From Desulfobulbaceae bacterium (GTDB lineage Bacteria > Desulfobacterota > Desulfobulbia > Desulfobulbales > Desulfobulbaceae), in NCBI GenBank assembly GCA_012744275.1, contig JAAYIE010000008.1:1-64000 (forward strand): DNA of 64,000 bases. Direction: 5' to 3'. The position numbers were made by a program, and so were the translations under genes. Below the pieces are notes generated by a model. That model was given only the letters and a program-made list of their open reading frames with translations. It did no database searches and was not told the DNA's origin. Within the stretch, counting starts at the first letter, position 1, and each line of letters begins with the position of its first letter. Below, one piece after another: positions 1 through 64,000 of the stretch.

Positions 1-197
1 ATCTGGGTAGAATCCTCCTGTTCCAGCCGAGCCAGGCTTTCCTCCAGAAGTTGCCGGGTGGCAGGCACAAGAATTTGGGCAAGATCATTCACTCTGCCCT
101 GGAGCGGCGGTACATCCAGTGCGACAGCCTGGCCAGTGAACCCTGCCAACAGAGTGAACAGACACAGGCATAGAGCACAGAACAAGCGGCGCATCAT
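1..197 (-). CDS. TPM-domain (YgcG-like) secreted/membrane protein, partial (continues beyond window start)
   Basis: Reverse-strand reading MMRRLFCALCLCLFTLLAGFTGQAVALDVPPLQGRVNDLAQILVPATRQLLEESLARLEQEDSTQI: signal peptide plus TPM N-terminus, adjacent to lemA. Confidence 0.75.
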   Translation of the reverse strand, partial: MMRRLFCALCLCLFTLLAGFTGQAVALDVPPLQGRVNDLAQILVPATRQLLEESLARLEQEDSTQ

Positions 198-211
198 GTG
201 CCTTGGGTCTG

Positions 212-796
212 TCAGAACTTAACCGCAGGTGTTTCATGTGCCTGGGCCGTAGCTTTAAAATATTCCTTGCGTTCCAGATGGAGGAGGCGGTCGTTGATCA
301 GCTTGCCAGGAAAGCCGCGGATGACCGCATTGAAGGATTGCACCGCCTCGTTGTAGCGTTGCCTGGCCACATTGATGCGGTTTTCCGTTCCTTCCAGTTG
401 ATGTTGTAGATCAAGAAAGTTCTGATTAGCCTTCAGGTCAGGATAGGCCTCCACCACAACCATTAAGCGGGAAAGGGCAGAGCTGAGTTGGCCCTGCGAT
501 TCCTGCAGTTGCTGCATCAGGTCAGGATTGGCCAAATCCTTGTCGGCAATCTGCACAGCAGTTGCTCTGGTACGGGCGCTGATCACTGCATCCAGAGTTT
601 CCCGTTCATGCTGGGCATAGCCCTTCACGGTTTCCACCAGATTAGGAATAAGATCGGCCCGGCGCTGCAAACTGGCCTCAACATCGCTCCAGGCCTGGAA
701 CACTACCTCCTCTTTTTGCTGCATTGTGTTGTAGGTGCACCCGGAAAGTAGCAACAACACACAGATTAAAGACGAAAATTGCCGCACAGTATTCAT
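212..796 (-). CDS. lemA: LemA family protein
   Basis: ORF 194 aa; lipobox LLSGC, LemA motifs ([43 protein letters not shown]). Confidence 0.93.
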
Positions 797-841
797 GGAT
801 CGTCTCCTGTATTAACAATATCCTGATTGATCACAAAAAAA

Positions 842-1498
842 TCATCGGCACTCACTACCAATGCATCTGCTTTCTGCCGGCAACGGCATACACAACTTCC
901 CACTGATCCAGGCCACTGCAGCCAGGAGATCATCAGCCACAAAATCCGGCTGCACTGCCTCCTGCGGCCCTATATACAGTTCCTCCCCACGGCCATAACC
1001 GGTGCGTACCAGCACCGTGGCAGCACCCGCAGCCGCACCGCAGCGCAGATCCGACCAACGGTCTCCCACCATGAAGGAACGGGATAAATCCAGGTTTAGC
1101 TCGCGCGCCGCCTGCTCAAGCAGACCGGTTTTCGGCTTGCGGCAGTTGCAGGCGTTGCGGTACTGCACCACTTTGGCCTCCGGGTGATGCGGACAACTAT
1201 AGATGCCGTCCACATGCGCCCCTTCGGCCAGTAACTGTTGGCGCATCTGCTCGTGCACCGCATCCAGTAGTGATTCAGGGAAATAGCCCCTGGCAAGCCC
1301 GGACTGGTTGGTGACCACCACCACTGGCAGCTGCATGGCGTTGAGCTTGCGGATTGCCTGGGCAACTCCGGGTAGAAGCACAAAGCGGCTGATGTGGTTG
1401 ATATAACCCATCTGCTCGTTAATGGTGCCGTCCCGGTCCAAAAAAACTGCGGACTTAGGGGAACAACAAGGCGATACCTGCTGGGAATGTCTTGGCAT
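842..1498 (-). CDS. gmhB: D-glycero-beta-D-manno-heptose 1,7-bisphosphate 7-phosphatase (HAD family)
   Basis: FLDRDGTIN, VVTNQSGLARGYF, CxCRKPKTG, MVGDRWSDLRCGAAAGA motifs. Confidence 0.92.
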   Translation of the reverse strand: MPRHSQQVSPCCSPKSAVFLDRDGTINEQMGYINHISRFVLLPGVAQAIRKLNAMQLPVVVVTNQSGLARGYFPESLLDAVHEQMRQQLLAEGAHVDGIYSCPHHPEAKVVQYRNACNCRKPKTGLLEQAARELNLDLSRSFMVGDRWSDLRCGAAAGAATVLVRTGYGRGEELYIGPQEAVQPDFVADDLLAAVAWISGKLCMPLPAESRCIGSECR

Positions 1499-1513
1499 TG
1501 TATTACTTGTGCT

Positions 1514-2569
1514 TCAATAAAGCATCTGTACCAGTGCGGAAAAAACCTCCTCACTGGTGATCATTTTCATGCACTGGAAATGCTTCAGGGGACACTTTTT
1601 CTGTTTACAGGGGCTGCAGTACAATTCCTTGCGGATGACCACAGCGCTTGCCGAATAGGGTCCGGTGGCAATGTGGTCGGTTGAGCCAAACAGAGCCACC
1701 TGTGGGGTGTGCAGGGCCGCGGCGATATGCATTAGACCGGAATCGTTGGTGACAAAGGCGTCGCACTCACCTATCAGGGCCATGGCGGCAATCAATCTGG
1801 TGCGACCAGCAAGGTCGATCAGGCGGGCCTTTTTGCCGACCAGGCGAATAATTTCTGCGGTGGTAGCCTGGTCAGCGCTACTGCCGAATAGAAGAATATG
1901 GGCATCGTAACGTTTGCTCAAAAGAACAGCCAACTCGGCGTAGCGTGCGGCGGGCCAGCGTTTGGCCGGGCCAAAAGCTGCACCTGGGTTAAAACCGATC
2001 AGGAGTGAAGAGGTGGAGCGCGCTCCAGTCAGCTGGTGCAACCGTGCCTTGGCGGTATCGATCTCAAAACCAGGAATAAAGATTTCCAGATCATTGCTGC
2101 TGGTCGGTATACCCAAGCCCCTGAGGATACGCTGATAGTACAGCACCTCATGCCTAACCACGATGTTGGGGGCTTTTGCCACCCTGTGCGTCAAAAGCAG
2201 ACTGCGGCCATCGGTGGCATATCCGCCACGAACGGGTATTTTGGCCAGAGAGGTAAGCAGGGCTGCTTCAAAGGCGTTTTGCAAAAGGATGGCGCAGTCG
2301 AACTGCTCCTGCCTGAGCTCTGTGGCCAGTTGCCACAGGCCGCGCAGGCCGCGATGCCGTCCTTTTTTCTCGTAGGCAATAATGCGGTCTACCCGGGGAC
2401 TGTAGCGAAAGATGTCGCTCACCCAGGGATAGGCCAAAAGGATAATTTCACTGTCGGGAAAGGCCGTGCGGATGCTGCGCAGGGCCGGTGTGGTCATAAC
2501 CGCATCGCCGATCCAGTTGGTGGAGCGGACAAGGATTTTTTCCGGGTTCTCGGGAAAGGGTTGCATCAC
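1514..2569 (-). CDS. waaF: Lipopolysaccharide heptosyltransferase II (glycosyltransferase family 9)
   Basis: ILVRSTNWIGDAVMTTPALRSIRTAFP; FNPGAAFGPAKRWPAARYAELA; NDSGLMHIAAALHTPQVALFGSTDH. Confidence 0.92.
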   Translation of the reverse strand: MMQPFPENPEKILVRSTNWIGDAVMTTPALRSIRTAFPDSEIILLAYPWVSDIFRYSPRVDRIIAYEKKGRHRGLRGLWQLATELRQEQFDCAILLQNAFEAALLTSLAKIPVRGGYATDGRSLLLTHRVAKAPNIVVRHEVLYYQRILRGLGIPTSSNDLEIFIPGFEIDTAKARLHQLTGARSTSSLLIGFNPGAAFGPAKRWPAARYAELAVLLSKRYDAHILLFGSSADQATTAEIIRLVGKKARLIDLAGRTRLIAAMALIGECDAFVTNDSGLMHIAAALHTPQVALFGSTDHIATGPYSASAVVIRKELYCSPCKQKKCPLKHFQCMKMITSEEVFSALVQMLY

Positions 2570-4350
2570 AATTCGCCGGTCTGTTCTGCCTCAAGTGCTG
2601 CTAAATGTTCGCTTGCAAAAGCAATGGAATTGTCCAGGGCCAGGGCGGTTGCATAGTTGCGTCTGGCCTCATCCAGCCTGCCAGTCTTTTCCAGATTCAA
2701 AGCCAGGTTGGCATAGTCGATGGCTGAAGACGGGTCGAGCATTACTGCCCGCTGGAAATGCATGGCTGCTTCGTCGTATCGATTCAACTTAAACAGACAG
2801 ACCCCCATGGCGTTGTGCAAGTCAGCGCGTTCCTCATCACAGGCAAGCCCCTGTTGCAGCGCGGTAATGGCCTCGTCAAAGCGGCCGAGATCGCGCAGGC
2901 AGCAGCCCAGATACGAGTAGATATAAGGCAGGTCTTCTTCTGCGCAGGGCAAGGCGAGGGCATTGTGCAAATAGGGGATAGCAGCCTCTGGCTCACCATC
3001 CTCATAGCGTTCTCGGCCTTGATAAAAATAAAGGGAGTATTCATCCGGCGCAAAGGCAAGCATGGCGGCAAGTTTCTCCTGCAAAGCCTCGCCTGCAAGC
3101 AGGCTGCTCGCCAGTTTAGCGGCAAAGAGTACCGCATTACCGCCCATGGCCCGTTCACGAAAATGTGCGCCAGGCACAATAGTGTATACCGCGGGAATCT
3201 GCAGATCGGCATGGGTAGTATTGACTACGAAAACCTCCAGGCCCTGCTGCGCCAGAGCATTGGTGCAGGCGCGCACTTCCTCCAAAATATCGGCATGGCT
3301 CAGATCGCGCAGGCTTAAGAGCGGTACAGTCTCGCTTTTTTCTTTTTTTAACAGATAGGCCACCTCTCCCAGCGAGCCGGGCTTGGGCAGGCCACTGGCC
3401 ACGTAATTCGAACTGCTGTTGAAGTCTCCGGCCAGCTGGGCCACCTCTGTGATGGCACGGATAACCGCCTTATTGGCATCAGGGGTAGTGCCCGCTGTGA
3501 AGACGATCTCACTTGTTTCGGGAAAGGTGGCTGGATCCCAGGCCAGGGCAGCCACAGTGGGAATACCGGTATCCAGAGAAAAATCGAAGAGATGCAGATG
3601 AATGCCATGGGTATGGAATTTCTCGACCAACCTGGCAGCTACTGGCTCGGTGATGCTGTCCAGGCCTATTTCCGGCACCTGCCGCTCTTCCCGACTGACA
3701 ATGGCACATACATGCCGTTCCACCACTTCGCAAATGCCCTGCAACACTGCCTCTTCCGTGGTATTGCCCGCTGCCGGGCCGTTAAATTCATTGATGGCGT
3801 AAAACCAGCTGAACGGCACCAGCCAAGGACTCATATCACTTAAGCGCCGGGCCCACACCCAGCGCAAGGGGATGCCTGCAAGCATCTCTCGCAACACCTG
3901 CGGGCTATGGCTGGTATCATGCACCGAGGCCAGCAGGGTTTGGATGGGCAGAACCGGATAACCTAGAGATTCCATCTCCTGATAGTCGCCAACAAGAAAG
4001 CGGGACGGATTCTTAAGAAAGCTGAAAAAACTGAACCGTTCGGCCAGTTCCATGCAGGCGCTGGCCCGTGACTGCTCCGGACTTGAGCCCTTGCCCATCT
4101 GTTTTTTATTGCCGATCACCCGCCAGGCCTCGGCCCCGCACACGCTGAAATATACGGGAATATCGAGGCGGCCGTTATCAATCCTCCGTATTTCCTTGAG
4201 GATATCAAGCCCGCTTGCCCTCAGCCGCTCATGGAAGCGCTCAACCGTCTGCTCTGGAGAACAAGCCTTGTCCTGATCCAGAGTGTAACCCTTGGGGCAG
4301 GGCTGCAAAGTTATCAAATTTTCAGGAACAACAGGTGCTGCTATCTGCAT
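2566..4350 (-). CDS. YcaO-domain protein with C-terminal TPR repeats
   Basis: YcaO ATP-binding signature (SRASACMELAERFSFFSF; EEAVLQGICEVVERHVCA; TPDANKAVIRAITEVAQ) followed by TPR array. Confidence 0.85.
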   Translation of the reverse strand: MQIAAPVVPENLITLQPCPKGYTLDQDKACSPEQTVERFHERLRASGLDILKEIRRIDNGRLDIPVYFSVCGAEAWRVIGNKKQMGKGSSPEQSRASACMELAERFSFFSFLKNPSRFLVGDYQEMESLGYPVLPIQTLLASVHDTSHSPQVLREMLAGIPLRWVWARRLSDMSPWLVPFSWFYAINEFNGPAAGNTTEEAVLQGICEVVERHVCAIVSREERQVPEIGLDSITEPVAARLVEKFHTHGIHLHLFDFSLDTGIPTVAALAWDPATFPETSEIVFTAGTTPDANKAVIRAITEVAQLAGDFNSSSNYVASGLPKPGSLGEVAYLLKKEKSETVPLLSLRDLSHADILEEVRACTNALAQQGLEVFVVNTTHADLQIPAVYTIVPGAHFRERAMGGNAVLFAAKLASSLLAGEALQEKLAAMLAFAPDEYSLYFYQGRERYEDGEPEAAIPYLHNALALPCAEEDLPYIYSYLGCCLRDLGRFDEAITALQQGLACDEERADLHNAMGVCLFKLNRYDEAAMHFQRAVMLDPSSAIDYANLALNLEKTGRLDEARRNYATALALDNSIAFASEHLAALEAEQTGEL

Positions 4351-4846
4351 CTATACGAAAAGGAAGAAGAGATTGTTGAATGTGAGCTAAACGCTGCAAC
4401 CAGGCTTTACCCCGGCCGCGCAGCATCAGCTTGGGTTGCGCTGCATTTTCCCGATGCAGATAAATGGCGAGGTATTCCTCAGGAGTCAAAGCGCCTAAAC
4501 GCTCCGGCCACTCCACCACCACTATACCTTGCGCATCAAAGTATTCGAGCAGGCCGCTGGCCTCCACATCGTCTTCACCGGCGAGACGGTACAAATCCAT
4601 GTGATATATGGGCAGGCGCCCCTGGTATTCATGCACCAGGGCAAAGGAAGGGCTGGAAACATAAGAGTCCTCGCCCACCTTCAGCGCAACCGCCAGCATC
4701 TGGGTCAGGGTAGTTTTGCCCGCACCAAGGCCGCCATACAACAGGAGTATGTCACCTGCCTGCAACTGCGGGGCCAGGCTTTCCACTAAACAGGTCAAAA
4801 CAGACATATCCGCCCGGAAATTGGGCGAAGTGCTTTCATCACGCAT
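4322..4846 (-). CDS. tsaE: tRNA threonylcarbamoyladenosine biosynthesis ATPase TsaE
   Basis: LLYGGLGAGKTTLTQMLA; SPSFALVHEYQGRLPIYHMDLYRL. Confidence 0.93.
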   Translation of the reverse strand: MRDESTSPNFRADMSVLTCLVESLAPQLQAGDILLLYGGLGAGKTTLTQMLAVALKVGEDSYVSSPSFALVHEYQGRLPIYHMDLYRLAGEDDVEASGLLEYFDAQGIVVVEWPERLGALTPEEYLAIYLHRENAAQPKLMLRGRGKAWLQRLAHIQQSLLPFRIDADSSTCCS

Positions 4847-4965
4847 ATCCCCTTACCCCACCAAAAAACGAACAGTAGGGCATAGTAATGGAGAGACGGA
4901 ACAAGGGCAAGGGGCAAGCGTGGCAGAAAAAGGTGCCTGCCCATTTTTCTACCATCATTAGAGAT

Positions 4966-5433
4966 TTAGAGATGGTAGTTGTGCCCGACCCGAATGGTGC
5001 AGGCCCGGTAGAGCTGCTCAAGAAGGAGCAGGCGGCTGATTTCGTGGGTAAAGGTGAAGGATGAAATGGAGAGCCGGTAGTTGGCTCGCTCAAGTACACT
5101 CGTATGCAGGCCAAGGTGGCCGCCAATCAAAAAGGCTATCTCCGCTCTGCCCTGCTCTTCCCAGCGGGTGAGCAGTTGCGCCAGATCCTCGGAGCTGACA
5201 GCTGCGCCGCCAGGGTCAAGCGCCACCAGCATCTGTGCACCACTGCAACAGGCGAGCAGTTCCTCGGCCTGGCGGAACATAGTGCGCTCATCCGGCGCAC
5301 CGTGCACATGCCGCTCCTTTAAGAGCGGCATGTCAAGCGTGGCATAACGGCGTAAACGACCCGCATAGTCGCGAATGCCCGCATCAAGATAAGACTCCCT
5401 GGTTTTACCGAGCAAGGGGATCAGAAACTTCAT
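4966..5433 (-). CDS. rlmH: 23S rRNA (pseudouridine(1915)-N(3))-methyltransferase RlmH
   Basis: Size and motifs: FLIGGHLGLH, LSISSFTFTHEISRLLLLEQLYRACTIRVGHNYH. Confidence 0.92.
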   Translation of the reverse strand: MKFLIPLLGKTRESYLDAGIRDYAGRLRRYATLDMPLLKERHVHGAPDERTMFRQAEELLACCSGAQMLVALDPGGAAVSSEDLAQLLTRWEEQGRAEIAFLIGGHLGLHTSVLERANYRLSISSFTFTHEISRLLLLEQLYRACTIRVGHNYHL

Positions 5434-5873
5434 GCACCCTGATCCGGAGGCTTGGTGCTATCCAGAATATTTTGCAGAATGCGGCAGAAAGCCGCATAGC
5501 CCATAGCGGTTTTCAAGCCGGGGCAGGATTCGCTTATGCTCAGAAAATTGCTTTCATCACTAAGGATGCTTGGATGAAGCGGCCACTGCCGGCAACGCCA
5601 GGGTCTGCCTTCATGTACCGTACAGCCAAGATTTGGCTCATAAAAGATGCAATGGCCGTCCCGCACCTGCATCTGCACCTCACTGCCGGTGATGCGCCAG
5701 AAACGGCGCTCAACCTCTTCACGCGTAAGACCAAGACATTCAAGCATCCGTGTTTGATCTTGCTCGTTCAAAGAAACCGTTGTTTCGCCCTGGCAACAGA
5801 AGCCGCAGCGGGTACAAACAAAAATATCTGAAACATCAGGGGATTGAGAATGGGAACACATCGTAGTAAACAA
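5430..5873 (-). CDS. YkgJ family cysteine-cluster protein
   Basis: FVCTRCGFCCQGETTVSLNEQD, CIFYEPNLGCTVHEGRPWRCRQWPLHP. Confidence 0.88.
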   Translation of the reverse strand: MFTTMCSHSQSPDVSDIFVCTRCGFCCQGETTVSLNEQDQTRMLECLGLTREEVERRFWRITGSEVQMQVRDGHCIFYEPNLGCTVHEGRPWRCRQWPLHPSILSDESNFLSISESCPGLKTAMGYAAFCRILQNILDSTKPPDQGA

Positions 5874-5890
5874 CTGAAAAGATGCAATAC

Positions 5891-6442
5891 TCAGGCGTTG
5901 CCGATAAAGTCGCCCAGTTGGGTGATATCAATACCAAAAGTGCCCGCAGCTTTCTTCCACTTATCCTCAACGGGCGTGTTGAAAATCACTTCCGTGTCTG
6001 CCGGCACAACCAGCCAGCCATTATCGAGCAGCTCATTTTCAAGCTGACCCGCCCCCCAGCCCGCATACCCCAAAAGAAAGAGGAATTCTTGCGGCCCTTC
6101 ACCTTTGGCTATGTCTTCCAGCAGGCGTGAATCTCGGGAAACGAAGATACCGGGCTGCACTTCCATGGCATAGTGGATGGCAGCCTCGGCACGAAACAGG
6201 ATGAATCCCGCCTCCAATTCCACCGGACCGCCCACAAAAACAGGCGCAGCCAGGCCGGTAGGCACAGACAGGTTGGCTCCCAAAAGGATGTCGTGCAGGG
6301 TCAGGTGCGGGTTAAGGTTATTCACCGCCAGGCCCATGGCGCCGGCCTCGGTGTGGGCGCAGATATAAATTACCTGTTCCCGAAAACGGGGATCGGGCAT
6401 TTGCGGGGTTGAGATAAGAAATTGTCCTGCCAAGCTTTCCAT
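5891..6442 (-). CDS. YqgE/AlgH family protein
   Basis: GQFLISTPQMPDPRFREQVIYICAHTEAGAMGLAVN; LGYAGWGAGQLENELLDNGWLVVPAD. Confidence 0.92.
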   Translation of the reverse strand: MESLAGQFLISTPQMPDPRFREQVIYICAHTEAGAMGLAVNNLNPHLTLHDILLGANLSVPTGLAAPVFVGGPVELEAGFILFRAEAAIHYAMEVQPGIFVSRDSRLLEDIAKGEGPQEFLFLLGYAGWGAGQLENELLDNGWLVVPADTEVIFNTPVEDKWKKAAGTFGIDITQLGDFIGNA

Positions 6443-6596
6443 GGGTTGTAATCTGTGTGTATTCTTTCCTTAAGGCTATAGCATGTGCCTTCCAAGGCGG
6501 TCAAGTCCTGATTGCCAGATTGCACGTATCCGGCATGCCGGCACACCAGGCCCCACTTGTTTTACCCGGTGCATTCTGGCGCAGAGCTTTAGCGAT

Positions 6597-6725
6597 TATT
6601 CCAGTTCCAGATCAAAATGGTATCAAGGAGGCGGAAAAAATGCGTCACAGGCGCACATGCAGGTACTCCGAGGAGCATTTCCCGATGCCGACACAGAGTG
6701 CGCTTTGAAAAGGTAGTTGGAATTA
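6597..6725 (+). repeat. Imperfect palindromic repeat, copy A
   Basis: CCAGTTCCAGATCAAAATGGTATCAAGGAGGCGGAAAAAATGCGTCACAGGCG...GAGGAGCATTTCCCGATGCCGACACAGAGTGCGCTTTGAAAAGGTAGTTGGAAT; terminal inverted repeats and internal hairpin; clearly similar to copy B. Confidence 0.8.
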
Positions 6726-6972
6726 GATGGAGCCGGCTTGACTCGGCTGTTGTTAGCACTAGCCTGATGGAGTATATCGGATGTGTGGTAATACCATGAT
6801 TCCAATTTTTGATCAGAAACGCTATCAAGTCGGCCAGGCAAAAGTAACGTAACGTGCATTGAGATTCATCTGCGCGCATTAGTCAAAATTAACCCAGAGG
6901 CCACTGCGCAGCAAATATTTTGACATGGTCCTGGCATAACCTTTGAACTAAAGCCTCAACAGGAGATACCTA

Positions 6973-7188
6973 ATGGCCAGCGATACCCCCCTGAGCAGCC
7001 GCTCGGATAAACTGAAAAAAGCAATCGCCTGGGTTTCTGAAACGGTACAGAACAACCCGGATTTCAGCCGCAACAAGGCGCTCAACGACGCCCTCATTCG
7101 TTTTGACCTGTCACCGGCAGATTGCGAGTTCCTGCTGAAGCACTTCAGTGAACAGAAAAGCAGTGACGACACTGTCGACACCAACTAA
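6973..7188 (+). CDS. Small conserved-looking hypothetical protein (71 aa)
   Basis: ATG preceded by CAACAGGAGATACCTA (SD); directly upstream of the kinase gene. Confidence 0.7.
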   Translation: MASDTPLSSRSDKLKKAIAWVSETVQNNPDFSRNKALNDALIRFDLSPADCEFLLKHFSEQKSSDDTVDTN

Positions 7189-7199
7189 CTGGCAGGCCC

Positions 7200-7733
7200 A
7201 TGCGCACCAATATCACCCTTATTGGCATGCCCGGCGCGGGCAAGAGCACCATTGGCATTATCCTGGCCAAGAATCTGTCGCTGGGCTTTATCGACACAGA
7301 TGTCCTCATCCAAATCAACCGACAGCAGTCTTTACAGCAACTGCTCGACAAGGGCGGGCACCTGCACCTGCGCCAGATCGAGGAAGAGGAAATCTTAAGG
7401 CTCAACCTGAGCCACCATGTGATTGCCACCGGCGGCAGTGCCGCCTACAGTGAAAAGGCCATGCGGCATCTGCAGGCCTCTTCTCATATTATCTTTTTAC
7501 AGGTGTCCTTTAATGAACTGCTGCGCCGTATCCGCAACTTTGAATCGCGCGGCATTGCCAAGGCACCGGAGCAGACCTTTGAAGAACTCTTTGCAGAACG
7601 CCAGCTTTTGTATCAGCGCTATGCCGAGTTCACCATTGCCTGCGATGGCCTGAATCAAGATGAAATTGCCGATCGCATTGCCGGAGAACTGCTGCCCCTC
7701 AGGCTCTATTCTGACTCTGGAGTGCCGCTGTAG
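7200..7733 (+). CDS. aroK: Shikimate kinase family P-loop protein
   Basis: ITLIGMPGAGKSTIGIILAKNLSLGFIDTDVLIQ; HHVIATGGSAAY; YAEFTIACDGLNQDEIADRI. Confidence 0.8.
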   Translation: MRTNITLIGMPGAGKSTIGIILAKNLSLGFIDTDVLIQINRQQSLQQLLDKGGHLHLRQIEEEEILRLNLSHHVIATGGSAAYSEKAMRHLQASSHIIFLQVSFNELLRRIRNFESRGIAKAPEQTFEELFAERQLLYQRYAEFTIACDGLNQDEIADRIAGELLPLRLYSDSGVPL

Positions 7734-7825
7734 ACTCCTGCCAAGCGGACCTTGGCGAAGAATACCCGGCGGTGATAACCTTCGTATGAGCTTTGGTGCA
7801 GCCGGTGGCAGGACCAATCTGTGAG

Positions 7826-7951
7826 ACAAAAATTTCCGGAGCAAAGATGCTAAAAAAGGTGAAGAAGATGCGACACCAGCACCATCAGTGCGCTTCGGCC
7901 AATATCTCCTGAAACCGACCCGGAGAGTGCTTTACTGTGAAACCGGCATTA
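7826..7951 (+). repeat. Imperfect palindromic repeat, diverged copy D (overlaps stop codon of the M24 peptidase)
   Basis: AATTTCCGGAGCAAAGATGCTAAAAAAGGTGAAGAAGATGCGACACC...GAAACCGACCCGGAGAGTGCTTTACTGTGAAACCGGCATTA aligns by eye with copies A-C over both ends and centre. Confidence 0.55.
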
Positions 7952-9052
7952 CAGATCAAGAAAGGTGGTGTCCTGGTTCAGCAGTTCTGAACCCTCTTCG
8001 GTAACAATCACCATATTTTCCAGGCGGATGCCGCCCCAATCAGCCAAGTACAGCCCAGGCTCCACGGTCACCACCATGCCTGCGGCCAAGGGTGTATGCG
8101 CATGCGGAGACAGGCGCGGAGCCTCATGCACCGCCAGGCCGACGCCATGACCCAGGCCATGGCCAAAGGCTTCTCCATAACCACCTTCACGCAGCACATC
8201 TCGCGCAACCTGATCAACCGCAGCCCCGGTCACTCCGGCGCGGATAGTACTAATTGCGGCCTGTTGCGCTGCCCGCACCAGGCGCAGCCGTTCCAAAAAA
8301 ATCGCATCCGGCTCGCCCAGGACAAAGGTACGGCTCATATCTGAACAGTAGCCGTTTAAAACCAGGCCCATGTCGACCAACACAGTTTCTCCTGCCTTGA
8401 GCCTGCGCTCAGAGGGGACAGCATGGGGTTTGGCCGCATTCTCGCCAAAGGCTGCGATGGTGTCAAAGCTGGGTCGATCCGCCCCAAAATCCAGCATGGT
8501 GTTTTCAATCAGCCGCGCAAGTTCACGCTCTGTTTGCCCAAGACTTATCTGACTGTAAACATGTGTAAAAACTCGCTCATTCAACTGAGTGGACTGGCGG
8601 ATCAGCTCAAGCTCGTCCGTTGTTTTCACCACCCGTAGATCTTCCACCAGGTTGCTAATAGCTTCAAGCCGGAAACCAAGTTTTTCAGCCAGTCCCAACA
8701 GGCGCGCATGGGTGGAGAACAGGAAATAGTCCGCCTCAAAACCTATACTCTGCACATCCAGCTGTGGCAGCAAGTGTTCCAGAGCCTCCAAAAGGCCCCG
8801 ACGGTAAACGTGTAGATGATAGCCAATGGCCTCGGCTTCAGCCTGCAAGGTAAAGCGCGAATCAGTCAGCAGCCAAGGCTCACCATCCTGCGGGATAAGC
8901 AGAAAACCGGAGCTTTCCTGTATGCCATGATCCGGTGCGGTATAGCCGCTTAAATAACGCCGGTTTTCGGGTTGCGATACGATCAGGGCGTCGAGTTGTC
9001 TCTCCCGCAAGATTGCCTGTACCCCGGCCAGGGCATGATAGCCGCTGTTCAC
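7949..9052 (-). CDS. M24 family Xaa-Pro peptidase
   Basis: YLSGY, VDMGLVLNGYCSDMSRTF, GHGLGHGVGLAVHEAPRL, VVTVEPGLYL. GTG start at 9052 preferred because the ORF-track start (9097) overlaps the upstream gene. Confidence 0.88.
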   Translation of the reverse strand: MNSGYHALAGVQAILRERQLDALIVSQPENRRYLSGYTAPDHGIQESSGFLLIPQDGEPWLLTDSRFTLQAEAEAIGYHLHVYRRGLLEALEHLLPQLDVQSIGFEADYFLFSTHARLLGLAEKLGFRLEAISNLVEDLRVVKTTDELELIRQSTQLNERVFTHVYSQISLGQTERELARLIENTMLDFGADRPSFDTIAAFGENAAKPHAVPSERRLKAGETVLVDMGLVLNGYCSDMSRTFVLGEPDAIFLERLRLVRAAQQAAISTIRAGVTGAAVDQVARDVLREGGYGEAFGHGLGHGVGLAVHEAPRLSPHAHTPLAAGMVVTVEPGLYLADWGGIRLENMVIVTEEGSELLNQDTTFLDL

Positions 9053-9053
9053 C

Positions 9054-9653
9054 TTACACCCCAGACAGGCGGGTAAGTTCTGCCCGATACTGCTCAAGCG
9101 CCTGACCGTACTGACTGTTCAGTTCGGCCTCAATGTGCGACCATTCCTGGGCATAGCGCGGATCCAAAGTCGGGTCGATCTTACTGGCATCGGTTTTCAA
9201 TCCAGTTTCACGGGCCAAGGCCTGTTGAATCTGGGTGCGCATCTGCTCCTGCAACTGTTTCTGTATCTGGGTGCGATGCTCGCCGTAGCGATCGGTTACC
9301 TGCAGTAGCTCCCGGCACAGGCCATCAATTTGTGCAGATCCGTCATGCAGGGCAACCAGAGCTTCCATGGCCCGCCTCACTCTGCCCTTGCCTTCTTCAT
9401 CACGGGGCAGAAAGAGGTTGCGCAACATGGTGTTCAGCACACCGATTTTCAGCGTATTGCGTTGCTCCTCGGGCGCCCTTTTCAGTTGATCCTGCAGGTG
9501 GGCTGCCTTCTGGGTTGCTGTATCCAGAAATTCGGCGCCAAGCTGCATACCCCGACGCTGCAGTTCTTCCTGCTGCATCTCATCGGCACTGGCTTTGCCC
9601 ATGCGGGCGGCACGCTCCAGCACCAGCTCCATGGTGGATTTAATTTCAGCCAT
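9054..9653 (-). CDS. Conserved hypothetical, predicted coiled-coil (199 aa)
   Basis: Intact ORF, adjacent and co-oriented with neighbours; rich in E/Q/K helices. Confidence 0.7.
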   Translation of the reverse strand: MAEIKSTMELVLERAARMGKASADEMQQEELQRRGMQLGAEFLDTATQKAAHLQDQLKRAPEEQRNTLKIGVLNTMLRNLFLPRDEEGKGRVRRAMEALVALHDGSAQIDGLCRELLQVTDRYGEHRTQIQKQLQEQMRTQIQQALARETGLKTDASKIDPTLDPRYAQEWSHIEAELNSQYGQALEQYRAELTRLSGV

Positions 9654-9724
9654 GATGATATCTCCAAAAGCTAAGGATTCATTATTCAGGTGTCAGTTGT
9701 GCAGTATATGCACTTCGAACAAGG

Positions 9725-11077
9725 CTACAAGGCGCGGCGCAGGCAACAGGAAAAAAAGCCGTCGCATCCGTCTGTGGGTAGGGTAGAAAAAGAGCCCTTT
9801 TCCCGCACGAATGAACGGGCTTGCTCCGGCAGATGCGGCCCTGCAGGCTCCAGGGTGAAGGCACTGTTACTGCCAAGAAAGCGCTCTACCACCTCCATAT
9901 TTTCTTCTGCTTCAAGAGAACAGGTAGCGTAGACCATAAGACCGCCAGGCTTGAGCACTGCGCTCGCCTGCTGCATCAGCGCCAGTTGTTGTGCAGCAAG
10001 CTTCGGTAAATCTCCTGGTTGCCGGTTCCAGCGGATATCCGGCTGCCGACGGATAACCCCTGTGCCGGAACAGGGTGCGTCAATGAGGATAGCGTCAAAG
10101 GGCTGTGGCCTGGTTTGGACAAATTCTGCCACCGTACCCTGTACCGGCATTACTTGGCTGCCATGACCGAGGCGCTGGATGTTCTCCAGCAGCAGACGCT
10201 GTCGGAATCTATCCGGCTCCAGGGCCAGCACCGTACTGCCCGCTGGCAACAACTCCACCAGATGTCCGGTCTTGCCACCTAAACCAGCACAGGCGTCCAG
10301 CACCCGGCCGGCACCGGGTATGTCTGCCACAAGCATGGAAATCAACTGAGCGCCATCATCCTGCACCTGAAAAAGGCCTGCTTCATACCCATGCAAGGTG
10401 TGTACTGGACCAGGGTAACCGTCCACCACCAGCCCAACCGGCGATATCCTGCTTGGCTGAACCTTGACCCCGCTTTTTTTGAGTTCGGCAAGAAAATCAG
10501 TTCGGCCGATTTTACGGGTATTAACCCGCAGGGTAAGCGATGGTTCGGAATTGTTGATAGCGCAGATGGCCCGCATCTGCCCTTTGCCGTACTGTTTTTC
10601 CCAACGTGCGCACAACCATTCCGGGTGATTGGTGCGCGGCAGACCCGCTCTGTCCAGGGCGTAACCGGCCAAACTCTCCCGCTCGCCAGCAATCCGCCGC
10701 AACACCCCATTGGCAAAACCCACCATCCAAGAGGGTTGCCGGGCGCGCTTTAAGGTGTTGACCGTGGCATTGACCGCAGCAGACGAGGGAATGCGCGACA
10801 GAAAGAACAGTTGGTAAATACCCGCCCGCAGAGTCATGAGGGTGCGGCTTTTCATCTTACTGGGCGGGTGGCTGGAATAGCTTGTGAGAACAGCATCGAG
10901 CGTATCCCGCTGTCGAAGGATGCCGTAAACAATGCTGCGCGCCAGCCTGCGTTCAGTTGGGTCGAGCCCAGCGGCTTTTTCAGTAAAAATCCGGTCAATG
11001 GGCAGGTGGCGCTCCTCCCAATGGCAGAGCGTGTCCACTGCAACGGTACGGGCGTTTTCCTCAGGCAGCCGGGCCAC
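9725..11077 (-). CDS. rsmB: 16S rRNA (cytosine(967)-C(5))-methyltransferase RsmB
   Basis: NusB-like N-terminus; VLDACAGLGGKTGHL, DAPCSGTGVIRRQPDIRW, LVYATCSLEAEENMEVV. Confidence 0.92.
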   Translation of the reverse strand: MARLPEENARTVAVDTLCHWEERHLPIDRIFTEKAAGLDPTERRLARSIVYGILRQRDTLDAVLTSYSSHPPSKMKSRTLMTLRAGIYQLFFLSRIPSSAAVNATVNTLKRARQPSWMVGFANGVLRRIAGERESLAGYALDRAGLPRTNHPEWLCARWEKQYGKGQMRAICAINNSEPSLTLRVNTRKIGRTDFLAELKKSGVKVQPSRISPVGLVVDGYPGPVHTLHGYEAGLFQVQDDGAQLISMLVADIPGAGRVLDACAGLGGKTGHLVELLPAGSTVLALEPDRFRQRLLLENIQRLGHGSQVMPVQGTVAEFVQTRPQPFDAILIDAPCSGTGVIRRQPDIRWNRQPGDLPKLAAQQLALMQQASAVLKPGGLMVYATCSLEAEENMEVVERFLGSNSAFTLEPAGPHLPEQARSFVREKGSFSTLPTDGCDGFFSCCLRRAL

Positions 11078-11126
11078 GATTTATCTCTTTTGCGCAGGAA
11101 TCACGAGTTACAAGACTGAAATTACA

Positions 11127-11250
11127 CCTGTTCCAGATCAAAGCTGACATCAAGGAGGCGAGGGAAATGCGACACAGGCGTACATACTGTTGCGTCGAGG
11201 AGCATTTTTCGATGCCAACACAAATAGAGCTGTGATATGGCACTGGAATC
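11127..11250 (+). repeat. Imperfect palindromic repeat, copy B (abuts surE stop codon)
   Basis: CACCTGTTCCAGATCAAAGCTGACATCAAGGAGGCGAGGGAAATGCGACACAGGCGTACAT...GTCGAGGAGCATTTTTCGATGCCAACACAAATAGAGCTGTGATATGGCACTGGAAT. Confidence 0.8.
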
Positions 11251-12001
11251 ACATCATCCATTCCTTTTCCAGGTAGGCTAGCCCCTCATGGTTGGTAAGA
11301 TCCAGCTGAATGGGGGTCACCGAAATATAACCACTGCTGATAGCGTGTTCATCGCTGTCTTCACCACCCGACCAGTGCGCAGTGCCACCGCCGATCCAAT
11401 AATGTTTGCGGCCCCAAGGATCATAGGTTTCCTGAATGGAATCCTTGTAGCGGCGTGTACCCTGACGGGTAAAGCGAATACCACGGATTTCGGCTGCGGC
11501 AATGGGCGGGATGTTGATATTCAAAAGTGTGGCCGGAGGCTGTTTCCAGATAAGGGCCATGGAGGCCAGTTTCCAGGCCACGGCTGCAGAAACTTCAAAA
11601 CTGTAAGGTGGCGGCCCGGCCAGGGAAAAAGCCAGGGAGGGGATGCCAAACATGGTGCCCTCAATGGCGGCCGAGACGGTGCCGGAATAGCTGATGTCAT
11701 CTCCCAGGTTCGCGCCCGGATTGATGCCCGAAACAATCAGATCGGGTTTACGCGGTAAAATTTTGTTCACCGCCAGGGTGACGCAGTCGGTCGGCGTACC
11801 GTCCAGGGTGTAAATATTTTTCTCCAGTTCCATCACCCGAAGTGGGCGGTGCATGGTCAGCGCATGGCTGACTGCAGAGTTATCCCGTTCGGGCGCAACG
11901 ATAACCGCGTCTCCCAGGCTGTGCATTGCATCAAACAGGGCGCGGATACCCGGCGCGTACACGCCGTCGTCATTAGTGACCAAAATCAGCGGTGAAGCCA
12001 T
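11249..12001 (-). CDS. surE: 5'/3'-nucleotidase SurE
   Basis: ILVTNDDGVYAPGIRAL; VIVAPERDNSAVSHALT; LDGTPTDCVTLA; VSGINPGANLGDDISYSGTVSAA. Confidence 0.95.
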   Translation of the reverse strand: MASPLILVTNDDGVYAPGIRALFDAMHSLGDAVIVAPERDNSAVSHALTMHRPLRVMELEKNIYTLDGTPTDCVTLAVNKILPRKPDLIVSGINPGANLGDDISYSGTVSAAIEGTMFGIPSLAFSLAGPPPYSFEVSAAVAWKLASMALIWKQPPATLLNINIPPIAAAEIRGIRFTRQGTRRYKDSIQETYDPWGRKHYWIGGGTAHWSGGEDSDEHAISSGYISVTPIQLDLTNHEGLAYLEKEWMM

Positions 12002-12019
12002 GATATCCCTTTACTTGCT

Positions 12020-13825
12020 TTACGGACGAGCCTGCCACCTTGCAGTGCGAAAGCTGTCCATTTGTTGGTGGTAATATTTTATATTTTCCGGATCAAGCCT
12101 TGCCGCCCGCTCCACCAGAACCAAAGCCGTATCCACACGGCCATGGGCCCAGTAAGCGGTAGCCAGGGTGTCAAGGATATACGCGTTTTCTGCTAAGGCA
12201 GCAGCCTGTTCCGCCAGCACAAGAGCCCTGGTTTTGTCACGCATTCCAGGTGTTTCCGCAGTCAAGAGCAGCCAGGCCATGTTGTTGAGCAGCCCGGCAT
12301 GGTGCGGTGCACGGGCCAGGGCTTCTTCGTAGGCATTCAGGGCGTTTTTCTCCATTTTCTTGCTGAGGTAGTAATCCCCAAGCGAGATCAGAGCCGTTCC
12401 GTCCTGCTGCTTTCCGGCCGCCTCCTGGCGCAACGCAGTTTCAATGTATTGAATTTCCGCCCTGGCGGCAAGGGTTTCACGGTCAGGCTGCAGGGCCAAA
12501 AATACCAGGCAGACCATGATACCAAAATAGGCCAGCAAGGCGAAATGCAGCTTGCGTTGATGCCGGCGGACAAGCCCAGGTGTCTTCTGGCAGCGTTTGA
12601 GGTAGGTCACGCGTTCATCAAGCGAAAAGTGGTGCCAGTTCCTTTTTTCGCGTTTGCCACCCTTTGCCCTGCCAATAGTATGGAAAGAGCTGATAAGCGC
12701 ATCTGCACTACCCATAGCGCTAAACACGTGCAAGTCTGCCTGGCGCTCAAAATTGCGCAGAAAAAAACCGAAGACAAAACGAAAGTACAAGAGTACCAAC
12801 ACCAACAGGGGGATGGCGGTGAGGGCATCGGTCAGAGTGGCCTGCGGCAGCGGCACCAACTGCACCGCAAACGGATATAAAGACGAGGCCATTATAAATA
12901 GTGCCACCAGGGGGGCAATCACCATCAGACCTACACTGAAGCCGAAAAACAGGGCCATATACCACAGCAGATGATGGTGGCGCACATGACCGATCTCATG
13001 CGCAATGACGCTTTTAAGCTCGTCCTCCGCCAGGGTCGTGGCCAGGGCCGGAGTGAATAACAGATAGCGCAACCCTGGTACTATCCCCAAAATACCTGCA
13101 GTAAGGGCATGTCCGCCAAGATAAGGCCAGAAATACAGCCCGGCGCGAAACTGCTGTTCATCGCAAAAAGCGGCGATAGTCGCACGGAGCGGCCCTGGCG
13201 GAATGGGGCGGCAATTCCACAGCCTGCGGATCAGTGGCGGCAGGACAAACAGCAGCACCAATATGAAGAAAATGAACACAAAAAATTCGCTCCAAGGCGC
13301 TGGGGCCAATTCTAGCACCTTGGAGGGCAAGAACAAACGTAAAAGATCAAGCCCGGCAACCACCACAATCCAGGGCAGCACCAGCGGCAAATTCTGTTTA
13401 AGTTGCTGCCACACCAGGGCCCTGCGACCGATATGTTCGTAAAAAAGCTCCTGATACCGCGTTCTGCCAACTAACCAGGCAACGCTGAGCAGCACAAAAA
13501 AAACCAGCAAGCCAGCCAGATCGGCAAGGCCTTGGGTAGCGCCGCCCATGGTCAGCGGTGTAAGATAATATTTCAGATCAAGCCCATAGAGCAAAAAGAG
13601 AAACAGGACAAATGCGGAAAAAAAGGTTGATCGCTCGGCCCGAAAATAGGCTTCGCGCTCGCGGGCCAGAGTGAATATGCGCCACGACATGACAACATGC
13701 AGCGCACTGCCAACAATTAAGCCCGCTACGGCCCACAGCGGAGGCAGCCACGGCTGCTCCGGCGCAGTAGTGCCGGCGAGTAAAAAAACAACGCCAAGAA
13801 AATAAAACAACTGTGCAGACAGCAT
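12020..13825 (-). CDS. M48 family metallopeptidase with transmembrane segments and C-terminal TPR
   Basis: VIAHEIGHVRHHHLLWY (HExxH), RQADLHVFSAMG, multiple TM helices, C-terminal TPR. Confidence 0.88.
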   Translation of the reverse strand: MLSAQLFYFLGVVFLLAGTTAPEQPWLPPLWAVAGLIVGSALHVVMSWRIFTLAREREAYFRAERSTFFSAFVLFLFLLYGLDLKYYLTPLTMGGATQGLADLAGLLVFFVLLSVAWLVGRTRYQELFYEHIGRRALVWQQLKQNLPLVLPWIVVVAGLDLLRLFLPSKVLELAPAPWSEFFVFIFFILVLLFVLPPLIRRLWNCRPIPPGPLRATIAAFCDEQQFRAGLYFWPYLGGHALTAGILGIVPGLRYLLFTPALATTLAEDELKSVIAHEIGHVRHHHLLWYMALFFGFSVGLMVIAPLVALFIMASSLYPFAVQLVPLPQATLTDALTAIPLLVLVLLYFRFVFGFFLRNFERQADLHVFSAMGSADALISSFHTIGRAKGGKREKRNWHHFSLDERVTYLKRCQKTPGLVRRHQRKLHFALLAYFGIMVCLVFLALQPDRETLAARAEIQYIETALRQEAAGKQQDGTALISLGDYYLSKKMEKNALNAYEEALARAPHHAGLLNNMAWLLLTAETPGMRDKTRALVLAEQAAALAENAYILDTLATAYWAHGRVDTALVLVERAARLDPENIKYYHQQMDSFRTARWQARP

Positions 13826-14259
13826 GAAAAAACACGGATCAGGTTATAAACAGCAGCGACAGAGATGGGTACACTATGGGCATGGTTGGCACCCTCTGCA
13901 AGGAGCTTTTAGAGGTACGGAGGCACTCCTTAGGCAGCCAGGCTATTCACGACCCGAGAGCCAAAAAACATTGATTGTAACCGAATAATGAATTGTCGCA
14001 CACAACTCTTCCAAGACAGCAAACTTTGATCTAAATACCTTTGTCTGGCTATGGCCGTTTAGGCAGTCAGCGCTGATAAAAGGCACCTTGTAATTTTCCT
14101 GCCCAACCCGCGACCAAACCGGTGAACATGGGAGTGCGCGGCAATATATCTAACCTATGATACCTCACCTATGGCTCAACCAATTTATGCGCCTTGGTGC
14201 GGCACAAACGCCACACCTGCCCATCCGGTTTCGGTTAATTTCCCGCACACATTGAATGC

Positions 14260-14287
14260 TTGACATTATCAACTGACTTGGTAATAT
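14260..14287 (+). promoter_or_regulatory. sigma70-type promoter of the tRNA gene
   Basis: TTGACA (14260-14265), 16-bp spacer, TAATAT (14282-14287), 22 bp upstream of the tRNA. Confidence 0.75.
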
Positions 14288-14308
14288 ATTTGATTCGGCT
14301 ATCAGATT

Positions 14309-14385
14309 GGGCCTATAGCTCAGTTGGTCAGAGCCACCGGCTCATAACCGGTCGGTCCCTGGTTCGAATCCAGGTGGGCCCACCA
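14309..14385 (+). tRNA. tRNA with CAU anticodon (tRNA-Ile2(CAU)-like or elongator tRNA-Met)
   Basis: 77-nt cloverleaf GGGCCTA TA GCTC AGTTGGTCA GAGC C ACCGG CTCATAA CCGGT CGGTC CCTGG TTCGAAT CCAGG TGGGCCC ACCA. Confidence 0.95.
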
Positions 14386-14508
14386 CAGTATCCGCAGGAG
14401 GATGCCGCGGACGCAGGCTTCCCATTCTTCGATGCAACGTACATCACACGCACACAAACAGGCCCTGCTGCTTTACCGCCAATCTTCCCTTCATGAAGAC
14501 ACTACGCC

Positions 14509-14537
14509 AGGTACACCTCACAAGGTGTACCTTTTTT
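14509..14537 (+). terminator. Rho-independent terminator downstream of tRNA
   Basis: AGGTACACCT-CACA-AGGTGTACCT followed by TTTTT. Confidence 0.85.
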
Positions 14538-14556
14538 CATTTCTGCCCACCAAACC

Positions 14557-15375
14557 GTGCCCACAGTAAACGACATACACGCCGCCCTGCAGAGTCTTGT
14601 TCCGGATACCCTGGCTGAAACCTGGGACAATGTTGGCATCCTGGCCGGATCGCCAAACCAACCAGTGCATCGCATCCTGATCGCGTTGGACCCGTGCACC
14701 AATCTGGCCGAACAGGCTTTAAGCCGGCACTGTGACCTGATTATTACCCACCATCCCATTATTTTCAAACCGCTCAAGGCCCTGCATATCAATACCCCCA
14801 CTGGTGCCTTTCTGGCTGCGGTACTGCGGGCCGGCATCAGCGTGATCGCCTGCCATACCAATCTGGACTCCATTGAAGGAGGAGTCAGCCATGTCCTCGC
14901 ACAGGGGCTTGGGCTTGAGGCTATCCGGCCGCTCATACCTGCAGCCCATGGCTGTGCAGACACCTGCGGCTTGGGCAGCATCGGTGTGTATCCTGAGCCT
15001 GTACCCGCCAGTGATCTGGTGGAACGCTTGCATCGCTTTTGTGCTCCTGAATGGATACTTGCCGCAGGCCACAAACCCGAGCGTGTAAGTAGGGTAGCGG
15101 TTTGCGGCGGCTCCGGCTCAGATTTGGCGGAGGCTGCCTTGGCCCAGAACGCGGAGGTTTATATTACCTCTGAAGTGAAACATAACGTGGCACGCTGGGC
15201 GGAAGAAGCCGGCATATGGCTGCTCGACGCCGGCCATTTTCCCACGGAAAACCCAGCCATGCCACTTTTTGCCGGACATTTACGCAAGCTCTTTGACAGT
15301 CGTGGCTGGGATATTCCGATTGACCTGGCGGAACAGACTGCACCCTTAAGACTGCTCTGGCCACCAGTTGCTTGA
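14557..15375 (+). CDS. Nif3-like dinuclear metal centre hexameric protein (GTP cyclohydrolase I type 2 family)
   Basis: ETWDNVGILAGS, ITHHPIIFKPLKAL, VIACHTNLDSIEGGVSHVLA; GTG start. Confidence 0.92.
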   Translation: MPTVNDIHAALQSLVPDTLAETWDNVGILAGSPNQPVHRILIALDPCTNLAEQALSRHCDLIITHHPIIFKPLKALHINTPTGAFLAAVLRAGISVIACHTNLDSIEGGVSHVLAQGLGLEAIRPLIPAAHGCADTCGLGSIGVYPEPVPASDLVERLHRFCAPEWILAAGHKPERVSRVAVCGGSGSDLAEAALAQNAEVYITSEVKHNVARWAEEAGIWLLDAGHFPTENPAMPLFAGHLRKLFDSRGWDIPIDLAEQTAPLRLLWPPVA

Positions 15376-15426
15376 AACAAAAACACACCTTACTTTGCAC
15401 ATCGTTTTTGAATAAGGAGAACTCCT

Positions 15427-16167
15427 TTGAAAGAAGAAATGGAAAAATTGATCAGCCTGCAGCAGATTGACAGTGAAATATCCGGCTTTGACCAAGCCAT
15501 TGCCAAGTGCGAGGGCGAAGTTGTAAAACGTGAGCAAGCCATTCAGGAAAAACAGGACAGGCTGACCACCCTGCGTGCCAAAATTGAACGACTTACGGAA
15601 AAACAGCAGGAAAACCAGAGCGAGCATGATGAAGCCATGGCCCGCATGAAGGACCGCCAAAACAAGATGATTTTGGTGCAGACCAGCCGTGAGCACCAGG
15701 CTCTGCTCAAAGAGATAGAGGATAACAAAAAGCTGGCCAGAGAAACCGAAGAGCGCGCCCTGCAATTCATCGAACAGCTGGAGCAGTTGGAGGCGGAGAC
15801 CGCCACCCTCGACAATCTCTGCAAGGGCGAACAGGAACTACTGGCCGAGGCCCGGCAAGGCGCTACCAAGGAAATCAAGCGCCTGTCTGCCTCTAAAAAG
15901 GGCATTGAAAATGAGCGCAAAGCAAAAGCTGAGGCTGTAGAGGCCGTCCACATGCAACGTTACAACAAGCTAATCAGCAGACGCGCTGGGCTTGCAGTTG
16001 TTGCCGTGCATGACAGCGTTTGCCTTGGTTGCCACATGACCCTGCCGCCGCAGCAGGTGAACGAGGTGATGAAAGGAGACAAACTCAACATCTGCCCTAC
16101 CTGCCAGCGCATTCTTTACTTCAAGGAGCCAACTGAAAACCAGGAGGAGGAGTCGCTTGCCGAATAA
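15427..16167 (+). CDS. C4-type zinc ribbon domain protein (coiled-coil plus CxxC...CxxC)
   Basis: Long coiled coil, C-terminal VCLGCHMTLPPQQVNEVMKGDKLNICPTCQRILY; TTG start. Confidence 0.9.
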   Translation: MKEEMEKLISLQQIDSEISGFDQAIAKCEGEVVKREQAIQEKQDRLTTLRAKIERLTEKQQENQSEHDEAMARMKDRQNKMILVQTSREHQALLKEIEDNKKLARETEERALQFIEQLEQLEAETATLDNLCKGEQELLAEARQGATKEIKRLSASKKGIENERKAKAEAVEAVHMQRYNKLISRRAGLAVVAVHDSVCLGCHMTLPPQQVNEVMKGDKLNICPTCQRILYFKEPTENQEEESLAE

Positions 16168-16831
16168 CCAGGCCAGGCAGCCACGCTTGCCAAGCCGTGA
16201 TGCGCTCTGCAAAGTGCTGGCCGAGAAACTGAACGATGCCGTGCTGACGCAGCTCTTTCCCGGCCACGACACTCAAAAATTACGGCAACTGCTCGCACCG
16301 ACTGTCAAAACGACAAAGTTAGACACCGAAGCAGGAAAACCTGATACCAGTCAAAATTCCGAACAAACACAGCCTCCGCTTGGCTGGTGCAGGCTTTTTA
16401 CCGATGGCGCTTCCCGCGGCAACCCTGGCCATGCTGGAGCCGGTGCGGTGCTCTACGACGTTGACGGCAAGGAACAGCGCTGGTCTTCATATTTGGGCAC
16501 TTGCACCAACAATGTGGCAGAATATCGGGCGCTTCTTCTGGGCTTGAAGGAAGCAGGCAAGCGTGGCTGCACCCACCTTGCCTTGTTTCTCGACGCAGAG
16601 CTGGTGGTGCGGCAGTTGCAGGGGCATTACAAGGTAAAACACGAGCACCTGCAGCCTTTGTACCGTGAGGCCTGCCATTTACTTAAAGGTTTTGCCGACT
16701 GGTCGGTGGCCCATGTACCGCGCACTTATAATGCTGTTGCCGATAAACTGGCCAACGAAGGAATTGACCAGGCGCTTGCAGGAGCACCAACAGGCAATGG
16801 AACCGAGAAAATACAAACTTCTGATGCCTAG
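16157..16831 (+). CDS. Ribonuclease HI family protein
   Basis: LFTDGASRGNPGHAGAGAVL, NNVAEYRALLLGLKEA, LFLDAELVVRQLQGHYKV, HVPRTYNAVADKLANEGID. Confidence 0.9.
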   Translation: MPNNQARQPRLPSRDALCKVLAEKLNDAVLTQLFPGHDTQKLRQLLAPTVKTTKLDTEAGKPDTSQNSEQTQPPLGWCRLFTDGASRGNPGHAGAGAVLYDVDGKEQRWSSYLGTCTNNVAEYRALLLGLKEAGKRGCTHLALFLDAELVVRQLQGHYKVKHEHLQPLYREACHLLKGFADWSVAHVPRTYNAVADKLANEGIDQALAGAPTGNGTEKIQTSDA

Positions 16832-16865
16832 GACAACTGTGGTTGTCCGGAGGATTCACTGCATT

Positions 16866-17240
16866 AAGGGGTGGGCGCATGATCGCTCCGGATACTCCGG
16901 GGAGGAAAGTCCGAACACCACAGGGCACGGTGGTTCGTAACGCGAACGCTGGGCAACCAGGGGAAAGTGCCACAGAAAAGACACCGCCGATGGGGCCTTG
17001 GCCCACAGGTAAGGGTGAAATGGCGAGGTAAGAGCTCACCGCCTGCCTGGCGACAGGCAGGGCAGGGTAAACCCCACCGGGTGCAAGACCAAATAGGGAG
17101 GCGCTTGAGGGCGGCCCGTCCGATGCCTCCGGGTAGGTTGCACGAGATGCCGGGCGACCGGTATTCCCAGTTAAATGATCATGCCTGATGGGTGGTGAGC
17201 CGCTCGTCAGGACAGAATTCGGCTTACAGCCCACCCCTTT
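16866..17240 (+). ncRNA. rnpB: RNase P RNA, bacterial type A
   Basis: Conserved core GAGGAAAGTCCGAACACCACAGGGCACGGTGGTTCGTAACG...GGGAAAGTGCCACAGAAAAGACACCGCCGATGG; terminal P1 helix AAGGGGTGGGC/GCCCACCCCTT. Confidence 0.93.
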
Positions 17241-17242
17241 TT

Positions 17243-18478
17243 ATGATGATGGACCTGTCAAATCTGCCGCCCTGTGGCGCCATTCTTGCCGCTGGCGGTA
17301 TTGGTACTCGCATGGCTGCAACCCGGCCCAAGCAGTTCCTGCTTCTGGCTGGTGAACCGGTGTTGGTGCACACCTGCCGGGCGCTTCTCGCTGTTGAGGC
17401 TTTGCAGGAAATTGTAGTAGTGACGCCCGCAAAGTATCTGGAAGAATGCCGACAGCTTTGTGCTTTTTATTTGCCGCAAGAGCACATGGGTCGCCTTGTT
17501 TTTATACCCGGCGGTCTAACCCGGCAGGGTTCGGTACAAGCTGGCTTGGCCCGCCTCTCTCCTGCCCTCTCGCTGATACTGGTGCATGATGCCGCCCGGC
17601 CACTGGCTGATACGGCATTACTGTATCGCTGCCTGCAAGCAGCGGCAGAGCATGGAGCCGCCATCGCGGCCCTGCCGGTAACGGATACACTTAAAGACGT
17701 GGATGTGACCAGTGGCCAAATCTGCGCCACCATTGACCGCAGCCGTCTATGGCAGGCACAAACGCCCCAGATTGTACGCCGGGACTTGCTGCAAATGGCC
17801 TATGACCTGGCCCAGACCAATGCCTTTCAGGGAACGGATGAGGCATCCCTGCTGGAGCACGCAGGTGTGGCCGTGCAGGTGGTGGAGGGATCGCAAAAGA
17901 ATCTGAAAGTCACCCATCCCGAAGATTTGCTGCTGGCGGAAGCGCTCCTGTGCAATTATGGTGGTTCCAAGAGCAGAGCAAGTAAACACAAGACCATGAA
18001 GATAGGACACGGATTTGATGCACACCGCCTGGTAAGCGGGCGCAAATTGATTTTGGGCGGGGTGGAAATCGACTACCACCTGGGCCTTGATGGCCATTCC
18101 GATGCGGATGTGGTAAGCCATGCCTTCACCGACGCCATTCTCGGAGCACTGGGCCTGGGTGACATTGGTCGCCACTTTCCCGACAACGATCCGCAGCACA
18201 AAGGGGCTGACAGCCTTGTCCTGCTGGAAAAGGTGTTCCTGATGGCCGAACAATGCGGCATGCGCCTCGGCAACGCGGACATCACCGTAGTGTGCCAACA
18301 GCCCAAACTCATGCCGCACCTGACCCGCATGCGGCAAAACCTGGCGCACTGTTGCCGGACAGATAAAGAACGGATAAACATCAAGGCCACTACTACGGAA
18401 AAAATGGGTTATACCGGCCGCGGCGAAGGCATTGCTGCCCATGCTGTCATACTGCTTGAGGTTGTTCATGAAGGTTGA
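17243..18478 (+). CDS. ispDF: Bifunctional 2-C-methyl-D-erythritol 4-phosphate cytidylyltransferase / MECDP synthase
   Basis: IspD AILAAGGIGTRM, VLVHDAARPL; IspF IGHGFDAHRLV, GHSDADVVSHAFTDAILGALGLGDIGRHFPDNDP, NIKATTTEKMGYTGRGEGIA. ORF-track start 17192 lies inside rnpB. Confidence 0.93.
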   Translation: MMMDLSNLPPCGAILAAGGIGTRMAATRPKQFLLLAGEPVLVHTCRALLAVEALQEIVVVTPAKYLEECRQLCAFYLPQEHMGRLVFIPGGLTRQGSVQAGLARLSPALSLILVHDAARPLADTALLYRCLQAAAEHGAAIAALPVTDTLKDVDVTSGQICATIDRSRLWQAQTPQIVRRDLLQMAYDLAQTNAFQGTDEASLLEHAGVAVQVVEGSQKNLKVTHPEDLLLAEALLCNYGGSKSRASKHKTMKIGHGFDAHRLVSGRKLILGGVEIDYHLGLDGHSDADVVSHAFTDAILGALGLGDIGRHFPDNDPQHKGADSLVLLEKVFLMAEQCGMRLGNADITVVCQQPKLMPHLTRMRQNLAHCCRTDKERINIKATTTEKMGYTGRGEGIAAHAVILLEVVHEG

Positions 18479-19613
18479 CAAAGAGCGTTTGGCCAAGGAG
18501 TTCATCACTCTTTGTGAAATTGAAAGTCCATCGCGTCGCGAAGGACGTATTTCCAGATATTTACAGCAAATATTCAGGGATTTGGGCGCAGACACGCTCC
18601 TGGAGGACGATTCCGCTGGCAAAACCGGCTCGGAAAGCGGCAATCTGCTCATCCGCTTTGATGGCAGCCTGCCCCTACCCCCTATCTTTTTCAGCTGTCA
18701 CATGGATACCGTGCCGCCTACCCAAGGTATACGGGTAGTACGTACGGGCGATCTTTTCACCAGCCAAGGCGATACAGTGTTGGGCAGCGATGACAAATCT
18801 GGCCTGGTAGCCTGCATTGAAGCCATGCGAGTTCTGAAAGAACAAGAGATGGCCCATCGCCCGGTGGAATTTCTCATCACCACCTGCGAAGAAATCGGCC
18901 TAATGGGTGCCAAGGCCTTTGACCCCAAACACATGCAGGCCAAAGAAGGATATGCCCTTGATTCTACAGGATTTGCCAAGGTAATTACCCACGCGCCCGC
19001 CGCCAACAAGCTCGAAATTCATGTGGCCGGGGTGGCAGCGCATGCCGGCTTGCATCCGGAGTGGGGCGTCAACGCAATCGTTCTGGCCGCAAAGGCTCTA
19101 GCAGACATTCCCTGCGGCCGCATTGACGAAGAAACCACCGTCAACTTCGGTATTATTCAAGGTGGCGTAGCTGCCAACATCGTGCCGGAAAAGGTGGTGA
19201 TCAATGGCGAGATACGCAGCCACAACCCGCAAAAGCTCAAACAACTGACCCAAACCATCAGTAACCGTTTTATCAACACAGCAAAACACTGGAGCGACCC
19301 CAGCGGTGCTGCCCGCGGAAAACCCAGAATTGAAGTGCGTGTGGAAGAAGATTTTCCAGCCATGGCCCTGGCAAGAGACAGCCAGGTCATCCGCCGTATC
19401 GAGCAGGCGGCAACCGGCATTGGTCTTGAGTTGTGCTTTGAAAAGGCAGGTGGCGGTAGCGACGCCAATATCTTCAATGGTCTGGGACTTGCCACCGCCA
19501 TTGTTGCCACTGGCATGACCAATGTGCATTCCACCAACGAACAGGTGGAACTCGAAGACATGGTCAGCCTGACCAAACTGATCCTGGCCCTCCTCAGCCA
19601 GGTGGATTACTGA
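18468..19613 (+). CDS. M20 family metallopeptidase, peptidase T-like
   Basis: FSCHMDTVPPTQGIR, LGSDDKSGLVACIEAM, TCEEIGLMGAKAFD, GGSDANIFNGLGLATAIVATGMTNVHSTNE. Confidence 0.9.
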   Translation: MKVDKERLAKEFITLCEIESPSRREGRISRYLQQIFRDLGADTLLEDDSAGKTGSESGNLLIRFDGSLPLPPIFFSCHMDTVPPTQGIRVVRTGDLFTSQGDTVLGSDDKSGLVACIEAMRVLKEQEMAHRPVEFLITTCEEIGLMGAKAFDPKHMQAKEGYALDSTGFAKVITHAPAANKLEIHVAGVAAHAGLHPEWGVNAIVLAAKALADIPCGRIDEETTVNFGIIQGGVAANIVPEKVVINGEIRSHNPQKLKQLTQTISNRFINTAKHWSDPSGAARGKPRIEVRVEEDFPAMALARDSQVIRRIEQAATGIGLELCFEKAGGGSDANIFNGLGLATAIVATGMTNVHSTNEQVELEDMVSLTKLILALLSQVDY

Positions 19614-19679
19614 AAACTACCACCTCCGTCCCCACATCAAAGTACTGTTCAGCACCCAGCTTTAATCTGCAATCGGAAT
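19614..19679 (+). repeat. Internally deleted repeat derivative (copy H): essentially two terminal inverted repeats
   Basis: CCTCCGTCCCCACATCAAAG ... CTTTAATCTGCAATCGGAAT; the 3' arm matches the inverse of the family TIR at 16/20 positions; begins at the M20 peptidase stop. Confidence 0.5.
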
Positions 19680-19698
19680 CAACTAAGCGACTACAACA

Positions 19699-20634
19699 AT
19701 GCCCAGCTGTCAACTGGCAGCTACTAACTCTTCAACAAAACCCGTACGAGCCATGCGCCTTCCCAGTCCAGACTCGGCAAGCCCTTCCGCCATCCTCTTG
19801 ATCCACTGCCCGGACAGCAAGGGTATCATTGCCACAGTGAGTGAGTTCATCGCTAAAAACAACGGCAACATCACTTTTCTGGATCAGCATGTGGACGCCG
19901 GCAAGAGCGTCTTTTTCATGCGTATTGAGTGGGAACTCCGTGACTTTGCCATTCCCGAAGAAAAGATAGGTGAATTTTTTGATGTGCTGATTGCCCGGCG
20001 CTACAACATGAACTGGCAGCTGCATTTCTCACGCGAAATGCCACGCATGGCGATTTTTGTCTCCAGACTGCCGCATTGCCTCTTTGATATTCTTTCCCGC
20101 TGGAAATCCCGGGAAATAGAGGTAGCGATACCGCTGATCATCAGTAACCACCCAGAGATGGAGGCGGTGGCCTGCCAGTTCGGCGTCGAGTTTGCACATT
20201 TCGAGATAAACAGTACCAATAAACGCGACCAGGAGCAGGCCCAGCTCGACCTGTTGGCCCGGCACGAAGTAGATTTCATCGTATTGGCCAGATACATGCA
20301 GATTCTGTCAGAAGAATTTGTGTCGCATTATCCCAACAGAATCATCAACATTCACCACTCCTTCCTGCCGGCCTTCCCCGGCGCAAAGCCTTACCACCAC
20401 GCCTATGAACGCGGAGTAAAGGTAATTGGTGCCACCAGCCACTATGTTACCGCCGAACTGGATGGTGGTCCGATCATCGCCCAAGACACGATCCGGGTCA
20501 CCCACGAAGATTCCATTGATGATCTGATACGCAAGGGGCGCGATCTAGAAAAAGTTATCCTCGCCCGCGCCATCTGGCATCATCTCCAGCGGCAGGTGCT
20601 GGTCTATCAAAACCGTACTCTGGTTTTTTCCTGA
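19699..20634 (+). CDS. purU: Formyltetrahydrofolate deformylase
   Basis: N-terminal ACT domain (LIHCPDSKGIIATVSEFI), VLARYMQILSEEFVSHYPNRIINIHHSFLPAFPGAKPYHHAYERGVKVIGATSHYVTAELDGGPII. The real start may be the ATG at 19753. Confidence 0.94.
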   Translation: MPSCQLAATNSSTKPVRAMRLPSPDSASPSAILLIHCPDSKGIIATVSEFIAKNNGNITFLDQHVDAGKSVFFMRIEWELRDFAIPEEKIGEFFDVLIARRYNMNWQLHFSREMPRMAIFVSRLPHCLFDILSRWKSREIEVAIPLIISNHPEMEAVACQFGVEFAHFEINSTNKRDQEQAQLDLLARHEVDFIVLARYMQILSEEFVSHYPNRIINIHHSFLPAFPGAKPYHHAYERGVKVIGATSHYVTAELDGGPIIAQDTIRVTHEDSIDDLIRKGRDLEKVILARAIWHHLQRQVLVYQNRTLVFS

Positions 20635-20665
20635 ATTTTTTCTGTTCAAACGATAAACGAAAAAA

Positions 20666-20728
20666 CACCCAAACACTGGCGGAAACAGCAGTCTAAGCTG
20701 CTGCACTACTGGGTGTTTGGGTGCTTTT
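20666..20728 (+). terminator. Terminator between convergent purU and RNase E/G genes
   Basis: CACCCAAACAC/GTGTTTGGGTG 11-bp perfect stem, inner CAGCAG/CTGCTG stem, flanked by A-rich and T-rich tracts. Confidence 0.85.
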
Positions 20729-20732
20729 GTGT

Positions 20733-20870
20733 TTCTGCTGGCAGCTCATGTGGCCATGTTGGCATCGACACATGCCCACAGAGCGCACCTGCACTGCGAA
20801 CGATCTGCGTCGCCTTTAAATCGTCTCCCTGAAGCTCTTGAGACTGCTCCTGGCTCTGGAGCAGAAACTA
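20733..20870 (-). repeat. Possible divergent repeat copy G (abuts RNase E/G stop codon)
   Basis: Reverse strand TAGTTTCTGCTCCAGAGCC...GTCGATGCCAACA...AGCAGAAAC; perfect 9-bp terminal inverted repeat GTTTCTGCT/AGCAGAAAC; shares TCGATGCCAACA with copy B. Confidence 0.4.
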
Positions 20871-22874
20871 TGAAGCGCTTTCCGAACCGAGGAACTCCAT
20901 CTCGTGCTCTGACGGCAGCATATCTGCACGCACGGTGATGTCAATGGTGGCATTATGCTGCCGTTCCAGCGTCACCAGTTCCTCTTTTTTACGGTTGAGC
21001 AGATACTGGGCGACTTCCAGGGGAAAACTGCATTCCACCCTGGAAACCTTCTTGCGGATAATGCCAGTCTGGATGCGGCGCAGATAGTAGAGCGCCTGCG
21101 TTTCCACCGAGCGCACCACCCCCCGACCCTGACAATGCGTACAGGTGATATAACTTCCCTTGGCCGTAGGTGCGCCCATTTTCTGCCGGGAGATCTGCAT
21201 CAGTCCAAAGCGTGAGATACGGCTGATATCCACCTTGGCCTTGTCCCGCTTCATGCTCGCCTTGACCTGGCGCTCCACCTCCAGTATATGCTTTTTGCTG
21301 CGCATATCGATAAAATCTACCACTATCAGGCCACCGAGGTCACGCAGGCGCAGTTGTCTCGCCAACTCTTCGGCCGCCTCCATGTTAGCCAGGAAAATGC
21401 TCTCCTCAAAATCACTATTTTTGGAGGTGCGACCAGAGTTAACATCAATGGCAACCAAGGCCTCGGTGGGATCAATGACGATGGAACCGCCGGATGGCAG
21501 GGGTACCTGTGGCCGGTAGATAGATTCGATCTGCTCTTCGATGTTGTGCTGGTTAAAAATGGGTTTGACCCCTCTGTGCTGCCGCACCCGCACCTGGCGC
21601 TGTTTGGGCGGTAACTGCTGGATAAAATCCTGTACCTGCTCCAAGGTCTCATCGGTGTCCACCACAATCTCTTGAATCTCCGGAAAAAAATGATCCCGGA
21701 GAAAACGGACCACTGTATCCTGCTCCTGATAGATGAGCGCTGGTGCCTGTTCAACCTGGCCACGGCTGCGTATTTGCTCCCACAGTTGCAAAAGCCGCTC
21801 AAGGTCTTCTTTAAGGGTAACCCGGGTGATTTCAGCGCTGGCAGTGCGGACTATGTAGCCGATGCCTTCAGGCAGTTCCAGTTCGCTCATCATCTCCCTA
21901 AGCTCTCCCCTGCGCTGCTCACCGACAATCTTACGGGAAATACCGGCACTGTCACTGCCCGGCAGCAGCACGAGACAGCGGCCCGGCAAGGAGAGGTAAG
22001 TGGTCATGTTGGCTCCCTTATTACCGGTCACCTCCTTGACAACCTGCACCAGAACCTCCTGCCCCTTCTGCATCACCTCTTCTATTTTCAGCTTTCTCCA
22101 CTGCTGTTGACTGATGAGTTCGCGTGCGCGCTCGCTAATATTTTCCCGATAATATTCAGGGTGGATCTCGCCAAAGGGGAGGAAGCCGTTTTTACCTGTG
22201 CCGATATCAACAAAGGCTACCTGCAGGTTGGCCTCGATCGATACAATGCGGCCCTTGTAAATATTGTTCTTGGTGGCCTCGCGCTCAACGGTGGAGACAT
22301 GGAAGGACTCAAGCTTCCCGTTTTCCAAAAGAGCCACCCGGCACTCTTCGGGTTCTTCAGCATTAACCAACAGCTTGTAGACTGCTTTGGGATCACGCTT
22401 TATTTCGATCTCAGGCCTGACATCATCTGATTCTGGTTCCTCAGGATCTTCAAATAGGTCCTGCTTCGCATCCTCTACACTATCTTCTACTGCGGGGTCA
22501 GCAGTGATCGACTCGGCTTTTTTTACCCTCTTCCGGCTGCGGCGGGTACGTTTTTGAGGGGCTGACGCCTCAGCAGCCGGATGGCCATATGCGGCATCCG
22601 ACTCAGGATGTTGTACCGCAGATGGATCTACCGCATCAGTATGCTCTGTCTGCCTAGCCAAAGCTGTCGCTGGGGTTCGCGCCACATCCTGGGCATTCTG
22701 GTTATCCTGCTTGTGAGCCTCTGCCTCTAATATTGGCGCTGCGGGTGAGGCCGTGCCCGGGCCCTCTTCTTTGGGCTGCTCCTGCGGAACTATGCTCTTC
22801 CACCAAGCACCAACACTCGCCTTGGCACCTTGCTGATTTTTTATTTTTTTGGGGGGTTGTTTATTTTCTGTCAT
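20868..22874 (-). CDS. Rne/Rng family ribonuclease with N-terminal extension
   Basis: S1 region NNIYKGRIVSIEANLQVAFVDIG, ATEALVAIDVNSGRT, LGGLIVVDFIDM, CxHCQGRG zinc-link motif. Confidence 0.93.
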   Translation of the reverse strand: MTENKQPPKKIKNQQGAKASVGAWWKSIVPQEQPKEEGPGTASPAAPILEAEAHKQDNQNAQDVARTPATALARQTEHTDAVDPSAVQHPESDAAYGHPAAEASAPQKRTRRSRKRVKKAESITADPAVEDSVEDAKQDLFEDPEEPESDDVRPEIEIKRDPKAVYKLLVNAEEPEECRVALLENGKLESFHVSTVEREATKNNIYKGRIVSIEANLQVAFVDIGTGKNGFLPFGEIHPEYYRENISERARELISQQQWRKLKIEEVMQKGQEVLVQVVKEVTGNKGANMTTYLSLPGRCLVLLPGSDSAGISRKIVGEQRRGELREMMSELELPEGIGYIVRTASAEITRVTLKEDLERLLQLWEQIRSRGQVEQAPALIYQEQDTVVRFLRDHFFPEIQEIVVDTDETLEQVQDFIQQLPPKQRQVRVRQHRGVKPIFNQHNIEEQIESIYRPQVPLPSGGSIVIDPTEALVAIDVNSGRTSKNSDFEESIFLANMEAAEELARQLRLRDLGGLIVVDFIDMRSKKHILEVERQVKASMKRDKAKVDISRISRFGLMQISRQKMGAPTAKGSYITCTHCQGRGVVRSVETQALYYLRRIQTGIIRKKVSRVECSFPLEVAQYLLNRKKEELVTLERQHNATIDITVRADMLPSEHEMEFLGSESAS

Positions 22875-23359
22875 TCGTCTCCTTGCATGCCGCGCTTCGC
22901 AGGATTGTTATAATCCAACTGCTGCTTCTCTTGCCTGGAAGGCGTGGCTTCTAAGCATCTTTTCGCGCGGCTGGGCTTGTTTCTCTGCTCACAGACAATA
23001 AAAGTCTGTGCCTTAAAAAGAGTAATTATATATTAATATAGTAATTCTATTGAATCAGAGAATATTCTCCTCTGGTATCTTGGCAGCACAACAATGAAAA
23101 AACATATCAGATGTGGCACCCGTTCATTATAGCACTTTATAGACCCATGCAAGGCAATTTTGTGGTTGGCACCGGGCTGGCGATGCCTTTCCGCGAGTTT
23201 TCGCTTGACACTTATTTTAGCCCCACGTACATTTCTTCCATAGTATAAATTTTTGTTTTTCATGCCCTTTACATACAAATTTTATTCTTTCAGCTGCACC
23301 TCTGCAGCTAGGAATGTTTGGTAATCCTCCTAGGAACAAACGCCTTGAACGCAAGAATC

Positions 23360-25657
23360 ATGACTTACAAATTTCTGTACCTCGCAGCCCTGGCGGTAAT
23401 GGCCACGCTCAGTTGGAATACCTCGCTCAAGGCAGCCGTAATGGATGGGGAAAAGTGGGATATCACCGCCGACAAGATCACCCGCTACGAAAACCCGCCA
23501 AGTGTCATCGCCGAAGGCAATGTCATCCTTGAAAAAAAGGAGACTGTCGCCACGGTGAAAAAATCTTCCACTTCCAGGTGGGACGCCCTGCTTGGCCCCG
23601 ATGCCGGCACAGCCAAGGATGATGAGCAACAACCGAGCCTTACCGAGACCACGACAACCACCATTAAGGCAGACTGGGTTGCCTACGATGTGGCCATGGG
23701 CCAGGCTAAGGCGCGTGGTAATGTGCAAATCAACGTCAAAGGCGACGAACTCATCGCCGAAACCGGCACGGTCAACTTGAAGGATGCAACCGGCACCTTT
23801 GAAAACGCGGTCATCATAAGCCAGGGCCAGCCCTTACACCTTGAAGGTCGCGTGGTGGAAAAAACTGGTGATCTTACCTACCACATCGAAGACGGCTGGG
23901 TTATCACTTGCAAGCTGAAGGAGGGTGAATCGCCCCCCTGGAGTTTTGGTGCAGCTGACACCAAGATCACCGACGGCGGCTATGCCTTTATGAAGCATGC
24001 GGTTTTTCGGGTTAAAGGGATCCCTATCCTGTACACACCCTACATGATTCTCCCGGCTAAACGGGAACGGCAAACCGGCTTTCTCTTTCCCTCCTGGTCC
24101 ATGTCCGACCGTGACGGTTTCGGCTTGGAAACACCGTTTTTTATCAACCTTTCCCCCACCACCGACATAACCCTCTACCCGCGTTATCTGTCAAAACGCG
24201 GCGTAATGGTCGGTGGCGAATTTCGCTACGTTACCGATGAGGACAGCAAGGGCACACTCATGGCCCATTACCTCGACGACGACCTCAGCGATCCTTCGGA
24301 AGTGGAGTATTACCGGGAAGGTAAATTTACCCACACCAACAACGAACGATACTGGATTCGTGGCAAGGCGGATCAAAATATCGGCGAATGGATAACTCGA
24401 TTTGATCTGGATATTGCCTCGGACAAAGACTACCTGCGCGAATTCAACACCGGTTCCACTGCCTTTAATGCGAACCACATCCGCTTCCGCGATGCCTTTG
24501 GCCGCGGCTTCGAACAGAAACTGGATCAGTATCGTGAAAACACCGTTGAATTCCTGCGTGCCTGGGATGATGGCTCTACTTTTCAGGGCGAATTACTTGC
24601 CATTAACGATATCAGTGATCGCAGCTATACCGCCAATGAACCCTCGCAGTTCTGGAAACTGCCGTCATTTACCTATTCCGGTTTAAGGCCTATTGCCTCA
24701 AGCCCAGCAGATTTTTCCTGGGATACCAACTACACTCATTTCTGGCGTGAGCATGGTGTGGGAGCGCAGAGATTTGATCTCTTCCCGGAGGTATCAACCA
24801 GCATTCCCATCAGCCGCTACCTGGAAAGCACAGTTCGTGGCGGTGTGCGTGAGACCTTTTACGTCATTGATGATGGCGGTGCAAACGACTGGAAAGATGA
24901 AGACACGGCCAACCGTCTGCTCTACCGCTTGGGCGGCGAAATAGGCTCTACCCTCTACCGTGAGTACGGAGTGGCCCCGATGGATGGTAATGGCTGGAGC
25001 CATACTCTGCGTCCCTTTGTGGAGTACGAATACATCAATATACCAGAGAGCGACATTCTGCCTCAATTTGATGCGGTTGATGATTTAGATGAGGCCAACA
25101 CCATCTATTACGGCATCAACAATTTCTTCTCCCTCTTCGGCAACAAGGACGGCCGCCTGAACGAACGTGATCTCGCCTTTGTCAAAGTTAGGCAGGGCTA
25201 TGACATGCGCAGTGAGGAAAGTGACACCCCCTTCACCCCGGTAGAAATCAAAACTGGCTTTTACCCTCTCGGGGGTACGCGCCTGCTGTACACTACCCAG
25301 GTGGATGTCTATGGCGATGGCATGATTGAACATGCTGTCGAGGCCGATTACCGCAGTACCCGCGGCGACCTGTTTTCCTTAGACTACCGCTACGATGATG
25401 AGCTGAGCATCAACTCGATCAGTGGCGCCTTCTGGTATCTTTTGCCCTACAACTTTGCGGTTGGTTACAGTATTGAGCGGGCCATAGAGAACAAGGTCAC
25501 CATAGAAGAAAAATTTCGTCTGCTCTACCAGCCTGCTTGCTGGTCGGTGGAACTGGCGTCCAACTATACCCCGGACGATCAAACCGTCATGCTGATTTTC
25601 AGGCTGGCCAACATTGGCTCTCCCTTTGGTTTTGAAGTGGGTGGCGCAGGCCTGTAA
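23360..25657 (+). CDS. lptD: LPS assembly outer-membrane protein LptD
   Basis: Signal peptide, OstA domain (WDITADKITRYENPPSVIAEGNVILEKK), long beta-barrel C-terminus. Confidence 0.88.
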   Translation: MTYKFLYLAALAVMATLSWNTSLKAAVMDGEKWDITADKITRYENPPSVIAEGNVILEKKETVATVKKSSTSRWDALLGPDAGTAKDDEQQPSLTETTTTTIKADWVAYDVAMGQAKARGNVQINVKGDELIAETGTVNLKDATGTFENAVIISQGQPLHLEGRVVEKTGDLTYHIEDGWVITCKLKEGESPPWSFGAADTKITDGGYAFMKHAVFRVKGIPILYTPYMILPAKRERQTGFLFPSWSMSDRDGFGLETPFFINLSPTTDITLYPRYLSKRGVMVGGEFRYVTDEDSKGTLMAHYLDDDLSDPSEVEYYREGKFTHTNNERYWIRGKADQNIGEWITRFDLDIASDKDYLREFNTGSTAFNANHIRFRDAFGRGFEQKLDQYRENTVEFLRAWDDGSTFQGELLAINDISDRSYTANEPSQFWKLPSFTYSGLRPIASSPADFSWDTNYTHFWREHGVGAQRFDLFPEVSTSIPISRYLESTVRGGVRETFYVIDDGGANDWKDEDTANRLLYRLGGEIGSTLYREYGVAPMDGNGWSHTLRPFVEYEYINIPESDILPQFDAVDDLDEANTIYYGINNFFSLFGNKDGRLNERDLAFVKVRQGYDMRSEESDTPFTPVEIKTGFYPLGGTRLLYTTQVDVYGDGMIEHAVEADYRSTRGDLFSLDYRYDDELSINSISGAFWYLLPYNFAVGYSIERAIENKVTIEEKFRLLYQPACWSVELASNYTPDDQTVMLIFRLANIGSPFGFEVGGAGL

Positions 25658-25785
25658 TTTCAGTTCCAGCTCAAAGGTGCTGGTACGAAGGCAAGGAAAA
25701 TACGACATAGACGTACATACAGATAGTCCGAGTAGCATTTTCCACAACCAGACACCTTGGCGCTCTTTAGTATGGAATTGGAATA
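25657..25785 (+). repeat. Imperfect palindromic repeat, copy C (begins at lptD stop codon)
   Basis: ATTTCAGTTCCAGCTCAAAG...GGAAAATACGACATAGACGTACATAC...GTCCGAGTAGCATTTTCC...CTTTAGTATGGAATTGGAAT. Confidence 0.78.
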
Positions 25786-25800
25786 AAACGTGTTTTTGTA

Positions 25801-26826
25801 ATGCAGTCAGATCGGCAAGTGTTGCAGGGCATTAATTGTTACGCATTTAACGGCGATGCAGATGGTCTCTGCGCCTTGCAACAGTTACGCCTGCATCAGG
25901 CTATTGAATTACCGGTACTGCCACGGCTCATCACCGGAGTGAAACGGGATGTTGGGCTGCTTGCCAGAATCAGCGAAGTACAGGGCAGGCGTATCGCGGT
26001 TCTTGACATTTCACTCGATAAAAACAGGGAAGCCCTGCAACGGCTTCTGACCAATGCCAATCGTGTTATCTATATTGATCACCACTATAGTGGTAAAATT
26101 CCTGCATCTTCCCTTCTGCAAACACACATCGATCCATCTCCCCAAACCTGTACAGCGTTTCTGGTAAACCAACTCCTCCAAGGGCAATTTACTGCCTGGG
26201 CATTGGTTGGAGCCTTTGGCGACAATCTGATACTCCAGGCCAAGACTCTGGCAAAGCAACTGGGTGTGGACAGTTCATCATGCGAGCAACTGCAGCAACT
26301 CGGTACTTTGTTAAACTACAACAGTTATGGCGAAACGATTGAGGATTTGCATGTTGATCCCATTGAACTCAGCTGTGAAATGCGACCCTATGCTGACCCT
26401 TTGCACTTTCTCCATCAATCTGCACTTGTGCCGCTTATACGTGTCGGTTACCAGGAAGATTCGCAACACCTGCGGGTATGCACCGCCCAGGAAATTTTTA
26501 AGGGAGGAAGATTTTTCATGCTGCCAGATACAGCATGGGCGCGGAGGATTTCGGGAATATTCGCCAATCACTGCGCCGTAGAAAAGCCGTACTGTGCCCA
26601 TGCCATTGCGCAACAGCAACGGGATGGGACTTTACGCATCAGTGTGCGCGCGCCGTTAAAAAGCCCAATGGGAGCGGACACTTTATGCCGGATATTTCCT
26701 GGCGGCGGCGGCCGTGCCGCTGCCGCTGGCATCAACAACTTGCCTGCTCCTGAGCTGGATCGATTCTTGGCTGTGTTCCGACAACACTTCTCATCCATCC
26801 ACCCCAATGCACCGGACCGCGAATGA
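25801..26826 (+). CDS. DHH/DHHA1 family phosphoesterase
   Basis: AFNGDADGLCAL, AVLDISLDKN, VIYIDHHYSG, FPGGGGRAAAAGIN. Confidence 0.88.
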   Translation: MQSDRQVLQGINCYAFNGDADGLCALQQLRLHQAIELPVLPRLITGVKRDVGLLARISEVQGRRIAVLDISLDKNREALQRLLTNANRVIYIDHHYSGKIPASSLLQTHIDPSPQTCTAFLVNQLLQGQFTAWALVGAFGDNLILQAKTLAKQLGVDSSSCEQLQQLGTLLNYNSYGETIEDLHVDPIELSCEMRPYADPLHFLHQSALVPLIRVGYQEDSQHLRVCTAQEIFKGGRFFMLPDTAWARRISGIFANHCAVEKPYCAHAIAQQQRDGTLRISVRAPLKSPMGADTLCRIFPGGGGRAAAAGINNLPAPELDRFLAVFRQHFSSIHPNAPDRE

Positions 26827-27875
26827 AAATCTGCCGGCCCTTTTCTCCTTGTATCCTTCTTCTTGTTGCTCTGCTTTGTATGGGTTTATTGCCTTTGACT
26901 CACACGCATGCATCTGCTCCTTTGGCCGCAGATCTGGTCCAGGACAAAGAACCCATTGACTTCCGCCAGCAAAAATTTACTGCTCTGTTTGTGGAACTGC
27001 AGGACAGGCACCAGTTTACCGCTGCACAACTGCGATCGATTTTTACCGGACTCACCATTGACCGGCGGGTGCTGGTCCTTATGGACAAACAATGGGAGGC
27101 CAGACCTTATTATCAGTATGCCCCTCAGTTCATCACCGGTGAAATCATCCGGACCGGGCGCGCCAAATTGGAGGAACACCGACGTTTGCTCGATCTGGTA
27201 GAACAACGTTTCGGCGTAGATCGTGAAATACTTGTCGCCATTTGGGGGATTGAAACCCGCTACGGTGCAAACCAGGGCAACTATAACGTACTCAGAACGC
27301 TGACCACCCTATTTGACGCCTACCCCCGCCGGGCACAATTTTTCCGTCAAGAACTCATCCATTTTCTACTGCTCTGCCGCGAGACCGGGACTGACCCCCG
27401 CCAAGTAAATGGTTCCTATGCGGGTGCTTTTGGCCAGACCCAATTTATCCCCTCCTCTTTTCGCAAGTACGCCGTCAGCTTTGATGGTGACCGTAAAAGG
27501 GATGTTTGGAATTCGGTACCAGACATTCTGGCTTCTATTGCCAATTACTTAAAACAGTTTGGCTGGACTCTGAACACACCGATCTACGCGGAGTTGGGTA
27601 CAAGGCTTAACAGTCAGGAATTGTTACAAACCGAACAGGCCGGTCGCAAGGGCAGAATTTCTGCCTCGGCAGTTGCGCAGGCACAGCAGATGCGGCTTCC
27701 TCCTGTACCCGGAGACAAGCGGGTTTCCATAGTTGGCCTGGAATTGCCGCCAGCCACAGGCGCTGAAAAACGTTATATCGCCGGATATCCGAATTTTCAC
27801 GCCATCACCGAATGGAACCATTCCAACCGCTACGCCATGGCTGTTACCGAATTGGCGGAAGCCTTAGCGCAATGA
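26823..27875 (+). CDS. Lytic murein transglycosylase, MltB family
   Basis: IWGIETRYGANQGNYNVLRTLTTLF, GSYAGAFGQTQFIPSSF, DGDRKRDVWNSVPDILASIANYL. Confidence 0.92.
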   Translation: MKICRPFSPCILLLVALLCMGLLPLTHTHASAPLAADLVQDKEPIDFRQQKFTALFVELQDRHQFTAAQLRSIFTGLTIDRRVLVLMDKQWEARPYYQYAPQFITGEIIRTGRAKLEEHRRLLDLVEQRFGVDREILVAIWGIETRYGANQGNYNVLRTLTTLFDAYPRRAQFFRQELIHFLLLCRETGTDPRQVNGSYAGAFGQTQFIPSSFRKYAVSFDGDRKRDVWNSVPDILASIANYLKQFGWTLNTPIYAELGTRLNSQELLQTEQAGRKGRISASAVAQAQQMRLPPVPGDKRVSIVGLELPPATGAEKRYIAGYPNFHAITEWNHSNRYAMAVTELAEALAQ

Positions 27876-29125
27876 AAATGCTCGCTTGGGATGGTCGACG
27901 TTTTGAGCAGAAGCGCCTGCCCTTCATCCCTCGCCTACTTCCTTTAAGACTGCTGGCAATGAGCCTTGCCCTGTGCATGGCTTGTGGCTTCAGTTGTGCA
28001 GCTTCGGCCCAGGCAACCACGCAACTGCTGGCGCCGGATGCTATCCCGCTTTTCAATGATGATCTGCATTACCAGGGGCTGGAGCGCAGCCTTCAGGAAA
28101 GCCTGGCCTATCTGGGTAAACTTCCCCCCGAACGCCACTTTGCCGTGGCCGGACAAACGGTTAGTGTCGCCCGCCTCAAGCAAACCATTCACACCTTTCT
28201 TGGCCTTGTCGAAAAAAGACCCGACACAGGCACCCTGAACCAGGCTCTGCGGGAACAATTTCTTGTTTACCGCATCCGACCCTCTTCCACTGTTGTTAAT
28301 AGTAACACTTCAAGCCCAAGCACACCTCTTTTACTCACCGGGTACTTTCAGCCTGTTTTTCAAGGCAGCCTCAACAAAAAAGCTCCATACCTCTATCCGT
28401 TGTACACCATCCCAAAGACGCTGGTGCAGCATAACACCGCAAAAGGATTCACTGTTAGCCGCCGAGATCCCCAAGGTCAACTTGTACCTTTCTGGACCAG
28501 GCGTGAAATCGAACAGGGCAATCTTTTGGCCGGCACTGAACTCGTCTGGCTAAAGGATCCTTTTGACGCCTTTCTTATCCATGTTCAGGGTTCGGCTCTG
28601 GTTTTCTGTGTGGGTGATCAGAGCACCAGGGCAGTCAGTTACGCTGCCAAGAACGGTCGTCCATACACGAGCATCGGCACCTATCTGGTAAAAAACAACA
28701 AGATGCGAGTGGAAGAAGTCAGTATGGACAGTCTGCGCCGTTATCTGGAGGCGCATCCGCAGGAACGCGAACACATCCTCCAGCAGAATGATTCCTATAT
28801 TTTTTTCTCTTGGAGTACAGTCGGCCCGGTACATGGCAGTTTAAACCGGCCCCTTACTCCAGGGCGATCGGTCGCGGCCGATCAAAAACTCTACCCGCCG
28901 GGATTGCTGATGTTTGTCCACAGCACCATACCCAAGATGGAGCAAAACAGGGTTACAGACCGTATGTCGCTGCAGCGTTTTGTGAGTGTACAGGACAGCG
29001 GCTCAGCTATTCAGGGGCCATATCGGCTGGATCTTTTCTGTGGTACTGGTGATGATGCCGGCAGGCTAGCCGGCGAAATGAAGGAACGAGGGGAACTGTT
29101 CGTAATACTTGCAAAGGAACCGTAG
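27872..29125 (+). CDS. mltA: Murein transglycosylase A (MltA)
   Basis: LLTGYFQPVFQGSL, DPFDAFLIHVQGSA, QNDSYIFF, QDSGSAIQGPYRLDLFCGTGDDAGRLAGEMK. Confidence 0.9.
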   Translation: MKMLAWDGRRFEQKRLPFIPRLLPLRLLAMSLALCMACGFSCAASAQATTQLLAPDAIPLFNDDLHYQGLERSLQESLAYLGKLPPERHFAVAGQTVSVARLKQTIHTFLGLVEKRPDTGTLNQALREQFLVYRIRPSSTVVNSNTSSPSTPLLLTGYFQPVFQGSLNKKAPYLYPLYTIPKTLVQHNTAKGFTVSRRDPQGQLVPFWTRREIEQGNLLAGTELVWLKDPFDAFLIHVQGSALVFCVGDQSTRAVSYAAKNGRPYTSIGTYLVKNNKMRVEEVSMDSLRRYLEAHPQEREHILQQNDSYIFFSWSTVGPVHGSLNRPLTPGRSVAADQKLYPPGLLMFVHSTIPKMEQNRVTDRMSLQRFVSVQDSGSAIQGPYRLDLFCGTGDDAGRLAGEMKERGELFVILAKEP

Positions 29126-29320
29126 GTTAATTCCAATGTCATCAACGTACGTTCTTTTGCCGGTTTCGGGGAAATACTTGAATACTTCAAAGGGGGGGAC
29201 ACTCTGCACCCCCCTGGTTGTTTTGCCCCGTTTCCCTGATGCCATCTCTGACCTAACCCTGCAATTAGACAAGCACATCCCTAACCTGCAACGCACTGTC
29301 GACGATTGGCTCTTACGCCG

Positions 29321-30241
29321 CTATTTTTTGCTTGTTTCCAGCGTAGCCATTACCGTGGCCACCATGCTGGGAATATCGGTAAGACTGGCCGGCACAATCA
29401 GGGTGTTGCCTTCTTTGGCCAAATTGCCAAACTGTTCAACATATTTTTTGGCCACCTCAAGATTAGCTGCATCACGGCCACCAGCCTCGTTTATTGCCTG
29501 CGCCACCTTTCTGATGCCCTCGGCCGTGGCCTCAGCCACCTTCAATATTTCTTGAGCCCGTCCTTCGGCCTCATTGATACGGCGCATCTTCTCACCTTCA
29601 GACAGGGCAATCGCCTCCGCCTTGCCGCCATCGGCCCTGTTGATCAGAGCTTGCCGCTCGCCTTCGGAACGTGCAATTTCAGCGCGTTTTTCCCGCTCCG
29701 CCTTCATCTGCTTTTCCATAGCCTCAAGCACACTGGACGGCGGTTGAATATCCCGAATCTCATAGCGGAGCACCTTGACCCCCCAGTTTTGGGCCGCCTC
29801 GTCCAAGGCGTCCACAACCTGCATATTTAAAGTTTCGCGGGCCTCGAAAGTGTTGTCCAGCGTAATTTTACCGATGGCGGAACGCAGGCTGGTTTGCGCC
29901 AGCTGCATGGCAGCAAACCGATAATCGGCAATGCCGTAGGCAGACAAACGCGAATTAACCACCTGCAGATAAAGAATGCCGTCCACCTCAAGGGTAACGT
30001 TGTCTGCGGTAATGCATGACTGCGAAGGGATGTCCATTGGCTCTTCCTTCAGGTTTCTCCGGTAGGCCACCTTATCAAAAAAAGGCAAAAGGATATGAAA
30101 ACCGGCATCCAAGGTAGTACGATATTTTCCCAATCGTTCGACTACGTATTCGCTTCGCTGCGGCACTACTACCGCTGTTTTCAAAAGTACAAAAAAAACG
30201 AAAACTGCCAGTATTATGATTCCAAACAGTAAACTATCCAT
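29321..30241 (-). CDS. SPFH/band 7 (stomatin/paraslipin) protein
   Basis: VVPQRSEYVVERLGKYRTTLDAGFHILLPF, VKVLRYEIRDIQPP, QMKAEREKRAEIARSEGERQ. Confidence 0.93.
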   Translation of the reverse strand: MDSLLFGIIILAVFVFFVLLKTAVVVPQRSEYVVERLGKYRTTLDAGFHILLPFFDKVAYRRNLKEEPMDIPSQSCITADNVTLEVDGILYLQVVNSRLSAYGIADYRFAAMQLAQTSLRSAIGKITLDNTFEARETLNMQVVDALDEAAQNWGVKVLRYEIRDIQPPSSVLEAMEKQMKAEREKRAEIARSEGERQALINRADGGKAEAIALSEGEKMRRINEAEGRAQEILKVAEATAEGIRKVAQAINEAGGRDAANLEVAKKYVEQFGNLAKEGNTLIVPASLTDIPSMVATVMATLETSKK

Positions 30242-30711
30242 CAGGAGTCCCCCTTGTCTTCTATCGGCTCAATGGTCAAAATCAGATTATTTTTACTCAG
30301 CACTCGCACCCTGTTGCCACTGGCAACAGGGTGCTCGGATATTGCCTGCCAGAAGGTGCCGCCGTACTTCACCTTACCGCCTGCCGGCGGTACAATATCC
30401 TCCACCACCTCGGCAATTGCTCCCTGGGGTACATAGTCATCCAAAACATCAACTTCAATCGCCGTGCCCTTAAAAATCTTCTGAAACCTGGAGCGAAGCA
30501 ATATCAAGGTTGTGATACTGACCAGCAAAAAAATAATGATCTGCGTACTCAACGACACCGGCAGCAGCAAAACAGCCAATGCTGCTCCCCAAGCACCCAG
30601 ACCAAAGAAAAAGAGCAAGAGCCCGGGCAGGAGCAATTCCAGTACAAAGCAGCTAATGCCCAGAAGGAACCAGAGCAAAGCTGGCGGTACTAATGAAATT
30701 GTCGACACCAT
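30241..30711 (-). CDS. NfeD family protein
   Basis: TM helices plus OB-like C-terminus; overlaps start of SPFH gene. Confidence 0.88.
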   Translation of the reverse strand: MVSTISLVPPALLWFLLGISCFVLELLLPGLLLFFFGLGAWGAALAVLLLPVSLSTQIIIFLLVSITTLILLRSRFQKIFKGTAIEVDVLDDYVPQGAIAEVVEDIVPPAGGKVKYGGTFWQAISEHPVASGNRVRVLSKNNLILTIEPIEDKGDS

Positions 30712-30788
30712 ATGCTTTCTCCATGCACAAATAAAAGACCGCCTGCAGCTAAACGCACTGAGATCTGTGATTGTTGCGGCGACTGTGT

Positions 30789-33011
30789 TCAGCTCAATGG
30801 CAAGGTTACGGTAAAGACTGTACCCATTGGTTCATTATCTGCAACCCGGATGGAACCATTATGTTCGTTGATGATAGTTTGACAGATGGCAAGCCCTAAA
30901 CCGGTACCTGATTTACGGGTAGAAAAATAGGGCTCGAAAATGCGCAGCTTTACGTCATCGGCAATACCGGCGCCATTGTCGGCCACCTGCAGGAGAACGC
31001 TGGTTTTAAGGTCGTCATATCCCAAACTGACCGTAATCTCTCCAGTATTGTCCAGTGCAGCGACAGCATTATCGAGCAGATTGACCAACACCCGCTTGAT
31101 CTGGATCGCATCAAAGAAAAAAGCAGGCAGGGAGTTGGTAATGCGGCTGATAAAACTCAGGTGCTGATGGGTTTGTTCGTATAGGGTCACCACCTCATGC
31201 ACCAGCGTAGTCAAGTCGGCAGGTGATTTTTTCAGTTTGGGCATGCGGGCGAATTCGGAAAACTCCGACACCATTCTGCGGATTTCATCAACCTGCCTGA
31301 TGATTGTGTCGGTACACTGATCAAACACCTCTTGGTCACCACTCAAACCAGGCATATAACGCTTACGCAACCGCTGGGCAGAGAGTTGGATCGGAGTCAG
31401 AGGATTCTTTATTTCATGGGCAATGCGCCTGGCCACTTCCTGCCAAGCAGCCAAACGCTGCGCCTGTTCAAGGTTGGTAAGATTGTCAAAAACAATGACA
31501 AAACCAACAGGTTGCGCCTGCTCGTCCACCATGCGAGCTACATTCACCTGCAGGGAAAGCACCTCTCCCCGGCGAATCGTCATCCGCAAATGGCGTTCAA
31601 CGACAGCCTTGCCACTGCTCATCAGTTCCTGAATAAAGCTCTCCACAACCAGGGCATGCTGCCTGGGCAAAACCTGATGAAACCTGTGCCCAACAAATTG
31701 CGTCGGATCTATGGCCAGGAGTTCCACGGCAAAACGGTTGATGGTGGTGATAGCGCCGTCTTCATCCAGCGCAATCACGCCGGCCGGCACCTGTTCCAAA
31801 ATTGTCTCCAGATAGCTGCGGCGCTGCTCCGACACTTCATTACTTTTTTGCAGCGCAAAGTGCGTTTCCGCCAACTCCTGGTTTGATTTACTAAGATTTG
31901 TGGTCATGGCGTTAAATGAGCTCACCAGCACGCCCATTTCGTCATCCACTGTGCGCTCAATCTGAAAATCAAGATCCCCCTCTGCTACCCTGCGGGTGGC
32001 GAGTGCCAGTTCCTTAATCGGCGTGGTCAGGGTGCGTGAGACATAGAGCCCCAGCCAAATCGAGCCGAATACAATGAGCATGGTCACCACGATCAAAAGG
32101 ATATTCAGGCTCAGCTTCATGGGCGCCTTGATGATGATCAGGTGCTGATAGTCGTTCAAGCCGGCCTGGATGGCCTTCATCTCCGCCAGACGTGCCGTGG
32201 GTATGAGCAGGGAAGTTACTAGAAACCAGGTTTGCGACTGGTCCGGGGATATCTGCACAGGTGCGATGGCCTGCACGAGTTCACCCACCGGTGAATGAAC
32301 GCCCAGTACCTCCACCTTGTTCGTCAGCGATGCCTGACGCAGAGCGCCAGACGCCACGGGCGGCAGCATGACCGGCAGCAATCTCGGACTTCTGAGGGCA
32401 ATGATTTCCCGATGCTGAGCATTGAGAATGTGGATACTATCCGGTGCACCAGGGACGTTATCAACAACCATCCTGCCAAGAAACTCCTCCAAGCCAGTCA
32501 CGTCTGCGGGATCAATCAGTTTGGATTCCAGCAGAAAGGCAAGTCGCGCACTGATAAACGCCGCCTGCTTGCGGGTATCGTTGAACACGGACTGGCTCAT
32601 GCTGGTCGAGGCCTGGAGCGACTCCTCCACCTTGGAGTTGAACCAATAGTCCATGGAGGTGGATATGGAGCCAAAGGCAAAAAGAAAAAGCAGGGTTGTG
32701 GGTAGAAAGGAAAGAGCAATAAAGGAGATAACCAGCTTGCTGCGCAGCTTAAAACCAAAAAGCTGATGTCTGCGTTCAAAAAAGAGCTCCGCCAGCTGGC
32801 GCAGCACCATGTACAGCATCACCAGCAACAGCAGGGCGTTGAGATTGATCAGCCCAAAAAAGATGGCGGTATCAAGGCGCAACTGTCCAAACAGCTGGGC
32901 ACCAAGTAGTCGGTACTGCACATAGCCCAGGACAGGGATGAGCAGCAGGCAAAAAATAATGACCCTACGGATAAAACGCTGCTTTTCTTTGCGCTGTTCC
33001 GCGGTAAGCAT
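30789..33011 (-). CDS. NtrY-like PAS/HAMP sensor histidine kinase
   Basis: HAMP, PAS, RRIAHEIKNPLTPIQLSAQRL, NLLDNAVAALDN, ADNGAGI, GTGLGLAICQTIINEHNG. Confidence 0.93.
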   Translation of the reverse strand: MLTAEQRKEKQRFIRRVIIFCLLLIPVLGYVQYRLLGAQLFGQLRLDTAIFFGLINLNALLLLVMLYMVLRQLAELFFERRHQLFGFKLRSKLVISFIALSFLPTTLLFLFAFGSISTSMDYWFNSKVEESLQASTSMSQSVFNDTRKQAAFISARLAFLLESKLIDPADVTGLEEFLGRMVVDNVPGAPDSIHILNAQHREIIALRSPRLLPVMLPPVASGALRQASLTNKVEVLGVHSPVGELVQAIAPVQISPDQSQTWFLVTSLLIPTARLAEMKAIQAGLNDYQHLIIIKAPMKLSLNILLIVVTMLIVFGSIWLGLYVSRTLTTPIKELALATRRVAEGDLDFQIERTVDDEMGVLVSSFNAMTTNLSKSNQELAETHFALQKSNEVSEQRRSYLETILEQVPAGVIALDEDGAITTINRFAVELLAIDPTQFVGHRFHQVLPRQHALVVESFIQELMSSGKAVVERHLRMTIRRGEVLSLQVNVARMVDEQAQPVGFVIVFDNLTNLEQAQRLAAWQEVARRIAHEIKNPLTPIQLSAQRLRKRYMPGLSGDQEVFDQCTDTIIRQVDEIRRMVSEFSEFARMPKLKKSPADLTTLVHEVVTLYEQTHQHLSFISRITNSLPAFFFDAIQIKRVLVNLLDNAVAALDNTGEITVSLGYDDLKTSVLLQVADNGAGIADDVKLRIFEPYFSTRKSGTGLGLAICQTIINEHNGSIRVADNEPMGTVFTVTLPLS

Positions 33012-33023
33012 GGAAGAAAAAAC

Positions 33024-33602
33024 TCAGTATCTGAATTCTATAGTACGTCTGTCTGTCTGAATACCGCTGATCTGCCAGACGGGAATAAAGCGTCCGAGGT
33101 TGAACGGCAGCCTACCCTGTTTCAGCACTGCCTGCATATGAATAGCATAAGGGGCGTCGGCAACCAGGGAAGAAAGCTCTGCTATGTGCATTTGACTAAA
33201 GGTGCTCATCCACTGTTCAGCTTCAACCAAGGAGGCGGTCTGGCGCGGGTTTTCTCTGGTTTCGGGAGTAGAAAACAGATACTCTCCCCGCTCTTTATCG
33301 TATTTCAGGCTGTGGCTGGTCGAAGTGCGACGCATGGAAGTATCAAACCACTTTGTACCCTTGTGCACCAGCTCAACAGAAAAAACAAAAGTCAGCTCTG
33401 TGCCGCTACGCAGTTCGTTGAGCAAAATTCGGTTAAAAGCATTCTTTACCGAGGCTGATAGTTGCAGCACGCCATCGGCACTGGTCACAACAATATGCTG
33501 GATTTCTGGTGCCTTTTCCCGCGCCGCCTGAGCGGGGGGAGAATACAGACAGAAAACGGCGGCCAAGGCCGCCAGGTAAATGGTGAAAAGGCGTAGTTTC
33601 AT
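33024..33602 (-). CDS. DUF4390-like exported protein
   Basis: Start MKLRLFTIYLAALAAVFCLYSPPAQA; sequence and linkage to the NtrY-like kinase fit the family; the ORF-track start (33740) seems too far upstream. Confidence 0.75.
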   Translation of the reverse strand: MKLRLFTIYLAALAAVFCLYSPPAQAAREKAPEIQHIVVTSADGVLQLSASVKNAFNRILLNELRSGTELTFVFSVELVHKGTKWFDTSMRRTSTSHSLKYDKERGEYLFSTPETRENPRQTASLVEAEQWMSTFSQMHIAELSSLVADAPYAIHMQAVLKQGRLPFNLGRFIPVWQISGIQTDRRTIEFRY

Positions 33603-33720
33603 CGAGCTATTGCAGTAACTGTGGGCCGAAGCCTCCCGGGCAACGGGGCAGATCAATGTATCAATCACGCGAAGTATATACGTGATTCCTCTCCCATTGT
33701 CCAGCAACAAGCACGGAAGC

Positions 33721-34071
33721 CTACATCCTGTCCAAGGCATTACGAATCAAATTGCCGAGCGCCTTGGTAGATTGGGACACACCGTCGCACAAATCATTCC
33801 ACGCCGCATCGCCTGTTCCGGAATGTATCCCTCCGGCAGCCTTCAATTGCTGCTTAAGTGCCTGAGCCTCCTGTTCCAGGCTGCCGATATCTTCAGCAAA
33901 ACGTGCCTCTGCCTCAGCTGCCGCCAACCGCGCCTTCATTTTTACCTCTTCTAGTTGCGCCAGTTTTACGGCCAACTCCAACCTCAACTGTTCCCTTGCA
34001 CTGCCCTGCGCTTCCATTACCATCTCCCTAAAGTGCTCGGTTGTCTGGATGGGAAATATTACTATAACCAA
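33721..34071 (-). CDS. Hypothetical coiled-coil protein
   Basis: Heptad-rich REQLRLELAVKLAQLEEVKMKARLAAAEAEARFAEDIGSLEQEAQALKQQL; start uncertain. Confidence 0.6.
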   Translation of the reverse strand: MVIVIFPIQTTEHFREMVMEAQGSAREQLRLELAVKLAQLEEVKMKARLAAAEAEARFAEDIGSLEQEAQALKQQLKAAGGIHSGTGDAAWNDLCDGVSQSTKALGNLIRNALDRM

Positions 34072-34202
34072 GTATATTAAACACTTTCACTTTCCTCGAC
34101 AAGAGCAGGCAGCTTTGGTACTGTCCGTCGGGCCCGTATCCTTTATTGGTGGTTGTAGTGGTGTCGCCATGGCATTGCCTATAATAATTCTGTTGCAGGC
34201 AA

Positions 34203-34240
34203 TTGACAATCCTGATAAAAAATAGGATCATTTTTATCCT
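34203..34240 (+). promoter_or_regulatory. Putative promoter/operator for the Rrf2-cyd locus
   Basis: TTGACA 34203-34208 overlapping ATCCT...AGGAT...ATCCT (34209-34213, 34224-34228, 34236-34240), two inverted repeats sharing one half-site. Confidence 0.45.
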
Positions 34241-34263
34241 CTCAATTTTTCCCGATACGTACT

Positions 34264-34773
34264 ATGCGACTCACACGAGCTGGTGAATATGCTGTCCGGT
34301 GCATGCTCTACCTTTGCGACAAAGGACAGGGTAATCTGGTCAGCCGACAAGAAATAGCCGAAAGCGCCGATATTCCGGCCCATTTCCTGGCAAAAATTGC
34401 CCAGCAGCTGGCAAAAGCCGGTTTTATCGAAATCCGCCAAGGTGCCCGCGGCGGTTTTATTTTGTCAAAAAAACCAAGTGATATTTCCCTGTTACAGGTG
34501 GTGGAAACCATGATTGGGGAAATTTATCTGAATGATTGTATCATCCGGCCAGAGAGTTGTGGCTCCCAGCCCGAATGTTCGGTGCACCGGGTGTGGCTCA
34601 ACGCCCGTGACCAACTGCGCTCAACCCTGGCGGCAGTAAGCTTGGCAGACCTGCAGCAAGGCACGATTTGCCAGACTAAACCCCTGATACCCGGCCAGTT
34701 GCCCCAAGCATCCACTAGCTGCGCAAGCGATGCGGCGGCAACACAAAAATTGCCGCACCCGTCCAAGGCCTGA
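34264..34773 (+). CDS. Rrf2 family transcriptional regulator with 3-Cys cluster
   Basis: MRLTRAGEYAVRCMLYL, ADIPAHFLAKIAQQLAKAGFIEIRQGARGGFIL, CIIRPESCGSQPECSVHRVW. Confidence 0.93.
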   Translation: MRLTRAGEYAVRCMLYLCDKGQGNLVSRQEIAESADIPAHFLAKIAQQLAKAGFIEIRQGARGGFILSKKPSDISLLQVVETMIGEIYLNDCIIRPESCGSQPECSVHRVWLNARDQLRSTLAAVSLADLQQGTICQTKPLIPGQLPQASTSCASDAAATQKLPHPSKA

Positions 34774-35036
34774 TGGAGCACTCCATGATAGAGCAACGCG
34801 CGCGACAACCAGGCCTGATCCGACGAATCATCCTGTTCTACGTCAACGGCTTCAGACAAATGACGATCGGACGAACTCTGTGGAAAATCATTTTCATTAA
34901 GTTGTTCATTATGTTCGCCATTCTGAAGGTTTTCTTCTTTCCCAATTTTTTGAAAACCCAGTTTGATACAGATCAAGAACGTGCCGAGCATGTGGTGGAT
35001 CAGCTGACCCTGCCGGCGCAAGGTATGACGCACTGA
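34773..35036 (+). CDS. DUF4492-like small membrane protein linked to cytochrome bd
   Basis: IRRIILFYVNGFRQMTIGRTLWKIIFIKLFIMFAILKVFFFPNFL; immediately upstream of cydA. Confidence 0.8.
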   Translation: MEHSMIEQRARQPGLIRRIILFYVNGFRQMTIGRTLWKIIFIKLFIMFAILKVFFFPNFLKTQFDTDQERAEHVVDQLTLPAQGMTH

Positions 35037-35054
35037 AACGAGGAGACAGAGAGT

Positions 35055-36590
35055 ATGCTGGAAATCATGGACCTGAGCATGGTGAACTGGGCACGGGCAC
35101 AATTTGCCCTGACCGCCATGTACCATTGGCTGTTTGTACCACTGACCTTGGGCATTACCTGGATTATCGCCTTTTTTCACACCATTTACGTGAAGACCGG
35201 CAACGAAGAATGGAAGCGGCTGACAAAATTCTGGATGAAACTCTTTGGCATCAACTTTGCTATTGGGGTGGCCACTGGTATCATCCTCGAATTCGAGTTT
35301 GGTACTAACTGGTCAAACTATTCCTGGATGGTTGGCGACATCTTCGGTGCTCCTTTGGCCATTGAAGGTATTTTTGCCTTTTTCCTGGAAGCCACTTTCT
35401 TTGCCGTCATGTTTTTCGGCTGGAACCGGGTTTCCAAGGGATTCCACCTCTTTTCCACCTGGATGGTAGCCATAGGCAGCAACATGTCCGCGGTATGGAT
35501 TCTGGTAGCCAATGCCTGGATGCAGTATCCGGTCGGTCAGGCCTTCAATCCGGAAACCGCCCGCTTCGAGATGCAGAGTTTTGCCGAAGTGGCCCTTTCT
35601 CCCTACGCCATCAACAAATTCACCCACGCCACCAGTTCGTCCATGCTGACGGCAGCCCTTTTCATCATTTCCATTTCATCCTGGTATCTGCTCAGGGGCC
35701 GACACCAGCTCATGGCCAAACGCTCGATTGTGGTGGCTGCGGTGCTTGGTGTTTTTGCCTCTATTTTTACCATAGTCAACGGTGATGAAAGCGCCTACGA
35801 GATTGCGCAGGTTCAACCGATGAAGCTGGCAGCCTTTGAGGGCCTCTATGAAGGTCAGATCAACGCCGGACTTGCCGCCTTTGGCATTGTCAATCGGGAC
35901 AAGCAGGTTTTTGACGATCAAAAACCCTTCCATTTCGAAGTTCACTTTCCCTACCTGCTCGGCCTGATGGCCAACCGCTCCTTTAACAGCTTTGTCCCCG
36001 GCATGAAGGACCTGGTATACGGCAACCCTGAATACAACATTATGGGCTCTGCCCAGAAAATGGTGCGTGGCAAGGAGGCCATCGCCAACCTTGACAGCTA
36101 CAGGCATGCAAAAAAAAGCGGGGATGAAGAGGCAGCCGCAACCTATCTCAGCGCCTTCAACGAAACCAAGGAATTTTTAGGCTACGGATACCTGAGGACT
36201 CCTGAGGAAGCTGTACCGCCAGTAGCCCTGTCTTTCTACGCCTTCCATGTGATGGTATCATTGGGTACGCTATTCCCGCTTATCTTTATCGCCTACCTGT
36301 ATTTCACCAAAAAAGGTACGCTTGAACGGAAAAAATGGCTGCTGGGTTTTGGTACTATCACGTATTTTCTCGGCCTCATCGCAGGCCAGGCAGGCTGGGT
36401 TGTGGCCGAAGTCGGTCGCCAGCCATGGACCATTCAGGGCCTGTTACCGGTAACGGTTGCCCGCACTAATCTCACGACTGCGACTGTGCAAACCACCTTC
36501 TTCATCTTTCTTTTTCTGTTTACCGCCCTTTTGATTGCGGAAATCAGCATCATGCTCAAGCAGATCAGTATAGGGCCGGAGGAAAACTGA
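35055..36590 (+). CDS. cydA: Cytochrome bd ubiquinol oxidase subunit I
   Basis: WARAQFALTAMYHWLFVPLTLGI, GWVVAEVGRQPWTIQGLLPV. Confidence 0.95.
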   Translation: MLEIMDLSMVNWARAQFALTAMYHWLFVPLTLGITWIIAFFHTIYVKTGNEEWKRLTKFWMKLFGINFAIGVATGIILEFEFGTNWSNYSWMVGDIFGAPLAIEGIFAFFLEATFFAVMFFGWNRVSKGFHLFSTWMVAIGSNMSAVWILVANAWMQYPVGQAFNPETARFEMQSFAEVALSPYAINKFTHATSSSMLTAALFIISISSWYLLRGRHQLMAKRSIVVAAVLGVFASIFTIVNGDESAYEIAQVQPMKLAAFEGLYEGQINAGLAAFGIVNRDKQVFDDQKPFHFEVHFPYLLGLMANRSFNSFVPGMKDLVYGNPEYNIMGSAQKMVRGKEAIANLDSYRHAKKSGDEEAAATYLSAFNETKEFLGYGYLRTPEEAVPPVALSFYAFHVMVSLGTLFPLIFIAYLYFTKKGTLERKKWLLGFGTITYFLGLIAGQAGWVVAEVGRQPWTIQGLLPVTVARTNLTTATVQTTFFIFLFLFTALLIAEISIMLKQISIGPEEN

Positions 36591-36591
36591 C

Positions 36592-37740
36592 ATGATCAAC
36601 CTTGAATACACAACCCTGCAGCATCTCTGGTGGCTGCTCTGTTCCGTTGTTGGTGCGCTTTTCCTGTTTATGAACTTTGTCCAGGGCGGCCAAACCCTAC
36701 TCTGGCAGGTGGCCAAAACAGAGGCAGAAAAAAACCTGGTCATCAATTCGCTGGGCCGCAAGTGGGAACTGACCTTCACCACATTGGTGCTCTTCGGTGG
36801 TGCTTTGTTTGCATCGTTTCCAAAATTTTACTCAACTTCCTTCGGTGGTGCCTACTGGGTGTGGATGCTCATCCTCTTTACCTTTATTCTGCAGGCGGTC
36901 AGCTACGAATTCCGCAAGAAACCCCGCAATATTTTTGGCAGCACCGTGTACGAACTCTTCCTGTTCATCAATGGTTCAGTGGGTATCCTGCTTATCGGTG
37001 CGGCTGTGGGTACCTTTTTTACCGGGTCGAACTTCACCCTGGATGCCAACAACTTTGTCACCTGGACTCACCCTTTCCGGGGTTTGGAAGCGGCCCTCAG
37101 CCTATCCATTTACAGTATCTTTAATGTTTCCCTGGGCGTTTTCCTGGTGCTGAATGCACGCACTTTAGGTGCCATGTATCTGGTCAACAACATTGCTCCA
37201 GGCACAGCGCCTGAAATGGAAAAAAGGCTGCGCAACGCCTGCGGCAATAACTGTACCTACTCCCTGCCCTTTCTGGTGATTGTGGTGCTGTTTCTTGTAC
37301 TGATGCCTGGTTATGGCATAGTTGACGAGCAGGGCACCATTGCCAAAGTCGGCTTCAAATATCTGAAGAACCTGTTTGCCAACCCCTGGCTGCTCCTTAT
37401 GCTGCTGGCCGGGCTGGCGTCGCTGCTGTACAGCGTATGGCACACAGCAGTGAAAGAACAGAACAAGGGCATCTGGCTGGGCGGATTGGGCACAGTGCTG
37501 GTTGGCCTCACCGTCCTCATGCTTCCGGCTTACAACAACACCTCTTTTTACCCGTCCAAGGTTGATCTGCAATCTAGCCTGACCATTTATAATGCCTCGT
37601 CCAGCTCCTACACTCTCACGGTGATGACCTATGTCGCCCTGGGTATTCCCGTTGTACTGGGTTACATAGCCTATGTCTGGTGGGCTATGGACAGGAGCAA
37701 AATGCGGATGGAAGACGTGAACGACCAATCTTCATATTAA
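36592..37740 (+). CDS. cydB: Cytochrome bd ubiquinol oxidase subunit II
   Basis: Follows cydA by 1 nt; multiple TM helices; CydB-like N-terminus QHLWWLLCSVVGALFLFMNFVQGGQTLL. Confidence 0.94.
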   Translation: MINLEYTTLQHLWWLLCSVVGALFLFMNFVQGGQTLLWQVAKTEAEKNLVINSLGRKWELTFTTLVLFGGALFASFPKFYSTSFGGAYWVWMLILFTFILQAVSYEFRKKPRNIFGSTVYELFLFINGSVGILLIGAAVGTFFTGSNFTLDANNFVTWTHPFRGLEAALSLSIYSIFNVSLGVFLVLNARTLGAMYLVNNIAPGTAPEMEKRLRNACGNNCTYSLPFLVIVVLFLVLMPGYGIVDEQGTIAKVGFKYLKNLFANPWLLLMLLAGLASLLYSVWHTAVKEQNKGIWLGGLGTVLVGLTVLMLPAYNNTSFYPSKVDLQSSLTIYNASSSSYTLTVMTYVALGIPVVLGYIAYVWWAMDRSKMRMEDVNDQSSY

Positions 37741-37815
37741 ACCCTACACTACCTGTTTTCCTTGGGTATATTGCACTCAAAGCCGAGGAAAAACTACGGA
37801 TATCAGGAGCAAACT

Positions 37816-37917
37816 ATGGGCATCATGAGTATCATCCTCTTGCTTGGCTGGACTGGAATTCTGGTTGTATCATATTATCTTGCGGTCTACCTTTTGAAAA
37901 AATTTGATTTTTACTGA
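37816..37917 (+). CDS. 33-aa single-TM protein, candidate small bd-oxidase subunit (CydX-like by position and topology)
   Basis: ATG after CAGGAGC; MGIMSIILLLGWTGILVVSYYLAVYLLKKFDFY; between cydB and a terminator; not in supplied ORF track. Confidence 0.7.
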   Translation: MGIMSIILLLGWTGILVVSYYLAVYLLKKFDFY

Positions 37918-37948
37918 AGCGGCCATTTAATGACGCCTTAACAGTTTT

Positions 37949-37985
37949 GGGCAACACTGCATTTTCATACGGTGTTGCCCATTTT
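37949..37985 (+). terminator. Terminator of the cyd operon
   Basis: GGGCAACAC...GTGTTGCCC followed by ATTTTAT. Confidence 0.8.
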
Positions 37986-38039
37986 ATATAACACTCGCAA
38001 GGCTACTGTATACCAATCTACTGCACCAGGAGCAGCATC

Positions 38040-38375
38040 ATGTCGGCAGACAAGCAAAATCCTACCCAAAAGCCGGCCATGTACCGGAAAATTCGTGAAT
38101 CCTACCCAGCCATCATCGATCATCTCGAGGCTTTGGGCCAATCCTTAGCTGAAGCCGGGCCAGTTCCAAGGAAAGAAGGGCACCTTATTCAGCTCGCAGC
38201 TGCAGCCGCCATGCAGTCAGAAGGATCAGTGCACTCCCATGCCAGAAGGGCATTGGCGGCAGGAGCCACTATTCAGGAAATTGAACACAGCCTTTTGTTG
38301 CTTATTTCAGTAATCGGATTTCCCCGGGTTGCAGCGGCCCTGTCCTGGATCAGTGATGACAGTGTTCGTCCATAA
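38040..38375 (+). CDS. Carboxymuconolactone decarboxylase/AhpD-like family protein
   Basis: 112-aa; GPVPRKEGHLIQLAAAAAMQSEGSVHSHARRALAAGATIQEIEHSLLLLISVIGFPR. Confidence 0.85.
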   Translation: MSADKQNPTQKPAMYRKIRESYPAIIDHLEALGQSLAEAGPVPRKEGHLIQLAAAAAMQSEGSVHSHARRALAAGATIQEIEHSLLLLISVIGFPRVAAALSWISDDSVRP

Positions 38376-38447
38376 CTTTTCTATTTGGTTTGCACTGATC
38401 GCCATCTCTGACCAACGACCGAATGCCCGTTTTCCCCATGGTAGGAG

Positions 38448-38475
38448 TTGACAGACTCGTTTGTCATTTTATAAT
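38448..38475 (+). promoter_or_regulatory. sigma70-type promoter upstream of the FmdB-like gene
   Basis: TTGACA (38448-38453), 16 bp, TATAAT (38470-38475). Confidence 0.75.
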
Positions 38476-38532
38476 TTGATTGTTTCTCATCTTTCTTTTT
38501 ACCTGTATTTGTCTTTCAAACGGAGTTCAGCT

Positions 38533-38808
38533 ATGCCCATTTACGAGTATGAGTGTAATCAATGTGACAAAACCCTTGAAGTCAGTCAGTCCATTAAGGA
38601 TGCGCCGTTGAGCACCTGCCCTGACTGTGGCCAGCCGGTTCGTAAACTCATTTCCGCATCCTCCTTCCTCCTTAAGGGCGGTGGTTGGTATGCCGACGGC
38701 TATACCCATGCCAAGGACAATGCTAAAACTCCGGCCGATTCCAAGCCGGCACCTCCGCCCTGCCGAGGCGGCTCCGGCTCCTGCGCCCACTGCCCAGCTT
38801 CCTCATAA
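38533..38808 (+). CDS. FmdB-family zinc ribbon protein
   Basis: MPIYEYECNQCDKTLEVSQSIKDAPLSTCPDCGQPVRKLIS; Cys-rich C-terminus. Confidence 0.92.
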   Translation: MPIYEYECNQCDKTLEVSQSIKDAPLSTCPDCGQPVRKLISASSFLLKGGGWYADGYTHAKDNAKTPADSKPAPPPCRGGSGSCAHCPASS

Positions 38809-38879
38809 TCCCGCTTGTTTTGGAACAATCGGACAAGCCCTTGCGATTGAGACACGCAACCCTATGGTAGGAGACGCTC

Positions 38880-39572
38880 ATGGACCAGCACCTTGATATA
38901 CCTGTTCGCTATCAGCGCCAGCCGATGTCATTCTTCCTGATTTTATGTGCCATTGCATTGATGTTCTTGGCGACCAGTTGCTCCAGCGCCTACTACAATA
39001 CCATGGAAAAATTTGGCGTTCACAAGCGCGACATCATGGTGAACCGGGTAAAAGAGGCGCGGGATGCTCAGACAGAAACCAAGGAGCAGTTCAAGTCAGC
39101 CCTGGAGCAGTTTACCGAAGTGGTGCAGGTCCGTGGCGGTAACTTGGAGGCTCAGTACAAAAAGCTCAACAGCGAGTATGAACGCAGCAAGGGCAAGGCT
39201 GACCAGGTCCACCAGCGGATAGACGCGGTCGAGTCAGTTTCCGAAGCGCTCTTCAGGGAATGGAAAGCCGAATTGAAGCAGTATACCAATGCTTCTCTGC
39301 GTCAGGACAGTGAGCGCAAGCTGGAAAGCACCCGGCGTCAGTACGAACAATTGATTACTGCCATGAAACGGGCTGAGAGCAAGATACAGCCCGTTCTCAC
39401 AATATTCCACGATCAAGTGCTCTATCTCAAGCACAACCTGAACGCCCAGGCCATTGCCTCATTGCAGGGTGAATTGCTCAGTCTGGAGCGCAACGTGGAT
39501 CAGCTCGTCCGAGAAATGGAGGAGTCCATCCGCGAGGCCGACCTCTTCATTACCCGCTTGCAGCAGAGCTGA
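38880..39572 (+). CDS. DUF2959-like lipoprotein
   Basis: Lipobox LATSC; YNTMEKFGVHKRDIMVNRVKEARDAQTETKEQFKSALEQF. Confidence 0.85.
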   Translation: MDQHLDIPVRYQRQPMSFFLILCAIALMFLATSCSSAYYNTMEKFGVHKRDIMVNRVKEARDAQTETKEQFKSALEQFTEVVQVRGGNLEAQYKKLNSEYERSKGKADQVHQRIDAVESVSEALFREWKAELKQYTNASLRQDSERKLESTRRQYEQLITAMKRAESKIQPVLTIFHDQVLYLKHNLNAQAIASLQGELLSLERNVDQLVREMEESIREADLFITRLQQS

Positions 39573-39716
39573 ACCGAGCCGGAATTACTGCACCTGCCAA
39601 GCCTAGCCTGACCCAGGCGAAGTCGCCTTGATACAGACAAACAGGTTTTGTACGCAGTTTGGCGGTAGCAGGCCTTTTTAGCCTGCGCAGTCTCGCTCAA
39701 GCCTTTCTCTTATGAC

Positions 39717-40571
39717 ATGGGCCTCGTGGACGCATCTGCTTTTCAAGTCGTTACCCTGATCACCGACTTTGGCTGGCAGGATAGCTATGTAGGTCAGCTC
39801 AAAGGTAAACTTCTGCAGACCTGTGCACGTATCCTCCCGGTTGATCTTAACCACAGCATTCCACCGTGGGATATTGCCGCTGCTGCCCGTTGCCTTTTTG
39901 ATAGCTACAGCTTCTTTCCGCGTGGCACAATCCATTTGATTGTGGTCGATCCAAGGGTCGGCAGCGAACGCAGGCTTCTGGCAGCAGGCGGTGGAGGGCA
40001 CTTCTTCCTGACCCCGGATAACGGTACGCTCAGCTATCTGCTCAACGCCAATCGCATTGAGCTTGCCCATCAACTCGCACTTCCTGCCGATGCCACTGCG
40101 ACCAGCCATACCTTCCACGGCAGGGATATCCTCGCTCCAGCCGCAGGCCGCCTGGCTTGCGGCTGCAGTTTGTCTGAGCTTGGCCACCAGCTGCCCCTAC
40201 ATACACTGGTCAGGCAGCAGGATCTATCAAGCGACAACACATTCGAATCGCCTTCCTGTCTGAACGGCAAGGTGCTGTCCGTGGATCGCTTCGGTAATGT
40301 TCGCACCAGCTTCCATCCTCTGCGGGACAATATCTCCTGCAGCCACTTGTCTGCACTTACAATCAAGAATATAGTTGTACGTGAACCGGTAAATTGCTAC
40401 AGCGAAGCTCGGCCAGCTGCTTTTTGTTATCTCATTGACAGTGGAGGATATATCGAAATAGCGCTCAACCAAGGCAATGCGGCACAAACTATACCCTGCA
40501 TGCCGGGTGACCCCATCCAGCTGCATCTCAATTCAAATCACACGTTCAGCGAGGTCGCGAAAAAACCATGA
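39717..40571 (+). CDS. SAM hydroxide adenosyltransferase (DUF62/chlorinase-fluorinase superfamily)
   Basis: VTLITDFGWQDSYVGQLKG, FPRGTIHLIVVDPRVGS, TPDNGTLSYL, TFHGRDILAPAAGRLACG. Confidence 0.9.
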   Translation: MGLVDASAFQVVTLITDFGWQDSYVGQLKGKLLQTCARILPVDLNHSIPPWDIAAAARCLFDSYSFFPRGTIHLIVVDPRVGSERRLLAAGGGGHFFLTPDNGTLSYLLNANRIELAHQLALPADATATSHTFHGRDILAPAAGRLACGCSLSELGHQLPLHTLVRQQDLSSDNTFESPSCLNGKVLSVDRFGNVRTSFHPLRDNISCSHLSALTIKNIVVREPVNCYSEARPAAFCYLIDSGGYIEIALNQGNAAQTIPCMPGDPIQLHLNSNHTFSEVAKKP

Positions 40572-41368
40572 AACATTTCATCTTGTGTGCTGTGGCAGCC
40601 CTGATCGTTGTCACAGGTTGCAGCCAGGTTAACATGGGCAGCTCCAGTGCAAAAACCGCGGCCACAGGCAGCGCGGGCGGTGCAAGTGCCTCCAATGTCA
40701 ATGTCAATCTGGAACGCTGCACCTCCCCCTTCGGCACTCTGGCCGTCAACGAAGATCACACCTCCAATTGGTATTCGTATCTCGGCCAACACGGCCTTCA
40801 GTCGACCGTGCCAGTACTCCGTCTTCTCGCACAGCAGAGTAACTGTTTCGTTGTGGTTGAACGTGGTGCCGGCATGGGCAGTGTCATGCGTGAACGCGAA
40901 CTGGAAGCAATGGGAGAGCTTAGAAAAGACAGTAGCTTTGGCAAAGGCCAGCTGGTATCTGCCGATTACACAGTTACGCCGACGCTGATTTTCCAATCAG
41001 ACAATCTAGGTGGAATCGGAGGCGCGGTTGGCGGTCTGCTCGGTTCGGTTGGCGCCATGATCGGCAGCAATATTCAAACCAAGGGGGCGCAAAGCATGCT
41101 GGCCCTGGTCGATAACCGCTCCGGCGTACAGGTAGCAGTGGCTGAGGGCAGCGGCAGCTCCATGGATGTTGGTGGAATTATGGGCCTTTTAGGAAGCAGT
41201 GCCGGTGGCGGTCTGGGCGCCTACAAGAATACACCCCAGGGTAAGGTGGTGGTTGCAGCGATGACCGATGCGTTCAACAATCTGGTAGTGGCTGCCAAAA
41301 ATTACCAGGCGCAGGAAGCGACCGGCCCCAAAGGTATGGGTACCGGGGGTAAACTTAAGGTAAATTAA
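40568..41368 (+). CDS. CsgG/HfaB-like lipoprotein with Gly-rich segment
   Basis: Lipobox VTGC; VVVERGAGMGSVMRERELEAMGEL, ADYTVTPTLIFQSDNLGGIGGAVGGLLGSVGAMIG. Confidence 0.75.
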   Translation: MKHFILCAVAALIVVTGCSQVNMGSSSAKTAATGSAGGASASNVNVNLERCTSPFGTLAVNEDHTSNWYSYLGQHGLQSTVPVLRLLAQQSNCFVVVERGAGMGSVMRERELEAMGELRKDSSFGKGQLVSADYTVTPTLIFQSDNLGGIGGAVGGLLGSVGAMIGSNIQTKGAQSMLALVDNRSGVQVAVAEGSGSSMDVGGIMGLLGSSAGGGLGAYKNTPQGKVVVAAMTDAFNNLVVAAKNYQAQEATGPKGMGTGGKLKVN

Positions 41369-41461
41369 CCTTTCGCGCTGGTTGAGGCGGTGTGGGTCGG
41401 GCTCCCTTTCTCCCTGATACTCCGGCGCAAATCGCGCAACACTAAAGATAAGGAGGTGGAT

Positions 41462-41749
41462 ATGGCGGTTAAGGTTCTCATCAAGCGAAGGGTAAGCGCA
41501 GAGAAGAACAAAGAGCTGGACATCCTGTTGCGGCAGTTACGTGCGCACACCCTCAACCAGAAGGGATATATCTCCGGCGAAACCTTTGCCCGGATGGATC
41601 AAGAGGGTACCAATCTGGTTATCAGTACCTGGCAGACCCTTGATGACTGGCGCAACTGGTGGTTCAGCCCCGAACGCAAGGTTTTGCAGGATCAAATTGA
41701 CGCCCTGTTGGGGGCGCCGACCGAATATGAAGTCTTCGAAAACGTCTGA
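41462..41749 (+). CDS. Antibiotic biosynthesis monooxygenase (ABM) domain protein
   Basis: AAGGAGGTGGAT SD then MAVKVLIKRRVSAEKNKELDILLRQLRAHTLNQKGYISGETF...STWQTLDDWRNWW. Confidence 0.87.
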   Translation: MAVKVLIKRRVSAEKNKELDILLRQLRAHTLNQKGYISGETFARMDQEGTNLVISTWQTLDDWRNWWFSPERKVLQDQIDALLGAPTEYEVFENV

Positions 41750-41770
41750 TCTGATTCATTTTCCCTGCAA

Positions 41771-41821
41771 ACAAAATCTGTCCAGCTGCGGCTGAATTCG
41801 GCGCAGCTGGACAGATTTTGT
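41771..41821 (+). terminator. Bidirectional terminator, 20-bp perfect stem
   Basis: ACAAAATCTGTCCAGCTGCG...CGCAGCTGGACAGATTTTGT between convergent genes. Confidence 0.9.
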
Positions 41822-41824
41822 CAT

Positions 41825-41938
41825 CCTCCAATTCCACGTCAAAGCACTCTTTAGGTTGGCATTACAGATACTTTTCAGCGTGCAAAGGAAACGCCTGCGT
41901 CGTATTTGCCGTGCATTCTTGAGCTAAAATTAAAATTA
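41825..41938 (-). repeat. Imperfect palindromic repeat, copy E (follows dnaE stop codon)
   Basis: Reverse strand TAATTTTAATTTTAGCTCAAG...GGCAAATACGACGCAGGCG...AATGCCAACCTAAAGAGTGCTTTGACGTGGAATTGGA. Confidence 0.65.
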
Positions 41939-44900
41939 CCCCGGTATTGGAGTTCTCTTGCCCCCTCCGTTCCCCTTTTTCCAGGCCCCGCCATTAGCCC
42001 AGCTATTTCTCCTGGGAGCAGCTTCCGGCTCCCGCATGCGCAACCCAACCGAAGCTTCACCATATTGCTCCCGAATAGTGCGCAGCAAACCACGGTTGGG
42101 CCGCACTCCCATATCACTGTGGGCGACAATGTCCACCTCGCCCCGCTGTGGAAACCCCAGGGTGATCTGCACAGCAACAGTGCCATGGTGCTGAAAAAAT
42201 AGCTCCTTCAAATTCGCCAGGTGTTGACGCGAGAGGGACTCTGCAGCAACTTTCACCAAAACCTGTTCGCAGCAATTCTCAAGGGAATCTGCCAAGGTTC
42301 TGATCTCCTCGGCAGTTAATTTTGGCCCACGCTCAGCCTGCTCCACCGTGGCCGTCACGACCAGGGGCTGATCACTGGTGAGCAGCGAATCGTACTGCGC
42401 AAACACAGAGGGAAAAACCACCAGCTCAACACTGCTCTCCATGTCTTCCAAAACGGCGAAAGCCATGCGCTCGCCCTTTTTAGTCTTATGCTCACGGTAA
42501 CTGGTGACAAGCCCGCCAACCCGAACCACCTGCCCTTCGCGCAGACTGGCAAGTGACGCAATATCACAACCGGTTATCAGCCCCAGTTCTGCGGCAACCG
42601 ACTCAAGTGGATGTCCGGTCAGGTAAAAACCCACAGTCTCTTTTTCAAAGGCAAGCCGCTGCAATTCCGGCCATGTATCTACTGGCGGCACCTCCACTTC
42701 AGCGGTCTCTGTTTCCTGCATGGAAGCCGGTCCCAGGGCAAAAAGGCTCATCTGTCCGCTGAGACGGTCGCGCAGGAGTGCCTTTGCGCGCTCCAGACTC
42801 AGATCCAGCATGGCCATGAGTTGGGCGCGGTGGATGTTGAGGGAATCAAAGGCACCGACCTTGATCAAACTCTCGATCACCTTACGATTCACTTTGGTAC
42901 CATCGATCCGTGCACAAAAATCCGTAAGTGAACGAAACTCACCATTGGCTGCACGCTCATCAATAATGGAATCCAGGGCAGCGCCGCCCACATTTTTAAT
43001 GGCTGCCATACCGAAACGGATATCGTTGTTGTGCACCGTGAAGTCCCGATACGATGCGTTGATGTCAGGGGGCAGGACTTCAAGGCGCATCTGCCGGCAT
43101 TCCTGGATATATTTCACCACCTTATCGGTGTTATCCACATCACAGGACAAAAGAGCTGCCATAAACTGCGCCGGATAATGCGCCTTAAGATACGCAGTCT
43201 GATAGGCCACCAGCGCATAACCGGCCGAATGTGACTTATTGAAGCCATATCCGGCAAATTTCTCCATCAGATCAAAAACATACCCCGCGCGCTCGGCATC
43301 AATACCACGGTTGTCCGCCCCGGCCATGAATTTGCCCCGTTCCTGGGCCATCAAGTCCGCCTTCTTTTTGCCCATGCCTCGGCGAAGAATATCAGCATCA
43401 CCCAGGCTGTAGCCGGCCAGGATATTGGAAATTTTCATGACCTGTTCCTGGTAGACGATAACTCCGTAGGTCTCCTCCAACACCTCCCTGATTTCGGGCA
43501 GAGGGTAATCCGGTTGCCTGCGTCCATGCTTGGTTTCAACAAAATCGTCCACCATACCGGAGTCCAGTGGTCCTGGCCGGTACAATGCCACCAGGGCGAT
43601 CAGATCTGTGAACTGCTCAGGCTGCAACCGCTTAACCAGGTTGCGCATACCGTCGCTTTCCAGTTGAAAAATGCCCAGGCAATCACCCCGGGAAAGCAGG
43701 GCATAGGTCTTGGCATCGTCCATGGGTAGCTTGTTCAGGTCGATTCTGTGGCCAATATCCTCCCTGATCATCTTTAAGGCCTTGTCGATCATGGTCAGGG
43801 TCTTGAGACCAAGAAAATCGAACTTGATCAAACCGACCTTTTCCACATAGTTCATGGCATACTGGGTCAGGATTTCTTTGCCAGAGCCTTCCTTGTCTGA
43901 CTTTACGCATACCGGCAAAAATTCGACCATGGGTCTGGGTGAAATCACCACCCCGGCCGCATGGATGGATTTGTGTCGCGACAAACCCTCCAGGCGCAGG
44001 GACACATGGATCAGCTCATGAATATGAGTATCCTGCATGGCCCCCTTCAGCCGGGGTTCCTGTTCCAGGGCCTGGCTCAGGGTAGTGCCCAGCTTTTCCG
44101 GCACAAGCTTGGCGATTTTATCCACCTCAGGGAGTGGAATATCAAGTGCGCGGCCCACATCGCGCACCACAGCCCTGGCCTTCATGGAACCGTAGGTCAC
44201 AATTTGGGCCACATAGTCGTCACCTCCGTAGCGCCTGCGCACATAGTCCATGACCTCGTCGCGTCGGTCACGGCAGAAATCCACGTCAAAATCCGGCATG
44301 GATTTACGCTCGACATTCAAAAAACGTTCAAAAATAAGACCATAGGGTATGGGATCAATATCGGTGATGCCCATGCAGTAGGCGGCCAGACTGCCGGCAC
44401 CAGATCCGCGTCCAGGCCCAACCGGTATTTCCCTGTCCTTGGCCCAGTTGATAAAGTCAGCCACAATGAGGAAATAACCAGAAAATCCCATTTTCTGGAT
44501 GACACCGATCTCAATCTCCAGTCGGTCATGGTAAATCCCTTCCAGCTCAGAACCCACCTCCTGCATCTCGGCCAGATCATTGAGCCGCTTTTTCAGTCCC
44601 TGTCGGCAGGCCTCAGCAAAGTCGCCTTCCAGGGTATGACCTTCCTGCACCGGATAGGCTGGGAAGTAGTGCTGGTCAAAGGAAAGTTCGAGATTGCAGC
44701 GCTCGGCAATCTCGCAGGTGTTGCTTACCGCCTGTTTACAGTAGTCGAATTCGCGCAGCATTTCCTCACCCGACTTCACATAGAGCCTGTCTGTGGGAAA
44801 GCGAAAACAGGTCGGATCGTTGACGGTTTTGCCAGACTGGATAGCCAGCAGCACCGCGTGGGCATGCGCATCTTCGGCCCGCAGGTAATGGCAATCATTA

Positions 44901-45508
44901 GTTGCCACCAGCTCAATGCCCAGTTCGTCTGCCAGGCTCAGCATGCCCTGGTTAGCCACAGTCTGTTCCGGTATCCCGTTTTCCTGAATCTCAAGATAAA
45001 AACGGTCACCAAAAACACGTTTCACCTCCCTGGCTCGTCTGCGTGCACCCGCCATATCACCATGAACGCAGCGCCAGGCCAACTCGCCCTGCAGACAGGC
45101 GCTGAGGATAATCAGTCCTTCATTGTGGGCAAAAAGCGTGGGCCAGTCAATGCGCGGTCTCCGGTAGAAACCACGGGTTTGCGCCAGCGAGGCCAGCTTC
45201 ATCAAATTGCCATAGCCAGTACTGTTCATGGCCAGGGCAACCAGATGAAAGTTACGACCAGCTTCTGCCCCGCGCTGCTCCATGTTTTTTTCAGCCAGGT
45301 AGAATTCGCAACCGATAATCGGCTTCACTCCAGCGGCCTTGGCCTTCTCATACAACTCCAGGGCTCCGTACATGGCACCGTGGTCGGTTATGGCCACGGC
45401 ATCCATATTCAGCTCCTGCGTGTAGCTGATCAGTTCGGGGATGCGGATAGCGCCATCGAGAAAGGAATATTGGGTATGCAGATGCAGATGGACAAAAGGA
45501 GCACTCAT
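41936..45508 (-). CDS. dnaE: DNA polymerase III subunit alpha
   Basis: PHP domain FVHLHLHTQYSFLDGAIRI, VGPGRGSGAGSLAAYCMGITDIDP, MPDFDVDFCRDRRDEVMDYV, 1190 aa. Confidence 0.97.
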   Translation of the reverse strand: MSAPFVHLHLHTQYSFLDGAIRIPELISYTQELNMDAVAITDHGAMYGALELYEKAKAAGVKPIIGCEFYLAEKNMEQRGAEAGRNFHLVALAMNSTGYGNLMKLASLAQTRGFYRRPRIDWPTLFAHNEGLIILSACLQGELAWRCVHGDMAGARRRAREVKRVFGDRFYLEIQENGIPEQTVANQGMLSLADELGIELVATNDCHYLRAEDAHAHAVLLAIQSGKTVNDPTCFRFPTDRLYVKSGEEMLREFDYCKQAVSNTCEIAERCNLELSFDQHYFPAYPVQEGHTLEGDFAEACRQGLKKRLNDLAEMQEVGSELEGIYHDRLEIEIGVIQKMGFSGYFLIVADFINWAKDREIPVGPGRGSGAGSLAAYCMGITDIDPIPYGLIFERFLNVERKSMPDFDVDFCRDRRDEVMDYVRRRYGGDDYVAQIVTYGSMKARAVVRDVGRALDIPLPEVDKIAKLVPEKLGTTLSQALEQEPRLKGAMQDTHIHELIHVSLRLEGLSRHKSIHAAGVVISPRPMVEFLPVCVKSDKEGSGKEILTQYAMNYVEKVGLIKFDFLGLKTLTMIDKALKMIREDIGHRIDLNKLPMDDAKTYALLSRGDCLGIFQLESDGMRNLVKRLQPEQFTDLIALVALYRPGPLDSGMVDDFVETKHGRRQPDYPLPEIREVLEETYGVIVYQEQVMKISNILAGYSLGDADILRRGMGKKKADLMAQERGKFMAGADNRGIDAERAGYVFDLMEKFAGYGFNKSHSAGYALVAYQTAYLKAHYPAQFMAALLSCDVDNTDKVVKYIQECRQMRLEVLPPDINASYRDFTVHNNDIRFGMAAIKNVGGAALDSIIDERAANGEFRSLTDFCARIDGTKVNRKVIESLIKVGAFDSLNIHRAQLMAMLDLSLERAKALLRDRLSGQMSLFALGPASMQETETAEVEVPPVDTWPELQRLAFEKETVGFYLTGHPLESVAAELGLITGCDIASLASLREGQVVRVGGLVTSYREHKTKKGERMAFAVLEDMESSVELVVFPSVFAQYDSLLTSDQPLVVTATVEQAERGPKLTAEEIRTLADSLENCCEQVLVKVAAESLSRQHLANLKELFFQHHGTVAVQITLGFPQRGEVDIVAHSDMGVRPNRGLLRTIREQYGEASVGLRMREPEAAPRRNSWANGGAWKKGNGGGKRTPIPG

Positions 45509-45540
45509 GGAAAACTCACTGGATGAACTTCAAAAAAAAT

Positions 45541-45591
45541 ATGCCTGTGGGTATAAGCTATGCTGTTGCCAGCATACCCTATCGAGGGCAT
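45541..45591 (-). promoter_or_regulatory. Structured leader/terminator-like RNA upstream of dnaE
   Basis: Reverse strand ATGCC...GGG TATGCTG-GCAA-CAGCATA ...CCC ACA GGCAT then ATTTTTTTT. Confidence 0.55.
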
Positions 45592-45610
45592 GTCGAAACA
45601 GAAAAGATGA

Positions 45611-45647
45611 AAAAAGCGCCGCCACCAGAAACCTGGGGGACGGCGCT
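45611..45647 (-). terminator. Terminator downstream of the Mo-oxidoreductase FeS subunit
   Basis: Reverse strand AGCGCCG...CGGCGCT followed by TTTTT. Confidence 0.8.
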
Positions 45648-45676
45648 CATTGGAAACGCTCAATCAAGAGAAAATT

Positions 45677-46489
45677 TTATTTGCTGTCTTCACCCTCAGA
45701 TGAGAGCGATTTGGCAACCAGGGCCCCTGCCAGACCAAGCAGCCCTACCTCCTTGATTTGCTGTTTAGCAGTGAGGCGCATGGCCTCAAGGGCGGCACGG
45801 CGCGTAACGACCTTCGGCATTTCCTTGGGTGCGGAGGTGGTCATCAACAGTTCCATGTCCGCCTTTTTAGAGCCATAGTACATACCGTTGGGACCGATCT
45901 GCACGGCAGGCGAGGTCAGGCCAACCGCGCCCTTCTTCACATACTGGGAAATCTCGCTTGCCGGGTCATCCAGATCACCAAAAATACGCGCCCTGGCCAA
46001 GCAGGTCTGCACACAGGCAGGCTCCAGCCCTTCGGCCACCCTGGGCATGCAGTAGGTGCATTTATCCGCCTTGCCTAAACAGGTTTCATCGGCCAGTTCG
46101 GTATTGATGTAGCGAGCATGATAGGGGCAGGCAGTGGCACAGGCGCCGCAGCCGATGCAGCGTTCGTAGTCGATCTGCACCGTGCCGTTGAAGGGGTCCT
46201 TCCAGGTGGCGGCCACTTCCATGGTCTTGGTTTCCCCGGTTTTCGCATCCTGCATGGTCATCCTCACCTTTTCAACCGGGCAAACCGGTACACAAGTCGG
46301 GGTTTCGCAGTGGTTGCACAAGCCGGGGTAGTAGGTGTAAGCAAGGCCCTGGGAGGTTTGTGCCGGGCCCAGCCGGTGTACCCAGTTGCGGTCATACTTG
46401 GTGGGCACTTCCCATTCTGCCTTGCATGAAATAACGCAAGCGTGACAACCCACGCAGCGGTCTATATCGATCACCATGCCATAGCGCAT
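45677..46489 (-). CDS. 4Fe-4S ferredoxin-type electron-transfer subunit (PsrB/PhsB-like) with C-terminal extension
   Basis: CVGCHACVISC, CNHCETPTCVPVCP, CIGCGACATACP, CTYCMPRVAEGLEPACVQTC. Confidence 0.9.
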   Translation of the reverse strand: MRYGMVIDIDRCVGCHACVISCKAEWEVPTKYDRNWVHRLGPAQTSQGLAYTYYPGLCNHCETPTCVPVCPVEKVRMTMQDAKTGETKTMEVAATWKDPFNGTVQIDYERCIGCGACATACPYHARYINTELADETCLGKADKCTYCMPRVAEGLEPACVQTCLARARIFGDLDDPASEISQYVKKGAVGLTSPAVQIGPNGMYYGSKKADMELLMTTSAPKEMPKVVTRRAALEAMRLTAKQQIKEVGLLGLAGALVAKSLSSEGEDSK

Positions 46490-46519
46490 AGTCTAATCCT
46501 CCTGTTGGCGGTTGGGGCT

Positions 46520-48736
46520 TCAGCCCACTTTGACCAGTTTGACAAAGTTGTTGCGCAGACCATGCGCGCCTGTTTCCGGATCAATGGCAATCTTGGTGAT
46601 CAGGCTGGAGTCATCCACACCCTTGTCCACGCTGAAGGTCATCTCCTTGTTGCGGGTGCCATAGCCATGGTACAAATACACCGAATCCTCACGGATGCCG
46701 GGCGTTACCTTGACCACAGTGGTGGTGCGTGATTCTACACCGTCCTGATTGACCAGACGTACGGTATCACCGTTTTTCAAGCCTAGCCGGGCAGCCACCT
46801 TGTCATTGACCCATACCGGGTTGATGGGTGCTTCGTGAATGAGCCAGGGGTTATTGATGGAACGGTTGAAGGTGTGCAGCGGAGTGCGGCCATACAACAT
46901 CCGCATGTAACCGGCTGGCGGCGGTTCCACCGGAATGTAGGTGGGGATGGCCGGATACTCGTATTCGCCCAGATCTTCGCTGAAAAAATGCACGATCAGG
47001 TAATCATTTTTTCCGTAAGGAGCCTCACCTGGCTGAATATGGATACCACCCTCTTCCCGAATTTTATCCAGGGTCAGACCAGCACCCTCCAGCACCTTGG
47101 CCATCATCTCTTCCTGCGAAGCAACCGGAATCTTGTCGCCATACCCCATGCGTTTGGCAATCTCATTGGTGATCCAAACACAGTCTTTCCGTTCAAAGCC
47201 AGGCTCCACCAGGGCCATGCGCGGGGCTATGTATTGCTGGTGCTCTGCGGAGAGATCCCACTGGGTACCGGATTTGATATAGTCGTATTTTTCCAGATAC
47301 GAACAGTCTGGCAGGAGGATATCGGCATACATGGTAACATCTGTGGGCATGACATCCGCACACAGGACAAAATCCATCTGTTCCAGCATCTTGATGGTTT
47401 TTTCCTGACCCGGAAGCGTCTGGATCATGTTCTGCCCCCAGATGACACAGCCCTTGATCGGATAGGGCTGGCCACTGATGGCAGCATCACGTATCAACTC
47501 AGTGGGAGTTCCAGGCGGATGAAAGTGATGCACGTCTTCCATTTCGCGCAGATTCCCCTCACCATGCCCCTCTGATTGCGGCCAGTTGGTACCTTTGAGC
47601 CCTTTCGGACCAATGGGCTTAACCAGTCCGCCCTTGACATCAATTGCACCCAAAAGACCGGTCAAACAGGCCAAAGCGCGTTCGCGCTGGAAGTCATTGC
47701 CATACCAGGTGACATGACGGCCCGGGTGAATGGCCACATTGGGCATATTAGCAGCCAGCAGATCAGCTATCTGCTTGATCTGCGCAGCAGGAACCTCACA
47801 CTCAGCTGCAGCCCGTTCCAGGGTCCACTCCTTGATGCCTGCGGCGAACTGTTCGAAACCTTCGCCGTATTCTTCCACGAAATCAACCGCGTATTTTTTG
47901 TTTTCGACCAGATAGTTCATGATCGCCAGCAGCATGGCGGTATCCGTGCCAGGCTTAATAGGCACCCAGATATCGGCTTTAGAAGCGGCGGCCGAAAAAC
48001 GCGGATCCAGCACGACCAGTTTGGCGCCCCGTTCCAAGCCCTTCAGATAGCCTTTAAGATGGGAAACATGCACATTCTCACCAAGATGAGATCCGGTGAG
48101 AAAGATCACCTTGGCATTGGCCATATCCACATTTTCATCCGGAGCAATCTCCAAAGTGGTGATATATGCCATATCGCGCACGCCGCGGCACTGGAAGAAG
48201 GAGGCCTCCGACACATTGGGTGTGCCCACGGTACGCTCAAAAAAATCCATCGGATATTTGGCTGAAGAACCGTGCGGGAACACAGCAATTGACTTGGCAC
48301 CATGCTGATCGACAATGGCCTTGAGCTTGCTGCCGCAGATATCCAGGGCCTCGGTCCAGGAGATGCGCTCCCACTTGGGTTCGCCCCGCTTGCCCACGTT
48401 CTTGAGCGGGTACTTAAGCCGGTCTGGATCATACAGCATGGCCACGCCACCGTTACCGCGTGCGCACAAAGAAACGCCGTTATCAATCGACTTGGGATTG
48501 CCCTCCAGCTTCAACAGGCGGCCGTCACGAACCTTGCCCACCAGCTGACAGCGCCAGAAACACATCTCACAGACGCCGCCCACTACTGTCTTGGTATTTT
48601 TAAAGGAACCAGGTGCAGCCAGTGGTTTTTTCACAACACCTGATTCCGCTTTGGCCGCGACCCTGGAAAGGGGGACGGATGCAGCGGCAATTGAGGCGGT
48701 TTTCAAAAAATTCCGCCTGGTGAGGTTCATTGCCAT
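46520..48736 (-). CDS. Molybdopterin oxidoreductase catalytic subunit (PsrA/PhsA-like), Tat signal
   Basis: RRNFLKTASIAAASV, CEMCFWRCQLVGKVRDGRLLKLEGNPKSIDNGVSLCARG, GSHLGENVHVSHLKGYLKGLERGAKLVVLDPRFSAAASKAD. Confidence 0.92.
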   Translation of the reverse strand: MAMNLTRRNFLKTASIAAASVPLSRVAAKAESGVVKKPLAAPGSFKNTKTVVGGVCEMCFWRCQLVGKVRDGRLLKLEGNPKSIDNGVSLCARGNGGVAMLYDPDRLKYPLKNVGKRGEPKWERISWTEALDICGSKLKAIVDQHGAKSIAVFPHGSSAKYPMDFFERTVGTPNVSEASFFQCRGVRDMAYITTLEIAPDENVDMANAKVIFLTGSHLGENVHVSHLKGYLKGLERGAKLVVLDPRFSAAASKADIWVPIKPGTDTAMLLAIMNYLVENKKYAVDFVEEYGEGFEQFAAGIKEWTLERAAAECEVPAAQIKQIADLLAANMPNVAIHPGRHVTWYGNDFQRERALACLTGLLGAIDVKGGLVKPIGPKGLKGTNWPQSEGHGEGNLREMEDVHHFHPPGTPTELIRDAAISGQPYPIKGCVIWGQNMIQTLPGQEKTIKMLEQMDFVLCADVMPTDVTMYADILLPDCSYLEKYDYIKSGTQWDLSAEHQQYIAPRMALVEPGFERKDCVWITNEIAKRMGYGDKIPVASQEEMMAKVLEGAGLTLDKIREEGGIHIQPGEAPYGKNDYLIVHFFSEDLGEYEYPAIPTYIPVEPPPAGYMRMLYGRTPLHTFNRSINNPWLIHEAPINPVWVNDKVAARLGLKNGDTVRLVNQDGVESRTTTVVKVTPGIREDSVYLYHGYGTRNKEMTFSVDKGVDDSSLITKIAIDPETGAHGLRNNFVKLVKVG

Positions 48737-49441
48737 TTACTGTTCCTCCTTGGTGAAGAAATCAATGAGTATAAGCGTCAACCGGTATACAGGATGCGCG
48801 GTCGCCTGAAAACATTTTTCCTTAAATATAACGAACCAGGGTCGAAAAAAAGTACGCAGAAACTGTTCTTCCGCTTCAAAATTGGCGTCACGGGCGAGCG
48901 CAGCCAAAAAATTAAGCTGCAGCCAGATATGGTCAGCTGGCTCGGATTCGGCGGCAAGCTCATAACCGCAACTGCGGTAAAAGTCGTGGATACGTTCAGT
49001 AGTGCGGCCCTGCAGGAGCGCATCGCTGTCCAGATAGACCGAGGCGTAGGGCGGCACCGTGGTATTACGGCGGGCAGCGGTAATAAAGAGGCGGGTATAT
49101 TCAAGGCGCAAATCGTGCAACAGATCCGGACACTGCTGCCGCCACTGCCGTACATCTTCGGCCTCACGCTGCCAGTCAAGCGCACCGGCAAGCTCAATCT
49201 GGGCTTCTACCATTGCGGTAACAATGGCGCTCTCTTCTGGATAACGCATCAATTGGGACAGCAAGGTGTACATATCCACCAATCGGGATGCTTCTTCCGG
49301 CGTTTGGTGGCTCTGACAGGATTCGGTGCTTGGGCTGGCCTGAAGCATGGGATTCTGCACGGCTGCGATATAGGAACGGGGACAAGATAAGGAGACCAAG
49401 GACACGGGTAGCACGAAGCAGCATCCTGTCTTGCATAACAT
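48737..49441 (-). CDS. TorD-family molybdoenzyme maturation chaperone
   Basis: YTRLFI...VPPYASVYLDSDALLQG, EPADHIWLQLNFLAALA; upstream of catalytic subunit. Confidence 0.87.
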   Translation of the reverse strand: MLCKTGCCFVLPVSLVSLSCPRSYIAAVQNPMLQASPSTESCQSHQTPEEASRLVDMYTLLSQLMRYPEESAIVTAMVEAQIELAGALDWQREAEDVRQWRQQCPDLLHDLRLEYTRLFITAARRNTTVPPYASVYLDSDALLQGRTTERIHDFYRSCGYELAAESEPADHIWLQLNFLAALARDANFEAEEQFLRTFFRPWFVIFKEKCFQATAHPVYRLTLILIDFFTKEEQ

Positions 49442-49598
49442 CTATACAACGAGCTCATTGTAGCATACAATGGCCCAATACTCAACATTGCTCTCCCGGC
49501 ACACACGGCAATTATTTGTACATTACAGCAGGCAAGATGTACAAACTAAATTGCGTTTTGACGCGCCTGGGCGCAACCCCCCATTTCAAGGAGCATCC

Positions 49599-49988
49599 AT
49601 GCAATTCAACATCCCCGCAGGCGTTTCTGGCAAGGAAGAACTGGTGGTGACAGCAGAGCTGACGGCTGCCCATTACGGCAGTGGCCTGGTGGAGGTTTTT
49701 GCCACCCCCGCCATGGTGGCCCTGATGGAAAAAACCTGCTTACTGTCCGTGTTGCCGCACCTGCCCGAAGGGCACGGCACCGTGGGCACCAAGGTTCATG
49801 TCAGTCACGAACGCGCTACCCCGGTGGGCAAGCGGGTGTGGTGCGAGTCAAAGCTGGTGGAAATCGACAGGCGCCGTCTTGTTTTTGAAGTGAAGACCCA
49901 CGATGAGCAAGGTGTTATCGGCAGAGGCCAGCATGAACGGTTTATCATCAACACCCAATCCTTTATGGAAAAAATACAACAGGGCTAG
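49599..49988 (+). CDS. Hotdog-fold thioesterase (FlK-like)
   Basis: AAGGAGC SD; VEVFATPAMVALMEKTCLLSV, GTKVHVSHERATPVGKRVWCES. Confidence 0.88.
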   Translation: MQFNIPAGVSGKEELVVTAELTAAHYGSGLVEVFATPAMVALMEKTCLLSVLPHLPEGHGTVGTKVHVSHERATPVGKRVWCESKLVEIDRRRLVFEVKTHDEQGVIGRGQHERFIINTQSFMEKIQQG

Positions 49989-50009
49989 CCCAATCCACAC
50001 CACTTCATC

Positions 50010-50582
50010 TCAGCCATCCTTGTCGCGCCTGTCGGGCACAGGCCGGACGACATAACGGTTCAGAACGCCATAGAGCATGTCGGGTAAATCATTTCTCTGG
50101 CGCGAACTGCGCTGAATCTGTTTAAGGCATTTTTCGTAGGTGAGCGGTTCGCCCAGGGAAAGATGCCGCAGCACCATGGAGATAAGTCGAGTGATGGTGG
50201 TAAGATTGGAGATGCGTGATTGCAGCTCGTGGTCGCGGTCAAAGGCAGTGGAGGCAAACACCTCTACCGGTTTACCTCCAAGTTCGCTCACAGACAGGTA
50301 CCATTTGTTGTTATCGCGATCAATGGTGCGATAGCGCTTGGCGTCCAGCACATCCGGCAATTCCGCCTCACTGCTTATGCGCTCATGGGCAGGGAGCGCA
50401 AGCTCCACCTCACCATACCGCTCAGCCCATAGCTGTTGCACCAGGTGCGGGCGCTCGTTGATGACTGCTATCAAAGCGGTACAGCGCGTACAGCAGGCAC
50501 CCTGATTATCAGGGTCGAGCACCATTTCCTCTCCGCACACCGGACATGACTCCTGTGACTGCTCATTCGGCTGCTCATTCAT
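50010..50582 (-). CDS. Zinc-ribbon protein with TSCPD-like C-terminal domain
   Basis: CPVCGEEMVLDPDNQGACCTRC; WYLSVSELGGKPVEVFASTAFDRDHELQSRISNLTTITRLISMVLRH...LPDMLYGVLNRYV. Confidence 0.65.
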   Translation of the reverse strand: MNEQPNEQSQESCPVCGEEMVLDPDNQGACCTRCTALIAVINERPHLVQQLWAERYGEVELALPAHERISSEAELPDVLDAKRYRTIDRDNNKWYLSVSELGGKPVEVFASTAFDRDHELQSRISNLTTITRLISMVLRHLSLGEPLTYEKCLKQIQRSSRQRNDLPDMLYGVLNRYVVRPVPDRRDKDG

Positions 50583-50710
50583 GCGTGGTTCTCCTTACTG
50601 GCTGGCGATTATTACTTCCTATGCGTCATTTTAGCATAAATGATCAAGGAAAACACCGGCAAAGGATAGCTGTAACAAGAGAGACTGCAGTGAAAACACG
50701 TTTGAAAGCC

Positions 50711-50739
50711 TTGACTTTTTCACTTTCTCAGGATAGATA
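50711..50739 (+). promoter_or_regulatory. Putative ffh promoter
   Basis: TTGACT - 17 bp - TAGATA. Confidence 0.6.
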
Positions 50740-50781
50740 ATTCTTCCTTGTATCGATTATTAGTGGCATCTGAGTTTGCCT

Positions 50782-50804
50782 GCATGCATGCGCATGCTTT
50801 TTTT
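50782..50804 (+). terminator. Terminator-like hairpin in ffh leader
   Basis: GCATGC-ATGC-GCATGC followed by TTTTTTT, 14 nt before ffh ATG. Confidence 0.55.
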
Positions 50805-50818
50805 GTATAGAGACGGGT

Positions 50819-52168
50819 ATGTTTGAAAATCTGACCGACCGCTTGGAATCTGTCTTCAAGAAACTTCGCGGCCATGGCACCCTGACGGAAGAGAACATCC
50901 AGGAGGCCATGCGCGAGGTACGCACAGCCCTGCTCGAAGCGGATGTCAACCTTGGTGTTGTCAGGGAATTTGTTGCCGCAGTCACGGAAAAGGCTGTGGG
51001 GCAGGAAGTGTTGAGCAGCCTTTCTCCCGGGCAACAGGTCATTAAAATTGTCCACGACGAACTGGTAAGCCTGCTGGGAACCGAGGCGCAGCCACTGAAA
51101 CTGGATGGCCCGCACCCGGCAGCCATTATGCTCGCCGGCCTGCAGGGTTCTGGCAAGACCACCACCGCAGCCAAACTGGCCAAACAGCTCAAGGCAAAGG
51201 GTCGCCACCCGCTGCTGGTTCCGGCCGACGTGTACCGGCCAGCAGCCATTGAGCAGTTGCATGTTTTAGGAGCCCAGATCGATGTACCGGTTTATCCGTC
51301 TGAAGCTACGCAAAGTCCGGTAGATATTGCCCGCCAGGCCATGAGCAGCGCCCGCCAGCAAGGGCAGGACACGGTTATCATCGACACAGCCGGCCGCCTC
51401 CACGTTGACGAAGTGCTCATGGCGGAATTGCAGGCGATCAGCCAGACGGTGCAGCTTGCCGAGGTGCTTTTTGTCGCCGACGCCATGACCGGTCAAGATG
51501 CGGTCACCGTGGCCAGTGCCTTTAATGCCCAGCTGCCGATTACCGGTGTAATACTTACCAAAATGGAAGGTGACGCCCGCGGCGGTGCGGCCCTGTCTGT
51601 AAAAAAAGTAACGGGCAAGCCCATCAAATTCGTGGGCATGGGCGAATCGGTGGATGCGCTGGAAATCTTCCACCCCGACCGTACTGCCTCCCGTATCCTC
51701 GGCATGGGCGACGTTCTATCGCTGATTGAACGGGCCGAGGCGGTTGTTGATCAAAAAAATGCGGAAAAACTGGCTAAAAAAATCCAGAAGAACACCTTCA
51801 CTCTGGAAGATTTTCTGGACCAGATTCAGCAAATAAAAAAAATGGGCAGCCTGGAGCAGATCATGGACATGATCCCGGGCATCAACAAGCTCAAGCAGGT
51901 ACAGGATGCACCCAAGCCAAATGAGAAGGAGCTGGGGCGCACCGAGGCAATTATCCGTTCGATGACTATAAAGGAACGGCGTAATCACCGCATCATCGAC
52001 GCAAGCCGCAGGCAGCGTATCGCCAAGGGAGCAGGCACTTCAGTCACCGAGGTCAATCGGGTGCTGAAAAGCTATGCCATGATGCTGAAGATGATGAAAC
52101 AGATGAAAGGCAAAGGCATACTGGCTGGTGTCAAAAAACGCAAACTCCCCAAGGGATTGCGCCGCTGA
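50819..52168 (+). CDS. ffh: Signal recognition particle protein Ffh
   Basis: [55 protein letters not shown], Met-rich M domain. Confidence 0.97.
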
Positions 52169-52242
52169 CATTCGATATATTTGTTTTCGGTTTATACGTT
52201 TCCCATCAGGGCCGCAGCCCGTTTCACAGTAAGGAGCACATA

Positions 52243-52503
52243 ATGGCAGTTCATATCCGTTTGACCCGTAAAGGACGGAAAAAACAACCGTTCTACCGCA
52301 TTGTTGTGGCAGATAGCCAGGCCCCGCGCGACGGCAAATTCCTGGACATCGTTGGCACCTACGATCCCATGCGCGATCCAGCCGTAATCAGCATCAATAC
52401 CGAAAAACTGGAGCACTGGGTCGGCAAGGGGGCCATTCCCTCGGTTACCGTACGCAGCCTCATTAAGAAACACGCTAGCAGCGCGACGGCACAGGCAGCC
52501 TGA
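52243..52503 (+). CDS. rpsP: 30S ribosomal protein S16
   Basis: [42 protein letters not shown]. Confidence 0.97.
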
Positions 52504-52528
52504 TTACAGGCACATAATCCAAGACATA

Positions 52529-52759
52529 ATGAGTGAACTGATCCGTTACATCGCGCAAAATCTGGTAGACCACCCGGATCAGGTGCGTGTGGATATCCGG
52601 GATGAGGACGAATCCTTTACCTATGAATTACGCGTTGCCCAGGAGGATCTCGGCAAGGTCATCGGTAAACAGGGACGCACCGCCAAGGCCATCCGCTCGA
52701 TCATGGCGGCCTCCCAGACTGATGACCGCAGGGCGCGACTTGAAATTGTGGAAGAGTAA
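52529..52759 (+). CDS. khpA: KH-domain RNA-binding protein (KhpA-like)
   Basis: DLGKVIGKQGRTAKAIRSIM; between rpsP and rimM. Confidence 0.93.
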   Translation: MSELIRYIAQNLVDHPDQVRVDIRDEDESFTYELRVAQEDLGKVIGKQGRTAKAIRSIMAASQTDDRRARLEIVEE

Positions 52760-52791
52760 GCAGATCTACAGCAGAAACATAGACGCGGGCC

Positions 52792-53346
52792 ATGGCAAAA
52801 GCTGCTGACCAGTCTTCTCCGGCGGAGCCTGCCTTTGTACGCATCGGCAGGGTACTTCGACCACACGGTTTACAGGGCGAGATCAGGGTCGAAACCTATA
52901 CAGCCCGCAGGGAAAATTTTCTGGCCTTTACCAGGATTTTTCTTGCTTCCCAGGATGAGACAAAAAAGAAAGAATACTGGGTAGCCAAGGCCAGACTGAG
53001 TGGAACTGCGTTGGTTCTTGCCTTGGCGGATATTGACGGTATTGATGCGGCCGAGCTGCTGCGAAACCAAGTCATTTGGCTGGACAGCAATGATCTGCCG
53101 CGCTTGGCCCCAGATGAGTTTTACCTCCACACCCTGATGGGTAAGGAGGCAAGTACCGATGATGGCATTCCGCTTGGCCGGATATGCGCAGTGCTGGATA
53201 CAGGAGCGCCTCCGGTACTGGTGTTACGCCACAATACGCGTGAATTTTTAATACCGGCCGTGGCAGCATTCATTTCTCAAATCGGTACCGATGCGGTGGT
53301 ATTCTCCTTGCCGCAGGGCTTGTTGGAAATAAATGCTGAACCATGA
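52792..53346 (+). CDS. rimM: Ribosome maturation factor RimM
   Basis: RIGRVLRPHGLQGEIRVET, PDEFYLHTLMGKEAST; synteny. Confidence 0.92.
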   Translation: MAKAADQSSPAEPAFVRIGRVLRPHGLQGEIRVETYTARRENFLAFTRIFLASQDETKKKEYWVAKARLSGTALVLALADIDGIDAAELLRNQVIWLDSNDLPRLAPDEFYLHTLMGKEASTDDGIPLGRICAVLDTGAPPVLVLRHNTREFLIPAVAAFISQIGTDAVVFSLPQGLLEINAEP

Positions 53347-53352
53347 AGTATC

Positions 53353-54111
53353 ATGCGCATTGATCTGCTGAGCATTTTTCCGGACTTTTTTACCAGCCCT
53401 CTGGATGAAGGTATCATCCGAAGGGCACGTTTGGCACAGATCATTGACATACGCATCCATAACATCCGCGATTATGCATGCGACCGCCACCAGATGACCG
53501 ATGACCGCCCCTACGGCGGCGGAGAGGGCATGGTGATGAAGCCGGAACCTTTGGCTGCCTGTCTCAAGGCCGTGCCACGTTATGGCGAAAAGCACCGGGT
53601 GATCTTACTGAGCCCGCGGGGACCGTGTTTTTCACAGCAACAGGCACTTAACTACGCCGGCTTAGACCAGCTCATCCTCATCTGCGGTCGTTATGAGGGC
53701 GTGGACGAGCGATTTACCGAGCGCTTTGTGGATGAAGAGTGTTCCATAGGCGATTATGTCCTCAGCGGTGGGGAACTCGCGGCCTTGGTGGTGACCGATG
53801 CTGTGTGTCGCTTGCTGCCGGGAGCGCTTGGTTGCGCCGACTCCGCAGAAAAAGACAGTTTTAGCCGCAATATGCTCAAACATGGCCAGTACACCAGGCC
53901 GCCTGTGTTTGAAGGCATGGAGGTGCCAGCAGTTTTGCTTTCAGGCGATCATGCCGCTGTTGATCGCCATCGCTTTGTGGAGTCGATTCGCCTGACCATG
54001 TGCAGAAGGCCTGACCTGCTTAAAGGATTGGAACTGAGCCGCGAAGAACGCAAGGTGCTCAAGCAGGAAGGCCTGCTTACCCAGGTTGAGCAAATGCAGG
54101 CAAGAGTGTGA
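53353..54111 (+). CDS. trmD: tRNA (guanine(37)-N(1))-methyltransferase
   Basis: MRIDLLSIFPDFF, DDRPYGGGEGMVMKPEP, LICGRYEGVDERF, EECSIGDYVLSGGELAA. Confidence 0.97.
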   Translation: MRIDLLSIFPDFFTSPLDEGIIRRARLAQIIDIRIHNIRDYACDRHQMTDDRPYGGGEGMVMKPEPLAACLKAVPRYGEKHRVILLSPRGPCFSQQQALNYAGLDQLILICGRYEGVDERFTERFVDEECSIGDYVLSGGELAALVVTDAVCRLLPGALGCADSAEKDSFSRNMLKHGQYTRPPVFEGMEVPAVLLSGDHAAVDRHRFVESIRLTMCRRPDLLKGLELSREERKVLKQEGLLTQVEQMQARV

Positions 54112-54710
54112 TCAGTATGATCTGCCCACGACTTGAACTGGCACTGGTACATTACCCGGTTCTGAACCGCCGGGGTGAGTCCATTGGGTCCGCCATTACC
54201 AACTTGGATCTGCACGACATCGCCAGGGCCAGCCGTACCTTTGGGGTGCATCGGTATTGGGTGATCAGCCCCTTTGCCGAACAACGGCACATGGCAGAAG
54301 AAATACTTGATCACTGGCGACAAGGTTACGGTGCGCAAAGTAATCCCGACCGAGGAGAAGCACTGAACCTGGTACAGGTGTGCGGCAGTGTACACGAAGC
54401 CGTGGCCGGTATGAATGCTGCTCTAGAAGGAAAACGAACAACTGTGGTCGCCACCTGTGCGCGCAACGGCCGGGAAAACTTATCCTACAGCAGTATGCGG
54501 ACACGCCTCTGGCAGGGGGAAGCCTTTCTGGTACTGCTCGGAACTGGCTGGGGCCTGGCCCCGGAAATATTAGACGAGGCTGATGCGGTACTGCCACCCA
54601 TCCTGGGGTATGGCAGCTACAATCACCTCTCGGTGCGGTCGGCTGCAGCCATTATTCTGGACCGTCTCATGGGAAGCGTTAACAATTGCCCCGACGGCGC
54701 CGCCGGATAA
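54108..54710 (+). CDS. SPOUT-like RNA methyltransferase, encoded between trmD and rplS
   Basis: [84 protein letters not shown]. Confidence 0.88.
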
Positions 54711-54798
54711 GGGCAGTACACTACTTTTACTATCTTTAAGTAATACAACTATAACAAGCGGCGTACTCTACGCCACAGACCTGCAAAGGGGTAGCGTC

Positions 54799-55149
54799 AT
54801 GAATGTAATTGAAAAAATTGATCTGGAGCAGATGCGTTTTGATATGCCCGATTTTCGCCCCGGCGATACGGTCAAGGTACACATCCGCATTATTGAAGGC
54901 AGCAAGGAGCGGGTACAAGTGTATCAGGGTGTGGTCATTCGCCGCAAGCGTGGCAACATGAATGCCAGCTTCACCGTGCGCAAAATATCCCACGGTGTTG
55001 GAGTGGAAAAAACCTTTGCCCTGCACTCTCCTAGGCTTGAGAAGGTGGAAGTTGTGACCCTTGGCCGGGTGCGTCGTTCCCGCCTCTATTACCTGCGCAA
55101 TCTTCGTGGCAAAGCTGCCCGTATTCGCGAACGCGGCATCAACAAGTAA
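54799..55149 (+). CDS. rplS: 50S ribosomal protein L19
   Basis: [50 protein letters not shown]. Confidence 0.97.
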
Positions 55150-55274
55150 TTCGTTTCATATCAAAGATCTCTCTATGCAGGCTTGATCACAACCTCCCAA
55201 AAGTACGCTGGTGCATCTGGGACACATATATCAATAAAAGCTTCTTAGAAAGTATCTTTACTCTGGAATGGAAT
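55147..55274 (+). repeat. Highly diverged repeat copy F (begins at rplS stop codon)
   Basis: Ends TAATTCGTTTCATATCAAAG...CTTTACTCTGGAATGGAAT match family termini; 128 bp long; centre diverged. Confidence 0.45.
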
Positions 55275-55334
55275 ACGTATTCACATTCGCCAGTGCTTGC
55301 GGCTAAACGCCGCCAATCAAAAACACGGGATTGC

Positions 55335-55373
55335 AACTCCGGAGGCTTGCTGCGCAGGCCTCCGGAGTTTTTC
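55335..55373 (+). terminator. Terminator (12-bp perfect stem)
   Basis: AACTCCGGAGGC...GCCTCCGGAGTT TTT. Confidence 0.88.
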
Positions 55374-55446
55374 TGTTCATTCCCGCCTGTTTTGTGTGTA
55401 CGGGCCACAGCCTATCTGACCAACTTGCACAAAGCTGTATGATACC

Positions 55447-56178
55447 ATGACCCGCAAACACAACCGGGCAGCACAATCGACCCTACTCAACTCTGGTATA
55501 CGACGCACAGCGCAAGATGTAGCTCCAGACGTTTTTGCAATTGAACGCGGTCTGCTTGCCCAAGGGGTGAGTCCGGTGGCCGGTGTGGATGAGGCCGGAC
55601 GAGGCCCTTTGGCCGGGCCAGTGGTGGCAGCCTGCGTTATCCTGCCCGAACACTGCGAGCACCACATCTTTCGTGATTCCAAAAAGCTTACTGAAAAATC
55701 ACGCAAATCGCTGGCAGATGTACTTCATGAAAACGGCGCTACGTTCGGCCTTGGTTTGGCCCAGCCAGAAGAAATCGATACAGTTAACATTCTGCAGGCA
55801 TCCCTTCTTGCCATGAAGCGGGCCGTAGAAGCCTGCGCCCAAAAAAATAACGGCATCCTCCCTGCCTGCCTGCTGGTGGACGGTACTTTTCCCATACCTT
55901 TGGCTACAACACAGCAAACCCTGATTCGCGGCGAATCGCAAAGCGCCTCCATCGCCGCAGCCTCCATCTTGGCCAAGGTGCACAGAGATCAGCTCATGCA
56001 GACCCTGCACGAACAGTATCCCTGTTACAATTGGCAGCAGAACAAGGGCTACCCGACCAGAGCACACAAACAGGCCATTGCTCAGTATGGTCCCTGCCCG
56101 CAACACCGTAAGAGTTTTAAGGGGGTACGAGAACACGTCGACTTTTCTGGCTACGCCAAGGAGTCACACGTGGGGTAA
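55447..56178 (+). CDS. rnhB: Ribonuclease HII
   Basis: VAGVDEAGRGPLAGPVVAACVIL, DSKKLTEKSRKSL, NKGYPTRAHKQAIAQYGPCPQHRKSF. Confidence 0.95.
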   Translation: MTRKHNRAAQSTLLNSGIRRTAQDVAPDVFAIERGLLAQGVSPVAGVDEAGRGPLAGPVVAACVILPEHCEHHIFRDSKKLTEKSRKSLADVLHENGATFGLGLAQPEEIDTVNILQASLLAMKRAVEACAQKNNGILPACLLVDGTFPIPLATTQQTLIRGESQSASIAAASILAKVHRDQLMQTLHEQYPCYNWQQNKGYPTRAHKQAIAQYGPCPQHRKSFKGVREHVDFSGYAKESHVG

Positions 56179-56561
56179 GAAAAACTGAGGCAAAATCTTC
56201 CCTGACTGCCGGCCGCACTGGCGAAGAGGCAGCAGCACGGTATCTGCAAAAACTCGGCTACCGCATTCTAGCCCGCAACTACCGCAGGCGCTTTGCCGAA
56301 ATCGATATTATTGCCCTCCATGAGGAAGCACTGGTTTTCGTCGAGGTGAAGACCCGCAGATCCATTACGTTCGGCGCACCTGTTGAGGCGGTGAATGCGG
56401 CAAAGCAACGCCGCTTGTCAAAAATAGCACTGGATTATATGATGCGACAAGGTCTTGCCGGACATTGCGCCCGTTTCGATGTGGTCAGCATCCTTCTTGA
56501 TGGCAAGGGCACTGTTGAGCGCATTGAACTCTTAAAAAACGCCTTTGACAGTACAGATTAA
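56175..56561 (+). CDS. YraN family (UPF0102) nuclease-like protein; start codon unclear
   Basis: Frame translation VRKTEAKSSLTAGRTGEEAAARYLQKLGYRILARNYRRRFAEIDIIALHEEALVFVEVKTRRSITFGAPVEAV; the ORF track lists only the C-terminal part from 56346. Confidence 0.8.
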   Translation, partial: VRKTEAKSSLTAGRTGEEAAARYLQKLGYRILARNYRRRFAEIDIIALHEEALVFVEVKTRRSITFGAPVEAVNAAKQRRLSKIALDYMMRQGLAGHCARFDVVSILLDGKGTVERIELLKNAFDSTD

Positions 56562-56562
56562 C

Positions 56563-57597
56563 ATGCACACTACTGCACGTTCCGCACAACCGCTGCTCAT
56601 TACCATGGGCTGCCCGGCAGGTATCGGGCCAGAGATCATCGTCCGCCTGTTTGCCGGAGATAGCATCTGGCGGCCCGAACCTGCTTACCCGGTGGCCGTG
56701 GTGGGCGATATAAAAACCCTTGGACGCGCCGCACGAACTCTTGGTGCGGATGTTCGGTTTGCCGCCTGGCAGCCCGGCCAAAACCTGACTGCAGGGCAAA
56801 TAGCGGTGCTGCAGGTGGACAATCCCGGCACTGACAAACTGCAGTGGGGCCAGCCAACCGCGGTCTGTGGCCAAGCCACAGCCAGCTACATTGAAACTGC
56901 GGTGAGCCTGATCTTAGCAGGCCAAGCCTCGGCGCTCATCACCTGCCCCATCAGCAAATTCAGTCTCCAGCAGGCGGGTTATGCCTATCCCGGCCACACG
57001 GAAATGCTTGCCGCCCTGACCGGTGCAGACCGGGTGCACATGATGATGGCTGGGCCACGTCTTAAGGTGGTACTGGTCACCATCCATGAAGCTCTGAAAG
57101 ATGTTCCTGCTCTATTACGGCCAGAAGCTATCAGCGCCTGCATACATGAAACCCATGCCAGTCTTGTGCGGGACTTTGGCTGCACCAGACCGCGCATTGC
57201 CGTTGCCGCTCTCAACCCGCACGGTGGCGAACAGGGCTTGTTCGGCGACGAGGAAGCGCGCATCATCACGCCTGCAATTGATGCAGTTCGCAATGAACTG
57301 CCACAGGCAGAGCTGAGCGGGCCCTGGCCACCCGACAGCGTCTTTTACCAAGCCGTCCAAGGCAAGTTTGATGTGGTCATCACCATGTACCATGATCAGG
57401 GCCTTATCCCCTTTAAACTGCTTCACTTTAAGGACGGCGTCAATGTGACCTTGGGTTTGCCCATTATTCGCACTTCGGTGGATCACGGCACCGCCTACGA
57501 TATTGCCGGCAAGGGTTTGGCCAATGCAGACAGTCTGGCGGCAGCACTTGACCTAGCCCGCACCATGGCCTCAAACAGGAGTGCCCATGAAGGCTGA
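56563..57597 (+). CDS. pdxA: 4-hydroxythreonine-4-phosphate dehydrogenase
   Basis: TMGCPAGIGPEI, GHTEMLAALTG, ALNPHGGEQGLFGDEE, HDQGLIPFKLLHF, VDHGTAYDIAGKGLA. Confidence 0.94.
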   Translation: MHTTARSAQPLLITMGCPAGIGPEIIVRLFAGDSIWRPEPAYPVAVVGDIKTLGRAARTLGADVRFAAWQPGQNLTAGQIAVLQVDNPGTDKLQWGQPTAVCGQATASYIETAVSLILAGQASALITCPISKFSLQQAGYAYPGHTEMLAALTGADRVHMMMAGPRLKVVLVTIHEALKDVPALLRPEAISACIHETHASLVRDFGCTRPRIAVAALNPHGGEQGLFGDEEARIITPAIDAVRNELPQAELSGPWPPDSVFYQAVQGKFDVVITMYHDQGLIPFKLLHFKDGVNVTLGLPIIRTSVDHGTAYDIAGKGLANADSLAAALDLARTMASNRSAHEG

Positions 57598-58234
57598 CAG
57601 CATGCGGCAAGGTTTACTGATCGCCTTTGAAGGTATTGACGGCTCCGGTAAGTCGAGCCACCTGAGGCTCCTTGCCGCCTTCCTGCGTGAACAGGGGCAC
57701 TGTGTAGTGGAGACCAGAGAGCCTTCCAATGGCGTCCACGGCAGGCGTATCCGATCTCTCTTCAGTCAAAGGAAACTGCTCAGCCGGGAAGAGGAACTGG
57801 AGCTTTTCCTGCTTGATCGCCAAGACCATGTTCGTGAATGCATCAACCCGGCTCTGGCCACTGGCCAAATCGTTCTCACCGATCGCTATTATTTCTCCAC
57901 CGCCGCGTACCAGGGCGCTGCAGGCATGGACGTGGCCACCATTTTTGCCCAAAACAGCTTTGCCCCGGAACCGGATCTAGTGCTTCTCCTGCAGGTACCG
58001 CCAGAAGAAGGAGTGCGCCGCATCCGCGAACAGCGCCGGGAGCGGCCCAATGACTTTGAACAGGAGGACCAGCTCATCAAGGTGGACAGGCTTTTTGCCT
58101 CCTTTCCCCATGCCTATATCAAACGGATTGACAGCACAGCCGAGCGCCAGGATGTGCAGGAAAAAATTCGCGAACTGGTGAGTGAACTCTGCCATATTAG
58201 AGGGTTCAAGGGAGAGACATGTCGACAATCATGA
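57581..58234 (+). CDS. tmk: Thymidylate kinase
   Basis: IAFEGIDGSGKSSHLRLLA, TREPSNG, LTDRYYFSTAAYQGA. Confidence 0.93.
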   Translation: MPMKADSMRQGLLIAFEGIDGSGKSSHLRLLAAFLREQGHCVVETREPSNGVHGRRIRSLFSQRKLLSREEELELFLLDRQDHVRECINPALATGQIVLTDRYYFSTAAYQGAAGMDVATIFAQNSFAPEPDLVLLLQVPPEEGVRRIREQRRERPNDFEQEDQLIKVDRLFASFPHAYIKRIDSTAERQDVQEKIRELVSELCHIRGFKGETCRQS

Positions 58235-59997
58235 GCCGCATCCGCACTTTCTCCCTTGCTATCCTGTTGATCTTTCTGACTCTCTGGCTGGGAGCCTGTC
58301 AGCCCGTGGCAAATACCGCCCGAATTACAGCCAATGAGCCCAAAAGCCTTTCCCAGCAACTTGGCCAGGCAGGAGCTGTGGATACCGATTTTGCCTGTTC
58401 CTATTTCTACTTCCTGTGGGGGCGTAATGCCGAACTGCGGCTGCAGTTTGACGAGGCGCTGGAGGCCTACGAGAAGGCGGTTATCTGTGATGACAAGGCC
58501 ACTTACGCCCAGGACAAAGTGCCCATGCTGCTGCTCCGGCTGGATCGTGCCGCAGAGGCAGCCCAGTGGCTTGACCAGTATCTCACCAAAAATCCGGATA
58601 ATGTGAACATGCGCATGCTCTATGCCCGTATCCTCCTGGGACAGCAGAACACAGATGCAGCGCTACAGCAATACCAGCACATTCTCGAAAGCCATCCCGA
58701 CGATCCGGCAATCATCCTGCCGCTTGCGGAAATGTACCTTGCCAGCGGTCATGCCAATCAGGCCCGCCGCATATTGAACAAAACGCTGGAGCTTGAACCC
58801 CAGTCCTACCAGGCCCATGTCCTTATGGCCCGGCTCCAACGCAACGAAAACAAGATCGAAGAGGCCAAGACCCACTACGGACAGGCCCTGGCGCTGAACT
58901 GGTCTGCCGAATTGCAGAGTGAAGAGGCAGAGCTGTTTGTGCAACAGAAGGACTTTGCCCAGGCGGAAGCCATGTACCGGGATATTATCGACCGGGAGGA
59001 GCAGAACGAAAATGCCTACCTCGGCCTGATCCGCCTTTTGCTGCAACAGGAAAAGGACGATATTGCCCTGCAGGAGCTGCACAACCTGCGCCAAGTAGCG
59101 GACAAACCCCTGTGGGTGGATATCGCCATCGCCAGGCTGTATATCAAGCAGCATAAATATCAAGAGGGGCGTATTCTGCTGGAGCAGATGCTCAACCGCG
59201 ACAACGTCAGCGAGGCCCGCTATTTGCTCGCACTGCTGCTGCAACAGGAAAAAAAATATGAAGAGGCTCTGCGGCAGGTACGGCTGATTGATAACAGGGC
59301 GCCGGAATACGCAGATGCCCTCGGCCTCATGGTCAGCCTTTACAAGGAACTCAACCGGGTAGATGATGCGGTACTGTTTCTGGAGCGCAACATTGCCAGC
59401 CCCATCACCAGGCATCCTGCCATGTATCCGCTCCTGGCCTCGTTACATGATAGCCAGGCCCGCCCTACCATGGGCCGCAGGGTGCTTGAACAAGGCATCG
59501 CGCATTATCCCGAAGATGAAGATCTTCTCTACGCCTACGGTCTTTTTCTGGAAGAAAAGGGACAGCATGCCGCAGCCCTGTCCGCCATGGAAAAACTTGT
59601 GGCCATCAACCCACAAAACGCCGCGGCCCTGAACTTTGTCGGCTATAGCTGGGCCGAAAAAAATATCAACCTGGAAAAAGCCTTGGATTATTTGCTCCAG
59701 GCCACCGGTCTCAAACCGGACAACGGCTATATCCGTGACAGTCTCGGCTGGGTCCTATACAAGCTGGGCAGACTGGACGAAGCCATAAGCGAACTGGAAA
59801 AGGCCAGCCAACAGACGCAGGAAGACCTGGCTATCCAAGAACATCTGGCCGAAGTGTATCTTGCCGCGGGTAAACGCGAGGCTGCCCTGACCGTCTACAA
59901 ACAGCTGCTCAGAGCCTACATTGACAGCCAAAACGATACTGCGCGCCAAAAGGTGCTGGAGCTCATCTATTCCATCGAACAGCAAGAAACCCCATGA
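58219..59997 (+). CDS. TPR-repeat lipoprotein
   Basis: Lipobox LGAC; many TPR units across 592 aa. Confidence 0.9.
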   Translation: MSTIMSRIRTFSLAILLIFLTLWLGACQPVANTARITANEPKSLSQQLGQAGAVDTDFACSYFYFLWGRNAELRLQFDEALEAYEKAVICDDKATYAQDKVPMLLLRLDRAAEAAQWLDQYLTKNPDNVNMRMLYARILLGQQNTDAALQQYQHILESHPDDPAIILPLAEMYLASGHANQARRILNKTLELEPQSYQAHVLMARLQRNENKIEEAKTHYGQALALNWSAELQSEEAELFVQQKDFAQAEAMYRDIIDREEQNENAYLGLIRLLLQQEKDDIALQELHNLRQVADKPLWVDIAIARLYIKQHKYQEGRILLEQMLNRDNVSEARYLLALLLQQEKKYEEALRQVRLIDNRAPEYADALGLMVSLYKELNRVDDAVLFLERNIASPITRHPAMYPLLASLHDSQARPTMGRRVLEQGIAHYPEDEDLLYAYGLFLEEKGQHAAALSAMEKLVAINPQNAAALNFVGYSWAEKNINLEKALDYLLQATGLKPDNGYIRDSLGWVLYKLGRLDEAISELEKASQQTQEDLAIQEHLAEVYLAAGKREAALTVYKQLLRAYIDSQNDTARQKVLELIYSIEQQETP

Positions 59998-60812
59998 AAT
60001 CCTTCCTTTTCCGGTGTCTGACCAAATACTTGCCATACGCCCTGCTGCTCACCCTGTTGACCGCCTGCAGTGGAATACAACTCCCTAAAACCAGTCCACT
60101 GCCCGAGCTTGAGCAACGACAGGCGCTCGCACGTCTTAAGGCCCTCGTCAATGAACCACAGCCGCCCTCGGTGGAAACAAGCTATGATCTTTCCTGGGAT
60201 ATCCTGGGTCAAAGCGGGCGGATGGAGGCTCTACTGCAGATAGATGAGCCGGATCAGCTACGTTTCAGTACCTTCGATCCACTTGGCCGAACTCTGTACT
60301 TGGCAGTATCCGACGGCAAACTCTTCACTGTGGTGGACAATCGGGGGGCTGTGGTGCGCCGTGGCCAGATCGATGGTGCTTCCTGGCGCTCTCTTGTGCC
60401 GGAGCCTCTTGGCCTGGAAGATATGGGGCCGCTTCTTGCCGGCCGAATTGGCCCCGTAGCTTCGGGCTTGGTCAAGGCCTCGCAGAATCCGGAACAGACC
60501 GGCTACTGGTTTGTCTGGAAGGATGGTCGCGAGCTGACCCACCATGTGCTGCTGGATCGGGCGCAGGGACTTGTTGCCAGGCACCTGCTTTTAGATAAAA
60601 ACGGCAAGATCCTGCTGGATGTCGTGTACCTAAGCTATGACCAAGATCGGGAAACCGGTTATTTTTGGCCTAAAAACACAGAGGTGAGCGGCAGCCTCGT
60701 TAAGGGAAAACTGGTTCTGGAACGAAGCGGCCCACTCTCTTTTGATCCTTTGCCGGTCTCGGTTTTTTATCTGGACATACCGCCGCATTTCAAAGTGGAG
60801 CAGCTCCGCTGA
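59994..60812 (+). CDS. LolB/DUF4292-like outer-membrane lipoprotein
   Basis: Lipobox LTAC; LolB-like fold pattern; overlaps TPR gene. Confidence 0.65.
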   Translation: MKSFLFRCLTKYLPYALLLTLLTACSGIQLPKTSPLPELEQRQALARLKALVNEPQPPSVETSYDLSWDILGQSGRMEALLQIDEPDQLRFSTFDPLGRTLYLAVSDGKLFTVVDNRGAVVRRGQIDGASWRSLVPEPLGLEDMGPLLAGRIGPVASGLVKASQNPEQTGYWFVWKDGRELTHHVLLDRAQGLVARHLLLDKNGKILLDVVYLSYDQDRETGYFWPKNTEVSGSLVKGKLVLERSGPLSFDPLPVSVFYLDIPPHFKVEQLR

Positions 60813-60851
60813 CAGCAGTCCGAAGCAGGATCAAGTGTAAGTATTATCAAG

Positions 60852-60886
60852 GAGCCTTGGGACAGACCGCATCCCTGGGCTTTTGT
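60852..60886. terminator. Putative terminator between convergent genes
   Basis: AGCCTTGGGA...TCCCTGGGCT then TTTTGT. Confidence 0.5.
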
Positions 60887-60888
60887 CT

Positions 60889-62814
60889 TCAAGTTTTGCG
60901 CAGTACCCGTTTATCCCCAATACGTAGAGTGAGCTTAATACGATCGAAGTATTCTAGAAGTGGGATGGAAAATTTACGAGTTAGACCGGTTAAGTCCTTG
61001 AAGGCCGGGGTATCGATTTCTCCCTGCTCCTTCAGTACAGCAACAAGCTGCTCCTGCATGGTGTCCAAAACATTCCTGTGAAAAAGCAGGCTGTCATTCA
61101 CCCGCACCAGCACACCTCTGGCAGTGAGCAACTCAAGCATCTGCAGACTCTGTTTTTCTGGAACATCTGGAAAAAGTGCCAAGGCATCCTTCAGATTAGG
61201 AGGGGTCAGGCCGGCTTTCAGGTAGATTCCCTCAAGCTTTTGTTCCATGGCCGCTTCATCCACCTGCAGCCGTACCACATGCCCGCTGAGGCGTACCTCG
61301 CCTCCCTCCTGGACCACTTCTCCTTTTTTACCCAGAACACTAAGTTGGTGCATAAGCAGACGCGCGTCCACTGCCGGTCGAATCTGGCTGCGCAGTTCTT
61401 CCCTTCCCATACCGTTTTTAAGGGGATTTCTCCGATGAAACGCTGCCAAAGCTGCAAGGATGCGTTCCTGGACAAGCCGGGTTACAGATGCGGCCAGCAT
61501 ACGTTGGGTGTCACTGTCCACCACTACTACTGCACCGGTTGAAATCGGATGTTGCAGCAGCCTCTGTAGGCGTTTGCCGTAGTTGCCGCTACGGGCTGCC
61601 AGCTGCACTATGTCCAGGCCATGCAAACCACTTTCCTCAAGAAGTTGCAGAACAATCGCTTCCTGCTCCTCTCCGGCATACACAGCCAAAGCCTGGGCTG
61701 CCTTGGCGCAGTCCGCCTCGCTTAAGCGCTTCCGTTTCCTGGGCGCAATACTGAGCAGGCGACCGCCGCCGATAGTTGCAGCAGGCGAATAGCTGCGCAC
61801 CACAAAACGGTCACCCGGCCAGGCCGCTGCTTTGTGCTGAAGAATGAGCTGGGCATAGCCTTGCTCGCCGGGCGCCAGCGCATCTGCCTGCAACAGTGAA
61901 ACCCGGCCAGTAATCTCACGTGTACCCACATGTACCCGCACCTGACTGCGATGCTTTAATGGCTTGGTAGCAGAGGCCAACACCTGCAGTTCCACATCGA
62001 AGATACCCGAAGCCACCATGGCACCTGGGCTGGCAGCCATATCACCCCGATTAATCTGCTCTTTTTCAACCCCCTGCAGGTTGATGGCGGTGCGATGGCC
62101 GGCCTCAACCAGCTTCTCCTCTTGGCCGTGCACCTGCATGCCCCGAATTTTTGCGGTTAACCCGCCGGGATAAAAAGTGAGATCAGCCCCGGTCTCAATG
62201 CGACCGCTTAGTGCGGTACCAGTAATAATAGTGCCAAATCCTTTCATGGAAAATACCCGGTCAACGGGCAGGCGGAAGGGGCCAAACTCATCCTGGCGCG
62301 GCAGTGCCGCCACCTTGGCGGCAAGGGCGCTGCGCACTGCATCCATACCCTCACCACTGATAGAGTCCACCGTCAGCACCGGTGCTGCTGCAAGAAAACT
62401 GTCGGCAAAAAACTCGCGCAGCTCCTCCTCCACCATCTCCAACCAGTCGGGTTCCACCAGATCCTTTTTGGTCACCACAATAATTCCGTCGCGTACCCCC
62501 AGCAGGCGGCAGATCTCAAAATGCTCCTCAGTCTGGGGCATAATACCCTCATCTGCAGCTACAATAAAGGCCACCAAATCCATCCCCGCTGCCCCGGCCA
62601 CCATGTTGCGGACGAATTTTTCATGACCGGGCACATCCACAATCCCCAGCCGCTGACCACCTGGCAGATCAACACTGGCGAAACCGAGCTCAATGGTGAT
62701 GCCGCGCTCCTTCTCTTCCTTGAGCCGATCGCAGTCCATTCCGGTCAGTGCCCGGATAAAGCTGGTTTTACCATGATCCACATGCCCAGCTGTGCCAAGA
62801 ATTATTGCTCGCAT
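60889..62814 (-). CDS. selB: Selenocysteine-specific elongation factor SelB
   Basis: ILGTAGHVDHGKTSFIRALTGMDCDRLKEEKERGITIELGFA, DVPGHEKFVRNMVAGAAG, winged-helix C-terminus. Confidence 0.95.
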   Translation of the reverse strand: MRAIILGTAGHVDHGKTSFIRALTGMDCDRLKEEKERGITIELGFASVDLPGGQRLGIVDVPGHEKFVRNMVAGAAGMDLVAFIVAADEGIMPQTEEHFEICRLLGVRDGIIVVTKKDLVEPDWLEMVEEELREFFADSFLAAAPVLTVDSISGEGMDAVRSALAAKVAALPRQDEFGPFRLPVDRVFSMKGFGTIITGTALSGRIETGADLTFYPGGLTAKIRGMQVHGQEEKLVEAGHRTAINLQGVEKEQINRGDMAASPGAMVASGIFDVELQVLASATKPLKHRSQVRVHVGTREITGRVSLLQADALAPGEQGYAQLILQHKAAAWPGDRFVVRSYSPAATIGGGRLLSIAPRKRKRLSEADCAKAAQALAVYAGEEQEAIVLQLLEESGLHGLDIVQLAARSGNYGKRLQRLLQHPISTGAVVVVDSDTQRMLAASVTRLVQERILAALAAFHRRNPLKNGMGREELRSQIRPAVDARLLMHQLSVLGKKGEVVQEGGEVRLSGHVVRLQVDEAAMEQKLEGIYLKAGLTPPNLKDALALFPDVPEKQSLQMLELLTARGVLVRVNDSLLFHRNVLDTMQEQLVAVLKEQGEIDTPAFKDLTGLTRKFSIPLLEYFDRIKLTLRIGDKRVLRKT

Positions 62815-62863
62815 GGGGTTTCCTCCCGTCTTGAGTCATTTAATACAACAGACAATCTGTGCA

Positions 62864-62904
62864 AAAAGAAAACCGGAAGGGAAATGCATCCAGTTCCGGT
62901 TTCC
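62864..62904 (-). terminator. Terminator downstream of MBL-fold gene
   Basis: Reverse strand GGAAACCGGAA...TTCCGGTTTTC then TTTTTG. Confidence 0.75.
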
Positions 62905-62930
62905 AAATCACGCTCATCAAGAGGAGCTGA

Positions 62931-63557
62931 TTACAGGTAGGGGTTGGTTCTTGCCTCCTGACCAATAGTGGACTGCAGGCCGCCATAGCCATGACCGGGC
63001 CAGACGATGGTGTCTGCCGGCAAGGTCAAAAGCTTGGTGCGAACGCTGTCAATAAGCTGCTGCATGGAACCCTTGGGAAAATCTGTGCGCCCCACAGCGC
63101 CAACAAAAAGAGTGTCGCCGGTAAAGCAGTGTGGTGCACTGTAAAGGCTCATGCATCCGGGGGTGTGGCCTGGCGTGTGGAGTACCTGCAGTTGTTCCTC
63201 GCCGATGGCAATGGTATCACCATCCCGCACCGCCACATCCGCAGGCGGCGACTCGGGCAGACCAAGTCCGGAAAAATAACGTTTTATAGCAGAGTCGCCA
63301 AAATAGGCAATGTCCGCCTCGTGCATGACGATTTTAGCACCAGTGGCCTTTTGCACCGCGCCATTGCCGCAGACATGATCCAGATGACCATGGGTATTGA
63401 TAATATATTTGGCCTTTAGTCTTTTTTCCTGCAGACTGGCCAGGATACGGTCTTCATCTCCACCCGGATCGATTATAGCTGCCTCACTGGTTTTTTCGCA
63501 TGAAACAATGTAGCAGCAAACACCCATCATTCCGACAACGAGTTGTTGCACGTGCAT
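62931..63557 (-). CDS. MBL-fold metallohydrolase (glyoxalase II-like)
   Basis: NTHGHLDHVCGN, HTPGHTPGCMSLY, FTGDTLFVGAVGRTDFP; start placed at MHVQQLVVGMMG. Confidence 0.92.
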   Translation of the reverse strand: MHVQQLVVGMMGVCCYIVSCEKTSEAAIIDPGGDEDRILASLQEKRLKAKYIINTHGHLDHVCGNGAVQKATGAKIVMHEADIAYFGDSAIKRYFSGLGLPESPPADVAVRDGDTIAIGEEQLQVLHTPGHTPGCMSLYSAPHCFTGDTLFVGAVGRTDFPKGSMQQLIDSVRTKLLTLPADTIVWPGHGYGGLQSTIGQEARTNPYL

Positions 63558-63589
63558 GCCGTGTTTTCCTCCTCTGGAAGATCTTTTGT

Positions 63590-63633
63590 GCCAGTCAATC
63601 TGCTCAGCCCCAAGCCTGAGCAGATTGACTGGC
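63590..63633. repeat. Perfect 18-bp inverted repeat between mrp-like and MBL genes
   Basis: GCCAGTCAATCTGCTCAG-CCCCAAGC-CTGAGCAGATTGACTGGC. Confidence 0.9.
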
Positions 63634-63644
63634 AACAACCTTTT

Positions 63645-64000
63645 TTAGCCAAGCCCGCAACCGCCGGAGCTGCAGGCACAGGTACCGGTAAAGGGATTAG
63701 CCAGTGCTGGACCAGGGGGCAGGCGCTGCTCCACTGCGCTGACCACCCCCTGAAAGGCCTTGATTGCCGGGGAATCCACATCAGAGGAAAGATACGGAGC
63801 ACCGCTATCACCGCCGCTGACCACCTGGGGATCCATGGGGATGCTGCCCAGGAAGGGCAGATCAAACTCTTTAGCAGTGCGCTCACCGCCGCCCTTGCTG
63901 AAAATGTCCACGGTTTCATTGCAATGCGGGCAAACAAAGCCGGACATGTTCTCCACCAAACCAACTATGGGCATTTCCACTGCCTTGCAGAAGTTGATGG
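63645..64000 (-). CDS. Mrp/NBP35 family P-loop ATPase, partial (continues beyond window end)
   Basis: VGLVENMSGFVCPHCNETVDIFSKGGGERTAKEFDLPFLGSIPMDP. Confidence 0.9.
   Translation of the reverse strand, partial: INFCKAVEMPIVGLVENMSGFVCPHCNETVDIFSKGGGERTAKEFDLPFLGSIPMDPQVVSGGDSGAPYLSSDVDSPAIKAFQGVVSAVEQRLPPGPALANPFTGTCACSSGGCGLG

Follow-up and report, generated by a model that had tools for sequence, protein, structure and literature searches.

The cyd locus and its small downstream gene

The window, that is, the whole stretch of 64,000 nucleotides that was analysed, comes from a genome of 2.8 Mb in 159 contigs and carries a bd oxidase locus, the features of which are collected in Table 1. 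The Rrf2 gene overlaps the start of the DUF4492 gene by one base. The Q-loop of the CydA protein measures 151 aa, compared with 149 aa in E. coli when identical landmarks are used. Of 64 testable loci, 36 have an Rrf2 gene ahead of cydA, and all 36 of these regulators show the Cys-x6-Cys-x5-Cys pattern (both counts among the matches listed); the regulator could serve the oxidase operon as an Fe-S sensor that responds to O2 or NO.

Table 1. Positions of the genes and signals of the cyd locus in the window.
Feature	Position	Strand	Description
rrf2	34264..34773	+	Probable regulator of the operon; Rrf2 family, with the pattern Cys-x6-Cys-x5-Cys
cydW (DUF4492)	34773..35036	+	Small membrane protein, upstream of cydA; PF14899, E 1.5e-30
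cydA	35055..36590	+	Subunit I of the bd oxidase, 511 aa with a long Q-loop; PF01654, E 5.3e-156
cydB	36592..37740	+	bd oxidase subunit II, 382 aa; PF02322, E 1.7e-67
Shine-Dalgarno AGGAG	37805..37809	+	6 nt ahead of the ATG of the small ORF
cydY-type gene	37816..37917	+	33 aa, single-helix membrane protein; span includes the stop
Stem-loop	37948..37981 (about)	+	Stem of 12 pairs with a 10-nt loop; probably ends the operon as an intrinsic terminator

Behind cydB, and separated from it by a spacer of 75 nt, lies an ORF of 33 codons whose product is MGIMSIILLLGWTGILVVSYYLAVYLLKKFDFY. A second in-frame ATG, at 37825, is without a well-spaced Shine-Dalgarno sequence. The 33-mer has a single hydrophobic stretch, with a Kyte-Doolittle mean of 2.16 for the best 19 residues. 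An earlier note on this DNA had described a 33-aa ORF with an SD-like site, a 75-nt gap after cydB and one transmembrane helix, and the coordinates, the AGGAG motif and the hydropathy bear out this description. The terminator that it had placed at 37949–37985 corresponds to a strong hairpin (-20 kcal/mol, z = -5.3, none of 200 shuffles equally good) followed by a modest T-tract, ATTTTATAT; a terminator scan did not call this hairpin, because it permits loops of 8 bases at most.

Right after the terminator, positions 38040–38375 encode a small protein of the carboxymuconolactone-decarboxylase family (PF02627, E 2e-14). A perfect sigma-70 consensus (TTGACA, 16 nt, TATAAT) is also located at 38448–38475, upstream of a small zinc-ribbon gene that starts near 38534 and is FmdB-like by eye.

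Conservation and purifying selection

Length and position are insufficient as proof of a gene, because an ATG-initiated ORF of at least 33 aa appeared in 18.5% of the dinucleotide shuffles of the interval between cydB and the terminator, and one of at least this length with equal hydrophobicity in 0.3%. A search with the 33-mer revealed homologs at E <= 1 in the genomes of 65 of 96 relatives, mostly at the cyd locus. The 80 closest named loci were fetched by CydA and then searched with a profile of the small protein, which was detected in 74 of them (among the matches listed). Five of the six profile-negative loci have a contig edge in or shortly after cydB, and the sixth, from Desulfospira joergensenii, holds a diverged copy, MGTVLLILYVVLIYASYKGSLIALEKMKLD. 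A homolog tied to the cyd genes, with its frame unbroken, is present in all 75 testable loci (among the matches listed), which belong to the Desulfobulbales, Desulfobacterales, Desulfuromonadales and SAR324, and the small ORF is therefore a real gene. Its carriers include the cultured species Desulfobulbus rhabdoformis and D. elongatus. An SD-like motif precedes 71 of the 75 homologs by rule and three more by eye, again among the matches listed.

The substitutions were compared between the window and its two nearest named relatives, L061 (pS 0.86, pN 0.17, Fisher p about 4e-8) and L062 (pS 0.63, pN 0.19, Fisher p about 6e-4); ratios from distant pairs were set aside because their synonymous sites are near saturation. 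Nucleotide identity with the two relatives is 0.66 and 0.73 in the ORF, against 0.47 and 0.35 in the preceding spacer and 0.42 and 0.43 in the following 100 nt. Among pairs more than 60% identical, the changes at the three codon positions number 1394:539:2348. The 33-codon ORF is a real, conserved protein-coding gene under purifying selection, and so both observations on which the earlier note had made its proposal depend, conservation downstream of cydB in relatives and a pS well above pN, were obtained. The shuffles that yield such a length by chance would suit a fortuitous or non-coding ORF, conserved as an RNA or 3' UTR element, but this explanation has a negligible probability and was rejected on the conservation and selection counts, since third-position changes dominate, pS exceeds pN, the Shine-Dalgarno motif is conserved and the frame is intact in 75 loci.

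Residue pattern, rearranged operons and the probable partner subunit

Residues were counted in an alignment of 75 proteins, one from the window and the others from 74 loci. Trp occupies core position 9 in 60 proteins and Tyr in 15, the Trp at the helix start of the window protein being W12. Ser16 and Tyr17 are each found in 68 of the 75, Leu24 is invariant, and no conserved Pro was found in the alignment. Core position 26, at the C-terminal end, is Lys or Arg in 73 of the proteins; this conserved basic residue would place the C-terminus toward the cytoplasm and suggests an N-out/C-in orientation. In the cryo-EM structure of the E. coli oxidase the C-terminus of CydX is likewise on the cytoplasmic side (PMC6853902), the opposite orientation having been assumed earlier (PMC4325964). 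The change from Trp to Tyr is seen in L098, L103, L106, L109, L112, L115, L116, L120 and L127, among others, and many of the homologs with Tyr are labelled Desulfobacteraceae or Desulfobacula.

The small gene directly follows cydB in 68 of the 75 loci and cydA in seven (among the matches listed). In the latter (L075, L076, L079–L082 and L088), cydB is located upstream of rrf2-DUF4492, while L077 shows copies of cydB at both positions and is plausibly an intermediate of the rearrangement. Since the small gene remains with cydA when cydB is elsewhere, these seven loci point circumstantially to CydA as the partner of the small protein; rearranged operons thus allow the large subunit that it serves to be argued from sequence. 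L076 also displays a natural CydA-CydY read-through, in one frame with one stop. AlphaFold predicted one helix for its CydY part, with a pLDDT of only about 50–57; contacts are not reported by the tool. The choice of CydA agrees with known systems, as CioY and CydX bind a CydA-type subunit. CydX touches helices 1, 5 and 6 of CydA in E. coli (PMC6853902). CioY is the name given to the product of the Campylobacter CydY gene by Froschauer, Svensson et al. in 2025; its translation was detected by Ribo-seq, it was recovered with CioA by reciprocal co-immunoprecipitation, and it was modelled in the place of CydX (PMC11955535).

By analogy with these two proteins, the window protein would be a subunit with one helix in the inner membrane, packed against CydA. 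It may bind CydA rather than CydB and may stabilise the haem-carrying helix bundle. We consider it highly probable that the small ORF represents cydY in an operon of the order rrf2-cydW(DUF4492)-cydA-cydB-cydY and that its product is such a CydA-packing subunit. The earlier proposal of a candidate small bd-oxidase subunit is thus supported by the strict linkage to cydAB and by purifying selection, with membership in the oxidase complex argued by analogy.

Conservation and linkage would fit equally well a protein that helps CydA to assemble or keeps it stable by a transient action, in haem or membrane insertion, and is not a stoichiometric subunit. We regard such a factor as improbable, given the reciprocal co-immunoprecipitation of CioY with CioA (PMC11955535) and the fact that the structure solved for E. 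coli contains both CydX and YnhF as subunits (PMC6853902). YnhF (CydH), a different protein that is confusingly called CydY as well, is likewise a one-helix subunit (PMC6853902), and the window protein might occupy its place instead of that of CydX and block the channel by which oxygen reaches haem b595. This placement is more improbable still, because the model of CioY puts it at the CydX place (PMC11955535), the gene for YnhF lies outside the cyd operon (PMC6853902), and the N-terminal Trp and operon position of the window protein recall CydX.

Comparison with CydW and known small subunits

The subunit packing against CydA that we favour would have a companion in the DUF4492 protein. A phylum sample of 297 genomes includes 14 in which DUF4492 exceeds its cut-off; 13 of these carry CydY at E < 1e-6, and the best CydY match in the other genomes of the sample is one partial at 4e-5. 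A plasmid search with DUF4492 gave matches to Bacteroidota only, and two Bacteroidota DUF4492-cydAB loci that were checked have no CydY behind cydB. The same holds for Porphyromonas gingivalis, where cydW is the first gene of cydWAB and is co-transcribed with cydAB (PMC4668044). From its size and position, PGN_1040 would be a DUF4492 protein. CydW of P. gingivalis is, like the DUF4492 protein of the window, a small membrane protein encoded upstream of cydA, and it is unrelated in sequence to CydY.

CydX of E. coli (PF08173) resembles the window protein in its one helix, its aromatic N-terminus, its gene at the 3' end of the operon and its long-Q-loop CydA. The spacing from Trp to the acidic residue is 19 in both (W6–E25 in CydX, W12–D31 in the window protein), which may be a coincidence because the acidic position is D or E in only 39 of the 75 homologs. 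However, Pfam and NCBIfam scans (PF08173 and TIGR02106) of the 33-mer and 27 homologs gave chance-level matches only, a comparison of the family profile with E. coli CydX revealed no similarity, and a search of the window's genome found no PF08173 match, with E. coli and Caulobacter controls positive. Membership in CydX was therefore rejected for lack of a family-profile match, in line with the earlier note, which had not recognised the sequence as CydX. For CydZ, the 33-mer gave no match to PF10617 (DUF2474), and the Q-loop of CydA is long where CydZ calls for a short one. The small-protein profile had no match among PDB chains at E <= 10.

The family appears near-constant in the long-Q-loop bd oxidases of sulfate-reducing and related bacteria, and it is missed by the models of both Pfam and NCBIfam. 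When such oxidases are expressed or purified, CydY and DUF4492/CydW should both be included.

CioY of C. jejuni and the window protein share one helix, a gene directly behind cydB/cioB and conserved Trp and Tyr residues; CioY has 34 aa and the window protein 33. A Pro is reported as conserved in the CioY alignment, in contrast to the family of the window. This difference, and the replacement of Trp by Tyr, would be consistent with a Desulfobacterota family of independent origin, separate from CydY/CioY of Campylobacterota, which together with CydW/DUF4492 would form four-subunit oxidases having two small subunits without sequence counterpart in solved bd structures. We hold this separate origin to be possible, though rather unlikely.

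The CydY protein named in 2014 has one helix and an N-terminal Trp, and its gene lies behind cydB in Epsilon- and Deltaproteobacteria. The screen of Allen et al. covered long-Q-loop cyd operons without CydX, and every such operon encodes an unnamed hydrophobic small protein upstream of cydAB (PMC4325964), the place that DUF4492 occupies in the window. The window protein shares with CydY the single helix, the position behind cydB, the clear ribosome-binding site, the Trp at the helix start, a CydA with a long Q-loop and the absence of CydX; it differs in that its relatives have Tyr for Trp in 15 of 75 and the gene after cydA in seven loci. Because place, helix, Trp, long Q-loop and absence of CydX all agree, we filed the window protein as CydY by the definition of the 2014 set, a match of described features and not of sequences. 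The kind of protein is already known, as CydY since 2014 and as CioY since 2025, names that the earlier note had missed.
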